From NCBI GenBank assembly GCA_040877935.1, contig JBBDNB010000048.1, forward strand, positions 62,001 through 126,000: DNA of 64,000 nucleotides, read 5' to 3'. Both the position numbers and the translations under genes were made by a program. Positions within the stretch are counted from its first letter, which is position 1; the number at the start of each line of letters is the position of its first letter. The DNA is from Chitinophagales bacterium. Lineage in GTDB: Bacteria; Bacteroidota; Bacteroidia; Chitinophagales; CAIOSU01. Below, piece by piece: positions 1 through 64,000 of the stretch. A model generated the notes under the pieces. It was not told the DNA's origin, searched no databases, and saw only the letters and a list, made by a program, of their open reading frames with translations.

Positions 1-67
1 TTGTTTTCATCACCGATTATTCAATTTAACATTAGAAAACTTAATTTACTAAAAAAGTTTCTTGTCC

Positions 68-820
68 CTACTCCACCCTCTTCCTTTTCTTCTTTAGTTC
101 AAAATTCTCACCCAGATAAACTTTGCGTACTTGTGGATCGGCAGCCAATTCCTCGGCATTGCCCGATTTCAGTATTTGCCCTTCAAAAAGCAGATAGGCG
201 CGATCGGTAATGGACAGGGTTTCCTGCACATTGTGGTCGGTAATGAGAATGCCGATGTTCTTGAATTTCAGCTTTTCAACAATGTTCTGAATGTCTTCCA
301 CGGCAATTGGGTCAATTCCGGCAAAGGGTTCATCCAATAGTATAAACTTAGGGTCAACAGCCAGTGCACGGGCAATTTCTGTTCTTCTGCGCTCCCCACC
401 TGAAAGTATATTGCCTTCACTTTTGCGCACATGATCAAGCCCAAATTCATCAATCAACCTTTCCAGCTTTTCTTTTTGCTCGGTTTTGCTCAAATCGGTC
501 ATTTCCAAAATAGCTGCAATATTGTCTTCTATGGATAACTTCCTGAATACCGATGCTTCCTGAGGCAAATAGCCAATACCAAGTTGTGCCCTTTTGTACA
601 TAGGCAGTTTTGTAATTTCCTCACCATCGAGAAATACCTGGCCTCCATCGGGTTTGATCAGACCAACAGTCATGTAAAAAGTGGTGGTTTTCCCGGCTCC
701 ATTTGGCCCGAGCAGTCCCACTACTTCTCCCTGTTCTACTTCTACGGTAACTTTATCGACCACTCTGCGGCCTTTGTAGCTTTTAATCAGGTTTTCAGCT
801 CTTAGCTTCATCATCTTCAA
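68..820 (-). CDS. lptB: LPS export ABC transporter ATPase LptB
   Basis: This 250-residue cytoplasmic ATPase should power transport of lipopolysaccharide from the inner membrane through the Lpt bridge. The sequence shows a Walker A (GPNGAGKTT, about residues 39-47), an ABC signature (LSGGERRR), a Walker B ([12 protein letters not shown]) and a switch His in ITDHNVQE. The ID after the Walker B Asp-Glu and the DHNVQET segment are typical of LptB rather than of other ABC ATPases. The C-terminus is a short Lys/Arg-rich tail. The start overlaps the 3' end of recJ by 26 bp, so the two are probably cotranscribed; Met3 or Met4 are possible starts. No lptA, lptC or permease gene is in the window. Confidence 0.95.
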
Positions 821-2519
821 ATTTAAGGTCTTTGACCATTAATTGTATATTGCTGTTTCCGTTCCACTCGTTTAAATCCAATGAATAGACCAGTGAAAAA
901 CGCGTTCCTTTTGAAATTCTCTTGAAATGTTTCGACTGCTGAAATGCGATTCCGCTTGCCCGGTAAGTATCATTCTGCATGACATCCAGTTTTAGATGTT
1001 CTTCTTTTACAATTTTGGAATACCGCGCATCCTTTAAGTGCCTACTGATAAACACTGGCCGCATATTGCCCGGCCCAAAAGGGGCAAATTGTTCTATCAA
1101 AGTGTAGAATTTTTGATCAGTAGCCAGGTCTAAACCCAATTCTGCATCAATTTCGATTTCGGGACTAAGGCATTTTTCAGGAATTGTTTCAGAAACAACC
1201 ATTTCAAATTTTTCGCTGAATGCAGTCAGGTTTTCTTTTTTAACGCTCAAACCTGCGGCATATTTATGTCCGCCAAACTGCTCAAGCAAATCGCTGCAGG
1301 CTTCTATGGCTTCATAAATGCTAAAGCCTTTTACCGAGCGTGCCGACCCTGTGGCCATGCCATTGCTTTCAGTAAATACTATTGTTGGCCTGTGGTAATT
1401 TTCAATTAGGCGGGAAGCAACGATGCCGATCACACCTTTGTGCCAGGTTTCGTGCCACAGCACAGTCGTTTTTTTATTGATCAACCCGGGTGATTCCCGG
1501 ATCATTTCCAGCGCTTGTTGTGTGATTTGCTTATCTGTTGTTTTGCGTTCGGTATTCTTCTCTTCCAGCAAAAAAGAGAGTTGATCTATTTCTTTTGGAC
1601 TTTCTGCAACCAACAGCCTTACGGCATTTTTACCGGAAGACATTCTGCCCGCTGCATTAATGCGGGGTGCAATGACAAAAACCAGGTTGGTAATATTCAG
1701 GTCTTTTTTCAACACAGCTTGTTCGATCATGGCCAATAATCCGGGGCGCGGATTTTTATTAATGCGCTTTAGTCCAAAATAGGCCAATACACGGTTTTCC
1801 CCGGTTATGGGCACAATATCGGCAGCAATACTCACCGCAACCAGGTCCAGTTGTTTTTCCAGCAGTTCAAAAGGAATATTCAATCGTTCGGCAAATGCCT
1901 GCATCAATTTAAAGCCCAGGCCGCAACCACTCAATTCCTTATAGGGATAATTGCAATCCGCCTGTTTGGGGTCAAGCAGGGCAAAGGCTTTTGGCAGTTC
2001 AGTACCAGGTAAATGGTGATCACAAATAATAAAATCCAGTCCTTTTTCATTGGCATAATTCATTTGCTCAATAGCTTTCACTCCACAGTCCAGCGCAATA
2101 ACGAGGGAAAAGTTATTTTCAGCGGCAAAATCTATCCCAGCTAAAGAAATGCCATAGCCTTCCCTGTAGCGATCGGGAATGTAGTAATCAATTCGATCTG
2201 GGAAAAAGTCTTTCAGGAAAGCATATACCAAAGCCACGGAGGTGGTTCCATCCACATCATAATCGCCATAGACCAAAATGCGCTCTTCATTTTTTAAAGC
2301 TTCTTCCAGGCGGTCAACAGCCTTTTCCATGTTTTTCATCAAAAAAGGATCGTGCAGATGCTCCATTGATGGACGAAAAAAACGATGTGCGGCATCATAG
2401 GTTTCAATGCCTCTTTGTACCAGCAATTGGCAAATAATGGGATGCACACCCAATTCCTGCTGAAGTATTTCAGCTTTCTGTGCATCAAAAGTTTTAAATG
2501 TCCATCTGTTTTCAGGCAT
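795..2519 (-). CDS. recJ: Single-stranded-DNA-specific exonuclease RecJ
   Basis: RecJ is the 5'-3' single-strand DNA exonuclease used in recombination and mismatch repair. The 574-residue length fits the family. The DHH phosphoesterase core is visible: [12 protein letters not shown] (metal-binding Asp residues, about residue 83 on), IICDHHLPG (the DHH motif), and [11 protein letters not shown] in the DHHA1 linker. The [10 protein letters not shown] segment is the DHHA1 motif, followed by a C-terminal OB-like domain. It lies upstream of lptB with overlapping ends. The start is the first Met of the frame and has a normal N-terminus for the family. Confidence 0.96.
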
Positions 2520-2583
2520 GCTGCTAAATTAATTGGTCTTTGCGACAATACAAGGTGATATCATAAAAAATAAATATAGGCTA

Positions 2584-4632
2584 CTAAAGAAAAATAATTT
2601 TGTGGTAAGCTTCTTGGCCTGTTGCATTTGTAAGCTTTAAAAAATAAATACCCGGTGGCAATTGAGCTCTTGAAATTTCCAATTGTTTTTTGTCTTTTAC
2701 AGGATGTCGCTGAAGTATATTACCAGAAAGATCCAATAATTGAACCTGTGCCAATGCTGAAAATTCAATCCTGATTCTGTCGCTTGCCGGATTTGGGTAA
2801 ACACTTATGCTTTCAAATTCAGAAGCCACACCATCCACAATATTTCTTTCTACAAATACGGAATCCGTTATAAGGCAACCTGCACCGGCCTGATCGCGCA
2901 GGCTCAAATAATACCAGCCGCTGCTCAAACTGGAAAGTGAATCCAGGGTATCGCCATTGGACCAGAAATAGGAGTAGGGTGGCCTTCCTCCTAAAATTTC
3001 AACTGAAGCAGTTCCATCCATTTCATTGTTGAGCTCTGGAGTGGAAGATAAATTTAAAAGCAGTGAATCGGGATTTTGAAATGCCAACTGTATTACTTTT
3101 TGGCAATTGTTGGTGTCAGAAATGGTGATAAAATATTGTCCGTTTTTAATCCCATAGCGCAGTGAATCTGAAAAAACATCATTCCACTGGAAAGTATAGG
3201 GTGTCTGTCCCTGGGTAATTTGGATATTCACTGTTCCGTCATTGTCGCCCGGGCAGGTGATTTCTGATTTCAATACATTTGTTTCCAGGCAAGAAACGCA
3301 TTGATCTGAAAGGAATAGTTCCAAGCCCTTGAAAAGATTCAGCCGGCCATTGCTTTTTGTTTTGCCAATTAAACCCGGCAGCCATTCTGCACCTTCAAGG
3401 ATAAATTGCTTTATGATCAAAGCCTGGTCAACAGGTTTTAAGAAAAACGAATCGCAGCCGGCAGCATAGAACAAAGAAGCCGCGCCAGTAACCACCGGTG
3501 CTGCCATAGATGTACCACTGCTGACGCCAAACTGGTCATTGGGTCTTACAGTGTAAATGGCCGTACCCGGAGCCCCGAGGTCTATGTGTTTCTTTCCAAA
3601 ACCTGCTGCTGAAAGTTGGTCATTGCGATTGGTACTTGTTACCGCTATTAAATATGGACTGCTGCAATGGGAGGGAATGTCACCTGTTATATCAATGTTT
3701 TTTAGCTGGTTGCTGGTAGCGGCCACACTCAGAATTCCAACCGAACCAAGCGAATCATAAAGGCTGCACCAAAGCGGAAACTCATCTTCAAAAGCATTGT
3801 CCACACCAAAAGAGGAATTGGCTGCAACAATATAGGCCCCTTGCGCTCCATTGCTCTGATTGTATAATTTCCGTTGGTCGAAAAGGTAAGAATAGGCTCC
3901 AATAATTTCTGCTTCTGAATAATCCGCAACAGCAACCGGCATGATCTGTACATTCCAGTTGACACCACAAACCCCAAAATTATTATTGCCAATGGCAGCA
4001 GCCGCTCCGGCTACAGTAGTTCCGTGATTGTTGACCAATATCACGCCATTTTGCGCAAAAGCATTCCAGCCATTATAGTCATCGATGTAGCCATTGCCAT
4101 CATCGTCAATTCCATTGTTGGGAATTTCCTGGTAATTTTTCCAGAGGTTCAGGTCACTGCTTTGCAGATCAATGCCTTCATCAACTATGGCAATTACAAT
4201 GGTATCGCCCCTGGCAGTTACCCCCGAATTTCCAGTTGCAAAATCCCATGCCAGTTCAGATTGAATATCAGCTCCTGCTGTCCCTCCATTAATACCTGTA
4301 TTGTTGTGGTGCCATTGCTGGGCATAGCCCGGATCGTTGGGAGCGGTTTGGCGGGGAGATGCCTTTCTGTTGGGCTGGATGTGTTGCACCATTTCCCATC
4401 GGCTCAGTTCCTTCATGCATTTTTCCTTCTGTGTTTCCGGAATTTCAAAGAGGTAAATGTTCCAGGATTTGGAGAGGGTTTTGGAGAATTTAAGATTGGG
4501 AAAGGTTTTTTGTGTCTGTTGAAAAAAGCTGTCGAACTGCTGTTGCTTCTGCAATTGCACAATTATTTCACTTGCCAAAACTTGAATGGACAGCAATAAT
4601 GAAAAAAATAAAAAGCCGAATTTTTGGAGCAT
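2584..4632 (-). CDS. Secreted S8 subtilisin-like serine protease with T9SS type A sorting domain
   Basis: A 682-residue secreted peptidase. Residues 1-21 form a signal peptide. A prodomain-like region follows to about residue 95. The S8 catalytic residues are visible: Asp151 (IVDEGIDL), His203 (NNHGTTVAG), oxyanion Asn272 (VAANSSFG) and Ser375 (GTSMAAPV). After the protease domain come two short SprB-like repeats (CPGDNDGTVNIQITQG; ASVEILGGRPPYSYFWSNGD). The C-terminal 75 residues are a T9SS type A sorting domain (VYPNPASDRIRIEF ... GIYFLKL). It should be exported by Sec, cross the outer membrane by T9SS and be released or anchored at the surface. The substrate is unknown. It appears to be monocistronic. 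Confidence 0.93.
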   Translation of the reverse strand: MLQKFGFLFFSLLLSIQVLASEIIVQLQKQQQFDSFFQQTQKTFPNLKFSKTLSKSWNIYLFEIPETQKEKCMKELSRWEMVQHIQPNRKASPRQTAPNDPGYAQQWHHNNTGINGGTAGADIQSELAWDFATGNSGVTARGDTIVIAIVDEGIDLQSSDLNLWKNYQEIPNNGIDDDGNGYIDDYNGWNAFAQNGVILVNNHGTTVAGAAAAIGNNNFGVCGVNWNVQIMPVAVADYSEAEIIGAYSYLFDQRKLYNQSNGAQGAYIVAANSSFGVDNAFEDEFPLWCSLYDSLGSVGILSVAATSNQLKNIDITGDIPSHCSSPYLIAVTSTNRNDQLSAAGFGKKHIDLGAPGTAIYTVRPNDQFGVSSGTSMAAPVVTGAASLFYAAGCDSFFLKPVDQALIIKQFILEGAEWLPGLIGKTKSNGRLNLFKGLELFLSDQCVSCLETNVLKSEITCPGDNDGTVNIQITQGQTPYTFQWNDVFSDSLRYGIKNGQYFITISDTNNCQKVIQLAFQNPDSLLLNLSSTPELNNEMDGTASVEILGGRPPYSYFWSNGDTLDSLSSLSSGWYYLSLRDQAGAGCLITDSVFVERNIVDGVASEFESISVYPNPASDRIRIEFSALAQVQLLDLSGNILQRHPVKDKKQLEISRAQLPPGIYFLKLTNATGQEAYHKIIFL

Positions 4633-4713
4633 CTAAAGAATAATTACTGCAAGGTAGTATAAGTTCAGAAAATGTGCTGGGGTGTAGATTTTTTAAAATT
4701 TTGTATTCAAAAA

Positions 4714-4739
4714 TTCCAATGGGTCATGACCCATTGGAA
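4714..4739. repeat. Perfect 26-bp palindrome, copy 1 (terminator-like on the minus strand)
   Basis: The 26 bp are exactly self-complementary, with core CCAATGGGTCATGACCCATTGG. On the minus strand the palindrome is followed by TTTTTG, so it could act as a terminator for the decayed toxin-antitoxin operon at 4824-5116. The same core recurs at 5219-5254 on the other side of that operon. Confidence 0.8.
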
Positions 4740-4823
4740 GACTCATTGGAATAATAGTAACTTTTAATTTCTCTTGTTTTGGTCGGATGCGGTCACAATT
4801 TACGACCGTATGTCTTTCTCTAT

Positions 4824-4883
4824 TTACATGTAATTAATCTCTTCCTGTCTTGCCCTTAGCGAATATCTAATTTCGAAAGGCAT
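4824..4883 (-). pseudogene. 5' stub of a RelE/ParE-type toxin gene
   Basis: Directly after the antitoxin, its TGA stop overlaps an ATG (TGATG coupling). From that ATG the minus strand reads MPFEIRYSLRARQEEINYM and then a TAA. This resembles the first strand and helix of RelE/ParE-family toxins, which commonly begin with a short hydrophobic strand, then S-x-x-A-x-x-E-I/L. Nothing after the stop, in any minus-strand frame I read, continues a toxin. The downstream 80 bp to the palindrome is AT-rich and has no reading frame. The toxin therefore seems inactivated and mostly deleted. The family call rests on only 19 residues plus the antitoxin context. Confidence 0.6.
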
Positions 4884-5116
4884 CAGAAATTGTATTTAGC
4901 TTCGATAGCATCTTTCACACTTTCATGTGAGACATATTGGCCTTTATCTAATTGTTCCAGACCTTCATTAATTGCAGCTTTGTCAAGATCATTCAGCTCA
5001 TCCCAAATGTCTGGGCTTTTCTTTTCAAATACTTCTTTGAGCTGCTGCAAGATTTCAACTTCATTGGTATTGAGCAATAAGTGTATTAACTTGATTTTTG
5101 TAGCTTGAATGTCCAT
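4883..5116 (-). CDS. Orphan antitoxin, addiction-module component family
   Basis: A 77-residue acidic protein that matches the pattern of the addiction module component family: an N-terminal helix with LLLNTNEVEILQQL, then a central WDEL motif, an EGLEQLDKGQ motif, SHESV, and a short charged C-terminus. Such proteins neutralise RelE/ParE-like toxins and usually sit directly upstream of them. Here the toxin frame that overlaps the stop codon is broken after 19 codons, so the antitoxin is an orphan locally. It could still counter related toxins elsewhere, for example the RelE-type protein at 45631-45963. That last point is speculation. Confidence 0.72.
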   Translation of the reverse strand: MDIQATKIKLIHLLLNTNEVEILQQLKEVFEKKSPDIWDELNDLDKAAINEGLEQLDKGQYVSHESVKDAIEAKYNF

Positions 5117-5218
5117 GATTAAACGGCTTTTAATTAAAATTACAACGTAAGTTCACATCGATAGGGTTTCCTTTTATGAAATTAGTGAAATGGCTTTAAA
5201 AATTCATTATTTATAAAC

Positions 5219-5254
5219 TTCAGTTCCAATGGGTCATGACCCATTGGAACTGAA
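5219..5254. repeat. Perfect 36-bp palindrome, copy 2 (between kmo stop and the antitoxin)
   Basis: The core is identical to the palindrome at 4714-4739, but the self-complementarity extends 5 bp further on each side, giving 36 bp. It starts 13 bp beyond the kmo stop codon on the minus strand, so it may form the kmo operon's terminator hairpin, although no clean T-run follows. The two copies bracket the antitoxin and the toxin stub. Confidence 0.8.
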
Positions 5255-5267
5255 AGAATCGTTTTCA

Positions 5268-6614
5268 TTAATTGCCAGTATTGACCAACTCATTGAATAT
5301 TTTCTCTAAAATTTCATCAGCCTCACCCCTATCAATTTTCTCGACAATCTCTTTCAAATTATTCTTCCTGTTTTGAAAATAGCGATTGTACTGCTGTCCT
5401 TTTTGCCAGGCTTCTGAATAGGAGACATCGCTAAAGGTTACGAGTGAATACATGGGTTTGAAATCATTGGGGTATTTTTCCTGAATGGCTTTTTCAATCT
5501 TCTTTTGCAAAAGGAATTGTTCATCGGCCACCAAATCGCGCATTTCAATGAAATTGTGCAGGGCCAAATCAGCAATGGCATCACCATCGGGTTTGCGCAT
5601 TTGTCCAAAAGTATTGATCATCTCCGGCCATTTTTCGGAATTATTTTCCCACATTTCATCCAACAGATAACAATCTTCAAAACCGGCATTCATGCCCTGT
5701 CCGTAAAAGGGCACAATGGCATGTGCCGCATCGCCCAGCAGGCAATATTTATCGCCATAGGTCCAGGGGAAACATTTAACTGTTACCAGACTTGAAGTCG
5801 GATTTTCAAAAAATTCTTCTGTCAAATGCGGCATTAAAGCTTTAGCATCGGGAAAATATTCCTCAAAAAAAGCATTGACCGAAGCTTCATCTTTCAACTG
5901 CTCAAATGAAACAGAGCCTTCAAAAGCGAGGAACAGCGTACAGGTAAAACTCCCATCCTGATTGGGCAGGGCAATCAACATAAACTTTTTGCGCGGCCAA
6001 ATATGCAGGGCATTATTCTCCATTTTAAAACTGCCATCTGCATTGGGCTTAATGCTCAGTTCTTTGTAGCCATGCGCCAGATATTTTTGCTCATAATCAA
6101 AGCGGTCGGTACGCTGCATGGTGCTTCGAATGGCTGAAAATGCGCCATCAGTGCCAAAGACCAAATCGTAATCAAGCGATTTTCCATCAACCAATAATTG
6201 CAAATTGTCCTTATCAAATCCTTCGCAAGGCTGCTCAAAATGGAAATTGACATTCTCCAACTTTTCGGCATTTTCCACCAGCAATTTATTCAATCCGCCC
6301 CTTGAAATGGAATTGATAAACTCACCTTCCCTGCCATAAGGCTGCAAATGTGTGCTGCCGTCCAATTCGTGAATGAGCCGTCCATGCATGGGAATGGCCA
6401 TTTTTTTCACCTCCTCCAGCAAGCCTACTTTTTCCAGTGCTTTCAATCCTCTTCTGCTCAGTGCCAAGTTGATGGAACGACCTGAGTCTGCTCCTTTTTT
6501 GCGCATATCGGGCCTGCGTTCGAAAACATCCACAGCATATCCTTTTTGTCCGAGAAATAAGGTCCACAGCGACCCCACCAATCCTGCTCCTGTAATGGCT
6601 ATTTTTTTACGCAT
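5268..6614 (-). CDS. kmo: Kynurenine 3-monooxygenase
   Basis: This FAD-dependent hydroxylase converts L-kynurenine to 3-hydroxykynurenine with NADPH and oxygen. The 448 residues fit the family. The N-terminus has the Rossmann motif (ITGAGLVGSLWTLFL) and the conserved GRSINLALSRRG segment of KMO. The second FAD motif is CLLGDAAHAIVPFYGQGMNAG, the usual KMO form. The C-terminal portion is more hydrophilic than in eukaryotic enzymes and shows no obvious membrane anchor. It overlaps kynU by 8 bp and is the last gene of the kynurenine operon. Confidence 0.96.
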   Translation of the reverse strand: MRKKIAITGAGLVGSLWTLFLGQKGYAVDVFERRPDMRKKGADSGRSINLALSRRGLKALEKVGLLEEVKKMAIPMHGRLIHELDGSTHLQPYGREGEFINSISRGGLNKLLVENAEKLENVNFHFEQPCEGFDKDNLQLLVDGKSLDYDLVFGTDGAFSAIRSTMQRTDRFDYEQKYLAHGYKELSIKPNADGSFKMENNALHIWPRKKFMLIALPNQDGSFTCTLFLAFEGSVSFEQLKDEASVNAFFEEYFPDAKALMPHLTEEFFENPTSSLVTVKCFPWTYGDKYCLLGDAAHAIVPFYGQGMNAGFEDCYLLDEMWENNSEKWPEMINTFGQMRKPDGDAIADLALHNFIEMRDLVADEQFLLQKKIEKAIQEKYPNDFKPMYSLVTFSDVSYSEAWQKGQQYNRYFQNRKNNLKEIVEKIDRGEADEILEKIFNELVNTGN

Positions 6615-7842
6615 TAATCTTGTTTATAATTTTTGCAAACTGTCTCACTTCCTCTTCCGTATTGTACATGGGCACTGGTGCCACGCGAATCACATTGGGC
6701 TCTCGCCAATCAGCAATTATGCCTTGTTTGCGCATTTCCTCAAAAATCTTTTTGCCGTTTTTACCCGTCAAAATCGATAGCTGACACCCTCTTTGTCCCG
6801 GATCTTTGGGCGTAATGATTTCAAGACCTGGATTATCCTGAATCAATTGTTCCAACAATCCGGTCAATTGTAGGCTTTTAACCCTTAGTTTTTCCATACC
6901 CGCCTCATTAAACAATTCCAGCGAAGCTTTGTGCGCAATCATATTAAAAACCTGCGCATTGCTCAATTGCCAACCGGCTGCGCCTTCCTGTGGCACAAAT
7001 CCCTTTTTCATTTTAAAACGCTCGCTTTCGGCATTGCCCCACCATCCCGCGAAGCGTGGCAACTCCTTGTTCTTACCGTGTTTTTCGTGCACAAAAACGC
7101 CCCCCACCGCTCCGGGACCGCTGTTTAAATATTTGTAGGTACACCACACGGCAAAATCCACCTGCCAATCGTGCAATTGCAAAGGAACATTTCCGGCAGC
7201 ATGGGCCAAATCAAATCCGGCCAATGCCCCTGCCTCATGCGCAGCTTTGGTGATGGATTTTAGATCGAAAAATTGCCCGGTATAATATTGTACTCCGCTG
7301 AACAAAACCAGTGCTAGCTCTTCTTTGTGCTTATGAATTTCATCCAAAATATCCTCGGGGCGCAGGCAATGCTCGCCTTTTCTTGGCTGCACTTCAATCA
7401 CTGCATCATCATAATCGTAGCCGTGAAATTTCACCTGACTTTCCACCGCATATTGATCGGAGGGAAAAGCCCCTGCTTCCATCATGATTTTGTAGCGATT
7501 CCCTTTGGGGCGGTAAAAGCTGACCAACATCAAATGCAAGTTGACCGAGAGGCTGTTCATCAGCACCACTTCTTTTTCCTTTGCCCCCACAAGCTTGGCT
7601 GCCCCTTTGAAAAAATGATGGTATTTAAACCAGGGATTCTGTGCATTGAAATGTCCTTCTACACCCAAATTTTTCCAGTCTTCCAGCTCCTGTCGAATTA
7701 AATATTTGGTGGATTTGGGCTGCAATCCCAGAGAATTTCCACAAAAATACACCAGCTTTTTTCCGTTTTCACGGGGAATATGAAATTGATCGCGCATACT
7801 GAAATTCTCCCCCTCAGTCTTCTCAATTTTTTCTTCAGACAT
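6607..7842 (-). CDS. kynU: Kynureninase
   Basis: A 411-residue PLP enzyme that cleaves 3-hydroxykynurenine to 3-hydroxyanthranilate and alanine. The PLP lysine motif is TYKYLNSGPGAVGG, and the upstream FDLAHAAGN holds the cofactor Asp. YFCGNSLGLQP near the N-terminus is also typical. Its start codon abuts the stop of the unknown secreted protein gene (TAAATG), and its 3' end overlaps kmo by 8 bp. This arrangement points to translational coupling within one operon. Confidence 0.97.
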   Translation of the reverse strand: MSEEKIEKTEGENFSMRDQFHIPRENGKKLVYFCGNSLGLQPKSTKYLIRQELEDWKNLGVEGHFNAQNPWFKYHHFFKGAAKLVGAKEKEVVLMNSLSVNLHLMLVSFYRPKGNRYKIMMEAGAFPSDQYAVESQVKFHGYDYDDAVIEVQPRKGEHCLRPEDILDEIHKHKEELALVLFSGVQYYTGQFFDLKSITKAAHEAGALAGFDLAHAAGNVPLQLHDWQVDFAVWCTYKYLNSGPGAVGGVFVHEKHGKNKELPRFAGWWGNAESERFKMKKGFVPQEGAAGWQLSNAQVFNMIAHKASLELFNEAGMEKLRVKSLQLTGLLEQLIQDNPGLEIITPKDPGQRGCQLSILTGKNGKKIFEEMRKQGIIADWREPNVIRVAPVPMYNTEEEVRQFAKIINKINA

Positions 7843-8745
7843 TTATTTCAATTTTTTCAATTCTTTTTTACCGATTCTATCAAACAGAACACCTTTTAAA
7901 TTTCCCGAAGTGTGGGTAGTCCCATAGCTGCCCGAAGTATTGCTCACCGCTCCAACTGACAATTGCACCAATGCCAGGCATCTGCCCGTTCCTGCCTCCC
8001 AAATACTGAGTGCGGCACCGCCCTTATCATCTTGCGAATAGTAGGCATAAGCCTTGGAGCTGTCCTTGTTTTTAATGGCTTCGCCCACCTCTGCTTCATC
8101 GGATAATTTGATATTGTACTTGTAATATTTTTTGTACTCCCCGCTTTGTGCCAATTCATTATTGCAAAGATTTTTTTCCAAGAGCAATGTTTTGTTGGGC
8201 AATTCACTTGAGGCTTCTTTAATGATTTTGTAAGGATCTATCAAAGACCACTTGCCCTCGTTTTTTGCGGTGTGCTCCCATTGCCAGGAGAGATTGCGAA
8301 CGAAATCGGGCAATTTGTGCAGGTACTGTTCGTCAAAATTATAAAAGGAATTTTCCTCGTGGTGAATAAATGTATAAAAGGCTTTCCAGCGTTTGGTATT
8401 CAGTTCCTCAGCTCCTTCCTTGTTCTCGACAATAGCCAACAAAGTGGAGTAATGCACACTTGTTCCCATTTTTTTGTAGGTATCGGTCAGCATCAGGAAA
8501 AAATACTTTGGATTACCAATATACTGTTTCATTTCTTCCTTATAGGTAAAAATAAAAGGGGTGTGTTTCCAGTTTTCTTCCACGGCTTTTTTCAGAGCCT
8601 GATTGTGCACCTCATCGCCATTGAGCACCACTGCCATGGTACCTGACTGTAATTGTTGAAATCCCTCTTCATTGATTTTTCCCAATTGGGCAAATGCGAC
8701 CATATTGGCAATCAACAGCATAATTAAAAATGTTGTTTGTTTCAT
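7843..8745 (-). CDS. Secreted protein of unknown function inside the kynurenine operon
   Basis: I do not recognise this 300-residue protein. The frame is open further upstream, but the ATG at 8745 gives a clear signal peptide (MKQTTFLIMLLIANMVAFAQ), so I chose it. The mature part is rich in Lys and Glu. It has no Cys cluster, no repeat and no T9SS tail. Its C-terminal third has the segment GGAALSIWEAGTGRCLALVQ and ends in a basic KKELKKLK. It sits between haaO and kynU, with its stop directly abutting the kynU start, so it should be coexpressed. A periplasmic or secreted protein in an otherwise cytosolic pathway is unexpected. Confidence 0.85.
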   Translation of the reverse strand: MKQTTFLIMLLIANMVAFAQLGKINEEGFQQLQSGTMAVVLNGDEVHNQALKKAVEENWKHTPFIFTYKEEMKQYIGNPKYFFLMLTDTYKKMGTSVHYSTLLAIVENKEGAEELNTKRWKAFYTFIHHEENSFYNFDEQYLHKLPDFVRNLSWQWEHTAKNEGKWSLIDPYKIIKEASSELPNKTLLLEKNLCNNELAQSGEYKKYYKYNIKLSDEAEVGEAIKNKDSSKAYAYYSQDDKGGAALSIWEAGTGRCLALVQLSVGAVSNTSGSYGTTHTSGNLKGVLFDRIGKKELKKLK

Positions 8746-8960
8746 TGTTTTTGTTTTTTGATGATGGTATAAAAATAATGATTTAAGTGCTTTGGTTGGT
8801 TTAGCGATTAGAAGTCGCTCCAACATAATTTGGATATTATACATCCCACATTTTATGTCAAATGGATGATGGAAAAATTTTAATGGAAAATGTAAAGCTT
8901 TTATTTCCGGGACTAATCACACATTTACCATTTTACATCTTACATGCAACATTTGACATT

Positions 8961-9476
8961 TCACGGCCTATCCATCACTGTTCCGCATTTATCACAGGTG
9001 CGGTATTCCTCATTTTTGTAGAAATTCTCCATCACTACGGGCAGTTGTTTTACAATGTCTTCCAGTTCAAAATATTCCTCGTAGAGCAAATGATTGCAAT
9101 TTTCGCAAAACCACTGAAAACCATCTTTTTCGCCCGGTCTGCGATAGCGTTCAATGACCAGGCCAATAGAGCCGGCTGATCTTTGTGGAGAATGTGGCAC
9201 TTTGGGTGGCAAAAGAAAAATCTCCCCTTCCTTGATTTGAATATCTCGGGGCTGACCGTTTTCCATCACGCGCAAAATGATATTGCCTTCCAATTGATAG
9301 AAAAACTCCTCGCCTTCATTGTAGTGGAAATCCTTTCGGGAATTGGGGCCACCCACCACCATTACTATAAAATCGTCATTGTCTTTAAATACTTGCTGAT
9401 TGCCAACGGGAGGTTTGAGCAAATTGCGGTGTTCGTCAATCCATTTTTTGAAATTGAAAGGAGCTGAAAGTGCCAT
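8961..9476 (-). CDS. haaO: 3-hydroxyanthranilate 3,4-dioxygenase
   Basis: This cupin dioxygenase opens the ring of 3-hydroxyanthranilate; the product cyclises to quinolinate, the NAD precursor. The 171 residues fit the bacterial form. The iron ligands are visible as His51, Glu57 (HYNEGEEFFY) and His95 (PKVPHSPQ), at the positions known for the bacterial enzyme. The C-terminus keeps the extra rubredoxin-like site with Cys124, Cys127, Cys161 and Cys164. It is the first gene of the operon with the secreted unknown, kynU and kmo. Tryptophan dioxygenase, formamidase and quinolinate phosphoribosyltransferase are not in the window. Confidence 0.96.
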   Translation of the reverse strand: MALSAPFNFKKWIDEHRNLLKPPVGNQQVFKDNDDFIVMVVGGPNSRKDFHYNEGEEFFYQLEGNIILRVMENGQPRDIQIKEGEIFLLPPKVPHSPQRSAGSIGLVIERYRRPGEKDGFQWFCENCNHLLYEEYFELEDIVKQLPVVMENFYKNEEYRTCDKCGTVMDRP

Positions 9477-9635
9477 AATCTTAGTTTTTTGCTTTTGCTA
9501 AAAATAAAGGAAGATTAAGGATATTGCAAAAACCATTAATTCCTGAATATGTTATGGTGCTTTTGGATTAATGAGTTTAGGGACAATAATAACATTAAAT
9601 AGGCCTGGTAAAGCTTTTCATCTTCATGGCAGGAG

Positions 9636-9656
9636 ATTACCAGTCAAGCTGGCAAT
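9636..9656. repeat. Short imperfect hairpin in the haaO-TonB receptor gap
   Basis: ATTACCAG, a TCAAG loop and CTGGCAAT form a stem with one mismatch, within AGGAGATTACCAGTCAAGC and a following GGCAATGACGAG. The layout resembles the small interspersed hairpins found between genes in many environmental bacteria. It lies just beyond the TonB receptor stop codon. No other function is evident in this 196-bp gap. Confidence 0.35.
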
Positions 9657-9672
9657 GACGAGAATATTTCAT

Positions 9673-12126
9673 CTAAAACCTAAACCCAACTGTCCCATAC
9701 ACCGAAATGCCTTCAGCTGGTATAATGCCCGGACCGGGATAGCCTTCAGCCCTGCGCGTGAAGTACATATTGTTGGTCAGGTTGTTGACGCCAGTGCTTA
9801 ACGTAAACCACTTTTTAAACTTGTACTCCAAAGCCAAATCCATTACATAATAGGAAGGAATAATGCCGTTGACCGCAGTGGCCGTGCGCTCGGCATTAGT
9901 GGCCTCGGTATAGTGCTCTTTGGTATAGGAAAATTGATAAGTCGCCTTAAAGCTTTTAAAACTGTAGCTCAGCCCTGTCCTGAAAATAATGGGCGGAACC
10001 AGTTCCACTTGCTTGCCCTGAAAAGCAGATTCATCCGAATTGATGTATTTGCCATTTTGCACGGTCAGGTTGGAGAACCAGGATAGGCCATGCAAAGTGT
10101 TTTTGTTTCCAATTTTGAAAAAGTCAATTTCCACAAAACTTTCCAGTCCGAAATTGCGCGCATCAGAGATATTGGTGCGGTAGCGATACACATTGTACAA
10201 AGCGGAATCCACGCGAAGGACCGCCCCGATTTTATTATTGTAAGAAAGCAAAAATCCACTGACATCGTAGGATAGCCAGTTGCCAATAGTACCCCGAATT
10301 CCCAGATCGGCAGAAAAACCCGTTTCATCCTTCAAATTGGGATCAATCCGGAAATTGGGATTGATAATGCGCATATCATTGAAAGTAATGGCGCGATAGT
10401 TTTGCGAGAAATTGGCATAAATTTCCGTCAATCCTTTCGGCTTATAGCTCAGGCCAACCCCTGCCAAAAGGAATGAGCGTTTACGATTTCTATCGTCCTG
10501 TACTTCCTGACGCAAAATTTCATTACCCGCCAAATCGGTATTGCGCATCACGTAATAGCCTTCCGATTGGGTATTGATGTATTCAAAGCGCACACCGGGC
10601 GTAATGCTAAAATCTTTTGTAATTGCAAAAATATTTTCCGCAAAAAGAGAAACATTATAACTCGGAAAAAGATAATCGCTTGCAAATGAATTTTCAGTCT
10701 CTAAAAATTCAAAATTGGCATCTGAGCCATCATCGGCAAAGCCTTGCTGTGCAGTTGTTTGTCCAGAATAAAAACGCGCGCCAAACAAGAAATTGGAGGA
10801 ATTGCCGAACAAATCATATCGATGCACAATTCGTGCCTCTGCTCCTGCATTTTTAAAATTTGAGCGTATGAAATCCCTTTCTTCCATTGGATCTGCACGA
10901 TTGATAACATCAGGCACGCCCAAAGCTTCGCGAGATGCAATGAGTGAAAAAGCCCTGAAATTAAATCGGGTTCTGCTCGAAAATTTATAATCGATATTCA
11001 GCGCGGGCAAATTCCAGCGTACCTTAAACCAGTTTCGCTCCCGAATGGATTGCCTTGGATCTTGCTCAAAAAGTGCATCTGTCAATCCACCGGGCTGTTG
11101 CGCCAGGTAATTCATAAAAGTGTATTCAAAACCTATGCGCAATTTCTTATTGTGCCGATATGCTAAATTGGTATGGGCAGTATGCACATCAAATCCAGCA
11201 TTGGGTCGCCAGCCATTGCCTCTTTTATATTGGTAAAAACTGTAGTATTCAAATTTACCAACGGTTCCGCTCAGGCTGCTGAAACTATTGAAAAAGCCAT
11301 AGCTGCCAACGGTTTTTCTAAATTCGCCAGAAATCTTTTTGTCTTCAGCAGGGCGTTTCAATTGGAAATTGATCATGCCGCCAAACTGTGTACCGTATTG
11401 CAGGGAAGCAGCCCCACGCACCACTTCAATCCTTTCTATGGCTTCGGCTGGAGGACTGTAATAGCTCTCGGGGTAGCCCAAAGCATCGGCACTCATATCG
11501 TAGCCATTTTGGCGCGTATTGAAATTGGAAGTTCGGTTGGGGCTCAATCCACGTCCGCCAATTCCAAGCTGAATGCCTGCCGCATCGCTTTCCCAAATAT
11601 TCAGTCCTGCCACTTTGTTGTAAATCTGCCGGCTGTTGTTGGTCGATAAATTTCCGGCCACTTCATCCATCAAAACCACCTCGCTTTTCTTTCCGGCATA
11701 AATGGCGGTTCCTTCAATATTTCGCAAGTGGGTGATCCCGAAATTGTTGCTTTTCATTTCGCGAACCGTTACTTCATTCAATTTTTTGATCAGCGAATCA
11801 ACAAAGATTTCCACTTCCAAATCTTTTTCGCCCAGCTCTATTTTTTTAGACGCCTTTTTCAATCCAACATACAATACCGATAAAATATAGCTGCCAGATT
11901 CCACATTATTGAAAATGAATTCACCGTTTTCATCTGAAAAGGCGATATATTTGGAATTTTCCAAAACCAACTGCGCATGTTCAATGGGTTCCTTGGTTTC
12001 AGAAAAGAGCACCCTACCGGAAATATTTGCCGATTTGGCTTTGTCGCCTCCCGTATTTGCCAATACATTAAAGGCTGAAAATAAAAGGAGCAAAATGCCC
12101 AATGCTATGTTTTTATAGAATTTCAC
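9673..12126 (-). CDS. TonB-dependent outer membrane receptor (FecA-like)
   Basis: An 817-residue outer membrane receptor. It has a signal peptide (1-23), a CarboxypepD_reg-like domain (about 32-110; ISGRVLFSETKEPIEHAQL), a plug domain (about 125-255; VVLMDEVAGNL, GIGGRGLSPNR, IEVVRGAASLQYGTQFGG) and a beta-barrel ending in an aromatic residue (YGTVGFRF). The receptor resembles the COG4772 ferric-citrate type. It is the last gene of an operon: its start overlaps the HTTM gene stop by 4 bp. The imelysin and DUF4856 genes upstream suggest an iron-type substrate. The ligand cannot be read from sequence. Confidence 0.94.
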   Translation of the reverse strand: MKFYKNIALGILLLLFSAFNVLANTGGDKAKSANISGRVLFSETKEPIEHAQLVLENSKYIAFSDENGEFIFNNVESGSYILSVLYVGLKKASKKIELGEKDLEVEIFVDSLIKKLNEVTVREMKSNNFGITHLRNIEGTAIYAGKKSEVVLMDEVAGNLSTNNSRQIYNKVAGLNIWESDAAGIQLGIGGRGLSPNRTSNFNTRQNGYDMSADALGYPESYYSPPAEAIERIEVVRGAASLQYGTQFGGMINFQLKRPAEDKKISGEFRKTVGSYGFFNSFSSLSGTVGKFEYYSFYQYKRGNGWRPNAGFDVHTAHTNLAYRHNKKLRIGFEYTFMNYLAQQPGGLTDALFEQDPRQSIRERNWFKVRWNLPALNIDYKFSSRTRFNFRAFSLIASREALGVPDVINRADPMEERDFIRSNFKNAGAEARIVHRYDLFGNSSNFLFGARFYSGQTTAQQGFADDGSDANFEFLETENSFASDYLFPSYNVSLFAENIFAITKDFSITPGVRFEYINTQSEGYYVMRNTDLAGNEILRQEVQDDRNRKRSFLLAGVGLSYKPKGLTEIYANFSQNYRAITFNDMRIINPNFRIDPNLKDETGFSADLGIRGTIGNWLSYDVSGFLLSYNNKIGAVLRVDSALYNVYRYRTNISDARNFGLESFVEIDFFKIGNKNTLHGLSWFSNLTVQNGKYINSDESAFQGKQVELVPPIIFRTGLSYSFKSFKATYQFSYTKEHYTEATNAERTATAVNGIIPSYYVMDLALEYKFKKWFTLSTGVNNLTNNMYFTRRAEGYPGPGIIPAEGISVYGTVGFRF

Positions 12127-13508
12127 TGCTTTTGGGCGGTAAAATTTTGAGGATTTGTAAATGGTAAAATCCAGTTTTTGTGCCTAAAACCATCTTGAAT
12201 AGTAGCAAGGTTTACTTCCGGATCAATGAACAGTCTGCTTCCATTTCCATTGAGGCGCACATAACTTTTCACTCTTACCTCGGGATTTTCTATTCCTTTT
12301 TCTCGATAAATATCTTTTAAATAATGGGCAAATTGCAAGATCATATCTGGCTGTGTGGCCATCATTTTCTCCTGGTTTTTACTCAAATATTCATTGGGTT
12401 CAACTTCAGTGGATTTTCCGGTTTCTGGATTTGTAACATAGAAAAAACAAGTGCCCGCTTTTTCCATTAGCATTACCCGCCAGGAAAAGCGATAACCTTC
12501 TTCTGTCCAGAACAAATTGCCCGGATATAGCGCAAAACGAAATGGAAAAAGCAATTGAAAGGCAAAGTGGCCAATCAATAAAACGCCCAAAATATTTAGT
12601 TTCAATGTGCTTATTTGCCAAAGCCTGGGCTGGATGAATTCTTCAGTATTTATTTTGAAAATAGCTTTAACCCGTGCCAATATTCGCTCGTGAAATGCAG
12701 GTGGAAAAAAGATCAATGTGAGCAAAATCATGATGTAGGGAAACATGCCAATTTGGAACAATGCCGCTGTCATCAAATGAAAAAACAAGACGGACAAATA
12801 GGCAAATGGCCGGGTTCTGCTGAAGGAAAGAAAAAACACGATGCTGAGATCGTAAATGGCACCTGCCCAACTGAAAAAATAGGCGACCCACAATTCCTTA
12901 AACAATGGCCCAATCAAAAACATATCAGATTTTGCAGGCAACCAAATGCGCATGGGCTCGGCATTGATCAACCAATCGTAGTTCAATTTTGCCAGCCCGG
13001 CATAAAAATAGACAATGCCCAACTGCACCTGAAAAATCAAAATAATCCAGCGGGGAATGTGGCTGCGTTTGCTTTTGGGATTGATCAGCACATCCAATGA
13101 GAAATTGCGATTGGCCGGAACAAAAACCAGCAGAAGCGCCATAATGCTGATGAAATAATAGTGATTGAGGTAATTGGAAACATCAATCAGCTCAACATAA
13201 GTAAAGGCCAAGAAGAACGCCAGCGCAGCATAGCGATACAGAAAACCCAGCATTATAAAAATGGCGCTACCCCCCATAAAAGCAAAAAGGGCATAAATGC
13301 CCCATTCACCGGGTGCTGTCACCCATTCAAAACCGTAATATTTAAAGAAAAAATCGGGCTGAATATATTGCGATTCTATCCAGCCATTGGCCACAAAGCG
13401 AATGATACTTGCCAACATCACCCCACCAAAAAGCACGCGCAAAAACACCAGCGGAGCGATAGAAATCGGCTGCTGCAAAAATGCTTTTATGGAATTGGGC
13501 TTAGGCAT
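12123..13508 (-). CDS. HTTM domain membrane protein
   Basis: A 461-residue integral membrane protein of the HTTM (horizontally transferred transmembrane; vitamin K-dependent gamma-carboxylase-related) family. About seven to nine hydrophobic segments lie between residues 15 and 345. These include the conserved ALVFLRVLFGGVML start and VYFYAGLAKLNYDWL, where the gamma-carboxylase family has its Lys. The last 110 residues are soluble. It overlaps its neighbours by 1 bp (imelysin stop) and 4 bp (TonB receptor start), so the genes are tightly coupled. HTTM genes beside imelysin and TonB receptors are common in Bacteroidota, but the biochemical role is not established. Confidence 0.88.
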   Translation of the reverse strand: MPKPNSIKAFLQQPISIAPLVFLRVLFGGVMLASIIRFVANGWIESQYIQPDFFFKYYGFEWVTAPGEWGIYALFAFMGGSAIFIMLGFLYRYAALAFFLAFTYVELIDVSNYLNHYYFISIMALLLVFVPANRNFSLDVLINPKSKRSHIPRWIILIFQVQLGIVYFYAGLAKLNYDWLINAEPMRIWLPAKSDMFLIGPLFKELWVAYFFSWAGAIYDLSIVFFLSFSRTRPFAYLSVLFFHLMTAALFQIGMFPYIMILLTLIFFPPAFHERILARVKAIFKINTEEFIQPRLWQISTLKLNILGVLLIGHFAFQLLFPFRFALYPGNLFWTEEGYRFSWRVMLMEKAGTCFFYVTNPETGKSTEVEPNEYLSKNQEKMMATQPDMILQFAHYLKDIYREKGIENPEVRVKSYVRLNGNGSRLFIDPEVNLATIQDGFRHKNWILPFTNPQNFTAQKQ

Positions 13509-14668
13509 TAATCTCCGTCATTGTCTTGATAAGTGATTTGAATGCCAATGGCAGAAGTCATATCTGTTTTTATTAATACTACAGTTTTAACAAATTCGTC
13601 AAAGGCTGTTTGCACTAAAGATTCATTGGAAATAACTGCATCAGATAATGGATCTGGAACAGCTTGCAAGGCGGTTTCATCTTTTTCAAATTGCTCAATG
13701 ATCGCTTCCGACAAACTTTGTCCATCGCGGTATTCTGCGCCCAATTGATCTAAATAGCTCTCTAAGCTCGGTCCAGTTTGACTGGAATTAAAAGCCTTGC
13801 CCCGAAATACATTGACTATGTTTTGTAAATTAATCAGTGCCAATTCTTTGGAAATGCCGCTGTAATAGGCTTCTACATTTCCGGGTAATGCCTGACCAGA
13901 TGATTTTGCGCCCAGTGGAATTCCAATTCTTGGGTTTTTAGTCAACTCGAATTCAAAATTGAATTCATTGATCAAAAGACTGGTAGAACTTCCGATATCC
14001 GTTCCTGTTGCCCCTACAAAAGTAGATCTGTAATTGTCCCATTTGTCAATGGTAGAGGTGGTTCTGGTGGAAATATCTCCAAAAACATCTTCTAAATATT
14101 GCAAGCGATTTGCCGCATCGGCATCTGTGGTGTAATATTCCAATATTTCAGTATTGTCTTCACCCAATCCGAAAAGTAGGTAGTCCATTGCAGGAAGTCC
14201 TTTGGCTTTGATATTTGAGGGAATGTCCAAATCATAGCTTCCTTCGCTGATGTTTTTGTCAATTATAAATACATCGGTAGGAAAAGTATTGACATTGGAG
14301 CGCAAAATCACTTCTGCTGCAGGGCCAAATTCATACAATTCGACATTTTGCCAACTTCTGTAAGTATTTAGAAAAGTGGTTTGCAACAGCGCCAAAGCCT
14401 GTGTGCTTGGGTTATTGGAAAAGGCATTCAATACCGTTTCCAGGCTATCCACTTTTTGCTCGAAATGCTGGTAAGCAGGCAATATTAGGTTGTCTGCATA
14501 ATTCTCCAGCATGGCTTGCCGATCAAAATCATCACCATTGTTATCACCGTCTTTATTGCCGCAAGAGGGCAGTAAGAAAGTAATGCCCATAAAAACCAAT
14601 AGCAGACCAAAAGTCCGCCATTGATTGTTATGAAACAAAACTGTTATAGTTTTTTTGCTTTCATTCAT
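13508..14668 (-). CDS. Imelysin-family lipoprotein
   Basis: A 386-residue predicted lipoprotein of the imelysin/EfeO-like family (peptidase M75-like fold). The N-terminus has a hydrophobic stretch and lipobox LLPSC followed by an acidic linker (GDNNGDDFD). The mature part is helical, with FLNTYRSWQNVELYEFGPA and KGLPAMDYLLFG, both typical of imelysins. The classical GxHxxE metal motif is altered to GLPAMDYL here, as in many imelysin-like proteins. Family members are iron-regulated and are thought to bind iron or help its uptake. It is the second gene of the operon, 14 bp after the DUF4856 gene. Confidence 0.9.
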   Translation of the reverse strand: MNESKKTITVLFHNNQWRTFGLLLVFMGITFLLPSCGNKDGDNNGDDFDRQAMLENYADNLILPAYQHFEQKVDSLETVLNAFSNNPSTQALALLQTTFLNTYRSWQNVELYEFGPAAEVILRSNVNTFPTDVFIIDKNISEGSYDLDIPSNIKAKGLPAMDYLLFGLGEDNTEILEYYTTDADAANRLQYLEDVFGDISTRTTSTIDKWDNYRSTFVGATGTDIGSSTSLLINEFNFEFELTKNPRIGIPLGAKSSGQALPGNVEAYYSGISKELALINLQNIVNVFRGKAFNSSQTGPSLESYLDQLGAEYRDGQSLSEAIIEQFEKDETALQAVPDPLSDAVISNESLVQTAFDEFVKTVVLIKTDMTSAIGIQITYQDNDGD

Positions 14669-14682
14669 TGTTGAAATATTTT

Positions 14683-15801
14683 TTACAAGTTTGCTTTTAC
14701 ATCATCCAAGCTATATACGCTTGAAATTTCATCTCTAATTGTAGTCAAATCATTATCAGTTGTAGCGTATAGGTTGTCGCCTAAATCATCAAGCCAGCCA
14801 TCTACCTGTGCATTGGTAACTTTACCACCTTCATTGAATTTCAGGGAGAAAATAAATGCGTAAGCTTCAGACAATTGGTGGTTTCTGGTTACAGGATCGG
14901 TATTGCCACGCGCATCGTTCAGGTAGTGGATTGCAGTTCCGGCAACAACCAATTCCCACTCATTTCTGATATCGGTAATCATATTGTCGCGGGTAGTTAA
15001 ATCGTCATTGGAAATAGCAGCTCTTCCTTTTAAGAAAGCGTCCATGATTTTTTGGTTACTGCCCAAAAGTTCATCCCTTCCATCGCAGTATTTACCCCAA
15101 AAACGATCAGATTTGCTTTGAGGAAAATCTGTTGGCACACCAAAATAACCGAAAGCCTCATCCCAATGGTGCTCCATTGTAGTGTAATATTTTCCGGCAG
15201 CTTCATCAGCAGGACCAGAATTGTCCACATCCATTTTTCCATCACCGAGGTAAACAGAAGTACCTTGATAATACATCAATGCGCCCATCAAACCTTTTTC
15301 GATCAACTGTGTGAATTCATAGCCGTTTTCATCTAATAGGTATTGTTTTTCTCCATTGTCGGCAACACCAGCGGTTCCGTCAGCAGCAGCATCAGAAGAC
15401 AAACTTGCTTGCTCGATGGCGTCTGCATATTCATCAAATTTTGACTGTACGGAAGGCGCAATTTTGTCGAAAATTTGTTTGGTAGAACCATTTAAATTGC
15501 TCGCGCTGTAGTGGTCGCCAATGTTTCTGTACATTTCCTTGATTTTGTCCGCATCCAATTGCGCACCGTTGTTTCCAGTTTTTAAGTAGCTTGTGATTTC
15601 AGCAACCATATCCAATCGCTCAGTCTGACCGGTATAGCTTACAGTGTTTCTGCCTTCAGCATCTGTAAATACATAAGTAGAGGGTACATCGTAAGAAGTA
15701 TCTTCGTCCTCATCATCCTTGTTGCAGGATGTCAAAAAAGTGGATGCACTCAAAACGAGCATCGCTAGAAATAAAAAGTTTGTTTTTAATTGATTCATCA
15801 T
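14683..15801 (-). CDS. DUF4856 domain lipoprotein
   Basis: A 372-residue predicted lipoprotein. The signal sequence ends in TFLTSC, followed by an acidic linker (NKDDEDEDTS). The body matches the DUF4856 pattern (PSTYVFTDAEGRNTVSYTGQ near the N-terminus; EHHWDEAFGYFGVPTDFP in the middle). DUF4856 proteins typically lie beside imelysins and TonB receptors in this phylum and are suspected iron-acquisition components. Their activity is not known. The gene is first in the four-gene operon, behind the promoter and dyads at 15821-15891. Confidence 0.9.
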   Translation of the reverse strand: MMNQLKTNFLFLAMLVLSASTFLTSCNKDDEDEDTSYDVPSTYVFTDAEGRNTVSYTGQTERLDMVAEITSYLKTGNNGAQLDADKIKEMYRNIGDHYSASNLNGSTKQIFDKIAPSVQSKFDEYADAIEQASLSSDAAADGTAGVADNGEKQYLLDENGYEFTQLIEKGLMGALMYYQGTSVYLGDGKMDVDNSGPADEAAGKYYTTMEHHWDEAFGYFGVPTDFPQSKSDRFWGKYCDGRDELLGSNQKIMDAFLKGRAAISNDDLTTRDNMITDIRNEWELVVAGTAIHYLNDARGNTDPVTRNHQLSEAYAFIFSLKFNEGGKVTNAQVDGWLDDLGDNLYATTDNDLTTIRDEISSVYSLDDVKANL

Positions 15802-15820
15802 AATTTTGGTTTTTGTTTAT

Positions 15821-15835
15821 TTAGACTTATTCTAA
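15821..15835. promoter_or_regulatory. Dyad TTAGA-N5-TCTAA at the predicted start of transcription (possible iron-regulator site)
   Basis: TTAGA, CTTAT and TCTAA form a 5-5-5 dyad 20 bp upstream of the DUF4856 start codon. It lies about 9 bp downstream of the -7 box, where a repressor would block initiation. TTAG...CTAA is similar to half-sites used by DtxR- and Fur-type iron regulators. The regulator identity is inference. Confidence 0.4.
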
Positions 15836-15843
15836 TTACAGGG

Positions 15844-15874
15844 CAAAAGTAGCTCTGTGAGACAATTGGTACAA
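15844..15874 (-). promoter_or_regulatory. Bacteroidota-type promoter of the DUF4856-imelysin-HTTM-TonB operon
   Basis: On the minus strand TTG (15874-15872) is followed by 20 bp and then TACTTTTG (15851-15844). This matches the TTG/TAnnTTTG promoter form known for the phylum, with the usual spacing. The predicted transcription start is near 15837, inside the TTAGA-TCTAA dyad. Confidence 0.55.
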
Positions 15875-15891
15875 TACCTATGGGTAGGTAT
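15874..15891. promoter_or_regulatory. Second dyad ATACCTA-N4-TAGGTAT at the -33 box
   Basis: A perfect 7-bp inverted repeat with a TGGG spacer. It touches the -33 TTG of the operon promoter, so it could be an activator or repressor site. It is distinct in sequence from the downstream dyad. Confidence 0.4.
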
Positions 15892-15941
15892 ATTGATTGG
15901 AATAGGATAAGATTATGAGGTTGGAGTATGCTTATTGACAA

Positions 15942-18900
15942 CTACCGGATCAAAGTCAGCGAGCCGTGCCATTTGTCAGAACGGCCATCCTTAAAGACCA
16001 TACTGAATCGCCAGGCAAATACATCGGGAGGGAGCAGTTCGCCTTTGTAGGTTCCGTCCCACTGGAAATTAGGATCGTTACTTTCGAATATTTTCTCTCC
16101 CCAACGGTCAAAAAGAAGTACGCGGAAATATTTTATACCTTCCAGATCACCAAACAGCTCCCAGAAATCATTCTCCCCATCGCCATTGGGTGTGAAAGCG
16201 TTTGGAATAAATATATTGTAGGGCTCCACGATCAGCACAGCTGTACCTACGTCATAACAACTGTCCTCATTCAATACCACAACGGTAAATTCAGTGGAAT
16301 TTAGGGCTGTAAATTCAGGGGCAGGACAATCGTCACATGACAAGTCACCGGCAGGTTCCCAACTGTATGTGAAGATGCCATCCTGGTTTACTGAAGTTTG
16401 CAGGACAATGGTCTCACCTGTTTTGAGTGTGTCGTATTCAGGGGAGACACTTATGCTGAAACCAGTATCCGGCTCGTTGATGGTAAAGGAATCTGTCAAA
16501 AGACAGCCATTGGCATCGGTGATGCTCAGTGAATAGTCACCTGCACTTAGGTTGCTAAATATTCCGTTGTTGTTTGATGCTCCCGAAGAAAGTTCAAAAG
16601 TATAGGCTGGTGTGCCGCCATCATTTGAAATGATAATCTGCCCCTGCGCCTGGCCTTTGCAGGGTGCGTTCTGGATTTCAAAGAGGGAGGAAAGGGGGGC
16701 GGGCTGACCTATAACCACCGAGATAGTATCTGTACAGCCATTGCTGTCAAGAACGGCAAGGTCGTAGGTACCTGCTGCCAGACTATTGAAATGTCCATTG
16801 GGATCGTGTACAAAATCAAGACCATTGTCAGTGACAGTAAAATCATAAGGAGGGGTTCCGGCTGGTACATTTGCAACGATACTGCCAGATGAATCTTCAT
16901 AGCATAGCAGATCGGTAGTGGTTGCGGTCAGTTCCAAAGGCTGAGCTTCATTCAGGGAGAAGCTGCTGTCGGTCTCACATCCGTTTTGATCACTAACGGT
17001 GACGGAATAATCCTCGGCTGCCAGTGAGCTGGCCGTGTCATTGGCGGATACATTGGGGTTCCAGGTAAAGGAATAAGGGCTGCCATTTCCACCAATTACG
17101 GACAATATGATATTGCCGGAACTGTCATCAATACAATTGACATCGTTCAGTTGTGCCGCTATTATAATTTCTCCAGGTTCAGAAATACTAAAGACACCCA
17201 ATTGCCCACAACCTGAGGAATCCAGTACTGTAACGGAATAATCCCCTGCCGGAATGTTTACGGAAGGGGCAGTACTGCTGTCGCTCCAAAGGTAGGTATA
17301 TGGAGGGTTCCCAAATGTTGGGTTGACAGTTGCCGAACCATCTTCACCGAAACAGGACGCATCGATAACATCAACTAAAATGGTATCCGGAACAGGTTCA
17401 GAAATTTCTATGCTGTCAATGAAAGTACAGCCATTCTGGTCAGTGGCTGTTACAGAATAAGTTCCAGCATCAAGATCGGAAATGGTGTCGCCAACAAGGC
17501 CGCTGGTCCATTCATATACCACGGTTCCTGTGGCATTGATAAATTCAGCAGAAGCCATGCCATCCTGTGCACCAAAGCATGAAATATCCATGGCGTCAAG
17601 CCACAAAAGCTGTGGGTCAGGTTCGGAAATAGAATCTGAGAAAAAAGCAGGACAGCCAAAGGCATCCATGATGGTATCTGAATAAATGCCTGGAGATAGA
17701 TCAGTTAGGAGCAGCGTGTCAACAAGTAAGGTATCGCCCTGGTAAAAATAAGGGGCTGATCCACCTGAAACCACGATTGAGAGTGTGCCGTCATTAGAAC
17801 CGTGACATGTTGCATCTGTTGAAAAAGTAAGAACTATTAAAGAAGAATCGGGTTCAGATATGGTGTCAGAACCAAAAACTTCACAGCCGTTACTGTCTGT
17901 AATTGAGAAATTGTATATTCCCGAAGTTAAGTTTGTTGGATTACTGCCAACTACCGAATTTGAATCCCATTGATATGTGTAAGGTGTTGTTCCTCCATTA
18001 ACAAAAATGTTGATGGCTCCATTACTGTCTCCAAAGCATTCGATATTGGTTGAAAGAGAGGTGAAAGTTAACTCATCAGGCTCATTTATGCTAAATAGTC
18101 CCAATTGCCCACAGCCGGAAGAATCGGTAACGGTAACGGAATAATCCCCAGCCGGAAGGCTTACGGAAGGATCGGTACTGCTGTCGCTCCACAAGTAGGA
18201 GTAAGGAGGGTTTCCGAACGATGGGTTGACAGTTGCAGAACCATCTTCACCAAAACAGGGCGCATCGATAACATCAACAGAAATGGTATCGGGATCAGGT
18301 TCAGAAATTTCTATGCTGTCAATGAAGGTACAGCCGTTCTGGTCAGTTGCTGTTACAGAATATGTTCCAGCATCAAGACCGGAAATGGTATCTCCAACAA
18401 GGCCGCCCGTCCATTCATATACCACGGTTCCTGTGGCATTGATAAATTCAGCAGAAGCCATGCCATCCTGTGCACCAAAGCATGAAATATCCATGGCGTC
18501 AAGCCACAAAAGCTGTGGGTCAGGTTCGGAAATAGAATCTGAGAAAAAAGCAGGACAGCCAAAGGCATCCATGATGGTATCTGAATAAATGCCTGGAGAT
18601 AGATCAGTTAGGAGCAGCGTGTCAACAAGTAAGGTATCGCCCTGGTAAAAATAAGGGGCTGACCCACCTGAAACCACGATTGAGAGTGTGCCGTCATCTG
18701 AGCCTTGGCAGTTTGCATCGGTAGCTTCAACGATAAGGGAATCAGAAGCAAAGGCGGAGACATAAAAATTAGTGCAGACCGTATCGGAGCAGGAAGTGTC
18801 GGCATTAAAGACAATGGCACAAAGCTCAAAGGAATCAGCGGAAAGACTGGCAACAGGAACCTCATAAACATGGGGCATGGCAACGGTATCAAAGACAGTT

Positions 18901-20990
18901 CCATTTAAAGAAAGATGGGCAAAAGCTCCACCGGTAAAAACTCTGATAACGGTATCACCAAGGCAATAGGTGGAATCAAAAGCGGAAATTTCCGGGTCGA
19001 TATTGCAGCAGGGTTCTACAAATACATCGACAGTATCGATTCTGTCACAATTAATTGAATCGAAGGTGTGTACCACATAAGTAGCATTTGAATCAGGAGC
19101 AATAAAAGGACTTTGGCAAGTGTCGCAAGAGAGATAATCATTGCCATTGATTTGTTGCCACAACCATGAAATGCCTGAACGAGCATGAAGTTGCAAAGTA
19201 TCTCCTATGCAAACTGTTGAATCATGATAAGTAATGAATGGATATGTGATTACACCTGCATTGTAAGAATAAGCTTCAGCAAAGGCATGTCCGTAAATTG
19301 TAGCTATAAATCCTGGTTCAGTTTTCGTATCATCAATATCATGATACTGAGCTTGGGTAGTTGAATTGGTTACATCAACTTGTATAAACTCATAGTTTGT
19401 ACCAGGTACTGAATTCCAGGTACCATTTAAAGGAGCGTTGTTCAATAAAATTCCATTATTTGATGTGCCGTCAGAAATTGTGATGATTGTAAGAAAGTCT
19501 TGTTTGCCATTGTTGTTGTTTGCATGGGGCATTATAGCAGCAGTAGTATTTGATATCATTTGATCTAATGCTGAAAGATAAAGCATACTCGGCCCTATTT
19601 GCGAATTGGTATTATTTGGATTTAGAGAGGCGCTAAATTGAGTTACCGAAATAGGATTTGTACCTCTGATATACATTGGCGTTTTTATTGCGCTTAAATT
19701 AAAACTGCTTAGTGGCAATTCAACTATTTCAGCGCTACCGGGTATTCCTGATGTTTGGGATGGGTTGTATCCTAAAATTACATATTCCCCTTTGTTGAGA
19801 TTGATATTGTTTCCTGTTGATTGAGAAACCAGATATTCACCATTAATTTCTATTTCAGTGTCAGCTTCTCTGGCTACTATTTTGAAATAATCAGTACTAG
19901 CTGCATTTTGAAATGGCGTTGAAATATACGTACACCCCCAGCTTTCTACCGGATAGATTTGTTCATATAAATGATCCCAATTACCTTGCCCATTAACGTG
20001 TATTGAATCACCGGGTATTGCAGAGGCCATACTTCCACCAAATACAGCAATTTTCTTTCCGTTTACGGAACGAACCTCTGTGCCGCTCAAATCTATACTA
20101 TCGCCCTGAATCTGAAGCGATTCACCTTTATTCAACAAAAAAGTATATGTAGATCCTATGCTGAAATTGTTTGAATTACTGCCAAAACAATTGGAATAAA
20201 GCGTTAGGTTTCCGGTATAATTGCCTGGCATCATTCCTACATTAGAATTGACTATTCCATTATTATTGTTGGTGTATGCATGAGTGGGCACTCTAAATTC
20301 TATTTCAGTATTGTCTTCAATAGCCGCTATACCAATTTCACATGGCCCACCTTTATTACCCCATGGTGGATTACTCCCACCATGAGCTCTATTCATTCCA
20401 TCAAGTAATCCATCAGAATAATGCGTGCTTACAATATAATTTGTTCCTAAAGATTTGTCTGGTAATATTAAACTTTGATCGCGGCTGTATGCTTGTCTTG
20501 ATTCTGCATATACACTTAATGGAATTTCATTTGTATTTGCATTAGGAATTGAAAGAACCTCAATCACTTTATTTTGGCAATAGCCATTAAACATCAACTG
20601 AATGTTTCTTACATCTCTTTCTTGCCTTGAATAAGATGTAAAGGCTGTGGGTTTTAACTCAAATTCTCCAACCTTACCTGGATCAATACTAAATTGGTTA
20701 TTACCCAATGAAGTAACATGTGCTTGGTTGTTGATGTATGAAAGTAAACTATTCCCACCGCTGAAGTTTAATTCAATATGGGCTGTTTCTGTTTGGCTTG
20801 TATTGCTAATATAAACCCATAAAGTAATGTCGTTGTGATAAAAATCCGATACATCTCCTGTTAGTAATGTTCTGTTTTGAAGGTAGGCAAAATGGAATGA
20901 TGTACCTTCAGAAGTGAAGTTGTTTTGGGCCACTACACAAGGCGTGAAACAATACATAGCAAATAAAATAAATGAAATTGCTCTACACAT
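15942..20990 (-). CDS. Giant surface protein: IgGFc-binding-like N-terminus, SprB repeats, T9SS type B (gliding-motility-associated) C-terminus
   Basis: A 1682-residue secreted protein. Residues 1-22 are a signal peptide. About 100-640 resemble the IgGFc-binding N-terminal domain (YIVSTHYSDG, GKKIAVFGGSMA, WGCTYISTPF). Then comes a Cys-rich stretch (CDTCQSPF, DVFVEPCCN). From about 755 to 1560 there are roughly ten SprB-type repeats (C-x-G-x-x-DG ... GG-x-x-PY-x-x-W ... G-x-YSVTVTD-x-x-GC). The last 100 residues are the type B domain (IPNAFTPNGDGENDFW, LLFDRWGEKIFES, DGTYKG, DGRSDKWHGSLTLIR). It should be exported by T9SS and stay on the surface, acting in adhesion or motility. Part of the repeat array is duplicated at near DNA identity. 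Confidence 0.92.
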   Translation of the reverse strand: MCRAISFILFAMYCFTPCVVAQNNFTSEGTSFHFAYLQNRTLLTGDVSDFYHNDITLWVYISNTSQTETAHIELNFSGGNSLLSYINNQAHVTSLGNNQFSIDPGKVGEFELKPTAFTSYSRQERDVRNIQLMFNGYCQNKVIEVLSIPNANTNEIPLSVYAESRQAYSRDQSLILPDKSLGTNYIVSTHYSDGLLDGMNRAHGGSNPPWGNKGGPCEIGIAAIEDNTEIEFRVPTHAYTNNNNGIVNSNVGMMPGNYTGNLTLYSNCFGSNSNNFSIGSTYTFLLNKGESLQIQGDSIDLSGTEVRSVNGKKIAVFGGSMASAIPGDSIHVNGQGNWDHLYEQIYPVESWGCTYISTPFQNAASTDYFKIVAREADTEIEINGEYLVSQSTGNNINLNKGEYVILGYNPSQTSGIPGSAEIVELPLSSFNLSAIKTPMYIRGTNPISVTQFSASLNPNNTNSQIGPSMLYLSALDQMISNTTAAIMPHANNNNGKQDFLTIITISDGTSNNGILLNNAPLNGTWNSVPGTNYEFIQVDVTNSTTQAQYHDIDDTKTEPGFIATIYGHAFAEAYSYNAGVITYPFITYHDSTVCIGDTLQLHARSGISWLWQQINGNDYLSCDTCQSPFIAPDSNATYVVHTFDSINCDRIDTVDVFVEPCCNIDPEISAFDSTYCLGDTVIRVFTGGAFAHLSLNGTVFDTVAMPHVYEVPVASLSADSFELCAIVFNADTSCSDTVCTNFYVSAFASDSLIVEATDANCQGSDDGTLSIVVSGGSAPYFYQGDTLLVDTLLLTDLSPGIYSDTIMDAFGCPAFFSDSISEPDPQLLWLDAMDISCFGAQDGMASAEFINATGTVVYEWTGGLVGDTISGLDAGTYSVTATDQNGCTFIDSIEISEPDPDTISVDVIDAPCFGEDGSATVNPSFGNPPYSYLWSDSSTDPSVSLPAGDYSVTVTDSSGCGQLGLFSINEPDELTFTSLSTNIECFGDSNGAINIFVNGGTTPYTYQWDSNSVVGSNPTNLTSGIYNFSITDSNGCEVFGSDTISEPDSSLIVLTFSTDATCHGSNDGTLSIVVSGGSAPYFYQGDTLLVDTLLLTDLSPGIYSDTIMDAFGCPAFFSDSISEPDPQLLWLDAMDISCFGAQDGMASAEFINATGTVVYEWTSGLVGDTISDLDAGTYSVTATDQNGCTFIDSIEISEPVPDTILVDVIDASCFGEDGSATVNPTFGNPPYTYLWSDSSTAPSVNIPAGDYSVTVLDSSGCGQLGVFSISEPGEIIIAAQLNDVNCIDDSSGNIILSVIGGNGSPYSFTWNPNVSANDTASSLAAEDYSVTVSDQNGCETDSSFSLNEAQPLELTATTTDLLCYEDSSGSIVANVPAGTPPYDFTVTDNGLDFVHDPNGHFNSLAAGTYDLAVLDSNGCTDTISVVIGQPAPLSSLFEIQNAPCKGQAQGQIIISNDGGTPAYTFELSSGASNNNGIFSNLSAGDYSLSITDANGCLLTDSFTINEPDTGFSISVSPEYDTLKTGETIVLQTSVNQDGIFTYSWEPAGDLSCDDCPAPEFTALNSTEFTVVVLNEDSCYDVGTAVLIVEPYNIFIPNAFTPNGDGENDFWELFGDLEGIKYFRVLLFDRWGEKIFESNDPNFQWDGTYKGELLPPDVFAWRFSMVFKDGRSDKWHGSLTLIR
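17161..17794. repeat. Internal tandem duplication, copy B (period 903 bp)
   Basis: This stretch aligns with 18064-18697 at an exact offset of 903 bp (301 codons). The part 17508-17794 matches 18411-18697 with a single difference that I can see. The left part, 17161-17500, is clearly more diverged. The block encodes three SprB repeats of the surface protein. Confidence 0.85.
18064..18697. repeat. Internal tandem duplication, copy A (period 903 bp)
   Basis: This is the partner of 17161-17794, nearer the N-terminus of the encoded protein. Identity stops sharply at the shared CCGTCAT: the bases after it differ in the two copies. An abrupt edge next to a near-identical 287-bp core suggests recent gene conversion or unequal exchange. 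Confidence 0.85.
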
Positions 20991-21035
20991 AATTAAAACT
21001 AATGATCATCTAATATAACTAAAATGAGTAAGAAC

Positions 21036-21100
21036 TTACAGAATTAAAGCCAGTGACCATGCCATTTGTCAGAACGGCCATCTCTAAAAATGACACTGAA
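21036..21100 (-). pseudogene. Decayed 3' tail of a T9SS type B gene
   Basis: The minus strand reads FSVIFRDGRSDKWHG, then continues as SLALIL and a TAA once a one-base deletion is allowed. The intact neighbour at 15942 ends RFSMVFKDGRSDKWHGSLTLIR. DNA similarity between 15950-16010 and this site is also obvious. The frame is not open upstream, so only the last 20 or so codons survive. It lies in the gap between the giant surface protein and the sulfotransferase gene. Confidence 0.8.
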
Positions 21101-21190
21101 ACTTTAAATCCACCTAAACTTGTGTTCCTTTTTTAATTATTTTAGAGCGTAAAATAACATTGAAATAACAATACAACAGGATTACATTAT

Positions 21191-22033
21191 ATGGACTTTT
21201 TTATATTAGGAAACCCGAGGTCTGGTACAACCTTGCTTAGGTTAATGTTAAATAGCCATTCTTTGATCGGAGTTCCTCCTGAATCCGGTTTTTTACAATG
21301 GTGGCATGAAAAATATAGAGATTGGAACATATCGGATTCAGAGAATATTGAAAAATTAGATGTTTTTTTAGATGATGTCCTCAGTTCAAAAAAAATTGAA
21401 TATTGGGAAATGGACAGGCAGTTATTAAAGGAATATATTCTTAAGAATGCTCCAGGCAGTTATATTGAAATAATTGACTGTATTTATAAGTTTTATTGCA
21501 AAAACAAATTGATTATAGGTGATAAAAACAACTATTACATACACCATTTAGATGAAATTCAAAAAATAGCACCACGGGCAAAATATATACATATAGTAAG
21601 AGACGGAAGAGATGTTGCCTGCTCTTATATGAAGATCAAAGAATTAGACCAGTCTTTAAAATACATACCAAATGTTTCATTTGAAATTAGTGAAATAGCA
21701 AAAGAATGGAACGAGAATCTTACAAAAATCGAAAACTTTGTTATGCATAATGATTCGCTTACAATCAGGTATGAAGACTTAATTAGTAAGCCAAAAATGA
21801 TTTTAAGTAAGGTATGCGATTTTTTAGAGGTAAATTTTGAAAAGAAAATGCTGAGCTATAACCAAAAAGCATTCAATGATGAGCCTGTATCAAATATGAA
21901 ATGGAAGAAAAAGACATTTGAAAACTTAGACTCTACCAACAAGGGTAAGTATTTAACAATTTTATCTGAAAATGAAATACAAACTTTCAATAAAATAGCT
22001 ATAGAAAACTTAAAGAGATTTGATTATGAATAG
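21191..22033 (+). CDS. Sulfotransferase family protein
   Basis: A 280-residue PAPS-dependent sulfotransferase. The 5'-phosphosulfate loop is FILGNPRSGTTLLRLML (about residues 4-20). The 3'-phosphate site is YIHIVRDGRDVACSYMK. The later IRYEDLISKP segment is also typical. The acceptor is unknown; surface glycans or lipids are likely, given the glycosyltransferases 1 kb downstream. The gene is visibly more AT-rich than the housekeeping genes here and sits on the plus strand next to minus-strand neighbours. It converges on the methyltransferase gene. Both features suggest horizontal acquisition. Confidence 0.9.
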   Translation: MDFFILGNPRSGTTLLRLMLNSHSLIGVPPESGFLQWWHEKYRDWNISDSENIEKLDVFLDDVLSSKKIEYWEMDRQLLKEYILKNAPGSYIEIIDCIYKFYCKNKLIIGDKNNYYIHHLDEIQKIAPRAKYIHIVRDGRDVACSYMKIKELDQSLKYIPNVSFEISEIAKEWNENLTKIENFVMHNDSLTIRYEDLISKPKMILSKVCDFLEVNFEKKMLSYNQKAFNDEPVSNMKWKKKTFENLDSTNKGKYLTILSENEIQTFNKIAIENLKRFDYE

Positions 22034-22084
22034 ACAATTCATTTAGAAGAAACCAACCGTATGATTGTTTTAACTTCAGCTCAA

Positions 22085-22846
22085 CTATTTTTTCTTTAAT
22101 ACAGCTGTTAAGCTAAGCCCAAATGGAAACGTTATAAATTTTTCAATTTGTTTCTCAAAAGGAATAATATACTTATCATAAATTCCACCTTGTTTAGAAA
22201 CTAAATCCCTGCCTTGATCACTTTTCAACTTGATTTTTCTCAACTTGAAAAAAAACAAGGAACCGAGCACCCCAATTGGATCCTGGTACCATAATTTGAC
22301 GATATCATATTTATTAGGATCAATAATGTTTTTCATCATGGATTTGTTGTAGCGTCTATAGTGCCCTAACATTTCATCATGGCCTGAAAATAACCATTGC
22401 AATGCAGGAACTTCTATAAGTACATAGCCATCTTTTGAAAGTAAACTATGGGTATGGTCAAGAGCAGCTTTATCCTTTTCGATATGTTCCAATACATGAA
22501 TAAAGAAAATGGTATCAAAAGTGCCAAAATCAGAAGCATCTAATTCAAATATATCTTTGCATGCAGAGCTGACAAAGTCCGGGAAAGGATATTTGTCTTT
22601 GTATAGCTTATGAAGCTGAACGGAAGGTTCAATGGAGACTATTTTATTTAGATCAGCATTTTCATTAAGAATTTGTTTAGTAAATCCCCTTGACCCACTT
22701 CCAACTTCTAAAATTTCTTTACCAACATACTTGGCTACTAAATCATACTGATATTTTCTGTAGTTGTTCAGATCAGATAAGGAGACTTCACCTTGTCCCC
22801 AATCCATTCCATGTACATATTTGTCTTGTGTTGTATTTTCTTCCAT
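22085..22846 (-). CDS. Class I SAM-dependent methyltransferase
   Basis: A 253-residue cytoplasmic methyltransferase of the Methyltransf_11/23 type. Motif I is ILEVGSGSRGF, followed by the acidic strand IVSIEPS. The post-motif FDTIFFIHVLEHIEKD and the later GYVLIEVPALQWLFSGHDEMLGHYRRY are seen in enzymes that modify surface polysaccharides and lipids. The substrate cannot be named. It is AT-rich and converges with the sulfotransferase (51-bp gap), and the two may have arrived together. Confidence 0.88.
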   Translation of the reverse strand: MEENTTQDKYVHGMDWGQGEVSLSDLNNYRKYQYDLVAKYVGKEILEVGSGSRGFTKQILNENADLNKIVSIEPSVQLHKLYKDKYPFPDFVSSACKDIFELDASDFGTFDTIFFIHVLEHIEKDKAALDHTHSLLSKDGYVLIEVPALQWLFSGHDEMLGHYRRYNKSMMKNIIDPNKYDIVKLWYQDPIGVLGSLFFFKLRKIKLKSDQGRDLVSKQGGIYDKYIIPFEKQIEKFITFPFGLSLTAVLKKK

Positions 22847-22986
22847 CTATCAATATGTTAAATGATTAATTGGCGAATCTAATAAAGAAAGACTTAAATG
22901 AGAACATACAGCATTAAAATCAGTGTAAAATGTATGTAGAGAGTATGAGCTTTGAAAATCAACTTAGGTTGAGTTTGGTAAAATGT

Positions 22987-22994
22987 TATTTTTG
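22987..22994 (+). promoter_or_regulatory. Possible -7 box (TATTTTTG) for the GT2-GT39-DUF493 operon
   Basis: TATTTTTG fits TAnnTTTG and lies 14 bp before the GT2 start codon. TTG triplets lie upstream (22969-22971 at 15 bp), so the -33 match is only fair. In AT-rich DNA this 8-mer also occurs by chance. Confidence 0.3.
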
Positions 22995-23008
22995 TAAAAA
23001 TTATTACT

Positions 23009-23941
23009 ATGCAACTTATTTCATTTGTAATCCCAGTCTTCAGAAATAAAGATTCGTTAGAGCCAACTTACGAACAAATCACTACGCTTTTTAAAAACGA
23101 ACTGAGCGATTTCAATTATGAAATTGTATTTGTAGATGATGGATCTGATGATGGATCTATAGATAAACTCTTAGAATTAAGGGAAAGAGACAAACAAGTT
23201 AGAGTTTTTAAGTTGTCTAGGAATTGGGGACAAATTAGTGCTGTTCAATGTGGTTTGATTAAATCGAAGGGAGATGTTGCTATTAAAATGTCTGCTGATT
23301 TACAAGAGCCTATATACGACATTCCAAAATTTATTAGAGAATGGGAAAAGGGTAATGACATAATAATTTGCTATCGAAAAGAACGGGCAGATTCTTTTAT
23401 TGCAGATAATACCTCTAAGTTTTTCTACTTCTTAATGCGAATTGGAAATCCAAGAATGCCAAAAGGTGGTTTTGATTTTTATATTTTGAGTCGCAGAGCT
23501 GTAAATCAAATGAATAGTATAAATGCGCGTAATCGTTTCTTGCAGGGTGATGTGCTTTGGATGGGTTATAATGTTAAATATATGCCGTATAAAAGATTGC
23601 CCAGGAAAATTGGTAAATCTCAACACCATTTGTGGAGAAAGGTTAAAGTGTTTATTGATGGTTTGATTTATACATCTTATTTGCCTATCCGACTCATGTC
23701 CTTGTTTGGTGCATTAACAGCTGTGGGCGGGTTAGTTTATATGATTTTTATTATTATAAATCGTTATTTAAAAGACAATCCCGAGAGTATGGGCTGGGCT
23801 TCACTCATGGTGCTCAACCTGATGATTGGAGGAATGATTATGTTGATGTTGGGTATTATTGGAGAATATGTGTGGCGCATTCATGATCAAACAAGGAATC
23901 GCCCTGATTTTATCATTGATAAAAAATATGACAACGATTAA
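23009..23941 (+). CDS. GT2 glycosyltransferase, polyprenyl-phosphate sugar synthase-like (GtrB/DPM1 type)
   Basis: A 310-residue membrane-anchored GT2 enzyme. The catalytic domain (1-230) has FVIPVFRNKDSL, VDDGSDDGS, and SADLQEP in the place of the DxD-type metal site. Two hydrophobic segments follow (about 232-255 and 265-290), as in GtrB and bacterial dolichol-phosphate-mannose synthase-like enzymes. It should move a sugar from a nucleotide donor to polyprenyl phosphate on the cytoplasmic face. It lies 3 bp upstream of the GT39 gene, whose family uses such lipid-linked sugars. Confidence 0.9.
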   Translation: MQLISFVIPVFRNKDSLEPTYEQITTLFKNELSDFNYEIVFVDDGSDDGSIDKLLELRERDKQVRVFKLSRNWGQISAVQCGLIKSKGDVAIKMSADLQEPIYDIPKFIREWEKGNDIIICYRKERADSFIADNTSKFFYFLMRIGNPRMPKGGFDFYILSRRAVNQMNSINARNRFLQGDVLWMGYNVKYMPYKRLPRKIGKSQHHLWRKVKVFIDGLIYTSYLPIRLMSLFGALTAVGGLVYMIFIIINRYLKDNPESMGWASLMVLNLMIGGMIMLMLGIIGEYVWRIHDQTRNRPDFIIDKKYDND

Positions 23942-23944
23942 GAA

Positions 23945-26029
23945 ATGAAATTAGACGAGAATATATTCAAGAAAGGCACTTTTGTATTATTTGCATTATT
24001 TCTGATTTTATACCCGGCAATTAGTTTTGATTATGGTGTGACTGGTGATGAATATGTACATTCTGCACAAGCCAAACGGGTTATGAAGTATTACACTTCA
24101 GGGTTTCAGGACAAAACCAGTGCAACAACAGGCATTATTACAAAAGATGGGAATAATTATTTGTATGGACAAAGTATAGACAATATATGTGAATTGCTTT
24201 ATCGTGCCTTGCCATTTACGGATTTGTTTAATCTACGACATGTGGTAAGTGCACTCTTTGGTGTAATTGGTATGTTTTTTACTGCATTGGTCGTTCGAAG
24301 TGCGGGTGCGGGATGGACTGGAGCTTTTTTAGTAATGCTGTTATTTGGTTTGGCTCTTCCACGATATACAGGTCACATGATAAACAACCTTAAAGATGCG
24401 CCTTTTGCAGTTGCATATATCATCAATATTTATGCAATGATTCGCTTTTTTAGGGAAATGCCTATTCCATCGAAAAAATCATTGGTTTTATTGACCCTGA
24501 GCCTAGCACTTCCGCTAAGCATCAGAGCTGGGGGGTTGCTTTCTTTTGCTTACCTGGGGCTTTTTGCTGCTGTGGATTTATTAATGAAAACTGGAGTAAA
24601 AAAAATAGGAAGTCAAATTTTCATTAACAATATCAAAACATACTCAAAATATATTATTCCAATTTTGATTGCAGGATACTTTTTAGGTTTGGTCTTTTGG
24701 CCTTATGGTATTGAAGCTCCATTTTCTGCACCGTTTAAATCCTTAAGTGAGTTTTCTAATTTCAGCACATCCATTGGCCAGATATTTGAAGGCGAAATGA
24801 TTCCTAGTTCACAACTTCCTTGGTATTATTTGCTCAAATATATTGGGATTACAACTCCTTTAGTCACGCTTTTAGGGCTGATTATTTTTTTACCTATGGC
24901 ATGGCTAAATAAAGAAAAATGGAATCACTTTGTATTATTCATCCTGCTGTTTACTCTAATTTTCCCCATAGCGTACATCATTTACAAAGAAGCAAATGTA
25001 TATGGTGGTTTGCGACATGTTTTGTTTGTATTGCCTTCTTTATTAGCACTTTCTGCATTAGGTTGGTATGGCTTATTTACAAGTTTTAAAGCAAAAGCAA
25101 TAAAAGGGGTTGCACTAGCGGCATTTGTAGTATTGTCGTTTTTGCCACTTAAGTACCTTATTGCCCACCATCCATATGGAGTAGTTTATTTTAATGAGTT
25201 TGTTGGGGGAACGGAAGGTGCCTACGGAAAATACGAAATGGATTATTACGGTACAAGTCTGAAGAATTGCCTGAGATGGTTAGAGGAAAATGAAAACATT
25301 TTCAACCGTACCGAACCACTTTTAATGCGCACCAATGCCGAAAGAAACCTCAGGTATATTCGCGGCTTTGAAGGACAACCCAGAAAACTTCCGGACAGAG
25401 ATATCGTCCAGTTGCAATACAGTCGCTATAATCAGCGAAGTGAAGACCCCTGGGATATTGCTATTTGGCAGAACATCTATATCCCTCCTTCTCAATTGAC
25501 CAATGGCACTTATCCTAATGAAGAAATACTTTACACAGCCGGTGTTGGTAAAGCAGTGTTTGCTGCTGTAGTCAGAAGGCCATCCAATGAAGATTACAAA
25601 GGTTTTCAGGCATTGAATGCGGGCAATAATCAGCAAGCTATTAAACATTTCAGAAACTATATAGAAGTACACAAGGGTAATGAAACTGTTTATCAGGCTA
25701 TGGCACGTGTTTATTTTGATACAGGTGAATTTAAGAATGCTGCACGTGCAGCCGGGAATGCGTTGAAATTAGACCGGTCTTTGATTCAGGCATATAATAT
25801 TGCCGGACTTTCTTACCTCAATCTCAAAGATTACAACAATGCTATCAATGCTTTTAACGGCATGGTTAAGAGTAGGCCTAACCCAACTGCCTATTATTAT
25901 TTGGCAATCTGCTATGCAAATTTAAATGACAGAAATACAGCACTTGCTTATATAAACAATGCCCTACAGATGAATCCGAATTTTAAAGAGGCACAGCAAC
26001 TAAAACAACAATTAACCGGAGGAAGATAA
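23945..26029 (+). CDS. GT39/ArnT-like membrane glycosyltransferase with C-terminal TPR repeats
   Basis: A 694-residue protein. Residues about 12-415 contain ten or more hydrophobic segments with the GT-C signature Asp-Glu near the first loop (YGVTGDEYVHSAQA). A soluble domain follows, then from about 535 three to four TPR units (ALNAGNNQQAIKHFRNYIE, VYFDTGEFKNAARAAGNALK, YLNLKDYNNAINAF). It should take a polyprenyl-linked sugar and glycosylate a periplasmic protein or lipid. It follows the GT2 gene by 3 bp and precedes DUF493 by 1 bp. The TPR tail may recruit the acceptor or partners; that is inference. Confidence 0.85.
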   Translation: MKLDENIFKKGTFVLFALFLILYPAISFDYGVTGDEYVHSAQAKRVMKYYTSGFQDKTSATTGIITKDGNNYLYGQSIDNICELLYRALPFTDLFNLRHVVSALFGVIGMFFTALVVRSAGAGWTGAFLVMLLFGLALPRYTGHMINNLKDAPFAVAYIINIYAMIRFFREMPIPSKKSLVLLTLSLALPLSIRAGGLLSFAYLGLFAAVDLLMKTGVKKIGSQIFINNIKTYSKYIIPILIAGYFLGLVFWPYGIEAPFSAPFKSLSEFSNFSTSIGQIFEGEMIPSSQLPWYYLLKYIGITTPLVTLLGLIIFLPMAWLNKEKWNHFVLFILLFTLIFPIAYIIYKEANVYGGLRHVLFVLPSLLALSALGWYGLFTSFKAKAIKGVALAAFVVLSFLPLKYLIAHHPYGVVYFNEFVGGTEGAYGKYEMDYYGTSLKNCLRWLEENENIFNRTEPLLMRTNAERNLRYIRGFEGQPRKLPDRDIVQLQYSRYNQRSEDPWDIAIWQNIYIPPSQLTNGTYPNEEILYTAGVGKAVFAAVVRRPSNEDYKGFQALNAGNNQQAIKHFRNYIEVHKGNETVYQAMARVYFDTGEFKNAARAAGNALKLDRSLIQAYNIAGLSYLNLKDYNNAINAFNGMVKSRPNPTAYYYLAICYANLNDRNTALAYINNALQMNPNFKEAQQLKQQLTGGR

Positions 26030-26030
26030 C

Positions 26031-26300
26031 ATGAAAGAGGATGCTTTTAAAAGCTTAAGGGAAAAACTTGAATTGCAGGAATGGCCGGGACAATATATGT
26101 ACAAATTCATCTTTAAGGGTGACAATCGAAAGATAGCACTGATAGAAAAGGAATTTGACGATGCTGCCCAAATTGATATAAAAACATCTTCTAAGGGGAA
26201 ATATGTAAGTATTACCGTTAAAGAAAATGCAAACTCTGCCGGTGAAATTATTCAAAAATATATGGAAATATCAAAAATAGAGGGAGTAATGATGCTTTAA
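26031..26300 (+). CDS. DUF493 (YbeD-like) small protein
   Basis: An 89-residue protein of the DUF493 family, with a ferredoxin-like fold. Typical features are the FKSLREKLE start, WPGQYMYKFI, FDDAAQIDIKTSSKGKYVSI and a hydrophobic C-terminal strand (KIEGVMML). YbeD in Escherichia coli is of uncertain function. It begins 1 bp after the glycosyltransferase stop codon, so it is translated from the same message. Confidence 0.88.
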   Translation: MKEDAFKSLREKLELQEWPGQYMYKFIFKGDNRKIALIEKEFDDAAQIDIKTSSKGKYVSITVKENANSAGEIIQKYMEISKIEGVMML

Positions 26301-26333
26301 CATTTTGTAGAATAATCTAAAGCTATATTTACT

Positions 26334-26341
26334 TAAATTTG
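26334..26341 (+). promoter_or_regulatory. Possible -7 box (TAAATTTG) for the DUF2723-rlmB operon
   Basis: TAAATTTG matches TAnnTTTG, 25 bp before the DUF2723 start codon. A TTTTG (26313-26317) lies 16 bp upstream, a little short for the -33 element. Confidence 0.4.
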
Positions 26342-26366
26342 CCCGCATATTAAACAATCATACTGC

Positions 26367-29300
26367 ATGGATTTATACAAGAAACTGAATACAATTGTTG
26401 GGTGGCTGGTCTTTCTGGTTGCACTCATTACCTATACATTGACACTGGAACCCACTACAAGTTTTTGGGATTGTGGAGAGTTTATAGCTGGCGCATATAA
26501 ATTACAGGTAGTTCACCCGCCAGGTGCTCCGTTTTTTCTTCTGTTGGGCAGGATATTTACACTTTTTGCGCCCGATCCTTCCTGGGTGGCCTATACCATA
26601 AACTTCATGTCGGGGCTTTCCACAGCTTTTGCCATTCTTTTCCTGTTTTGGGTAACCACTCATTTTGCTCAAAAGCTGGTGTTTAAGGGTGAAGAACCCA
26701 ATAAAAATCAAGTATTCTCTGTAATTGCTGCCGGTTTGGTTGCAGGTCTTTCCTGTACTTTTCTCGATACGGTATGGTTTTCTGCAGTCGAAGGCGAAGT
26801 TTATGCCCTTTCTTTATTTTTCATCATGCTGGTTTTTTGGCTGATGGTAAAATGGGATCAGGCCAAAGATGAGAAAACACGTGACCGCTGGCTGGTTTTT
26901 ATTGCCTTAATGCTGGGTATATCTGTTGGAGTACACCTTTTGAGTTTGCTTGCAATGCCAGCTATGGGGATTTTATATTATTACCGCAGATTTAAAACCC
27001 GTACCTGGATAGGTGTGCTACTTGCTTTCACAGGTGGTTTTCTGGTGCAAATGTTTATATATGTAGGTGTTGTGCTCAGCTTAACAACCATTTTAGCTAA
27101 GGCGGATCTGTTTTTTGTCAATACGCTTGGGTTTGGATTTGGCAGCGGGGCAATATTTGTGCTGCTTGCAATTGTCGCACTTTTCGTTGCAGCTTTGATG
27201 TACACCACTCGCAAGAAAATGGTATTGGTCAATACAGCTTTATTATCCTTGATGGTATTGATGATTGGCTATTCAACCTATGCCATTGTAATGATCAGGG
27301 CACATGCAGATACGCCTATTAACATGAATGAGCCTTCAAATTTATTTCGACTCAATTCCTACCTGAACAGGGAACAATATGGAGATCGTCCTTTGCTGTA
27401 TGGACCACATCACAATGCTTATCCAACTGATATTGAGAAAAAAGGGAACAAATACCATCAGGGTGAAGAAAAATACATAGTTATTGGAGAGCGTGTTGAT
27501 TATAAGTTTGCAGAAAAAGATAAAATGTTTTTTCCCCGCCTGGGATCCTGGCAGGATGAACGCCACGCAAGAGCATATAATGCTATGCTGGGACTTGAAA
27601 AAGGAGAGGATCCTTCTTTCAGGGATAATATTAGCTTTTTCGTGAATTATCAATTAGGCTTTATGTACCTGCGTTATTTTATGTGGAATTTCACAGGAAG
27701 ACAGGATGATATCCAAGGCCGCTATGACAATAACAATGGTAAATGGATTTCTGGAATACCTTTTATTGATCAGTACAGAATTGGCCCCTTAGATAATTTA
27801 ACTGATTATCAAAAAGAAAATAAAGGCCGAAATTTATATTATTTCCTTCCGCTTTTATTAGGACTTTTGGGTTTATACTATCAATATAAACGGGATCCCT
27901 GGGATGCAGCTATTTTAATGGGTTTATTTTTATTTACCGGTATTTTGCAGGCAGTTTTTCTTAATTCACCGCCTTTTGAACCCAGGGAAAGGGATTATAC
28001 ACTTGTAGGTTCATTCGTGGCTTTTTCTATTTGGATTGGTTTTGGAGTGCTTGCACTGTATGAATTTTTAAAAGAAAAAATTCCTGCTAAAACAGCTCTT
28101 GCCGGTTCGCTGGCCATTTGTTTGATAATCCCTGTTCTACTGGCTGCTGAAAACTGGGACGATCACGATCGGTCAAGGCGTACCACTGCTCTCGATTTTG
28201 CTATTGATTACCTGGAATCCTGTAAACCCAATGCAATTTTGTTTACGCAAGGAGACAACGATACCTACCCGCTTTGGTATGCGCAGGAGGTAGAGGGAAT
28301 CCGAACAGATATCCGAGTAGTGAATTTGAGTCTGCTTGGCGTAGATTGGTATATTGATCACTTGCATAAAAAGATGAATGATGCCGAAGCTGTGAAATTG
28401 ATTCACACAACAGAAAAATATTTGGGTAGCAACAGGGATGTCACGCGTTATTATGATGCTAAAAAACTACCGGCAGACCGTTATTATGAATTAAAAGATA
28501 TTGTTGGGTTTATTGCAAGTGATGATAGCCGCACTAAAGTAACCATACAGAGTGGAGAGCAAGTCAATTACCTTCCTGCCAAAAAACTCAAGATATCTGT
28601 AGATTCTGTAGAAGCGGTGAAGCAGAAAATGGTGCCCCCCGAGTTCTATAATAAAATTGAAACTGAGCTAACGTGGAATTTGAATAAAAACAATGTGCTG
28701 AAAAATGATTTGATCACTTTGGACATTATCGCTTCTAATTTCATGGAACGCCCCATTTATTTTGCGGTATCAGTCAGCCCGAGTGCATACTTAGGCTTAC
28801 AGAAATTTTTCCAGTTAGAAGGTCTGGCTTATCAAATTGTGCCCGTAAGCGAAAAGAGCAGCGATGGGCAAAGTGGTTATGTTGCTACTGAAATCATGTA
28901 TGATAATGTGATGGATAAATTTAAACTGGGTGGAATCGAACGCAAAATTCAGAAATCTTATACTGTAGAGGGTGGAGAGGATATTGATGCTGTAGCATAC
29001 AAATTTGGTAAAACAGTGCCTGAACTTAAAGCAGATATTGTTGCTGAATCAGTGAGTCCGGGTCAAACAATCAACTTTACTTATCCCGATCAGGATATCT
29101 ATCTCAATGAAAATATATTGAGAATGACCATGAACCTGCGCAGCAATTATGCCCGTCTGGCTGCTGCTTTGTTAGATAAAGGAGATAAAGAAAGAGCATT
29201 AGCAGTGCTCGACCGTTGTATGGAAGTTATGCCAGAAGCTAACGTGCCTTACAATATATTTATGATCAAGTTTCCTGAACTCTATTACCAGGCTGGTGAT

Positions 29301-29537
29301 GCAGAAAAAGCACGTCTTTTGATCAAGCAATTGTCAGAAGTTTACGAGCAGGAGTTAAAGCATGCTTCAGATGTTGTTGGAACCTATGACCCCAAGGCCA
29401 AGCGAAATATGCAACAAGCCATTGCTGTTTTCCAGGAGCTTATTCGTATTACGAGATCCAATGGAGACAAAGACCTGGAAGCTGAATTGAATGAAAAATT
29501 CAGTAGCCTACAGGAATATTTTGCAAAAGCACAATAA
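26367..29537 (+). CDS. DUF2723 membrane protein, protein O-mannosyltransferase-like
   Basis: A 1056-residue GT-C type membrane protein. The DUF2723 hallmark TTSFWDCGEFIAGAYKLQVV lies near residue 28, followed by HPPGAPFFLLLGRIF. About 10-12 membrane segments run to residue 590. A large soluble domain follows, containing IDHLHKKMND and a TPR-like helical C-terminus (ALAVLDRCMEVMP). DUF2723 proteins are common in Bacteroidota and resemble eukaryotic protein O-mannosyltransferases. The GT2 and GT39 genes just upstream make a role in glycosylating exported proteins plausible but unproven. Confidence 0.9.
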   Translation: MDLYKKLNTIVGWLVFLVALITYTLTLEPTTSFWDCGEFIAGAYKLQVVHPPGAPFFLLLGRIFTLFAPDPSWVAYTINFMSGLSTAFAILFLFWVTTHFAQKLVFKGEEPNKNQVFSVIAAGLVAGLSCTFLDTVWFSAVEGEVYALSLFFIMLVFWLMVKWDQAKDEKTRDRWLVFIALMLGISVGVHLLSLLAMPAMGILYYYRRFKTRTWIGVLLAFTGGFLVQMFIYVGVVLSLTTILAKADLFFVNTLGFGFGSGAIFVLLAIVALFVAALMYTTRKKMVLVNTALLSLMVLMIGYSTYAIVMIRAHADTPINMNEPSNLFRLNSYLNREQYGDRPLLYGPHHNAYPTDIEKKGNKYHQGEEKYIVIGERVDYKFAEKDKMFFPRLGSWQDERHARAYNAMLGLEKGEDPSFRDNISFFVNYQLGFMYLRYFMWNFTGRQDDIQGRYDNNNGKWISGIPFIDQYRIGPLDNLTDYQKENKGRNLYYFLPLLLGLLGLYYQYKRDPWDAAILMGLFLFTGILQAVFLNSPPFEPRERDYTLVGSFVAFSIWIGFGVLALYEFLKEKIPAKTALAGSLAICLIIPVLLAAENWDDHDRSRRTTALDFAIDYLESCKPNAILFTQGDNDTYPLWYAQEVEGIRTDIRVVNLSLLGVDWYIDHLHKKMNDAEAVKLIHTTEKYLGSNRDVTRYYDAKKLPADRYYELKDIVGFIASDDSRTKVTIQSGEQVNYLPAKKLKISVDSVEAVKQKMVPPEFYNKIETELTWNLNKNNVLKNDLITLDIIASNFMERPIYFAVSVSPSAYLGLQKFFQLEGLAYQIVPVSEKSSDGQSGYVATEIMYDNVMDKFKLGGIERKIQKSYTVEGGEDIDAVAYKFGKTVPELKADIVAESVSPGQTINFTYPDQDIYLNENILRMTMNLRSNYARLAAALLDKGDKERALAVLDRCMEVMPEANVPYNIFMIKFPELYYQAGDAEKARLLIKQLSEVYEQELKHASDVVGTYDPKAKRNMQQAIAVFQELIRITRSNGDKDLEAELNEKFSSLQEYFAKAQ

Positions 29538-30285
29538 TTTGGCCTTAAAGAAAAAACACCTTGTTTTTGGTCGGCATCCTGTGTTAGAAGCATTGCAGGA
29601 GGGGCAGTCTTTTGAAAAAATTTTTCTGTCCTCAGGAGCCAAAGGAGCTGAAGCAAGCAAGGTTGAGAAAATAGGCAGGGAACAGGATATTCCGGTTCAA
29701 AGAGTGCCAGTTCAAAAACTAAACAAACTTTGTACTGCTAATCACCAAGGCATGCTTGGTATTCTCAGCCAGATTAAATATTACCAAATCCAGGACATCC
29801 TTGACCAGGCCTACAGTGAAGGAAGAGACCCGCTCTTTATTGTGCTGGATCATGTGAGTGATGTTGGGAATTTTGGAGCTATTGCCCGTACAGCAAAATG
29901 CTGCGGTGTTGATGCCATTGTGACCCCATTAAAAGGCGGTGCATTAATTACAGGAGACGCTATAAAAGCATCTGCCGGAGCACTGAATACACTTCCTGTT
30001 TGTCGTGCCAGGTTTTTAGATGAAGCCATTGCTCTATTAAAACTCAATGGCCTGCAAATAATAGCTGCTGATATCAAAGGGAACAAAAACCTACACGAAC
30101 TTGATATGAAAATTCCACTTGCAATAGTTCTGGGTTCTGAAGACAAAGGACTTTCCCGAAAAGTAGAAGAAGCTGCCGATTATTTATTTAAAATTCCCAT
30201 GCAAAGCGATTTTGATTCGCTGAATGTATCGGTTTCTGCCGGGATGATCCTATATGAGCTTATGCGTCAACGCCTCCTTGCCTGA
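29491..30285 (+). CDS. rlmB: TrmH/SpoU-family 23S rRNA 2'-O-methyltransferase (RlmB)
   Basis: A SPOUT methyltransferase of about 250-264 residues. An N-terminal substrate-binding domain (VFGRHPVLEAL) leads to the knot motifs: NFGAIARTAKCCGVDAI, IVLGSEDKGLSR and LNVSVSAGMILYE. It methylates a guanosine ribose in 23S rRNA, most likely position 2251 by homology. The longest frame starts 47 bp inside the DUF2723 gene. A TTG at 29539, 1 bp after the upstream stop, gives a more usual N-terminus, so the exact start is uncertain. Its 3' end overlaps tdh by 26 bp in convergent orientation. Confidence 0.9.
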   Translation: MKNSVAYRNILQKHNNLALKKKHLVFGRHPVLEALQEGQSFEKIFLSSGAKGAEASKVEKIGREQDIPVQRVPVQKLNKLCTANHQGMLGILSQIKYYQIQDILDQAYSEGRDPLFIVLDHVSDVGNFGAIARTAKCCGVDAIVTPLKGGALITGDAIKASAGALNTLPVCRARFLDEAIALLKLNGLQIIAADIKGNKNLHELDMKIPLAIVLGSEDKGLSRKVEEAADYLFKIPMQSDFDSLNVSVSAGMILYELMRQRLLA

Positions 30286-31258
30286 GCAACTCTGGTTTTT
30301 TGATATTCAGTTGTTTACTGAGTTCCTCTAACATATTAATAGTAGTAGCAGAAATATCCCATTTCCAATGCCAGTTCCAGTCGGTTTTAGCATAAGTATC
30401 GTCAATACTGGCCGGCCAGTTCCGCGCTATCTCCCTTCGGTAATCCGGTTCATATGAAATTTCAAATTCGGGAATGTATTTTTGAATTTCCTGAGTAAGA
30501 TCTTCCGGGGTGAATGACATACTTGAAATATTGTAGCTGGAATGTACGCTCAGCCTGTCAACAGGAGCATTCATCAGGTCTAAAGTGCCTTTAATGGCAT
30601 CTTCCATGTGCATATAGGGCAAGCAACTATCAGCTTCCAGAAAGCAGGTATATCGTTTGTTTTTTAAGGCTTCGTGAAAAATTTCTACTGCCCAGTCTGT
30701 GGTGCCACCACCCGGTGCTCCTTTATAACTGATTAAACCAGGATAGCGCAAGCTTCTTATATCTAAACCTTTCTTGTGATAATAATAATGACACCAACGC
30801 TCACCGGCCAATTTAGAAATGCCGTAAATAGTATGTGGATCTGTTACCGTGTATTGGCTCGATTGGCTAATAGGTGTTCTTTTTCCAAATACAGCAATAG
30901 AACTGGGCCAAAACATTTTTTTTATGTTTAAATCTGTTGCTACTTCCAGAACATTCAGCAATCCGTTCATATTGATTTCCCAGGCCAGTCTGGGATTTTT
31001 TTCGCCCACTGCAGAAAGTATAGCTGCCAGATGATATATCTGGGTAATATCGTGGCGCTTGATCACTTCAGCCAGTTTTTCGGCATCCATAATGTCTATT
31101 TGTTCAACCGGGCCTGCCTCAAAATTTTCTCCTGTCAGTGCTTTAATATCAGAAGCAACAACATTGTCATCTCCCATTTTTTTTCTTAGAGACAAACACA
31201 ATTCAGTTCCAATTTGGCCTCCTGCTCCCAAGATCAGTATTTTGTCTTTCTTTGGCAT
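30260..31258 (-). CDS. tdh: L-threonine 3-dehydrogenase, short-chain (epimerase-like) type
   Basis: A 332-residue NAD-dependent enzyme of the extended SDR family. The N-terminus has GAGGQIGTEL, the middle has YHLAAILSA and the catalytic YGISKLAGE (Tyr and Lys), and then YPGLISYKGAPGGGTTDWAVEIF. This last motif marks the SDR-type threonine dehydrogenases of cold-adapted Flavobacteria and trypanosomes, not UDP-glucose epimerases. It oxidises threonine to 2-amino-3-oxobutyrate. I chose the ATG at 31258, giving MPKKDKILILG, over an upstream Met. No kbl (ligase) gene is adjacent. Confidence 0.88.
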   Translation of the reverse strand: MPKKDKILILGAGGQIGTELCLSLRKKMGDDNVVASDIKALTGENFEAGPVEQIDIMDAEKLAEVIKRHDITQIYHLAAILSAVGEKNPRLAWEINMNGLLNVLEVATDLNIKKMFWPSSIAVFGKRTPISQSSQYTVTDPHTIYGISKLAGERWCHYYYHKKGLDIRSLRYPGLISYKGAPGGGTTDWAVEIFHEALKNKRYTCFLEADSCLPYMHMEDAIKGTLDLMNAPVDRLSVHSSYNISSMSFTPEDLTQEIQKYIPEFEISYEPDYRREIARNWPASIDDTYAKTDWNWHWKWDISATTINMLEELSKQLNIKKPELLRQGGVDA

Positions 31259-31406
31259 AATTCTATTTTTCAGCTGCAAAATTAAGGATAATCAAGAGCC
31301 CAACCTAAAATTTTGAGTTTTAGCATTGTTATAAAAACACTTACAGAATCATTGAAAAACAAGCTTTTTATAGTATGTGATTTTACCTAAAAATAAATAA
31401 TGTTTT

Positions 31407-31439
31407 TTGAGAATAAATCTTGAATATTCGTTACATTTG
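31407..31439 (+). promoter_or_regulatory. Bacteroidota-type promoter before the 31474 lipoprotein
   Basis: TTTTTTG (ending 31409), 22 bp, then TACATTTG (31432-31439). This is a good match to TTG/TAnnTTTG. It predicts a leader of about 28 nt before the ATG at 31474. Confidence 0.5.
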
Positions 31440-31473
31440 CAAGCAATTATCATAAATCTTAATCTAACCAGCC

Positions 31474-32280
31474 ATGAAATTTGTAAACCTTTCTTTGTTA
31501 AGTGTTTTCACAATTCTTTTAGTACTCCCATCTTGTACAAAATGGAAAGAAAACCGCTCTAACACACCTGCTGTTGATCATACGATTGCCCAATCAACAG
31601 TACATGATTTGTTTAGACAGGCCTATTACAATGCGAAAATTGCAGAAGGAAAAACCCAGGATATTGATGAGTGCAGTAATTTCAGTAGAGATGGTGAAAA
31701 TTATCCCGTTACTGTTACTTTGGATTTTGGAGAAGAAAATTGCGAGGGTCGATACAATATTAATAGAAGAGGAAGTGTGGTGATGATCATTGACAAGGCT
31801 TTCAGCGAAAGTGGGGCAAAAATCACTGTCAACCCACAAAATTTTTATGTGAACGATTATAAAGTTGAAGGCAATTTGGAAGTGAGTTATTCAGGCAGAA
31901 ATGCTGAAGAAAATCCAACATATAAGCTTACTGCCTCTGAACTGCTTTTTACTGTTGACGAGTCAACTTCATTTACCTGGTCACTCAACCGCACTTATGA
32001 ATTGATCGATGGAAAAGCAGATATGAATTTCGTATGGGATGATGTATTTGCAGTTCGAGGATCGGCAAATGGTTCTGATAGAGAGGCTGCTGTTTATACT
32101 GCCGAAATTGATGAGTTCCTGACCTATGCGCTCAATTGTCGCTGGCCTTCAGCTGGAAAAGAAAATCTGAATACAGAAGATCGCGATGAAAGAGAGATTA
32201 ATTATGGGGATAGCGAAAGCTGCAGCAATAAAGCAGAAATCAAGCGTAAGAAAAAAAGTAAGTCGCTTGACATGCGATAA
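31474..32280 (+). CDS. Lipoprotein of unknown function
   Basis: I do not recognise this 268-residue protein. The N-terminus is a lipoprotein signal (FTILLVLPSC, Cys21). The mature part looks beta-rich, with repeated alternating patterns such as YPVTVTLDFGEENC, RRGSVVMIIDKAF and KVEGNLEVSYSG. The C-terminus is very basic (KRKKKSKSLDMR) and follows a short acidic stretch. Three Cys residues in the mature part could pair. It is a single gene with its own promoter, and it converges with proS, 18 bp away. Confidence 0.82.
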   Translation: MKFVNLSLLSVFTILLVLPSCTKWKENRSNTPAVDHTIAQSTVHDLFRQAYYNAKIAEGKTQDIDECSNFSRDGENYPVTVTLDFGEENCEGRYNINRRGSVVMIIDKAFSESGAKITVNPQNFYVNDYKVEGNLEVSYSGRNAEENPTYKLTASELLFTVDESTSFTWSLNRTYELIDGKADMNFVWDDVFAVRGSANGSDREAAVYTAEIDEFLTYALNCRWPSAGKENLNTEDRDEREINYGDSESCSNKAEIKRKKKSKSLDMR

Positions 32281-32298
32281 TCCACTATGTCTGTGTTT

Positions 32299-33795
32299 CT
32301 AATATGCCCTGGCAAACAATACCCTTTCTTTTGAGGGCTTTCCGCTAAGTATGCATTTACCTTCTTCCTGTGGGTTGTCCAATGGAATACAGCGAATAGT
32401 GGCTTTGGTCTCCGTTTTAATCTTGTCTTCTGTCTCAGCAGTACCATCCCAGTGTGCTGATACAAAACCACCTTTTGTGTCTAATATTTGCTTCAACTCC
32501 TCATAAGAGTTTGCTTCGCGAATATTTTGATCCCTGAAAGCTTGTGCCTTTTCAAAAATTGCTTTTTGCATGGTACCAAGCAGTTCTTTAACATGAGCAG
32601 CTAATCCCTTAATCGGAACTGAAGTTTTTGCTTTTGTATCCCTGCGTGCCAGTTCCACTACTTCATTTTCATAATCTCTCGGGCCAATTACTATGCGCAA
32701 AGGAATGCCCTTGAGTTCATTTTCAGCAAATTTAAATCCGGGACGTTTGGTGTCATCGTCATCCAGCGTTACGCGAATTGGGGCATTTTCATAAATTGTA
32801 CTTTCCAGTTCCTTTTTAAGCCCAAGGCTTTGTTCAAGAATCTTTTCATTCATTTCTGGCAGATTCTTGTTGAACATTGGAATAATAACCACATGGACAG
32901 GTGCTATTCTTGGCGGGATAATTAGTCCTTCATCATCTGAATGTGCCATTAGAAGTGCGCCAATCAGCCTGGTAGAAACGCCCCAGGAAGTTGCCCATAC
33001 ATATTCTTCACCACCCTCTTTGGCTGCGAATTTCACGTCAAAGGCCTTGGCAAAATTTTGTCCGAGAAAATGAGAAGTCCCGGCTTGTAATGCTTTTCCA
33101 TCTTGCATCAGAGCTTCAATACACAAAGTGTCTAATGCTCCGGCAAATCTTTCATTGGCACTTTTACGTCCTTTGATTACAGGAATGGCCATATATTCTT
33201 CAACAAATTGCGCGTAGATATTCAGCATTTGAAGGGTTTCTTCTTCAGCTTCTTGTTGTGTAGTGTGGGCTGTATGTCCTTCCTGCCAGAGAAATTCTGC
33301 TGTTCTGAGAAACAATCGTGTACGCATTTCCCAACGCACAACATTTGCCCATTGATTGATTTTCAATGGAAGGTCTCTGTATGATTTTATCCAGTCTCGA
33401 TAAGTATTCCAAATAATGGTTTCTGAGGTAGGTCTAACAATCAGTTCTTCTTCTAATTTTGCATCAGGATCTACAATTATTCCATTTCCATCAGGATCAT
33501 TTTTTAATCGATAATGGGTTACTACCGCACATTCTTTTGCGAAACCTTCAACATGGGCTGCCTCTTTGCTCAAAAAACTTTTTGGAATAAACAAAGGAAA
33601 ATAAGCATTTTGATGGCCGGTGTCTTTAAACATTTTGTCTAAAACACTTTGCATATTTTCCCAAATGGCATATCCATAGGGCTTTATAACCATGCATCCT
33701 CTCACAGAAGAATGTTCTGCCAGGCCTCCTTTTATAACAAGATCATTATACCACTGACTGTAATCTTCTGCTCTACTACTGATTCCTTTTGCCAT
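32299..33795 (-). CDS. proS: Prolyl-tRNA synthetase (archaeal/eukaryote-like, type 3)
   Basis: A 498-residue class II synthetase that charges tRNA-Pro. The length and the lack of an INS editing domain identify the shorter archaeal/eukaryote-like form. Motif 2 is [22 protein letters not shown], motif 3 includes [17 protein letters not shown], and [16 protein letters not shown] is the usual motif 1-2 region. The anticodon-binding domain is followed by the type-specific C-terminal domain ending in a conserved Tyr (VLFARAY). The C-terminal zinc-site cysteines appear mostly absent. It is transcribed alone. Confidence 0.97.
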
Positions 33796-33838
33796 TATAT
33801 TCTTAAATTGGTACGCTATTTGATTTGAAGTGAGCGAA

Positions 33839-33846
33839 CAAAATTA
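33839..33846 (-). promoter_or_regulatory. Possible -7 box (TAATTTTG) for proS
   Basis: The minus strand reads TAATTTTG 44 bp before the proS start. No TTG is found at the usual -33 distance, so support is limited. Confidence 0.3.
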
Positions 33847-33919
33847 GCAAATTATTGATTGCTTCATTAAACGAAATCAAAATCATTTAGTCCAAGTATC
33901 AAGATAAAAAAATAAAGCC

Positions 33920-35701
33920 ATGAAAACTATATTCAATATCCTTCTGCTTTCATTATTGTGCATTTTCACTCAGGCACAAAATGATGACATTTATTATGTG
34001 CCCGGTTCAGATAATACTGGCACTCAATCTGATCAAAATTCAGGTTATGAAGACAATTCAGAGCAAGATTATTATCAAAATGAGTATAACGATAATAATA
34101 ATAAACGCAATAATGATCCTTACCGATACAATGGCACTGATGGGTATGATACTGAATCATACAGAGATCAAAGTGGCAATACCTACAATACTAATAACTA
34201 TTATGGCAATACCGCTGATTATTATTATACAGCGAGAATGAGACGTTTTTATGATCCATATATGGGCTTTGGTTATTACAGCAGCCCTTATGTTGATATG
34301 TATTATTACGATTATAATCCCTACTATTCCGGCATGAGTATTTACGGATATTACAACCCTCATTGGTCTAATTCATGGTGGGCCACACCTGGATGGAACT
34401 CATATTGGTACAGGCCCGGATGGTCTTTTTCTGTGGGCTATAGCAATACCTGGGGCTGGAACAATTGGTATTTCGCAAATTCGTGGAATAGACCCTGTTA
34501 TTATCCTGCATACGGATATGGCGGAGGGTTTGGCTATAACTACGGTTATTACAACGGCTATTTAAACGGCTACAATCACGGTTATTACAATGGCTATCAT
34601 GATGGCTACTACGGAAGTGGTAATTATGGAAATCCTGCCTACAACAGTTCATCAGGTGGAGGCAGAGGAACCTATCACGGCCCGCGTTATTACAATGAAC
34701 GCAACCAAACACTTGCATTGTCTGATTCACCGCGCTCTTATTCTGATGGAGGAAAAACTTCAGGAGATAGTGGCGGAGGTAAAGTCGGATCAGGAAAAAC
34801 CGGAGGAAGAGTTGTTTCTAACCCTGCTATTGAAAAAGCTTCTGCCAGAACAGCCGAAATTAAAAATACACCCCGTGTAAATACGGACAATGTTAGATCA
34901 GGTACGAGTCAGCCTGCTTCCAGAGCTTCAGGTTCTGAATCGCGAAAAATTGACAATTACAGCAATACTACTAAGCCAGTAAAAGAGTACAAGCCTTCTG
35001 ATGCGGGGCGAAATACTTCTACACCTGTAAACCGTTCAGGAACTGAAAGAAGCGTAAATCAACCTGCTGAAAGAGATGTAGCGCGATCTGCACCTTCATC
35101 AGGAAGAACTGTTGAGCCGGCCAGAACTCAACCTTCACGTTCAAATACAGCTCCTGCAGAAAGGAGCGCTGTACCATCAAGAGCACCCAATACTACTGCT
35201 CCAAACCGTTCTTATACAGCACCGGATAGAACTGCACCGGCTCCTTCAAGAACAGCTCCTTCAGATACAAGAGAAGCTACTCCAAGCCGGACGCAGCCTC
35301 AGCGTCAGTATTCTCCACCTTCCAGAAGAGAAAATACTTCTCCCGGTTCACCGTCAAGAGTGAGCCCTGAGAGAGCCTCTCCAAGATCATATGAGCAAGG
35401 TGGTAGCAGGAATACAGCTCCTGCTCCTTCGCAACGCTCTTATACTCCACCTAAAAGTGATTATGCTGCTCCGTCAAGAAGTACACCTTCTCGTACGGCT
35501 CCTTCTACAAGTCCAAGTCGTTCAAGTGCTCCAAGCAGAACAGCGCCATCGCGAAGTACTCCAAGCCGTTCTTCCTCTCCAAGTAGAAATTACTCTGCGC
35601 CTTCGCGCTCTTCATCACCTTCTATGTCGAGTCCTTCAAGGGGAGGCGGCTCAAGAAGTGTTTCACCATCTGGAGGAAGCAGGTCAAGCTCTCCACGATA
35701 G
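33920..35701 (+). CDS. Secreted low-complexity protein: Tyr/Gly/Asn-rich half and Ser/Arg/Pro-rich half
   Basis: A 593-residue protein of unknown function. Residues 1-20 are a signal peptide (MKTIFNILLLSLLCIFTQAQ). About 21-100 are rich in Asp, Asn and Tyr. About 100-250 are dense in aromatic residues with Gly and Asn, with a run of GYYNGY-like repeats near 205-235 and Trp-rich pieces around 150-185. About 265-593 are a disordered Ser/Arg/Pro/Thr/Ala tail with many PSRTAPS- and SRSSSPS-like units. No T9SS tail or known domain is seen. The composition resembles prion-like or adhesive proteins. It lies 28 bp upstream of a FadL-like barrel gene. Confidence 0.8.
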   Translation: MKTIFNILLLSLLCIFTQAQNDDIYYVPGSDNTGTQSDQNSGYEDNSEQDYYQNEYNDNNNKRNNDPYRYNGTDGYDTESYRDQSGNTYNTNNYYGNTADYYYTARMRRFYDPYMGFGYYSSPYVDMYYYDYNPYYSGMSIYGYYNPHWSNSWWATPGWNSYWYRPGWSFSVGYSNTWGWNNWYFANSWNRPCYYPAYGYGGGFGYNYGYYNGYLNGYNHGYYNGYHDGYYGSGNYGNPAYNSSSGGGRGTYHGPRYYNERNQTLALSDSPRSYSDGGKTSGDSGGGKVGSGKTGGRVVSNPAIEKASARTAEIKNTPRVNTDNVRSGTSQPASRASGSESRKIDNYSNTTKPVKEYKPSDAGRNTSTPVNRSGTERSVNQPAERDVARSAPSSGRTVEPARTQPSRSNTAPAERSAVPSRAPNTTAPNRSYTAPDRTAPAPSRTAPSDTREATPSRTQPQRQYSPPSRRENTSPGSPSRVSPERASPRSYEQGGSRNTAPAPSQRSYTPPKSDYAAPSRSTPSRTAPSTSPSRSSAPSRTAPSRSTPSRSSSPSRNYSAPSRSSSPSMSSPSRGGGSRSVSPSGGSRSSSPR

Positions 35702-35729
35702 ATACATAATGTAAATAAACAATATAGGC

Positions 35730-37211
35730 ATGATTGATTTTTCAAAGAAATTAGGCTTGTTTTTGGGCTTTTTATTTGTAAGTGTGTGGACTTTAGCCCA
35801 ATCACCTTATGAAGCGTTGCGCTATTCTGAAACAACTTTTCTCGGTTCTTCCAGAGGCAGAGCGCTATCCGGTGCATTCGGTGCGCTTGGGGCAGATTTT
35901 ACAGCAATTGGAGTCAATCCCGGAGGCGTTGGGATGTTTCGTAAGAGCGAGTTTGTTGCTACATTAGGACTTCAGGCAAGAAGTAATTTTTCAGGTTATG
36001 CCAATAGCGAAACCGATGACCTGCGCGTCCGTGCCAACATCCCCAATATCGGTTTTATATACACCAAACTATTTGTGGATGACAGCGGAAGAAAAACAAA
36101 AGGCAAATGGACCTCCTTTAATTTTGCTGTGGGAATCAATCGTACTGCAGATTTTAATGAGCACCGCTTTTGGGAATCTAAAAATGCCAGACGCTCTTTA
36201 CTTCCTGCACTTGCAAATGAGCTCAATGGATTAGGGCCCAATCAAATTTCAATGGGAACTGCATCAGCAGAGGCCGTGATGGGCTGGAATTCTTATCTGC
36301 TGAATCCATTGCCTAATGATACTTTGTCTTATTCTTCTGTTACAGACAATCGAGAAATAACACAAAGAATCAACTCTGAAATCCAGGGTGGCATCAATGA
36401 TATTTCCATTACGCTTGGGGCGAATTACAATGATAGATTGTACTTTGGAGTTTATCTGGGCATTCCGGTTCTGCGCTACACAGAAAACATAACCCACAGG
36501 GAGTTGGATGAAGAAAATGCCTATACCGGCTTTGACAATTTTCGAATGGAACAGGAGCTCTCTACAATGGGTATTGGCTTTAATACAAGAATTGGCTTGC
36601 TTTACCGGGTCAATAATTATTTCAGGGTAGGTGCTTCTATTCATTCACCAACTTTTTATGGCCTTCAGGATGAGTTTTCAGGAAGTATCAGCAGTGATTT
36701 AGATACCACAACCCATCGCTACGAGACTGCAGAAGGGAGTTTTGATTACAGTCTTTCCACACCCTGGCGTTTTAATGCAAGTACAGCTGTACTGTTTGGA
36801 AAATATGGTTTCTTCTCGCTTGATTATGAATATGTTGATTATAGAAAAGCGCGCTATTTTCTCGACAGTGATTATTCTACATTTGAAAATGTGTTGAATG
36901 AAAGTGTAGATAATATCGCACAAAATGCTTCTAATATTCGGGCAGGAGTAGAGTTTGCAATTGGCCTGTTCAGGATTAGAGGAGGATATGCTATTTATGG
37001 GTCTTCACTGAGTGGTGAATCCTTTCTTGGAAGAAACTCAGGGCAAATGGCCTCAGGGGGTGTCGGATTTCGCTTAGAAAAGGTTTATCTGGATTTTGCT
37101 TATAACAGGTTGATCTACAAAGAGCGCCTGAATGTACTTTTCAATGGCATTCAATCAACCGACAAGGTAGTGCGCAATATGGTAACGGCTACTGTGGGTT
37201 ATAGGTTTTAA
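35730..37211 (+). CDS. FadL/OmpP1-like outer membrane beta-barrel protein
   Basis: A 493-residue outer membrane protein. It has a signal peptide (about 1-24), then a FadL-family-like N-terminus (RALSGAFGALGADFTAIGVNPGGVGMFRKSEF), amphipathic barrel strands, and an aromatic end (VGYRF). FadL-like barrels carry hydrophobic substrates, but members in this phylum are seldom characterised. It follows the low-complexity protein by 28 bp and ends at a strong terminator. I infer the two genes form an operon. Confidence 0.82.
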   Translation: MIDFSKKLGLFLGFLFVSVWTLAQSPYEALRYSETTFLGSSRGRALSGAFGALGADFTAIGVNPGGVGMFRKSEFVATLGLQARSNFSGYANSETDDLRVRANIPNIGFIYTKLFVDDSGRKTKGKWTSFNFAVGINRTADFNEHRFWESKNARRSLLPALANELNGLGPNQISMGTASAEAVMGWNSYLLNPLPNDTLSYSSVTDNREITQRINSEIQGGINDISITLGANYNDRLYFGVYLGIPVLRYTENITHRELDEENAYTGFDNFRMEQELSTMGIGFNTRIGLLYRVNNYFRVGASIHSPTFYGLQDEFSGSISSDLDTTTHRYETAEGSFDYSLSTPWRFNASTAVLFGKYGFFSLDYEYVDYRKARYFLDSDYSTFENVLNESVDNIAQNASNIRAGVEFAIGLFRIRGGYAIYGSSLSGESFLGRNSGQMASGGVGFRLEKVYLDFAYNRLIYKERLNVLFNGIQSTDKVVRNMVTATVGYRF

Positions 37212-37235
37212 CCTATCGGTCTTTCAGAAAATAAA

Positions 37236-37257
37236 AAACCCCGGTTGTCCGGGGTTT
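37236..37257. terminator. Bidirectional rho-independent terminator between the FadL-like gene and gltA
   Basis: AAACCCCGG, loop TTGT and CCGGGGTTT form a perfect 9-bp stem. T-runs follow in the plus direction (AATTTTTT) and A-runs precede it, so it can serve both converging genes. Confidence 0.9.
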
Positions 37258-37269
37258 AATTTTTTGGGG

Positions 37270-38556
37270 TTATCGTTTATTTAATGGAGGAAATTCGCGT
37301 TGATTGTGGCCGGTATATATTTGTCTTGGCCTACCAATCGGTTGTTTTTCATCAATCATTTCTTTCCATTGAGCAACCCATCCCGGTAAACGGCCAAGTG
37401 CAAACAGTACCGTAAACATTTGTACTGGGAAGCCAATAGCCCTGTATATAATACCTGAATAGAAATCTACATTTGGGAAGAGTTTTCTATCAACAAAATA
37501 ATCATCTTTCAATGCAGTTTTTTCCAGTTTTTTAGCAATATCAAGGATTGGATCATTAATGCCGAGTTTGTCCAGTACTTTGTCACAGGCATCTTTAATC
37601 AGGAGTGCGCGCGGGTCAAAGTTTTTATAAACACGGTGTCCAAAGCCCATTAAACGGAAAGGATCGTTTTTGTCTTTGGCTTTATTGATCCATTTTTCTA
37701 CACTTCCGCCATCTTTCTTGATATTCTCCAGCATCTCAATCACTTTCTGATTGGCACCTCCGTGAAGCGGTCCCCAAAGTGCTGCAATGCCTGCCGAAAT
37801 TGAAGCGTAAAGATTGGCCTGAGAAGACCCTACAATTCTCACTGTGGATGTAGAACAGTTTTGCTCGTGATCGGCATGAAGGATCAATAATTTATTCATA
37901 GCATCTACAACCACAGGATCTACTTCGTATGATTCGGTAACATGACCGAAAGTCATATACAAATAGTTCGAAACATAGTCGAGATCATTTCTTGGGTACA
38001 TGATCGGATGCCCTGCAGATTTTTTATAAATCATAGAGCAAAGCGTTGGCATTTTAGCCAACAGACGGATCATGGTCAGTTCCTTTTCCTCATTGGATCG
38101 GTTTGGATCCAGTGAGTTGGGGTAGAAAGAGGAAAGCGAAGATACCATTGCGATCAATTGCCCCATTGGGTGTGATGCTGTAGGATAAGCATCAAAAATA
38201 TGTTTGGTGTCTTCATGAACGAGGGTGTGTCTTGTGATTTTTTCTTCAAAAGCACTGAGTTGTTTTGCATTGGGCAACTCACCATTGAATAACAAGTAAC
38301 ATACCTCTATAAAAGAAGAATTATTGGTCAGATCTTCGATAGAATAACCCCGATATCTAAGGATTCCTTCTTCACCATTTAAAAAAGTGATTTCGCTGGT
38401 AGTCGCACCGGTATTTTTATAACCTGTATCGAGGGTTACATAACCGGTTTCAGCTCTAAGGCTCTTTATATCAAAGGCTTTTTCGTTTTCAGTTCCGGTA
38501 AATACCGGAAATTCGTAAGTCTTATCTTCGAGGGTTAATTTCGCTTTTTCTGACAT
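37270..38556 (-). CDS. gltA: Citrate synthase
   Basis: A 428-residue type II (hexameric, Gram-negative type) citrate synthase that condenses acetyl-CoA with oxaloacetate in the TCA cycle. Motifs include LHADHEQNCSTSTVRIVGSS (first active-site His), LWGPLHGGANQ (second His) and GFGHRVYKNFDPRA (with the substrate-binding residues). The catalytic Asp lies in the later VDFYSGIIYRAIGFP. The N-terminal beta-domain (residues 1-50) is present as in NADH-regulated forms. The gene is monocistronic. Confidence 0.97.
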   Translation of the reverse strand: MSEKAKLTLEDKTYEFPVFTGTENEKAFDIKSLRAETGYVTLDTGYKNTGATTSEITFLNGEEGILRYRGYSIEDLTNNSSFIEVCYLLFNGELPNAKQLSAFEEKITRHTLVHEDTKHIFDAYPTASHPMGQLIAMVSSLSSFYPNSLDPNRSNEEKELTMIRLLAKMPTLCSMIYKKSAGHPIMYPRNDLDYVSNYLYMTFGHVTESYEVDPVVVDAMNKLLILHADHEQNCSTSTVRIVGSSQANLYASISAGIAALWGPLHGGANQKVIEMLENIKKDGGSVEKWINKAKDKNDPFRLMGFGHRVYKNFDPRALLIKDACDKVLDKLGINDPILDIAKKLEKTALKDDYFVDRKLFPNVDFYSGIIYRAIGFPVQMFTVLFALGRLPGWVAQWKEMIDEKQPIGRPRQIYTGHNQREFPPLNKR

Positions 38557-38589
38557 TTTGGTTTATAGAATTTTTATTTGAGATTGCAG

Positions 38590-38597
38590 CAAATGTA
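38590..38597 (-). promoter_or_regulatory. Probable -7 box (TACATTTG) for gltA
   Basis: The minus strand reads TACATTTG 34 bp before the gltA start codon. The -33 region is AT-rich without a clear TTG. Confidence 0.4.
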
Positions 38598-38740
38598 CGG
38601 AATCGGGGTTGAATTTTAAAAAAAATGATTGTCCGAAACATTTGGGATTCGGGCTTAAGGCTATTTCTTAATATTGTTTAACAGTTTTTCATTGATCTCA
38701 TATTACTTGGAAAAGTATAAATATTAAGCTGTGTGTTGTT

Positions 38741-40099
38741 CTATTCTTTTTCATCCGTATCCAGTGCTTTTCTAAGCAAATCTTCCGGCAATTGCTTTTT
38801 GCTTCTAGCGCCCAATTGTTTGATTTTCTCAGCCCGGCTTATCAAGTTGCCCCGTCCTTCACTCAGCTTGTTCATGGCATTGCTAAATGATCGGTTGCTT
38901 TGGTCTAATCTGCTTCCCAGATCCGTCATATCATCGACAAAGCCTTTGAATTTATCGTAAAGATTCCCGGCATTTTCAGCAATTTCTATCACGTTTTGGC
39001 TTTGGTATTCGTTTTTCCAGATATTGGCAATGGTTTTCATGGTCGCCAGAAGGGTAGAAGGAGTTACAATAACAATATTGTTTGCAAAGGCCTCATTAAA
39101 CAAGTCTTGTTTGTTTTCTATAGCCAGCGAAAAAGCAGACTCTATGGGCACGAAAAGCAAAATAAAATCCAGTGATCCAATTTTATAAAGATCCTGGTAT
39201 TGCTTTCTGTCAAGGCTTTTGAAATGACTGCGCAATGATTGTATATGTCCGTTCAGGTAAAATGCTTTCTCTTTTTCATCTTCAGTATTAATATATTGCT
39301 CATAGGCAGTGAGCGATACCTTCGAGTCAATAATTACTTTTTTCTGGTCGGGCAAATGCACGATAACATCGGGTTGAAAACGCTTGTTTTCATCTGTGGT
39401 AAAACTCGTTTGGGTGTCGTATTCCCGGCCTTTTTGCAAGCCAGACATTTCAAGAATGCGTTCCAAAACCATTTCGCCCCAATTGCCCTGGGTTTTTGAA
39501 TCGCCTTTGAGCGCTTTGGTCAAATTGTGTGCTTCGTCCTGCAATTGTTTGTTGAGGTCGCGCAGGCTCTTCAATTCATGTGAGAGTTCGGAGCGTTCCT
39601 TTGATCCCCTGATGTATGTTTCATTGATGGTTTTCTTAAAATCTTCAATACGCTCTTTCAATGGATCAAAAACATCCTTTAATTTTTCCTTATTGAGCTC
39701 AGTGAATTTGGTCGATTTTTCATCAAGAATGCGGTTGGCGATCAGTTCAAATTCTTTGTGAAACCTTTCCTGTAGATTTTCAATATCTGCTTTTTGCTCC
39801 ACCAATTTTTCAAGTAGATTTTCATTTCGGGTTTCTAATTCAGCAACTTTAGACTCAGATTTGCGATAGGCGTATTGCTCTTCCTCTCTTTTTACTTGCA
39901 AATTATCCAGTTGCTCTTTAAGCAAGAGGCTCCTTTCTTTCAATTTTTCCGCTTCCAGTGTAATATTTTGTTTTTCTGCTTCTGATTGTTCAAATTCATC
40001 AAATGAAATTTGCTTATTGTTTTTGTGTTTGAAATACATAAATAGTACCCCAAATATAAATCCAATAAACAATCCGCCTATGCTGCTTATTATATCCAC
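38741..40099 (-). CDS. rmuC: RmuC family DNA recombination protein
   Basis: A 452-residue protein with an N-terminal membrane segment (IGGLFIGFIFGVLFMYF), a long coiled coil (about 30-190), and the RmuC nuclease-like domain. That domain shows TQGNWGEMVLERILEMSGL, RFQPDVIVHLPDQKKVIIDSKVSLTAYE and IVTPSTLLATMKTIANIWKNEYQ. RmuC limits inversions at short inverted repeats in Escherichia coli; its activity is inferred from a PD-(D/E)XK-like fold. The tail is acidic and lysine-rich. Confidence 0.95.
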   Translation of the reverse strand: MDIISSIGGLFIGFIFGVLFMYFKHKNNKQISFDEFEQSEAEKQNITLEAEKLKERSLLLKEQLDNLQVKREEEQYAYRKSESKVAELETRNENLLEKLVEQKADIENLQERFHKEFELIANRILDEKSTKFTELNKEKLKDVFDPLKERIEDFKKTINETYIRGSKERSELSHELKSLRDLNKQLQDEAHNLTKALKGDSKTQGNWGEMVLERILEMSGLQKGREYDTQTSFTTDENKRFQPDVIVHLPDQKKVIIDSKVSLTAYEQYINTEDEKEKAFYLNGHIQSLRSHFKSLDRKQYQDLYKIGSLDFILLFVPIESAFSLAIENKQDLFNEAFANNIVIVTPSTLLATMKTIANIWKNEYQSQNVIEIAENAGNLYDKFKGFVDDMTDLGSRLDQSNRSFSNAMNKLSEGRGNLISRAEKIKQLGARSKKQLPEDLLRKALDTDEKE

Positions 40100-40123
40100 G
40101 AATAAATTGTTCTAAGTAAACAA

Positions 40124-40212
40124 CCTCGGGGCAAGCCCACGAGGCATTTGTTTGAAAAAAATACTTTTGATTACGAGGCAAGCCTCGGAGCATTTAAATC
40201 TCGATTATCGAG
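40124..40212. repeat. Cluster of three small hairpins between rmuC and proline dehydrogenase
   Basis: Three short inverted repeats lie in 89 bp: CCTCGGGG/CCC(A)CGAGG at 40124-40144, CGAGGC-AA-GCCTCG at 40174-40187, and CTCGA-TTA-TCGAG at 40200-40212. The first two share the GGCAAGCC core in related sequence. This looks like a degenerate mobile or interspersed repeat rather than a promoter. The rest of this 172-bp gap is AT-rich. Confidence 0.55.
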
Positions 40213-40271
40213 TAAAAATTTTAAAACTAAATCTGTGAAAACTAGCGTATTTTCGCCCTTGTTTTCAAGCT

Positions 40272-41471
40272 ATGAATAATAAAGATACAAAGACCAAAAG
40301 ACTCTCTTTCGAGAATACTGCCATTGCTTTTGCCGATAAGAGTGATTTGGAGTTAAAAGAGGCTTATTGGATGTATAAACTGATCAACAATGGAACCCTG
40401 GTGGAATTGGGCAGTTTTTTTACAAATATGGCATTGAAATTCCGTTTTCCGGTAAAACCTGTAGTCAAGGCAACTGTTTTCAAACTTTTTGTGGGAGGTG
40501 AAAGCCTGGAAGAAGCACGTCCGAAAATCGAGCGCCTGGCCGGTTATGGCATAAATACCATTTTGGATTATGGAGTAGAAGCCAAATCTTCTGAATACGA
40601 TTACAACAAGACCTTGCAGGAAAAATTGAATGCCATTGCTTTTGCCGGAAATCAAAAATCAGTAAAAGTGCTCTCTTGCAAAATTACCGGACTCGGGCGT
40701 TTCAGGCTGTTTGAGAAAGTACATGCCGGAGAGCGGATAAGTTTGACAGAAGAGCGCGAAATGGAAAGAGTGGTAGATCGCGTAGAGCAATTGTGTGAAG
40801 CTGCAAAAAGGCAGAATATTGCGCTGTTTTTTGACGCAGAAGAAAGCTGGATTCAGAGACCGCTGGACATTATCATTCGCGAGATGATGGAACAATTCAA
40901 CCAAGAAAAAGTGATAGTTTACAATACCTACCAGATGTACCTGAAAAATCGCTCAGAGGATATGAAGCAACACTACAAAGATGCTTTGGAAAGCGGTTTT
41001 AAGTTTGGTGTAAAACTGGTGCGCGGGGCCTATATGGAAAAAGAAAGAGATCGTGCCCATAAAATGAATTATCCTTCTCCGATTTATGACAACAAGCCCG
41101 CTGTTGATGAGGCGTATAACAAAGCACTGCGCTATTGTTTGGACGATGTGAAAAATATCGCACTGTGTGCAGCTACCCATAATGAGGAAAGCTGTATGTA
41201 TCTGGCAGATGAAATTGAAAAAAGTAAAATCTCAAACGATCATCCGCACCTGATGTTTGCCCAGCTTTTGGGAATGGGCGAAAACCTCACCTTTAATTTA
41301 GCCGATTATGGTTTTCATACAGCTAAACTGGTGCCATTTGGCCCGGTCAAAGATGTGATTCCTTACCTGATAAGGCGCGCTCGTGAAAACAGTTCAGCAG
41401 AAGGGCAAATGAGCAGGGAATTATCACTTTTGAAAAATGAGATTGAGCGCAGACGTATTTTCTCTGTATAA
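40272..41471 (+). CDS. Proline dehydrogenase
   Basis: A 399-residue monofunctional FAD enzyme that oxidises proline to pyrroline-5-carboxylate. The TIM-barrel motifs include GYGINTILDYGVEAK, LFFDAEESW, VKLVRGAYMEKERDRA and the C-terminal RRARENSSAEGQ, which binds the substrate carboxylate. No pyrroline-5-carboxylate dehydrogenase domain is fused, unlike PutA. It is monocistronic and converges with the amidotransferase gene 24 bp away. Confidence 0.95.
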   Translation: MNNKDTKTKRLSFENTAIAFADKSDLELKEAYWMYKLINNGTLVELGSFFTNMALKFRFPVKPVVKATVFKLFVGGESLEEARPKIERLAGYGINTILDYGVEAKSSEYDYNKTLQEKLNAIAFAGNQKSVKVLSCKITGLGRFRLFEKVHAGERISLTEEREMERVVDRVEQLCEAAKRQNIALFFDAEESWIQRPLDIIIREMMEQFNQEKVIVYNTYQMYLKNRSEDMKQHYKDALESGFKFGVKLVRGAYMEKERDRAHKMNYPSPIYDNKPAVDEAYNKALRYCLDDVKNIALCAATHNEESCMYLADEIEKSKISNDHPHLMFAQLLGMGENLTFNLADYGFHTAKLVPFGPVKDVIPYLIRRARENSSAEGQMSRELSLLKNEIERRRIFSV

Positions 41472-41495
41472 CTTTCAGGCTTGTTTCCATAAGGC

Positions 41496-42071
41496 CTAAA
41501 GCCCCGATAGTTTCAGCCAGTTTTCCAATATTTTCAATCCGTATTCACTCAGTATGGATTCTGGATGGAACTGAATCCCGTAAATATTTTTATCCCGATG
41601 TTTTATGGCCATAATGGTGCCATCTTCGGTTTTTGCTAATATCTGTAAGGGGCTGTTTTGCTGCAATTGGATAGCCAGGGAGTGATAACGCATTACTTTA
41701 AAGTTATTTGGCAAACTTTTAAACAAAGGCTCATTTTTTTGTGCAACATACATTTCATTTGCCTTTCCGTGTACCGGGGTTTGCATTTCATAGAGCGTGT
41801 CTCCAAAATACTGCCCTATCGCCTGATGTCCGAGGCATACGCCTAAAATCGGTATTTTTCCACTGGCCTTTTCAATCAATATTTTACAGAGTGGGGCTTT
41901 AGCAGGCTTTTCTGGACCGGGCGATAAGACAATGCTTTTTACTTTTTGAAAATCGATTTTCTGCCATTCCAGGGAATCACTTCTCAGTACTTTGTAATCA
42001 ATACCAAGTTGTCTGAAGTAATCGTACAAGTTGTAAGTAAATGAATCGTAATTGTCTAAAAGCAGATGCAT
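41496..42071 (-). CDS. Glutamine amidotransferase, anthranilate/aminodeoxychorismate synthase component II
   Basis: A 191-residue class I amidotransferase that supplies ammonia to an aromatic synthase. The catalytic Cys is in GVCLGHQAIGQYFG, and His and Glu are in QFHPESILSEYG. The N-terminal LLLDNYDSFTYNLYDYF is typical of TrpG and PabA, which cannot be separated by sequence alone. No trpE, pabB or other trp gene is nearby, which slightly favours PabA. I chose the ATG at 42071, 10 bp after the CvpA stop, over an upstream Met that overlaps the CvpA gene. Confidence 0.93.
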   Translation of the reverse strand: MHLLLDNYDSFTYNLYDYFRQLGIDYKVLRSDSLEWQKIDFQKVKSIVLSPGPEKPAKAPLCKILIEKASGKIPILGVCLGHQAIGQYFGDTLYEMQTPVHGKANEMYVAQKNEPLFKSLPNNFKVMRYHSLAIQLQQNSPLQILAKTEDGTIMAIKHRDKNIYGIQFHPESILSEYGLKILENWLKLSGL

Positions 42072-42081
42072 TGCAGAACAC

Positions 42082-42600
42082 TTATTTTTTAAGGTATTCA
42101 CTCAATTGCTCAAATAAGCCATTGAACCAGGGCAGTATTTCAGATAGAAAACTGTAGGTAATAGGTGCAATGGGCATGATAAAATTGAAAGTATTGGATT
42201 CCGTTTTTTGTGCTTCGCTGATGAGCGCCATTTGATCGGCAAACCACAAAAATGTGCTGAATACCAGCGTGAGCACCAGGCACCAAAGCAAGGCTCCCAG
42301 CAATTGATTGATAAAATTGAGGTATAGCGTTTTAAGAACACTTTCAACAGCCCAGGCCACTGTTCTCACCAATAATATTACTACAATAAAAAGCAGTAGA
42401 AATACGCCAATGGAAATATAAACCGATTCCAAATTAAAGGTATCCTGAATCAATACAATGAGTTGGCCGCTGTATTTCAGTGCTGCAGCCAGACCCAAAA
42501 AAAGCGCTAAAATGCTAAAAATGGAATGCACCAATCCCCTTCTGAAACCCAGAAAAAAGCCAAAAGCCAAAAAGGCCAGATATACAATGTCAACGACCAT
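42082..42600 (-). CDS. CvpA family membrane protein
   Basis: A 172-residue integral membrane protein. It has four hydrophobic segments (about 2-22, 28-48, 60-85, 100-122) and the family's FGFFLGFRRGLVHSIFSILAL start. CvpA is needed for colicin V production and is linked to envelope stress tolerance in Escherichia coli. It sits 3 bp after the YqeY-like gene and just upstream of the amidotransferase gene, so the three likely form one operon. Confidence 0.9.
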   Translation of the reverse strand: MVVDIVYLAFLAFGFFLGFRRGLVHSIFSILALFLGLAAALKYSGQLIVLIQDTFNLESVYISIGVFLLLFIVVILLVRTVAWAVESVLKTLYLNFINQLLGALLWCLVLTLVFSTFLWFADQMALISEAQKTESNTFNFIMPIAPITYSFLSEILPWFNGLFEQLSEYLKK

Positions 42601-42603
42601 TGA

Positions 42604-43050
42604 TTAGCCCAAGAGCGATTTCACGATATCCGCAATCATTTTACCATCTGCTTTTCCGGCAAATTTCTGATTGGCAATGCCCATCACCTTACCCATGTCT
42701 TTCATGGAAGAAGCACCGGTATCGGCTACGATCTTTTCGAGTTCTGCTTTCACCTCTGCCTCGCTCATTTGCTCGGGCATAAATTTTTCTATCACAGCAA
42801 TTTCAGCCGCTTCTTTGTCCGCCAGATCATCGCGATTTTGTTCCTTGAAAGTCGCCATAGCATCTTTTCTTTGCTTTAGCTCTTTTTGCAAAATCTTGAG
42901 CTCAGCAGCTTCATCCAGTTCCGTGCCTACTTTTTCGGTTTTTGCCAGCATAATGGCAGATTTAACGGCACGCAAAGCGCGCAAACTGTCTTGGTCTTTT
43001 TCCTTCATGGCCGTTTTCATGGCCGTCATTATATTTTGTTCTAAACTCAT
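42604..43050 (-). CDS. GatB/YqeY domain protein
   Basis: A 148-residue protein equal to the tail domain of GatB. The sequence starts MSLEQNIMTAMKTAMKEKD and has LRALRAVKSAIMLAKTEK, FMPEQMSEAEV and KDMGKVMGIANQKFAGKADG. These are the usual YqeY motifs. The domain may act on tRNA-dependent amidation, but the stand-alone protein's role is uncertain. It is first in the probable yqeY-cvpA-amidotransferase operon. Confidence 0.93.
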   Translation of the reverse strand: MSLEQNIMTAMKTAMKEKDQDSLRALRAVKSAIMLAKTEKVGTELDEAAELKILQKELKQRKDAMATFKEQNRDDLADKEAAEIAVIEKFMPEQMSEAEVKAELEKIVADTGASSMKDMGKVMGIANQKFAGKADGKMIADIVKSLLG

Positions 43051-43083
43051 GGCTGTAATTTTTATTCGAAGTTAATGAAAAAA

Positions 43084-43162
43084 GAACGCTGATGACACAG
43101 ATATAGCGGGTTTACCGCTGAAACATCAGCGAATATCATGATGATCAGCGGCATCAGCGTTC
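43084..43162. repeat. 79-bp palindromic repeat with 11-bp terminal inverted repeats
   Basis: GAACGCTGATG at the left end is exactly complementary to CATCAGCGTTC at the right end. Inside, AGCGG and CCGCT form a second stem, and several ATCAGCG-like units recur. Repeats of this GAACGCTGATG...CATCAGCGTTC form are familiar from intergenic regions of Bacteroidota. The element spans the gap between the YqeY gene and the carbamoyltransferase start. Confidence 0.7.
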
Positions 43163-43203
43163 CATTCCCTCCATTCCCCAAAATAAACTATTTTCGCAAT
43201 GCT

Positions 43204-45063
43204 ATGAAGATAATCGGGATTTCGGCTTTTTACCACGATTCGGCTGCTGTTTTGCTCAGCGATGGCGCAATTGTAGCGGCAGCACAGGAAGAGCGATTTA
43301 CCCGCAAAAAACACGATGAGGGTTTTCCTGCCAATGCCCTGAAATTTTGCCTAAAAAAAGGCAATTGCCAACTCGAAGACATCGACTATATCGTTTTTTA
43401 CGACAAGCCTTTTTTGAAATTTGAGCGATTGCTGGAAACCTATTATGCCTTTGCCCCAAAAGGTTTGCGTTCCTTTTTAAGTGCCATGCCCATTTGGATG
43501 AAGGAAAAACTTTTCCTCAAGCGATTGCTCAAGGAAGAACTCAATAAGCTGGGAAAATTCGATGCCAAAAAGCAAAAGATTCTATACAGCGAGCATCATT
43601 TGGCACACGCTGCCTCTACCTTTTTTGTGTCTCCTTTTGAGGAGTCTGCCATACTCACCATTGATGGTGTGGGCGAATGGGCAACGGCAAGTCTAGCCAT
43701 GGGAAAAGGCAATGACATTCAAATTTTGAAAGAACTGCACTTCCCGCATTCGCTGGGTTTGCTCTATTCTGCCTTCACTTATTTTTTGGGCTTTAGGGTC
43801 AATTCCGGGGAATACAAACTGATGGGACTGGCGCCCTACGGCAATCCAGAGGATCCACAGACAAAGGAGTTTGTCGATTTGATCAAAAGCAAATTGATAG
43901 ACCTGAAGGCGGATGGTTCCGTGTGGCTGGATCAATCGTATTTTGATTATGCCACCGGGCTGCGCATGGCGAATGATAAAAAATGGGAACAGCTTTTTGG
44001 CTTTGCGCGCAGAAGTGAAAAAGAGGCATTGCAGCAAAAGCATTGCAACCTGGCCATGGCTATACAGCAGGTAACAGAGGAAGTGGTGTTGAAAATGGCT
44101 GAGTATTTAAAAGAACTTACGGGCCAACAAAATATTTGCTTGTCAGGTGGTGTGGCACTCAATTGTGTGGCCAATGGAAAATTGGAAGAAGCTGGGATTT
44201 TTGAAAACATCTACATACAACCTGCTGCCGGAGATGCTGGAGGGGCTTTGGGCGCAGCGATTTCCACGCATTTTATGTATTTGCAAAATGAAAGAACTGC
44301 GCCAAAAAATGGTATTGATAGCATTTTGTACAGCTACCTCGGCCCTGAATTTTCCAATGCTGAAATTCAAAGCACTTTAGATGGTTTTAAAGCGGATTAT
44401 CAATTATTGGAAACCCATCAGATTTCTAAAGAAACCGCCAAACTACTGGCAGATGGAAAAGTAGTAGGTTGGTTTCAGGGGGGTATGGAGTGGGGGCCAC
44501 GGGCATTGGGCAACCGTAGTATTTTAGGCGATCCAGGTCGCAGCGATATGCAGAAAAAACTGAACCTTAAAATAAAATACCGCGAAGGTTTTCGTCCTTT
44601 TGCACCTATCGTAATTGAGGAAGATGCCCATCAGTTTTTTGAAATGAAAGGTCCTTCGCCTTATATGCTCATGGTAAAACCCGTTCAGCAATCTATTCGC
44701 AAACCGCTGCCCAGTGATTTTTATGATATGGAATTGATGGAAAGATTGAAAATCGAACGCTCTACTTTACCCGCCATTACCCATTTGGATTTTAGCGCAC
44801 GCATTCAAACCGTTTCCAAAGATTCCAATGAGAGGCTCTATGATTTGCTTCAAAATTTCAAGCAGGAAAAAGGCTATGGGGTTTTGGTTAATACCAGTTT
44901 TAATGTGCGTGGCGAACCCATTGTCTGCACGCCCGAAGATGCCTACCATTGCTTTATGAATACCGAAATGGATGCCCTTGCGATTGGAGATTTTCTACTG
45001 CTAAAAGAAAAACAGCCGAATTGGGAAAAGAAAAGTGCTGAAGAGTTGTTTGGGTTAGATTGA
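43204..45063 (+). CDS. Carbamoyltransferase, NodU/TobZ/CmcH family
   Basis: A 619-residue enzyme that transfers a carbamoyl group, via carbamoyl-AMP, to a hydroxyl of a sugar or secondary metabolite. The N-terminal Kae1-like domain has ISAFYHDSAAV, the metal-site SEHHLAHAAST and TIDGVGEWATAS. The C-terminal domain (from about 390) has WFQGGMEWGPRALGNRSIL, KYREGFRPFAPIV and NTSFNVRGEPIV. The frame is open 66 bp upstream, into the palindromic repeat, but the ATG at 43204 (MKIIGISAFYHD) is the natural family start. No partner biosynthetic genes are visible, so the acceptor is unknown. A remnant of a second copy lies downstream at 45560. Confidence 0.95.
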   Translation: MKIIGISAFYHDSAAVLLSDGAIVAAAQEERFTRKKHDEGFPANALKFCLKKGNCQLEDIDYIVFYDKPFLKFERLLETYYAFAPKGLRSFLSAMPIWMKEKLFLKRLLKEELNKLGKFDAKKQKILYSEHHLAHAASTFFVSPFEESAILTIDGVGEWATASLAMGKGNDIQILKELHFPHSLGLLYSAFTYFLGFRVNSGEYKLMGLAPYGNPEDPQTKEFVDLIKSKLIDLKADGSVWLDQSYFDYATGLRMANDKKWEQLFGFARRSEKEALQQKHCNLAMAIQQVTEEVVLKMAEYLKELTGQQNICLSGGVALNCVANGKLEEAGIFENIYIQPAAGDAGGALGAAISTHFMYLQNERTAPKNGIDSILYSYLGPEFSNAEIQSTLDGFKADYQLLETHQISKETAKLLADGKVVGWFQGGMEWGPRALGNRSILGDPGRSDMQKKLNLKIKYREGFRPFAPIVIEEDAHQFFEMKGPSPYMLMVKPVQQSIRKPLPSDFYDMELMERLKIERSTLPAITHLDFSARIQTVSKDSNERLYDLLQNFKQEKGYGVLVNTSFNVRGEPIVCTPEDAYHCFMNTEMDALAIGDFLLLKEKQPNWEKKSAEELFGLD

Positions 45064-45093
45064 TTTTAATTTACTCAAAATGCACTTCCGCGA

Positions 45094-45441
45094 TTAATTA
45101 ACTTTTTCAAATAAAAAAGTTCTTTCTACAGTCCTTCCATGCTGGGTACTTCCATATATTACTTCAACTAGCTTATAGTTTTTACGCTTGTACTTATCAA
45201 TGATATTATTTACTGTCAACTGATAACTTTCCATGTTTTCAGGCACAAACACTTCTATGTCTTGGTTTTCAAGTACTTTCCCATTTTCAGTTACTATAAC
45301 TTTACTGTAATCCTGATATCTGGATTGATAGACATTGACCATCAGATAACCACTGTTTTCCTGTCCTTTTAAATCCATTGTGATCAAGAAAAAAGAGATA
45401 AAAAATAAGATGACGAATGTTTTAAGCTGATCTGGTTTCAT
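45094..45441 (-). CDS. Small secreted protein of unknown function (paralog of 46417-46728)
   Basis: A 115-residue protein I do not recognise. It has an N-terminal signal or anchor (FVILFFISFFLITM). The mature part begins GYLMVNVYQSRYQDYSKVIVTENGK and ends KRKNYKLVEVIYGSTQHGRTVERTFLFEK. The second protein at 46417-46728 has the same layout and a similar end (DKGYKVLSTTRDGF...TLFFLLVRE). It lies between the carbamoyltransferase and the duplicated carbamoyltransferase tail, on the opposite strand. Confidence 0.75.
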   Translation of the reverse strand: MKPDQLKTFVILFFISFFLITMDLKGQENSGYLMVNVYQSRYQDYSKVIVTENGKVLENQDIEVFVPENMESYQLTVNNIIDKYKRKNYKLVEVIYGSTQHGRTVERTFLFEKVN

Positions 45442-45559
45442 AGCATAAGTTTTTTAATGTTGATTTAGAGATAAGATGAGAATTGCTAATTTAATCTAAA
45501 ATCATACTTTTTAATAAAATATTCTATTGAGTTCTAAGTGGTGAGTAAGAAGTGAACTT

Positions 45560-45628
45560 ATGTTACTAAGAGGAAAACAAGCCTACTGGAAAAAGCTAAG
45601 TGCCGAGGAGTTGTTTGGGTTGGATTGA
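45560..45628 (+). pseudogene. 3'-end remnant of a second carbamoyltransferase gene
   Basis: The plus strand reads MLLRGKQAYWKKLSAEELFGLD and stops at TGA. The intact carbamoyltransferase ends LLLKEKQPNWEKKSAEELFGLD. The match covers 22 codons, and the DNA after the stop is also loosely similar (TTTATTTATTCGAAAT against TTTTAATTTACTCAAAAT). No reading frame leads into it, so only the tail survives. Confidence 0.8.
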
Positions 45629-45630
45629 GT

Positions 45631-45963
45631 TTATTTATTCGAAATTTCACTCAACAGTTCTACCAATTCTTTATTGGTGATATCACTTTGCTCAGACTTG
45701 TCATAAATATCCAATAAATAAACAACTTTCCCACGAATATATAAATATGTAATCACCCTTGCGCCACCTGATTTTCCTTTGTTTTTAGACTTTATAGCAA
45801 GCCGAATTTTGTAGCAATTTTTTCCAAGTGCAGTTCCCGTTTCGGGATCAGCGGAAAGTTTGTTGTGGAGTTCTAATAGTTCTTTCTTAAGAGAAGGGAA
45901 TTTTTTGATAAGACGTTTTGCCCTTTTCTGAAAATACGGTATGGTTTCAATCTGGTATTTCAT
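45631..45963 (-). CDS. RelE/ParE-type toxin
   Basis: A 110-residue basic protein with the RelE/ParE-fold pattern: an N-terminal YQIETIPYFQKRAKRLIKKFPSLKKEL helix pair, GTALGKNCYKIRLAIKSKNKGKSGGARVITYLYI, and VVYLLDIYDKSEQSDI near the end. Such proteins cut mRNA at the ribosome or poison gyrase; which of these this one does cannot be told. Its start overlaps the antitoxin gene by 17 bp, as in a coupled toxin-antitoxin operon. The toxin stop is 2 bp from the end of the carbamoyltransferase remnant. Confidence 0.85.
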   Translation of the reverse strand: MKYQIETIPYFQKRAKRLIKKFPSLKKELLELHNKLSADPETGTALGKNCYKIRLAIKSKNKGKSGGARVITYLYIRGKVVYLLDIYDKSEQSDITNKELVELLSEISNK

Positions 45964-46159
45964 CCAGAAAATCCTTGAGTGAAGTGGTTTTAATCTTCCC
46001 TTCTTTTGCCAGGTTTACTTCTTCTACGGCTTGTTTCAGGCCTTTTAAGAATTCTGCTTTTGTATTTGTTAAAGGAGTAGCTTTAACAAAAGAGAAGTTT
46101 TTGAGTACCTCAACAAAAAATGCTGCTTTACTATCCTTTATGTCTAACAGAATTTTCAT
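45947..46159 (-). CDS. Antitoxin of the RelE-type module
   Basis: A 70-residue protein upstream of, and overlapping, the toxin gene. It begins MKILLDIKDSKAAFFVEVLKNF and ends in a helical tail (KTTSLKDFLDEIPD). The length, position and overlap fit an antitoxin. It resembles the small DUF2683-like antitoxins common beside this toxin type in Bacteroidota. It is unlike the addiction-module antitoxin at 4883-5116. Confidence 0.8.
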   Translation of the reverse strand: MKILLDIKDSKAAFFVEVLKNFSFVKATPLTNTKAEFLKGLKQAVEEVNLAKEGKIKTTSLKDFLDEIPD

Positions 46160-46416
46160 ACTTCCATTATTTATTTGAATACTGTAAGAAATACAATAGA
46201 TGTAAACGATGCTTGCGTTTTATTAGTTCTAGTGAAAATAATAAATTCCATGTAAAGTCCATATCCCGTGTTTTGTCTTTTGAAACCGACAAATTAAGGC
46301 AGTTTTTGTCTTTTTAACTCGACATTTTACAAAAGAATTTAAGAAATAAAATTAAAGATGAACACCGAAATGTTGTAACTCGTGCTGCAATAGCTGTTTT
46401 TAGGTTTAGACATAGA

Positions 46417-46728
46417 TTATTCATTCTCTCTAACCAGGAGAAAGAATAAAGTACCTGACGCAAAGCCATCTCTAGTAGTAGAGAGAACTTTATAGCCTTT
46501 GTCTTCAAAACCTTGAACTATCTTAATGACCTTATTATAATCTGCATAGTTATTTTCTTCACCTTTGCTGGGTTCGATTACATTATATTCTTCCCCATTA
46601 ACCGATATAAATATTACTTCAGACCTTGGTCCTCTAACAAGAATAGTAACGTAATCATTATGTGCAAACAATAATTGACTTGATAAAACAATTGTTACAA
46701 TTAACAATGACTTAATGAATAAACTCAT
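46417..46728 (-). CDS. Small secreted protein of unknown function (paralog of 45094-45441)
   Basis: A 103-residue protein starting MSLFIKSLLIVTIVLSSQLLFAH, a clear signal peptide; an earlier Met in the frame is less likely. The mature part has SEVIFISVNGEEYNV, then YADYNKVIKIVQGFEDKGYKVLS, and a hydrophobic end. It shares its plan with the protein at 45094-45441, although they differ strongly in sequence. The gap between the antitoxin gene and this gene (about 257 bp) holds AT-rich sequence with no feature that I can support. Confidence 0.72.
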   Translation of the reverse strand: MSLFIKSLLIVTIVLSSQLLFAHNDYVTILVRGPRSEVIFISVNGEEYNVIEPSKGEENNYADYNKVIKIVQGFEDKGYKVLSTTRDGFASGTLFFLLVRENE

Positions 46729-46823
46729 ACTCTTGAATTTTAAATTTACCAAATATACCAAATAATTGCCTGATTGAAAGAAATTGGATTTTAATTAAGT
46801 TTATGAAATCATAAAAATCAACC

Positions 46824-48071
46824 ATGGCCTACTACCTCAGAAAAGCACTTTCATTTGGTCCTTTGCGATTGAATTTTTCAAAAAGCGGCATCGGGCTCTC
46901 GGCAGGAGTTACGGGCGCAAGAGTTGGCATTGGCCCCAAAGGTGCATATGTGCACGGAGGCCGCCACGGATTGTATTACCGCAAATATTTATCATCGGGA
47001 AAAAAGAGCGCCAAAGCCGATGCACAAAATCTGCAATCGGGCAGCAGGGCGTATTTTGTCGATACCGGACTGACTTATGGCAAAGGCATTCCACAAGCCG
47101 ATGAAGCAGAAATACCCGCTGCCCCAGATCTTGAAAAAGGAGGCTGTCTGGCCAAAGGACTGCTTATGCTTGGGGTTCTCATGCTATTTCCAGGCCTGTT
47201 CTTTTGGCCTTATTGGATTTTTTTTCCTGCTGCATTTGCAATATTGCTCGGTGTTGTTTTAAGCTATCAGAACAAGAAACAGGTGAAAACGAGCAGGGCT
47301 TTGTTGGAAGAAATTGAAAGGGATTTTGAGGAAAGGAAACCCGTTGAGGAAATCATCTTCAAAATCAAGAAAGCCAATTTACCTGCACAGCACAAGCAAT
47401 TCCTGGACTTTCACTTTTTTGTTTTGCTGCACGATACCTTTTATGAGCAGCCGGAATATATTCAGCCGGACGAATTGCAGAAACTCGAAAAACAACTGGT
47501 TTTACCAGAAAAAGACAAAGCAGCCATAAAGGTAACGGTGTTCCAAACCTTTCTGGATGAAATGATGGAAGATCACCTGATTTCAGCGGAAGAAGAGCAG
47601 CAATTGATACAATTAAAAGATACCCTGCAATTGAAAGATGCTGCCATAGATCGCGAAATCAAATTGATGGATGCCATGGTGGAAATGCGCAGGGCCATGG
47701 AAACTGAGCCCAGCCCGCTTCAAAGTGAATTGCAATTGAAAAAAGAGGAAAAACTCTACTATCGCAATGAAGGAAAGCTGTTGAAAGAAAAAATCCAAAA
47801 GCGATTTCAGCGCAACAATATCCAGTACAAAGAAATTGGCTACGATGTGGATATGGAAGGCGAGGTTTGCCTCACAAGCGAGCGCATTTTGATCATTGCC
47901 GATGGCGAACGCTCTTATTCATTGGATGATGTGAAGGATGTAACCCTGTCATTGGAAGACAATACCCTGCAACTCAGAATCACCAATCGCAAAAATCCCC
48001 TGATCTTTTCCATGCCCGATGTGCCTGTTTTTGCAGGGAAACTGAATCATTTGCTGCCCGACACAGCTTAA
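46824..48071 (+). CDS. DUF4236 protein with membrane segments and PH-like C-terminus
   Basis: A 415-residue protein. The N-terminal 55 residues are a classic DUF4236 domain (LRKALSFGPLRLNFSKSGIG, GARVGIGPKGAYVHGGRHGLYYRKY). Two hydrophobic segments follow (about 112-150). A long charged helical region (about 155-335) leads to a C-terminal beta-rich stretch (CLTSERILIIADGERSYSLDDVKDV) that looks PH-like. DUF4236 has no firm function. I infer that the C-terminus may bind lipid or a partner at the membrane. The gene seems to be monocistronic. Confidence 0.82.
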   Translation: MAYYLRKALSFGPLRLNFSKSGIGLSAGVTGARVGIGPKGAYVHGGRHGLYYRKYLSSGKKSAKADAQNLQSGSRAYFVDTGLTYGKGIPQADEAEIPAAPDLEKGGCLAKGLLMLGVLMLFPGLFFWPYWIFFPAAFAILLGVVLSYQNKKQVKTSRALLEEIERDFEERKPVEEIIFKIKKANLPAQHKQFLDFHFFVLLHDTFYEQPEYIQPDELQKLEKQLVLPEKDKAAIKVTVFQTFLDEMMEDHLISAEEEQQLIQLKDTLQLKDAAIDREIKLMDAMVEMRRAMETEPSPLQSELQLKKEEKLYYRNEGKLLKEKIQKRFQRNNIQYKEIGYDVDMEGEVCLTSERILIIADGERSYSLDDVKDVTLSLEDNTLQLRITNRKNPLIFSMPDVPVFAGKLNHLLPDTA

Positions 48072-48182
48072 CTAAGCTAAATTGTAATTATTTGTTGCCT
48101 AACACTTAAAATTTTGTTTGTGTAGCAAATATAAATTCCAAATTATTTTATAGATTTAAGGCTTAAACCAAAACTTATCGTC

Positions 48183-49208
48183 ATGAAAGCTTTAAAAATA
48201 ATCGGAATTCTGATTTTGCTGCTTGTAGCTGTTGTAGTAATACTTGGGCTTGTAGCACCCAAAGAATACAATGTGGAAAGAAGCATTACCGTTGATGCCC
48301 CTTCTGTGTATGTCTGGGAGTATGTTAGTAGTCTTGAGGCGATGCATGAATGGTCACCCTGGAAAGACCGCGACACCAATCAGGTAGTGGAATACACTGG
48401 TGAACCCGGTACTGTTGGATCAAAGATGACATGGGCAGGAAATGAAAATGTAGGGGAGGGTTCTCAGGAAATTATATCCATAACGGATGAAGAGCGCATA
48501 GAAACGGAGTTGATTTTTCTAATGCCTTTTGGAGAGAGCAAATCAGATGCTTATATCCTTTTGAAGAATGGCGAAAATCAGACCGAAGTTACCTGGGGTT
48601 TCAATGGCAGCTCACCTTTCCCAATGAATGCCATGCTGCTTTTTATGGATATGGACGAGGTACTGGGTAAGGATTTTGACGAAGGGTTGAACAATCTGAA
48701 AGAGGCAGTGGAATCAAGCTATGATGAAAGTGCTCAAAGTTCCCTTTCCATCAATGAAATTGAACTGGATCGAAGGGTATATGTGCTTAAAAGGGATACC
48801 GTCAAATTTGATGCAATAGGTGATTTTTTCGAGGAACATCTTGGTGCTGTGTACAATGCCTTCTTAGAAAAACATGAAGAAGATGAAGCAGGAATGCCTT
48901 CGGGTTTGTATTATTCCTGGGATGAAGAAAACATGAAAACCTATATGGGAGCCGGCATACAGGTTAATAGTAGCGAAGTTAAGCTGAAGGGCTATGAAAC
49001 CATCGTGCTTGAACCCGGCAATGCGCTTCAAGTTGATTATTATGGTGCTTATGAAGGGTTGGAAGAACCGCATACGATTATCAATGATTACATTGCTGCC
49101 AATGGACGCCAGTACGCTGGCCCGGCAGTTGAAGAATATGTTACTGACCCAGCGGAAGAACCCGACACTTCCAAATGGTTGACCAGGGTTATTTATTATG
49201 TGGAGTGA
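48183..49208 (+). CDS. SRPBCC (polyketide cyclase-like) and GyrI-like fusion protein
   Basis: A 341-residue protein. Residues 5-25 are hydrophobic, an anchor. About 30-175 form a SRPBCC/START-like domain (VERSITVDAPSVYVWEYVSS, MHEWSPWKDRD). About 180-341 form a GyrI-like effector-binding domain (YVLKRDTVKFDAIGDFFEEHLGAVYNAF, LYYSWDEENM, LEPGNALQVDYYGAYEGLEE). The pair suggests binding of a small hydrophobic ligand. The ligand and role are unknown. It ends 22 bp before a good terminator. Confidence 0.85.
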   Translation: MKALKIIGILILLLVAVVVILGLVAPKEYNVERSITVDAPSVYVWEYVSSLEAMHEWSPWKDRDTNQVVEYTGEPGTVGSKMTWAGNENVGEGSQEIISITDEERIETELIFLMPFGESKSDAYILLKNGENQTEVTWGFNGSSPFPMNAMLLFMDMDEVLGKDFDEGLNNLKEAVESSYDESAQSSLSINEIELDRRVYVLKRDTVKFDAIGDFFEEHLGAVYNAFLEKHEEDEAGMPSGLYYSWDEENMKTYMGAGIQVNSSEVKLKGYETIVLEPGNALQVDYYGAYEGLEEPHTIINDYIAANGRQYAGPAVEEYVTDPAEEPDTSKWLTRVIYYVE

Positions 49209-49230
49209 ATTTTGCCCATGTTAACAACAA

Positions 49231-49264
49231 AAAAAGCGCAACCCGAATTTGGATTGCGCTTTTT
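49231..49264 (+). terminator. Rho-independent terminator after the SRPBCC-GyrI gene
   Basis: AAAAAGCGCAACCC and GGATTGCGCTTTTT form a 14-bp stem with one G-U pair around a GAATTT loop, followed by the T-run. The adjacent peroxiredoxin gene on the minus strand could use it too. Confidence 0.85.
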
Positions 49265-49291
49265 AAACCCGGATTATGTATTGGAACTTTG

Positions 49292-49438
49292 TCATGCCCG
49301 CCCGAACGTACCTTTTCGGTACGGGCAGGAAGCTTGAAAGCACAATAAAATCAGGCTGTTTGGAAATTTTGGCATAGCACCGCTATGGTGAAATTGAAAA
49401 CAGCAACGAAGTGGCTGATTTTGAAGTGATTTCAGGCT
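49292..49438. repeat. Structured intergenic repeat with two hairpins
   Basis: The first hairpin, 49292-49327, pairs GTACC with GGTAC around TTTTC, with GCCCG and CGGGC outside. The second, 49347-49422, is long and imperfect: AAAATCAG pairs with CTGATTTT at its ends, and CATAGC-ACC-GCTATG at its tip. TCAGGCTG occurs at 49351 and again at 49431. It fills the 279-bp gap between the SRPBCC-GyrI gene and the peroxiredoxin gene. I see no coding frame in it. Confidence 0.5.
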
Positions 49439-49487
49439 GCAATAGATTTTCTAATGCATATTCCGGGTTAAATGCTTATGAACTGAA

Positions 49488-50117
49488 TTAATGTGTAGAT
49501 AAGTAGCTTGCTACACCTTCAGCATCGGCTTTCATGCCTTCTTTTCCTTCGTCCCAATTGGCGGGGCAAACCTCACCTTTCTCTTCAAAGAACTGAAGCG
49601 CTTTGATCATTCTCAATGCTTCATCTACGTTTCTTCCAAGCGGCATGTCATTGACAATTTGGTGACGTACAACACCTTCTTTGTCGATCAGGAACAAGCC
49701 TCTGTAAGCTACGGGCTCGCCTTCAAAAACAGTATTGCCTTCTTCATCGTATTCATAATCTCCGGCCAATACACCGTAGTTCATGGAAATGGTTTTGGAA
49801 AGGTCGGAAACCAATGGGTAAGTTACACCCTGGATTCCGCCATTGTCTTTTGGCGTATTCAACCAGGCCCAGTGTGAAAATTGTGAGTCTACTGAACAGC
49901 CCACAACTTCTACTCCCAGTTTGTGGAATTCATCCAGTTTGCTTTGAAATGCGTGCAATTCCGTAGGGCACACAAAAGTAAAATCAAGCGGATAGAAAAA
50001 GAACAAGACATACTTTTCGCCAATGTACTGGCTCAGTGAAAAATCTTCTTCAAATTCTTCTCCATTTAATACAGCATTGGTACTGAATACCGGTGCTTTT
50101 TTTCCTACTAATGACAT
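49488..50117 (-). CDS. 2-Cys peroxiredoxin (AhpC/TSA family)
   Basis: A 209-residue cytoplasmic thiol peroxidase that reduces hydrogen peroxide and organic peroxides. The peroxidatic Cys is Cys50 (DFTFVCPTE), with the resolving Cys184 (GEVCPANWD) near the C-terminus, which makes it a typical 2-Cys form. Other conserved segments are YPLVSDLSKTI and RGLFLIDKEGVVRHQIVNDMPLGR. A reductant such as thioredoxin or AhpF is not encoded here. Confidence 0.96.
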   Translation of the reverse strand: MSLVGKKAPVFSTNAVLNGEEFEEDFSLSQYIGEKYVLFFFYPLDFTFVCPTELHAFQSKLDEFHKLGVEVVGCSVDSQFSHWAWLNTPKDNGGIQGVTYPLVSDLSKTISMNYGVLAGDYEYDEEGNTVFEGEPVAYRGLFLIDKEGVVRHQIVNDMPLGRNVDEALRMIKALQFFEEKGEVCPANWDEGKEGMKADAEGVASYLSTH

Positions 50118-50167
50118 AATTATCTCCTTTTTTATGATTAAATAAATAAGCTGTTTTTCAACAATGA

Positions 50168-50175
50168 CAAATATA
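50168..50175 (-). promoter_or_regulatory. Possible -7 box (TATATTTG) for the peroxiredoxin gene
   Basis: The minus strand reads TATATTTG 51 bp before the start codon. No clear -33 TTG is visible at the normal spacing. Confidence 0.3.
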
Positions 50176-50292
50176 CTAAAGCTGAATGTAGGGACACCTG
50201 TTTGGGCTTTATTAAATGTTAAAAATTGCTATAAATAAAATTGATTCAGACATAGTTAGGGGTTATAAGCATTACAAAACTTATCTTTTCCA

Positions 50293-50300
50293 TACCTTTG
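50293..50300 (+). promoter_or_regulatory. -7 box (TACCTTTG) upstream of the AIM24-like gene
   Basis: TACCTTTG matches TAnnTTTG exactly and predicts a transcription start near 50307, 30 nt before the ATG at 50337. The TTG inside this box could be mistaken for a start codon of a longer frame. Confidence 0.45.
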
Positions 50301-50336
50301 AAAGTAAAGGATTTTTCACTTAAAAAACCAATTGAA

Positions 50337-51068
50337 ATGGCAGATGTAATTGATTATGAGATTTTGGGAGGGGATTTGCAAAGTGTTGAAATCGAGCTTG
50401 ATCAGGATGAAGGTGTAAGAGCCGAAGTGGGAGCAATGCTCTATATGGAAGAAGGCATTGAAATGGAAACCAATACCGGTGGCGGCCTGCTCAAAGGTTT
50501 TAAGCGTATGATCACCGGTGAAAGTTTTTTTATAACCAATTTTTACAACAAGGGACATGGCAAGAAAAGAGTAGCTTTTGCCGCACCCTATCCCGGAAAA
50601 ATTACCCCAATAGACCTGACTGAAGAAGGGGGCTCTTTTTATTGCCAGAAAGATGCTTTTCTCTGTGCTGCCAAAGGCATAGATATAGAGGTGGCTTTTA
50701 CTAAAAAAATGGGAGCCGGACTTTTTGGAGGTGAAGGTTTTATTTTACAAAAACTACAGGGCGATGGCCTGGCTTTTGTCCATGCCGGAGGTACTACTAT
50801 TAAAAAAGTACTGGCACCAGGAGAAACACTCAGAATCGATACTGGCTGTTTAACTGCTTTTTCATCAAGTATAGACTATGATATAGCCTTTTTAGGTGGT
50901 TTTAAAAATGCGCTTTTTGGAGGTGAGGGTCTTTTCATTGCTACTGTTAAAGGACCCGGAACAGTTTATTTACAAAGTCTTCCATTTAGCAGACTGGCCG
51001 ACCGGGTAGTACAAGCTTCAAAATTGTCATATGGGGGCAAAAAAGAAGAAAGAGGTTTTGGTATTTAA
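50337..51068 (+). CDS. AIM24/TIGR00266 family protein
   Basis: A 243-residue protein of the AIM24 family (TIGR00266). It is made of repeated beta-strands with Gly-rich turns, for example [51 protein letters not shown] and [19 protein letters not shown]. These are family signatures. The yeast member has a mitochondrial role; bacterial functions are unknown. I chose the ATG at 50337 because the only upstream alternative is a TTG that lies inside a promoter box. Confidence 0.88.
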
Positions 51069-51130
51069 ATCTGAATGCTACATATCCTTTGAAAGACAAT
51101 AATTTTCAAACAAAGCATGAATCAAAGCGT

Positions 51131-51138
51131 TAAATTTG
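51131..51138 (+). promoter_or_regulatory. -7 box (TAAATTTG) upstream of the 51160 gene
   Basis: TAAATTTG matches TAnnTTTG and ends on the TTG that starts the longest frame of the next gene. This favours the downstream ATG at 51160 as the real start. No good -33 TTG was found. Confidence 0.4.
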
Positions 51139-51159
51139 ACGCAGGCACTTTTACTTCTT

Positions 51160-51894
51160 ATGATTTTATTCCTTTTATTTATTTCAGCTTTTTTTACGCA
51201 AAGCCTTTTTGCCCAGAATGATACACTGCGCAATAATGAAAACAAAAAAGTAATTGTAAGAGGCTTCGTAAAAGAAGAAAAAGGGGTGGGCTTTGAAAGT
51301 GTGTATGTTTATAATACCCGAACCAAAAGTGGTCTGCTGACTGAGCCTGACGGGAGTTTTTTGATAGATGTATTGAAGCGCGATACGCTGAAAGTAGTTT
51401 CTCCCGGCTATAAGACTAAAATTATTACGGTAAAAGACTCTGCAGATAAAGCCGTTTATTTCGTTCACTTGACACTACAAAAACTAGTTGTTCAACTTGA
51501 AGGCGTGATGATAGAAACACCTCGCGATTTAGAAGATATCCAGGAAGATATCGATCAGCTGGGCAGCAGTTCTTATGATTACAATACAAAGAAAGCAGGC
51601 AAAGCGATTACAAGCCCTATTTCTGCATTATACCAACGCTTTAGCAAAGATGCCCAGCAGCAGAAAGAGTTAGCTCGACTGGAGAATGAGGCCATGAACC
51701 GAAAAGTGGTCAAGGATTTGCTGAATTATTACAATCAGGAGGGAATTATTGATCTTGCCAAAAAGGAATACGATTTTTTCATCAGTTTTTGTGATTTAAA
51801 CGATCAATTTTTAAGCTATGCTTCGCAATATGATGTAGCAGTGAAAATCAAAAAGTGCTATCAAAATTTTGAACAGCGCTATCAAAAATATTAA
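51160..51894 (+). CDS. Secreted CarboxypepD_reg-like domain protein
   Basis: A 244-residue envelope protein. From the ATG at 51160 it has a signal peptide (MILFLLFISAFFTQSLFAQ). A CarboxypepD_reg-like domain follows (about 30-105: VRGFVKEEKGVGFESVYVYN, GLLTEPDGSFLIDV, VVSPGYKTKII). The last 110 residues are helical and basic. Such domains are usually parts of TonB receptors or surface proteins; here the domain stands alone with a helical tail. The role is unknown. It lies 9 bp upstream of the esterase gene. Confidence 0.82.
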   Translation: MILFLLFISAFFTQSLFAQNDTLRNNENKKVIVRGFVKEEKGVGFESVYVYNTRTKSGLLTEPDGSFLIDVLKRDTLKVVSPGYKTKIITVKDSADKAVYFVHLTLQKLVVQLEGVMIETPRDLEDIQEDIDQLGSSSYDYNTKKAGKAITSPISALYQRFSKDAQQQKELARLENEAMNRKVVKDLLNYYNQEGIIDLAKKEYDFFISFCDLNDQFLSYASQYDVAVKIKKCYQNFEQRYQKY

Positions 51895-51903
51895 TCAGCA
51901 AGC

Positions 51904-52554
51904 TTGGAAACCCTACACATAAAAACTACTCGCACAGCCCGTTGTCAATTGCTATTGCCAAAAAGCAACAAGAGTGAAATAAATGAATGTTGGGTAGTTC
52001 TGCATGGCTACGCACAACTGGCATCAACATTTTTAAAATCTTTCGAAGCTTTTCAAACCGATCACAGAATCATTGCCGCTCCCGAAGGACTCAATCGCTT
52101 TTATGCCAAAGGTTTTAATGGAAATCCTGCCGCTACATGGATGACCAGTGAAGACCGCGAAAATGAAATTGAGGATTATTGCAATTATTTGCAAAAACTG
52201 TATGAGACCATAAAGCAACAATACAATCTAAATGCAGATTGCAAATTTGTTTTGCTCGGTTTTTCACAGGGAGTTGCCACACTCAGCAGATGGATAAATA
52301 GAATGGAACCAGATTTTGACATTTTGGTATTCTATGCAGGATCAATTGCGCATGATTTGGATTGGAAAAAATTTATTGTGCAGGTAAAGGGAAAATTGCA
52401 CATCGTTTCGGGCGATGAAGATCCGTTTATCAGCGTGGAAAAACTGGAAGAAGTGCTGGAGGAATACCGCAACAAAGGCCTGAATTTTGAAATGCATTAT
52501 TTTCACGGTGGGCATGAGATTGATACAAATGCGCTTGATTTTTTAAACGACTAA
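51904..52554 (+). CDS. Alpha/beta hydrolase, phospholipase/carboxylesterase type
   Basis: A 216-residue serine hydrolase. The oxyanion motif is VVLHGYAQL, the nucleophile elbow GFSQG (Ser), followed by the acid Asp in SGDEDPFI and His in YFHGGHEID. This is the layout of the phospholipase/carboxylesterase family. There is no signal peptide, so it is cytoplasmic; the substrate is unknown. The frame starts with TTG at 51904, and no ATG occurs before the catalytic core. The 3' end overlaps the acetyltransferase gene by 12 bp in convergent orientation. Confidence 0.88.
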   Translation: METLHIKTTRTARCQLLLPKSNKSEINECWVVLHGYAQLASTFLKSFEAFQTDHRIIAAPEGLNRFYAKGFNGNPAATWMTSEDRENEIEDYCNYLQKLYETIKQQYNLNADCKFVLLGFSQGVATLSRWINRMEPDFDILVFYAGSIAHDLDWKKFIVQVKGKLHIVSGDEDPFISVEKLEEVLEEYRNKGLNFEMHYFHGGHEIDTNALDFLND

Positions 52555-52986
52555 ATTTTTCTCAAGTTTATAATGCGGAATACCCACTTCTTCAAAAGCC
52601 TCCCCTACTTGCTGGTATTTTAGTTTTTGGTAAAATGGCAATGCTGTGGCTCTGGCATGGCAATACATTTTTTTAAAACCTTTTTCTCTTGCATATTTTT
52701 CAGCAGCTGCAATCAATTTTTTGCCAATTCCTTTTGATTGATAAGCTTCATTAACAGCTACCTGACGCATTTTTATTTTTCCCTTAGATTCAGGAACCAG
52801 CACCAGGCAGGCAATGCAGTTTTCGCGATCAAAAAATGCCAGATGAAGCATGTTTGTTTCCTTTTCCAATTCTGCTTCTGAAAATTTTAACCCAAGTGGC
52901 TTTCGCAACAATAGGTCTCTGAGTGCCACCGTTTTCTTATAATCTAAACTGGCAAAATTTATCTTTTTGAGATTCAAGGCATTCAT
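52543..52986 (-). CDS. GNAT family N-acetyltransferase
   Basis: A 147-residue acetyltransferase. The acetyl-CoA loop is YQSKGIGKKLIAAAEKYA (motif A). The preceding strand is IKMRQVAVNE, and the C-terminal motif B is ATALPFYQKLKYQQVG. The acceptor cannot be inferred. The gene is alone on its strand. Confidence 0.92.
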   Translation of the reverse strand: MNALNLKKINFASLDYKKTVALRDLLLRKPLGLKFSEAELEKETNMLHLAFFDRENCIACLVLVPESKGKIKMRQVAVNEAYQSKGIGKKLIAAAEKYAREKGFKKMYCHARATALPFYQKLKYQQVGEAFEEVGIPHYKLEKNLVV

Positions 52987-53022
52987 TTTGTAAATTTACA
53001 GTTCTGATTAAAAAACTAAACC

Positions 53023-53904
53023 ATGAAAAATTTCAAATTTTTACTGCTTCCATTTCTATTACTTGCTTTTGCAGCTTGCGATAAAGATGATGATTCCGAT
53101 AATGAGCCCGAAGAGCAAATGAGCTTCAAATTTAAATTTGATCCCAATCAGGAAAGACTGGGGAAATTTGGCGAACCGGAAAGCATTCCTCCTGAAAATG
53201 CAGCTCAATCTCCCCGCTTTAATGGCATGAGTGCACATTATGTAGAATTGGCCCCGGACAAATTCACTATGGTTGGTGAGGGTGTAGTGCTTTACAAAGC
53301 TCCTGAAACTTCGAAAGGTGGAGACAATGCCATTGATTTTGACAAAGCAGTTGTTAAGAAAAATGGCGAAACATTTCTCACTGTACCTTTAAGTGATATT
53401 CCTCCAGGAACTTATAAATACCTGAGAGTTTCACTGGGCTATCAGAATTTTGATATTGATTTTAATGCTGTTGGTAATAGTTTCACCGGGACGCTTGCCT
53501 CTTTTGTGGGATTCGAAACCTATATCACTTCTTTTGAAGTGGATGAAAAAACACATACTGTGAATGCCAATAAAAAGCAAGGCTATTGGGCATTTGAAAC
53601 ACACAATGTGCCTGCCCCATATGATAAAATAATTGATGATCAGGCTCCAGGCACTACTGTTGTAAATCCTATAAATAGTACATCACCAATACCTCCCGGC
53701 TCTTGTTTGGTAACCGGCACTTTTGATCCGCCCCTGGAAATTACCGGGGAAGAATCAGGGGTTGAAGTTACTGTTTCGCTTTCAACCAATAAGAGTTTTG
53801 AGTGGAAAGATGAAAATGGAAATGGTGAGTATGATGTAGACCAAGAGGAGCAGGTGGTTGATATGGGATTGCGTGGCTTGAAAGCTTTTGCAACTAAGAA
53901 ATAA
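53023..53904 (+). CDS. Lipoprotein of unknown function
   Basis: I do not recognise this 293-residue protein. The N-terminus is a lipoprotein signal (LLLAFAACD, Cys19) followed by an acidic linker (DKDDDSDNEPEE). The mature part is beta-rich with segments such as FLTVPLSDIPPGTYKYLRVSLGYQNFDIDF, LEITGEESGVEVTVSLSTNKSFEW and NGNGEYDVDQEEQVVDMG. The pattern suggests an immunoglobulin-like or DUF4382-like fold, but the assignment is not firm. It converges with xerD, with a 5-bp gap. Confidence 0.8.
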   Translation: MKNFKFLLLPFLLLAFAACDKDDDSDNEPEEQMSFKFKFDPNQERLGKFGEPESIPPENAAQSPRFNGMSAHYVELAPDKFTMVGEGVVLYKAPETSKGGDNAIDFDKAVVKKNGETFLTVPLSDIPPGTYKYLRVSLGYQNFDIDFNAVGNSFTGTLASFVGFETYITSFEVDEKTHTVNANKKQGYWAFETHNVPAPYDKIIDDQAPGTTVVNPINSTSPIPPGSCLVTGTFDPPLEITGEESGVEVTVSLSTNKSFEWKDENGNGEYDVDQEEQVVDMGLRGLKAFATKK

Positions 53905-53909
53905 GCATC

Positions 53910-54827
53910 CTATTTTCTTTTATTCCTCGGGTGAAAGCTTAACAATGTATCTTTTAAATAGGCACTGTCGAGATGTGTGTATATTTCAGTGGTTGTAATA
54001 GATACATGTCCCAGCATTTCCTGCACTGCCCTCAAGTCTGCGCCACCTTCTACCAAATGTGTAGCAAAAGAATGGCGAAAAGTATGCGGGCTAATTTTTT
54101 TCTTAAGTCCTGCTTTTTCCGCCAGTTGCCTGATAATGGTAAAGATCATTACACGTGTAAGGGATTTTCCCCTGCGGTTTAGAAAGAGATGGTCTTCAAA
54201 ATCTCTTTGAATTGCTTGATGCACGCGCACTTCCTCCATGTAAATTTTAATAAACTTAGCGGCATCTCTACCAATAGGTACCAGCCGCTCTTTATTTCCT
54301 TTGCCAGTTACTTTTATAAAACCCACATCAAAATACAAATTGGAGATGCGCAGTTCAGTGAGCTCAGACACTCGCAATCCACAACCGTAAAGCGTTTCAA
54401 CAATCGCTTTGTTGCGCATTCCTTCAGCTTTGCTCAGGTCTATAGCCTCAATTATGCTTTGAATTTCCTCATAACTCAATACATCGGGAAGTTTTCTTGA
54501 AAGTTTTGGGCCTTCGAGCAGCTCGGTCGGGTCAATTGTGATAATGTCTTCCATTAGTAAATAACGGTAATAGGCCTTGATTCCTGAAATAATGCGTGCC
54601 TGCGACCTTTCATTGAGCAGCAATTCGTGAATATGACCGAGAAATTCCTGGAGCTCATTAAGTGTAATTTGATCCGCTCTTTTCCCTTCCAGCTGAATGC
54701 AGGAAAATTGAGCCAATTTATTGATGTCTCTGATATAGGCATCAACGGAATTGTGGGACAGTGAACGCTCTAATTGCAGATAGTGCTTAAAACCAATGAT
54801 ACTGCTCTTCCAGTCAATTGCTGCCAT
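53910..54827 (-). CDS. xerD: Site-specific tyrosine recombinase XerD
   Basis: A 305-residue tyrosine recombinase that resolves chromosome dimers at dif with XerC. The catalytic residues are visible: Arg in YGCGLRVSELTELR, Lys in VTGKGNKERLVPIG, His and Arg in SPHTFRHSFATHLVEGGADLR, His in EMLGHVSITTTEIY, and Tyr in EIYTHLDSAYL. The N-terminal SAM-like domain starts FKHYLQLERSLSHNSVDAY. No attachment site or cargo genes flank it, so it is the housekeeping enzyme and not an integrase. XerC cannot be strictly excluded. Confidence 0.93.
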   Translation of the reverse strand: MAAIDWKSSIIGFKHYLQLERSLSHNSVDAYIRDINKLAQFSCIQLEGKRADQITLNELQEFLGHIHELLLNERSQARIISGIKAYYRYLLMEDIITIDPTELLEGPKLSRKLPDVLSYEEIQSIIEAIDLSKAEGMRNKAIVETLYGCGLRVSELTELRISNLYFDVGFIKVTGKGNKERLVPIGRDAAKFIKIYMEEVRVHQAIQRDFEDHLFLNRRGKSLTRVMIFTIIRQLAEKAGLKKKISPHTFRHSFATHLVEGGADLRAVQEMLGHVSITTTEIYTHLDSAYLKDTLLSFHPRNKRK

Positions 54828-54967
54828 AGTTTTGCGAATGATGAATTTACCCGGATTGGCTGATTTTCTCTGGCAAACCTGTTATGTAACATACAAGTTT
54901 GTTTTTAGGCCAAGACGGGTTAAATTTATGAAAATAAAAATCAAGGCAAATGCACTGCCTTTTATTT

Positions 54968-55393
54968 ATGGCAAAGAAAAAAATCATCATCATCAATGGG
55001 CCCAATTTAAATCTATTGGGAAAGAGAGAGCCGCATTTATATGGCTCGCAGGATTTCGAGTCCTATTTCAATGATTTGATAGAGTCCTACCCCGATCTTG
55101 ATTTATATTATTACCAAAGCAATATTGAGGGTGAGCTGATTGATATGCTTCAAGAAGTAGGTTTTAGCTACGAAGGGATTATACTTAATGCCGGAGGATA
55201 TACCCACACATCCGTTGCACTTGCAGATGCGGTTGCAGCCATTGATGCTCCAGTAATAGAAGTGCACATTACCAATCCTTATGCGCGTGAAGAAGTCCGC
55301 AGAAAATCTTTATTGAGCCAATATGCAATAGCTCTGATTGCCGGGTTTGGCTTGCAGGGCTATCGCTATGCTTTGGAATACTTTGACAGATAA
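54968..55393 (+). CDS. aroQ: Type II 3-dehydroquinate dehydratase
   Basis: A 141-residue dodecameric dehydroquinase of the shikimate pathway. The active-site motif is INGPNLNLLGKREPHLYGSQ (with the catalytic Tyr in HLYGS), followed by EGIILNAGGYTHTSVALADA (Asn and His) and VIEVHITNPYAREEVRRKS. I chose the ATG at 54968 (MAKKKIIIINGPN) over one six codons upstream. It is divergent from xerD and converges with the Omp28-type gene, with a 6-bp gap. Confidence 0.96.
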   Translation: MAKKKIIIINGPNLNLLGKREPHLYGSQDFESYFNDLIESYPDLDLYYYQSNIEGELIDMLQEVGFSYEGIILNAGGYTHTSVALADAVAAIDAPVIEVHITNPYAREEVRRKSLLSQYAIALIAGFGLQGYRYALEYFDR

Positions 55394-55399
55394 ACGCTG

Positions 55400-57172
55400 C
55401 TATTTCTGAATAATAAATTTCTCACTTGTCATTTCCTTACCCGATTGCAACTGAAGAATATACATTCCATTGCTCAGGTTTGCAGTATTGATCCTGAAGG
55501 TATTGCTTCCTGACAATGTGCCTGTTTCAAATTCTTTTACCAGCCTGCCCATCTGATCGTAAATCCTGATACTGCTTTGTTTGGCATCCAGGTTTTTTAC
55601 CTCATAGCTCAGGTAGAGTTCATTTTGGGCGGGGTTGGGGTAGAATTTCAGGGTATTTCCTGATTCCATTTCTGAAATGGAAGTTTCTTCTTCAGGGATA
55701 CTGACATCAGGTTCGGCCTTTAAATTGATGTAATCGGCCTGTACAACTTCTTTGGTAGAATTGTTCTGAACAAAAAACACTACTGCAAGTTCATCTTTGT
55801 CATAAACATTTTTAAGCCCCCATTTTCCTGATAAGCTAAGCATGTCTCCGTTCTGCATTGGATCCAGGCTTGTTCCAAATTGATTAGGCACCATGTACTT
55901 CATTACATAAGGAAAGTGGGTTTCACCATTCGTGCCCGGAGGGTTATTAAACCATATTTCTTCTTCTACTACTACCATATGTACTACATGCCCTACGGGT
56001 ATATCACCTGTAGCATTGAGAACAGCGGAAAACTTGAGCGTATCATTATTTGCTGTATCTGTATGAAGTTCTATATTCAGGTCTTCAAATTGTGCAATTG
56101 TGGGGATTGTAACAGCAGATTCCAATGTGTCACTGGTAAAATACACTGGATGTTCTTTAAAGTAATTTCCGTTGTAAACCATATGGGGTACACCACTGAT
56201 GTTTCCATAATAGCTCCTGCGGCTTTCAACATGTTGCGGGTTGTGGTCGTACATAGGATCTGGCCCTACCCAATCTGTTTCGTATGCAATGGCATAGGTG
56301 TGTGAAGGCCGCGACATTACTTCTTCCAAAAGTGGTGGAACATATATGGCACAATATCCGCAGCTCGCACCTGTCCATAGTTCAACCAATCCATTTCTGG
56401 TTTTTTGAAAAACTTCAAGGGAATTAATCAGTTCATCGTTGTTTGGATTTTCATCTTGAAGTCCGTTTACATTTGTTAGCCATACTTTCAGCTCTTTATT
56501 TCCAATACCTGTTGCTTTCCATCCCAGATCAGCTGTTAATTCCTGGCTTGCGCCCGGAGCAATATTTATTCCAAAGAAATTTTGTGTTCGTGTTGGTTCA
56601 GAATCTACCGTCCAATGCAGCTTTACACTTTTGACGGTATCTTTTCCTGAATTCTGCAGCGTTGCTTTCACAAAGTTTTCGAAGCCTTTGCTAATTTTTC
56701 CACTGGGGGAAATTTTTGTAAGCCCAAGGTCAAGGTTTGGCAAAGGAATGGAAAACTCAAATTCAAGGAGCTCATCATAATCATCTTCTTTATTACTGAA
56801 AATCAGAATATTATCAACTAAAATAGTTATTTCAGTTCCACCATCTCCATAATCATCATATAATTTCAGAAGTAGATCAGAAGGATATGGAACACAAAAA
56901 TCAAAATTGTAAGAAGCATTTTCGTTGTATGCTCCGGGATCAGTTTCATCAGCGATTTGTTGTCCTGGTGGTTTTGCGTTGGGGTTTCCACCAAATTGTA
57001 ATACACTGTTGTTTGATTGATCGATAAGTTCCCAGTAGGCTTCATAACCCCAATTGTCAGTGGAAAGTTGAATTGTTACATTAATTTCTCCAGAGGGACA
57101 CTGAGCATAAACAGGATGGGTTATGCCAATTATAAGAAAGAGCATTGTGAACCCAATAAATAAATTTTTCAT
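55400..57172 (-). CDS. Secreted Omp28-related protein with T9SS type A sorting domain
   Basis: A 590-residue surface or secreted protein. The signal peptide is MKNLFIGFTMLFLIIGITHPVYAQ; I chose the ATG at 57172. The N-terminal part (to about 170) is beta-rich and contains LLKLYDDYGDGG. An Ig/CARDB-like segment follows (LDLGLTKISPSG...). Then comes the Omp28 thioredoxin-like domain with VELWTGASCGYCAIYVPPLLEE (Cys-x-x-Cys). The end is a T9SS type A sorting domain (KFYPNPAQNELYLSYE...GMYILQLQ). The CxxC suggests disulfide chemistry outside the cell. Confidence 0.9.
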   Translation of the reverse strand: MKNLFIGFTMLFLIIGITHPVYAQCPSGEINVTIQLSTDNWGYEAYWELIDQSNNSVLQFGGNPNAKPPGQQIADETDPGAYNENASYNFDFCVPYPSDLLLKLYDDYGDGGTEITILVDNILIFSNKEDDYDELLEFEFSIPLPNLDLGLTKISPSGKISKGFENFVKATLQNSGKDTVKSVKLHWTVDSEPTRTQNFFGINIAPGASQELTADLGWKATGIGNKELKVWLTNVNGLQDENPNNDELINSLEVFQKTRNGLVELWTGASCGYCAIYVPPLLEEVMSRPSHTYAIAYETDWVGPDPMYDHNPQHVESRRSYYGNISGVPHMVYNGNYFKEHPVYFTSDTLESAVTIPTIAQFEDLNIELHTDTANNDTLKFSAVLNATGDIPVGHVVHMVVVEEEIWFNNPPGTNGETHFPYVMKYMVPNQFGTSLDPMQNGDMLSLSGKWGLKNVYDKDELAVVFFVQNNSTKEVVQADYINLKAEPDVSIPEEETSISEMESGNTLKFYPNPAQNELYLSYEVKNLDAKQSSIRIYDQMGRLVKEFETGTLSGSNTFRINTANLSNGMYILQLQSGKEMTSEKFIIQK

Positions 57173-57388
57173 GTGTTTGTGTTTATCTTTTATGGTCACA
57201 TGGAACTCACAAAACAAAAAAAATTGAGCGTATTCATGTGTGTCAATTTTTTTTTGTCATGTTCGTTTCATCTCAAATTTTAAAGTCATCAATTATTATG
57301 GTCTTAAAGTTAAACTTTTTTAAAAACCTAACATCAAAATTGCTCCTTGATTTTCTTTTGCGTATATTCGATTAGCGAATTTTTTCTT

Positions 57389-58111
57389 ATGAAAAGGCAA
57401 TTTATCTTTCTTATTCTCGTTTTGCTCGGCTTCTCGGTATGGGCGCAAACATTTGTTGTTGATGAGGATTCTGTATTTAAAAGCGGGTATGCTGATAATG
57501 AATTTATAATTGTCAAGAATAATCTGGAAACTCCCTCTGATTTTGATACTGTTCGTATAAGGTGGGAAAGAATCGTAGAAGATATCCCTTCAGAGTGGGG
57601 CGGCACACGAATTTGCGATAATAAAATTTGCCATGGTAAAACAGTAGGGGTATCCCCCATACCTGCAGTAATTTCAGGTGAGAAGAAAAATAATATAGAT
57701 GTATATTTCATCCCGGATAGTACTGAAGGTGAAGGGGTTGTTCACCTTCGTGTATGGAATGAAGACAATCCTTCAAATAGTGATACATTGGTTTTTACTG
57801 CCAAAGCGGAAGGCTATAATATAGAAACTTCCACTGAAGATAAGATTTCAGACAATCCGAAAATCAAAGTTTACCCCAATCCGGCAAGGGACTTTATTTA
57901 CCTGAGAGATTTGCCCTATAATAAAGATGTAAATGTTGAAGTCTATAATATTCTCGGAAGGAAAATGCTGAGTGAATCTTTTAACTCCGGTTCTTCTGCT
58001 ACAGAACAGCGCATTGACATCAACGATTTGCAGAAAGGCATTTACCTTGTGCGTGTTTTTGACGATCAAATGAATATTATAGCTACACACTCTATTTCTA
58101 AAGTGAAGTAA
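57389..58111 (+). CDS. Secreted T9SS type A sorting domain protein
   Basis: A 240-residue protein of unknown function with an obvious export signature. I chose the ATG at 57389 (MKRQFIFLILVLLGFSVWAQ), which gives a clean signal peptide. A beta-rich domain follows (NEFIIVKNNLETPSDFDTVRIRWERI), with a Cys pair in GGTRICDNKICHG. The C-terminus is a T9SS type A sorting domain (IKVYPNPARDFIYLRDL ... GIYLVRVFD). It is divergent from the Omp28-like gene. Confidence 0.88.
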   Translation: MKRQFIFLILVLLGFSVWAQTFVVDEDSVFKSGYADNEFIIVKNNLETPSDFDTVRIRWERIVEDIPSEWGGTRICDNKICHGKTVGVSPIPAVISGEKKNNIDVYFIPDSTEGEGVVHLRVWNEDNPSNSDTLVFTAKAEGYNIETSTEDKISDNPKIKVYPNPARDFIYLRDLPYNKDVNVEVYNILGRKMLSESFNSGSSATEQRIDINDLQKGIYLVRVFDDQMNIIATHSISKVK

Positions 58112-58149
58112 TCAGCTTTTTTTATTTTTTGGTGAATTCCGACCAATCG

Positions 58150-58662
58150 TTATTTCATTAAAGCCTTGATTTTATCTTCCAGAATAAACTCATCACCGGG
58201 TTTATAGCCGGAATGTACGGATACAATCTTACCTTTTTGATCGGTCAAAACGGTATAAGGGGGCATTTGAAAATTTAAGGCTCTTTGCAAATCCCTGTTG
58301 GTATCCAATAGAATGATGTATTCCCATCCACTGCCATTTACCATTGATTTTACTTTGCCCGTATTTCGTGAATCATCAATTGAAACAGCAACAAGCTCCA
58401 TATCGTAATCTTCCTGCCAGTAATCGTAAATCTCCGCAATACTGTTCAGTTCTTGCTTGCACGGGCCACACCAGGTTGCCCAAAAATTGACTACAGTGAC
58501 TTTTCCTTTGCCGACATAATCTCTGATATTGACACTTTCACCTGTCAGGGTTTTGAGTTCAATGCTGGGCAACTCCTTTTCAGTAAAAGCTTCTTTTACC
58601 TGGGCTTTCACTGAAATGCCAAAAATAAAAAGAAAATAAATTAGTATGAAAATCGGCTTCAT
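58150..58662 (-). CDS. TlpA-like thioredoxin-family protein
   Basis: A 170-residue secreted thiol protein. It has a signal peptide (IFILIYFLFIFGISVKAQ). The thioredoxin-like active site is FWATWCGPCKQELNSI (about residue 65), followed by AVSIDDSRNTGKV and the cis-Pro segment MPPYTVLTD. It may reduce or check disulfides in the periplasm. The neighbouring Omp28 and DUF6029 genes suggest a shared job in envelope redox or outer membrane biogenesis. Confidence 0.92.
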   Translation of the reverse strand: MKPIFILIYFLFIFGISVKAQVKEAFTEKELPSIELKTLTGESVNIRDYVGKGKVTVVNFWATWCGPCKQELNSIAEIYDYWQEDYDMELVAVSIDDSRNTGKVKSMVNGSGWEYIILLDTNRDLQRALNFQMPPYTVLTDQKGKIVSVHSGYKPGDEFILEDKIKALMK

Positions 58663-58769
58663 AAATTTCTGTTTTTTGATTTACAGCTCAAACTGCTGAT
58701 TTTATTGATATAAAATCACAACTTTGCGATTTATATTTCCGGGCATTCCTCTGCTAACTTAAGAATTTA

Positions 58770-60392
58770 ATGAGACATTCAGTCTTTTTAACAATTATGA
58801 TTCTTCTCTCCCTACCTGATCTATTTGGGCAGGGCAGTTTTTTTGGCGGCTTGCAAATGAACAATTACTTCTACATCTATGATAGGGATATTATTCAAAC
58901 AGGCATACCACAATATGAAAACCTGAAGTCCTCAACAGACAGCTGGCTCAATTTAAATTACAATAACAATGATTTTAACCTGGATGCAGGACTACGGCTG
59001 GATCTGTATTTGAACTCAAACTTGCACAACAGAACTTCGGCATATTCTGCACAGGGCATTGGTACTTTTTATATCAGAAAGCGCATTCCGGCAGCAAACA
59101 TGGAGATTACAGGGGGCTATTTTTACGATCAGTTTGGAAGTGGCATTGTTTTTCGCGCATACGAAGATCGAGCACTTGGAATAGACAATGCAATACTTGG
59201 TGTGCATGTGAAATATAATCCAGTAGAATACTTGAGAATCAAAGCATTTGCCGGAGTGCAAAAAAACAGATTGGATTTGCACAGGCCTGTAATAAAAGGT
59301 GTAAATTTTGAATCGGACTTTTTTATTAAAAAGAAAGTCCAACTTATTCCCGGTGCCTCACTTGTGAACCGAACTATCGATCAGGAAACTATGAATGTGA
59401 TAGTCTCTGAGATTGAATTGTATCCTGAGGAAGAACGCTTCGTGCCCAAGTACAATGCTTTTGCCTATAATATTTACAATACACTGAATGTCGGAAATTT
59501 TGCATGGTATGTGGAATATGCTGGAAAAACTTCTGAAGCTATTCGCGATTTGGATGATCAGTTGAAAAACAGAATGGGACATGTGTTTATGTCATCATTG
59601 AATTATTCCCTGAAAGGTTTTGGTGCTTCGCTGCAATTTAGAAGAACAGAAGACTTTCAGTTTAGAACCAGCCCGAATGAACGATTACTTGAAGGAATGG
59701 TAAGTTTTATGCCACCCATCAGTCGTCAGAATTCAGTTCGTTTGGCAGCGCGCTATAATGCTGCTCCACAGGAAATTAGTGAAATGGGTACCAGCCTGGA
59801 TATTACTTTCAAACCTTTCAAAAAACTGATTGTGACATTAAACTATTCTGAAATTGGGGGGCTCAACAAACAATTTATAGCAGATGCCAATCCTTATTTT
59901 AGGGAAGTTTATGCCGATTTTAATTTTAGAATCTCAAGGAAAATAAAGCTTGACCTGGGCTATCAAATCCTGCGCTACGATCAGAAATTTTATGAAGGAG
60001 AGGCTTATACACCGGATTCGCGTGCAGTAATGGCACATACTTATTTCTCAGAACTGGTTTACAGGATCAACCGCAAACATTCGCTGCGTATAGAATTGCA
60101 ACAAACCTTTACTGATGAGGATTACGGCAAATGGATTTACGGCTTGATTGAATACAATCTGGCACCCTGGTTTTCACTTTCTGTTTCAGATATGTACAAT
60201 TATGCACCCAATGAAGGACGTGTAGATAAAGCCATTCACTATTATTCTGCCTTTGCAGGTTTTACTTACAAGGCTAATGTTTTTAATTTAGCTTATGTGC
60301 GACAGGTAGAAGGAATTGTTTGCACAGGAGGCGTATGCAGATACGAGCCAGCTTTTAACGGTGTGCAGTTTAGCATTAATACCACTTTCTAA
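58770..60392 (+). CDS. DUF6029 family outer membrane protein
   Basis: A 540-residue predicted beta-barrel protein. It has a signal peptide (FLTIMILLSLPDLFGQ). The mature sequence begins GSFFGGLQMNNYFYIYDRD and runs as alternating amphipathic strands with frequent aromatic residues, ending FSINTTF. This matches the DUF6029 type, which is usually found beside TlpA-like and Omp28 genes in Bacteroidota. No function is established. It is followed 9 bp later by the Omp28-related lipoprotein, so the two are cotranscribed. Confidence 0.85.
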   Translation: MRHSVFLTIMILLSLPDLFGQGSFFGGLQMNNYFYIYDRDIIQTGIPQYENLKSSTDSWLNLNYNNNDFNLDAGLRLDLYLNSNLHNRTSAYSAQGIGTFYIRKRIPAANMEITGGYFYDQFGSGIVFRAYEDRALGIDNAILGVHVKYNPVEYLRIKAFAGVQKNRLDLHRPVIKGVNFESDFFIKKKVQLIPGASLVNRTIDQETMNVIVSEIELYPEEERFVPKYNAFAYNIYNTLNVGNFAWYVEYAGKTSEAIRDLDDQLKNRMGHVFMSSLNYSLKGFGASLQFRRTEDFQFRTSPNERLLEGMVSFMPPISRQNSVRLAARYNAAPQEISEMGTSLDITFKPFKKLIVTLNYSEIGGLNKQFIADANPYFREVYADFNFRISRKIKLDLGYQILRYDQKFYEGEAYTPDSRAVMAHTYFSELVYRINRKHSLRIELQQTFTDEDYGKWIYGLIEYNLAPWFSLSVSDMYNYAPNEGRVDKAIHYYSAFAGFTYKANVFNLAYVRQVEGIVCTGGVCRYEPAFNGVQFSINTTF

Positions 60393-60401
60393 AACGAGGA
60401 A

Positions 60402-61256
60402 ATGTACTTTAAAAAATCAGGGATTTTCTTTTTGCTTATCGGAGTTTTCTTTTCCTGCGAAGAAATCGGGCCTGAAATTCGTTTGACAGATCCCGAAGTT
60501 TCTGTTGAATTGGTAGATACAAGCTATTTGCTCACTACAATACCCGCTGCGCAAGAAAAAAGAGTGCTTATAGAAGACTTTACGGGTGTAAAATGTATTA
60601 ATTGTCCCAAAGGGCATGATATGGTTGATGATTTGCGAGCAGCTTATCCGGGAAAAGCAATTCCAGTGGCCATGCACAGTAATTTTTTGGCAAATCCCTA
60701 TGCCGGAGATCAGGATTTACGAAGCCCAGAGGCACAATCATTAGATCAAAGACTGGGTCCCACAATTGCAAAACCTACCGGTGCTGTAAATAGAGTAGAA
60801 GTTAATGGAGAGCAGCTTTTTTTCATCAATGAATGGGCGCAAATATGTAGTGATGAAATTGCAAAAAACAACATAATAAATGTGCATCTGGAAAATACGG
60901 CAACAGAAACTGAGCAGGTATTGGTAAAAGTGCGGCTTGAATTTTTAGAGGAAATTCAAGAAGCCCTCTCTATTTCTGTATTTTTGCTGGAAAACGATAT
61001 CGAAGTTACACAGCTTACACCCGATGGAGAAGATGAAGCGTATATTCACAACCATGTGCTCAGAAGAACTTTAACGCCATTTGCAGGGTCAAGTCTTGAA
61101 CTTACTGTATTTGAGGCCGGAAGGGTTATAGAGAAAGAATTTGAACTGATCACTTTTGAAGAAAGCTGGAATCCTCAAAATTTTGAAGTCGTTGCATTTG
61201 TTCATCAGTCTGACGGTAATCTAACAGTTTATCAGTCGGCTGTCTTAAAGCTATAA
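60402..61256 (+). CDS. Omp28-related lipoprotein with thioredoxin-like CxxC
   Basis: A 284-residue lipoprotein. The signal ends in the lipobox VFFSC. The Omp28-type thioredoxin-like domain includes RVLIEDFTGVKCINCPKGHD (Cys-x-x-Cys). A conserved PTGAVNRVEV region follows, then a beta-rich C-terminus (YIHNHVLRRTLTPFAGSSLE). It lies directly after the DUF6029 gene and 12 bp before pheT. The linkage to pheT may be only readthrough. A role in envelope disulfide chemistry is inferred. Confidence 0.88.
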   Translation: MYFKKSGIFFLLIGVFFSCEEIGPEIRLTDPEVSVELVDTSYLLTTIPAAQEKRVLIEDFTGVKCINCPKGHDMVDDLRAAYPGKAIPVAMHSNFLANPYAGDQDLRSPEAQSLDQRLGPTIAKPTGAVNRVEVNGEQLFFINEWAQICSDEIAKNNIINVHLENTATETEQVLVKVRLEFLEEIQEALSISVFLLENDIEVTQLTPDGEDEAYIHNHVLRRTLTPFAGSSLELTVFEAGRVIEKEFELITFEESWNPQNFEVVAFVHQSDGNLTVYQSAVLKL

Positions 61257-61268
61257 TTAAAAAAGTAA

Positions 61269-63710
61269 ATGAAAGTATCATACAACTGTTTAAAGGAATT
61301 AGTAGATTTTGAGCTTGAACCTGAAGCACTGGCAGAGGTATTGACAGATACCGGCCTTGAAGTTGAGGGAATAGAAGAATACAATGGCCCCGGAAATGGC
61401 ATGGAAGGGTTACTTGTTGCAGAAGTAAAAAGTCTTAAATCACACCCTGATGCAGATCGCCTGAAAATTGCAGAGGTGAATGATGGCTCAGGCAAATTAC
61501 TGCAAGTAGTTTGCGGTGCACCTAATATTGCAGAAGGACAAAAGGTTGTTTTAGCCCCTGTTAACAGTACGCTTTATCCCGAAAAAGGCGAACCCTTTAA
61601 AATTAAAAAATCCAAAATCAGAGGAATGGAATCCTTCGGGATGATCTGTGCAGAAGATGAAATTGGCCTGGGGATTAATCACGATGGAATAATGGTTTTA
61701 GATAAAAGTGCAAAGGTAGGGCAGCCTTTTTCCAAATACCTCGGTATCCAAAAAGACACTATTCTTGAAATAGGACTTACACCTAATCGCTCAGATGCCA
61801 TTGGCCATATTGGTGTAGCCCGTGATATTGCCGCTGCACTTACTTTTCAGGAAGAAAAAGAATATGAGCTCAAATGGCCGGCAAGTTTCCTGGAACTGGA
61901 ATTAGACAACAAAAACTGCCCGGTTCAGGTAGCGGTAAAAGACCCAAAAGCATGTCCCCGATACAGTGGTGTGGTAATTGAAAACATTAAAGTGGAGCCT
62001 TCTCCATTTTGGTTGCGCGAAAGATTACTGGCTTTGGGTGTACGCCCAATCAATAACATTGTAGATATTACCAATCTGGTTTTGCACGAATTTGGCCAAC
62101 CACTCCACGCTTTTGATTTAAAAGCAATTAAAGGCTCAAAAATTGTGGTACAAAAATTAAAAAAGGGCAGTAAATTCATCACATTGGATGAAGCAGAGCG
62201 CAAACTGCACGAGGATGATCTGATGATTTGCAATGCCAAAGAGCCTATGTGTATGGCAGGTGTTTTTGGCGGAATAAATTCAGGTGTAAAAGCTGAAACA
62301 ACTGCTATATTTCTCGAAAGTGCCCATTTCGAAGCCATTGGAATAAGAAAGACTGCCAATCGTCATTTATTGCGTACCGATGCAGCTCAGAAATACGAAA
62401 AATCAACAGATCCAGAAATCACCATAAAAGCTTTGGGACGTGCTGTGCAACTAATTACTGAAACAACAGGGGCACAGGTAAATGGTACTGCCTGTGATTA
62501 TTATCCCAAGAAAATTAAACGAGCAAGTGTTGATCTGAAATTCTCTTATCTGGACAAACTTTGTGGCATAAGTATTGACAGAAAACACATTCATACCATA
62601 TTGGACAAACTTGACATTGAAATTGTACTTGAAAAAAAAGATACACTGAACCTGAGTGTCCCCACTTACCGGGCAGATGTGAAAAGACCGGCAGATGTAG
62701 TAGAAGAAATTATCCGTATCTACGGGCTCAACAATATTCCCGTTTCTGAAAAAATGCAGATGAATCTATCTTTTTCTGAAAAGCCCGATATTGAAAGTTT
62801 CAGAAGAAAAACAAGTGAATTTTTGGCGGGAAAAGGATTCTCTGAAATGGTGAACAATTCCATTACCCAATCGGCTTATTATGAGAAAGCCAAAAGCCCT
62901 GAGCGCAAACAACTGGTGAAACTGCTGAAACCTTCCAACAGTGAACTGGACACTTTGAGGAGCAATATGCTATTTCCTGTTTTGGAACGTATGGCATTTA
63001 ATCTGAACAGAAAAAACAGTCGGCTTAAGTTTTTTGAATTTGGGCATACTTATTTGCAAAAAGAAAAGCTGGCTTTTGCTGAAGAGGCACATTTAATATT
63101 AGCGACCACCGGTAATATTTATGATGAAAGCTGGATGCAGGATGAATTAAAAACTGATTTGTATTTTTTAAAACCGATTGTAGCATATATTCTGAGTTAT
63201 CTTCCCCAGGAATTTAAAGTGAAGCCATTGGAAAACAATCCTTATTACAATAGTGGACTGGATTATCTTATTGAGGGCAAATCAATTGCGCAACTGGCTG
63301 TTGTTGACAATGAATTGGCAGAACAGCTATTTGATATTGATACAGAGGTGACAGTTGCCGATATCAACTGGACTTTGCTTTGTGAAAAGCTTGGAGAAAC
63401 TAAAATTCGCTTTAAAGAATTGCCAAGGTATCCCTCAGTGCGCAGAGATTTGGCTTTGCTGCTTGATAAGGAAGTACATTTTGCAGATATTGAAAAAATT
63501 GCCAGAGAAGAAGGTAAACAACTTTTAAAAGCAGTAAATTTATTTGACATTTATGCAGATAAAAAACTGGGAAGCGGCAAGAAATCATATGCAGTGAGCT
63601 TTGTTTTCCAGGATAAGGATAAAACACTTACAGATAAAGCCATTGATAAAACGATGACCAAACTGATAAAGCGTTATGAGACTGAACTTTCAGCACAGTT
63701 AAGAACTTAA
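61269..63710 (+). CDS. pheT: Phenylalanyl-tRNA synthetase beta subunit
   Basis: An 813-residue subunit of the heterotetrameric synthetase. Visible domains are the N-terminal KVSYNCLKELVDFELEPEAL, the tRNA-binding EMAP-like domain (about 38-150; VKSLKSHPDADRLKIAEVNDG), the B3/B4 editing region (LGVRPINNIVDITNLVLHEFGQPLHAFDLKAI), B5 (VPTYRADVKRPADVVEEIIRIYGLNNIP) and the C-terminal ferredoxin-like anticodon-binding domain (YPSVRRDLALLLDKEV). No pheS is in the window, which is usual for this phylum. Confidence 0.97.
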   Translation: MKVSYNCLKELVDFELEPEALAEVLTDTGLEVEGIEEYNGPGNGMEGLLVAEVKSLKSHPDADRLKIAEVNDGSGKLLQVVCGAPNIAEGQKVVLAPVNSTLYPEKGEPFKIKKSKIRGMESFGMICAEDEIGLGINHDGIMVLDKSAKVGQPFSKYLGIQKDTILEIGLTPNRSDAIGHIGVARDIAAALTFQEEKEYELKWPASFLELELDNKNCPVQVAVKDPKACPRYSGVVIENIKVEPSPFWLRERLLALGVRPINNIVDITNLVLHEFGQPLHAFDLKAIKGSKIVVQKLKKGSKFITLDEAERKLHEDDLMICNAKEPMCMAGVFGGINSGVKAETTAIFLESAHFEAIGIRKTANRHLLRTDAAQKYEKSTDPEITIKALGRAVQLITETTGAQVNGTACDYYPKKIKRASVDLKFSYLDKLCGISIDRKHIHTILDKLDIEIVLEKKDTLNLSVPTYRADVKRPADVVEEIIRIYGLNNIPVSEKMQMNLSFSEKPDIESFRRKTSEFLAGKGFSEMVNNSITQSAYYEKAKSPERKQLVKLLKPSNSELDTLRSNMLFPVLERMAFNLNRKNSRLKFFEFGHTYLQKEKLAFAEEAHLILATTGNIYDESWMQDELKTDLYFLKPIVAYILSYLPQEFKVKPLENNPYYNSGLDYLIEGKSIAQLAVVDNELAEQLFDIDTEVTVADINWTLLCEKLGETKIRFKELPRYPSVRRDLALLLDKEVHFADIEKIAREEGKQLLKAVNLFDIYADKKLGSGKKSYAVSFVFQDKDKTLTDKAIDKTMTKLIKRYETELSAQLRT

Positions 63711-63713
63711 TTT

Positions 63714-64000
63714 ATGAATCAGGATTCCGAAATACGTCTAAAGGCATTGCGTGGCAAAATTTCTGATTTTGCAGAAAAATACAAAGAAAAAGAGCTTCGT
63801 ATCCATGCGCTTGAAAAAGAAAACCTTAATTTAAAGGCCGAATTGAAAAACAAGTTGGAATTCATTGCTGAAATGGAGGAGAAATTGAAAGTTGTGAAGC
63901 TTGCAGGGCAAGTAAGAGGAGAAGAAAAAGATAATTCGGCAAACAATATGCTTAAAAATAAGTTGAACGAATATATTAAAGAGATTGATAAATGTGTTGC
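63714..64000 (+). CDS. Coiled-coil protein, truncated by the window end
   Basis: A frame starting at ATG 63714, 3 bp after the pheT stop, that runs off the window after 95 full codons. The protein is a continuous charged coiled coil (KYKEKELRIHALEKENLNLKAEL), with no other domain visible so far. In Bacteroidota a small coiled-coil gene commonly lies between pheT and the cell division gene zapA. The same layout is likely here but its continuation is not seen. Confidence 0.8.
   Translation, partial: MNQDSEIRLKALRGKISDFAEKYKEKELRIHALEKENLNLKAELKNKLEFIAEMEEKLKVVKLAGQVRGEEKDNSANNMLKNKLNEYIKEIDKCV

Follow-up and report, generated by a model that had tools for sequence, protein, structure and literature searches.

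Palindromes and toxin–antitoxin remnant in the window

The 64,000-nucleotide stretch of Chitinophagales DNA analysed here (hereafter the window) is part of contig C48 in a genome of 4.03 Mb in 63 contigs. It carries an antitoxin-like gene enclosed by two similar palindromes, and the question is whether these palindromes delimit a mobile unit or belong to a different kind of element. The first palindrome (positions 4714–4739, core CAATGGGTCATGACCCATTG) is perfect over 26 bp and the second (5219–5254) over 36 bp, and they have an identical 26-bp core, as claimed in a preliminary description of the locus. No other perfect palindrome in the window exceeds 16 bp. The right arm of the palindrome recurs in degenerate form (GACTCATTGGAAT) at 4740–4752. 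With up to three mismatches allowed, a 22-bp core was found at two places in the window and at none in 100 shuffles, and hairpin folding as single-stranded DNA gave z-scores of −5.1 and −8.6 for the two palindromes. A comparison of the flanks of the two copies revealed nothing in common outside the core. The palindrome at 5219–5254 lies directly past the 3′ end of a minus-strand gene (5268–6614); by eye, the two adjacent minus-strand genes at 5268–7842 resemble those for kynurenine 3-monooxygenase and kynureninase. Searches of Rfam returned no known RNA family above the gathering score, and the exact core was absent from IMG/VR, so a viral origin was rejected.

Between the palindromes, an intact ORF of 77 aa is found on the minus strand (4883–5116). 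It overlaps, via TGATG, a frame that ends in TAA after 19 codons (MPFEIRYSLRARQEEINYM; 4824–4883, minus strand), and no leftover toxin pieces were found in any frame of 4701–4900; on all these points the preliminary description was accurate. For the 77-aa protein, Pfam gave no convincing match and NCBIfam weak ones only, including RelB/ParD with an E-value of 0.031, under the family cut-off. In the order, 47 of 299 genomes, the present one counted, contain matches to it, and downstream of most homologues there is an overlapping ORF of about 96–101 aa, which we assigned by eye from the sequences to the ParE/RelE type. Therefore, the 77-aa ORF is most likely an antitoxin, here an orphan, and the stub marks the former place of the toxin. 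This arrangement is that of type II toxin–antitoxin (TA) systems of the RelB/ParD and RelE/ParE kind, except that the window locus has no intact toxin adjacent to the antitoxin, and the proposed decay of the module is thus borne out by comparison with its relatives. The supposed likeness of the stub itself to RelE/ParE N-termini survives in a weak form. It scored 0.3 bits against a profile of the partner toxins, being too short for a clear match, and of the 1156 19-mers that start with ATG in the window, 9 reach its score in a position matrix of toxin N-termini; one of 211 TGATG sites does so, presumably the stub itself. The toxin was most likely lost through ordinary decay.

A dispersed palindrome family

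A genome-wide search showed that the palindromes are not confined to this locus. The sequence TGGGTCATGACCCA occurs at 20 exact places in the 4.03 Mb, compared with none for the reversed control pattern. A 20-bp core is identical at 19 places and is found with up to three mismatches at 29, which gives about 30 copies with variants included. They are dispersed on many contigs, nearly all of them intergenic and without a TA gene; by crude gene calling, all copies but one lie outside ORFs. Lone half-sites are rare in the genome. The GT[AG]G motif stands at the hairpin foot of one of the 30 listed copies (as GTAG). None of 60 relatives from the same family carries the core. Composite copies, in which the palindrome is followed after about 40 nt by a second hairpin centred on AGATGACATCTTT or AAAGATGTCATCT, were seen at seven loci (L033, L037, L038, L040, L042, L044, and L020); the second hairpin is likewise dispersed.

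Restriction-modification genes with a Y1 domain

On contig C55, the palindromes accompany an ORF of 1261 aa, with one variant palindrome inside the ORF and in-frame, one just upstream, and four downstream. Pfam domains Eco57I, N6_Mtase, TaqI_C, and Y1_Tnp (IS200-like) were detected in its product, the N- and C-terminal parts matched the type IIG restriction-modification (RM) model PDLC03609 of PADLOC with 1094 bits, and the type IIG motifs DPACGSGAF and NPPY are present. Judged by its sequence, the protein is a type IIG enzyme combining a predicted nuclease, an N6-methylase, and a specificity part in one chain. Its N- and C-terminal parts are like those of other type IIG enzymes, the difference being an extra Y1 segment directly before GGFDVVIGNPPY. 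The distance from GNSLI to NPPY is exactly 40 aa in 17 Y1-less relatives of the restriction enzyme, compared with 207–244 aa in the five Y1-bearing proteins read out, in which an insertion of 167–204 residues separates the ...F(P)xVF segment from GGFDVVIGNPPY. This comparison indicates that the Y1 domain was inserted in-frame exactly before NPPY. Enzymes with and without Y1 coexist in the order, and genome G371 contains both, in one gene apiece.

The HUH motif, in the form DHxH, and the tyrosine are invariant in alignments of the Y1 domain, whose motifs are DH[VMIL]H, W[STA]Q, and Y[IV]xxN[RK]xKH. Since the model of the whole RM-Y1 protein reached a pTM of 0.40, its Y1 part alone (pLDDT mostly 80–92) was used. 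A model of the Y1 domain (pLDDT 83.6) has a predicted HUH fold, with TnpA of ISDra2 and IS608 as the best structure matches; the RAYT structure 4er8 was matched with an E-value of 1.3e-3, and the PDB sequence match had an E-value of 1.7e-6. The best NCBIfam scores were 46 bits for REP_Tyr_transpos (cut-off 80) and 41 bits for transpos_IS200 (cut-off 55), both below the family thresholds.

Downstream of the RM-Y1 gene of C55 (L017, 6965–7380), near-identical tandem units of 182 bp were observed, each with one CAAGGGGTCATGACCCCTTG palindrome and a copy of the 3′ coding end of the gene. The genome has two further Y1 genes. One, on C12 (L029 and L063), is a second RM-Y1 gene, which runs off the contig end and has different palindrome centres (GTTGAAAC and GATTAATC). 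The other, on C43 (L026, 1270–1821), stands alone and encodes a 183-aa Y1_Tnp protein; its motifs, NHIH and YIHQNP, are like those of the Bacteroidetes subclass 2.6 of PMC6006769. The cognate domain of the window palindromes is likely the one on C55, with which they have the palindrome sequence in common, although the nested Y1 domain of C12 or the stand-alone protein of C43 could serve instead.

Association of Y1 domains and palindromes across genomes

Within the order, the Y1 query was positive in 11 of 398 genomes, with one or two Y1 places each. The domain resides within the same kind of restriction enzyme or in a stand-alone gene of 180–195 aa, and these loci carry palindromes of the same design, each with its own centres. 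One scan of 84,980 species yielded 66 Y1 loci in Bacteroidota, Ignavibacteria/Chlorobiota, Spirochaetia, Syntrophaceae, and others, and restriction-enzyme flanks are present in about three quarters of the Y1 ORFs. Palindromes of the pattern CAA[G/T]GG N8 CC[A/C]TTG, whose arms were allowed to differ by no more than one mismatch, were found at 59 of the 66 loci (150 in all), while neither the shuffles nor the reversed control gave any. Among perfect palindromes, the centre agrees in 69% of pairs within a locus versus 11% between loci.

The association also holds for whole genomes: at least five palindromes of the general pattern are present in 8 of the 11 Y1-positive genomes of the order and in 5 of the 387 others (Fisher p 1.4e-11, a value that overstates the number of independent events, since the genomes are related, although the positives belong to three families). 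The five palindrome-rich exceptions comprise G222, G146, and G192, without a Y1 domain of this kind, and G026 and G296, with distant ones only; G222 and G296 are the most notable of them. Conversely, G128 has the Y1 domain and no palindrome of the strict pattern, with a shorter AGGGGTTGCAACCCCT palindrome at its gene. At four loci (L120, L132, L136, and L137), the restriction-enzyme ORFs were seen to contain about six to ten in-frame palindromes, several of them at matching positions across genomes.

The association of palindromes with Y1 domains, both at individual loci and genome-wide, suggests a RAYT-like system with the palindromes as its REP-like elements. We consider it probable that they form a dispersed family of single-strand hairpins with an IS200-like Y1/HUH domain as the cognate enzyme, and that the TA remnant came to lie between two copies by chance.

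Alternative explanations for the palindromes

The preliminary description offered a different explanation, in which the TA module is carried by a small mobile or cassette-like unit with the palindromes at its ends, and the bracketing of the antitoxin and the stub by two identical 26-bp cores would fit such a unit. The occurrence of the core at many intergenic sites without a TA gene, which that description itself named as a refuting observation, largely refutes it. A search around the other copies with antitoxin and toxin profiles located a second TA pair near one other copy only, on C8, about 1.3 kb off and not bracketed, and pairs or clusters of copies without TA genes are present on C42, C11, and C55. 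With about 30 copies on many contigs, and flanks of the window copies that are alike in the core alone, a mobile TA unit is very improbable. Integron attC sites are imperfect palindromes with R and L core sites and an integrase, and the perfect, loop-less form of the present palindromes argues against a cassette of that type. Chance most likely placed the TA remnant between two copies, and the clustering seen on C42, C11, and C55 would have made this easier.

Two further explanations concern DNA-binding proteins and transcription. Operators of a dimeric regulator governing a regulon would be expected to show the perfect dyad symmetry observed, and an identical 20-bp core at mostly intergenic places is in line with this; however, there are copies at the 3′ ends of genes, copies separating convergent genes (by a crude ORF method, the contexts are 13 tandem, 8 convergent, and 3 divergent), and copies within coding sequence and in tandem arrays, and the palindrome centres go with the Y1 gene resident at the locus, in different phyla alike. 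A regulon is therefore unlikely. Transcription terminators sharing their sequence by chance would explain why both window copies lie downstream of minus-strand genes and why the one at 4714–4739, followed by TTTTT on the minus strand, scores as a terminator. The copy at 5219–5254 has no T tail, one terminator-like site was found versus 1.0 expected, termination does not require 20-bp identity at 19 sites, and some copies are in-frame in genes, all of which makes this reading very unlikely. Since a T tail follows the palindrome at 4714–4739, this copy may also terminate transcription, and termination may be a secondary effect of REP-like palindromes, as is known for REPs.

Comparison with known systems

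The closest parallel to the REP-like reading is provided by REP sequences and their RAYT/TnpA_REP transposases, of which subclass 2.4 is described from Cyanobacteria and Bacteroidetes (PMC6006769). The likeness lies in a short, mostly intergenic palindrome in many copies, a Y1 HUH gene flanked by that palindrome, a conserved catalytic HUH motif and tyrosine in a predicted HUH fold, and an own palindrome sequence for every Y1 gene, although about 30 copies is a low number for a REP family. The motifs of subclass 2.4 are NH[IFV]H, WQ, and YIxNNP (PMC6006769), which differ from those of the present Y1 family, and the latter match no TnpA_Y1 subclass signature tabulated in that study. The present hairpins also differ from those of subclass 2.4 in having no GT[AG]G foot, a feature likewise absent in the described subclass 2.6 and class 3, and in that the Y1 domain mostly resides inside a type IIG enzyme. 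The system thus differs from the described RAYT subclasses. Unusually long (fusion) proteins were dropped from the survey in PMC6006769, and the words restriction, Eco57I, and methyl are absent from its main text. In the main texts of the papers searched, few of them from subscription journals, neither the RM-Y1 nesting nor this palindrome turned up.

Transposases of the IS200/IS605 type (ISDra2 and IS608) are the nearest relatives by solved structure and sequence, and share the DHxH and W[ST] motifs. The difference is that no multi-copy insertion sequence exists here: one or two Y1 places per genome were found in place of several near-identical tnpA-bearing units, no complete unit bounded by a left and a right end was seen, and the multiplying element is the palindrome alone. 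Rickettsia palindromic elements are in-frame palindrome insertions in proteins and resemble the present palindromes in this respect; we know of no cognate HUH enzyme for them.

Possible mechanism and significance

By analogy with TnpA_REP and IS200/IS605 transposases, the most likely mechanism is that the palindrome folds into a hairpin in single-stranded DNA, such as that of the lagging strand, and that the HUH/tyrosine site of the Y1 domain would bind this hairpin and cut beside it. The Y1 domain would then move or copy the palindromes in trans, in line with proposals for REPs, and the host would tolerate the copies chiefly in intergenic DNA or, in-frame, in loops of proteins. Retention of the Y1 domain in the genome may be aided by the restriction enzyme. 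A more far-reaching possibility, which we put forward tentatively and regard as rather doubtful, is that the RM-Y1 protein works as a single unit: the RM half would make the gene hard to lose and the Y1 half would spread or maintain its own palindromes over the chromosome, uniting restriction addiction and a domesticated REP transposase in one chain, with the palindromes possibly acting as marks read by the enzyme.

Why RAYT genes persist despite not multiplying themselves is an open question raised in PMC6006769. The present data place a RAYT-like Y1 domain, in several phyla, directly before the catalytic NPPY motif of a restriction enzyme, which may itself resist loss. Since Y1-bearing versions of this enzyme occur beside Y1-less ones, the question of RAYT persistence becomes testable with matched enzymes. 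The pattern CAA[G/T]GG...CC[A/C]TTG provides a rule for finding this palindrome family in Bacteroidota, and the data show that REP-like palindromes are often located in-frame within proteins.
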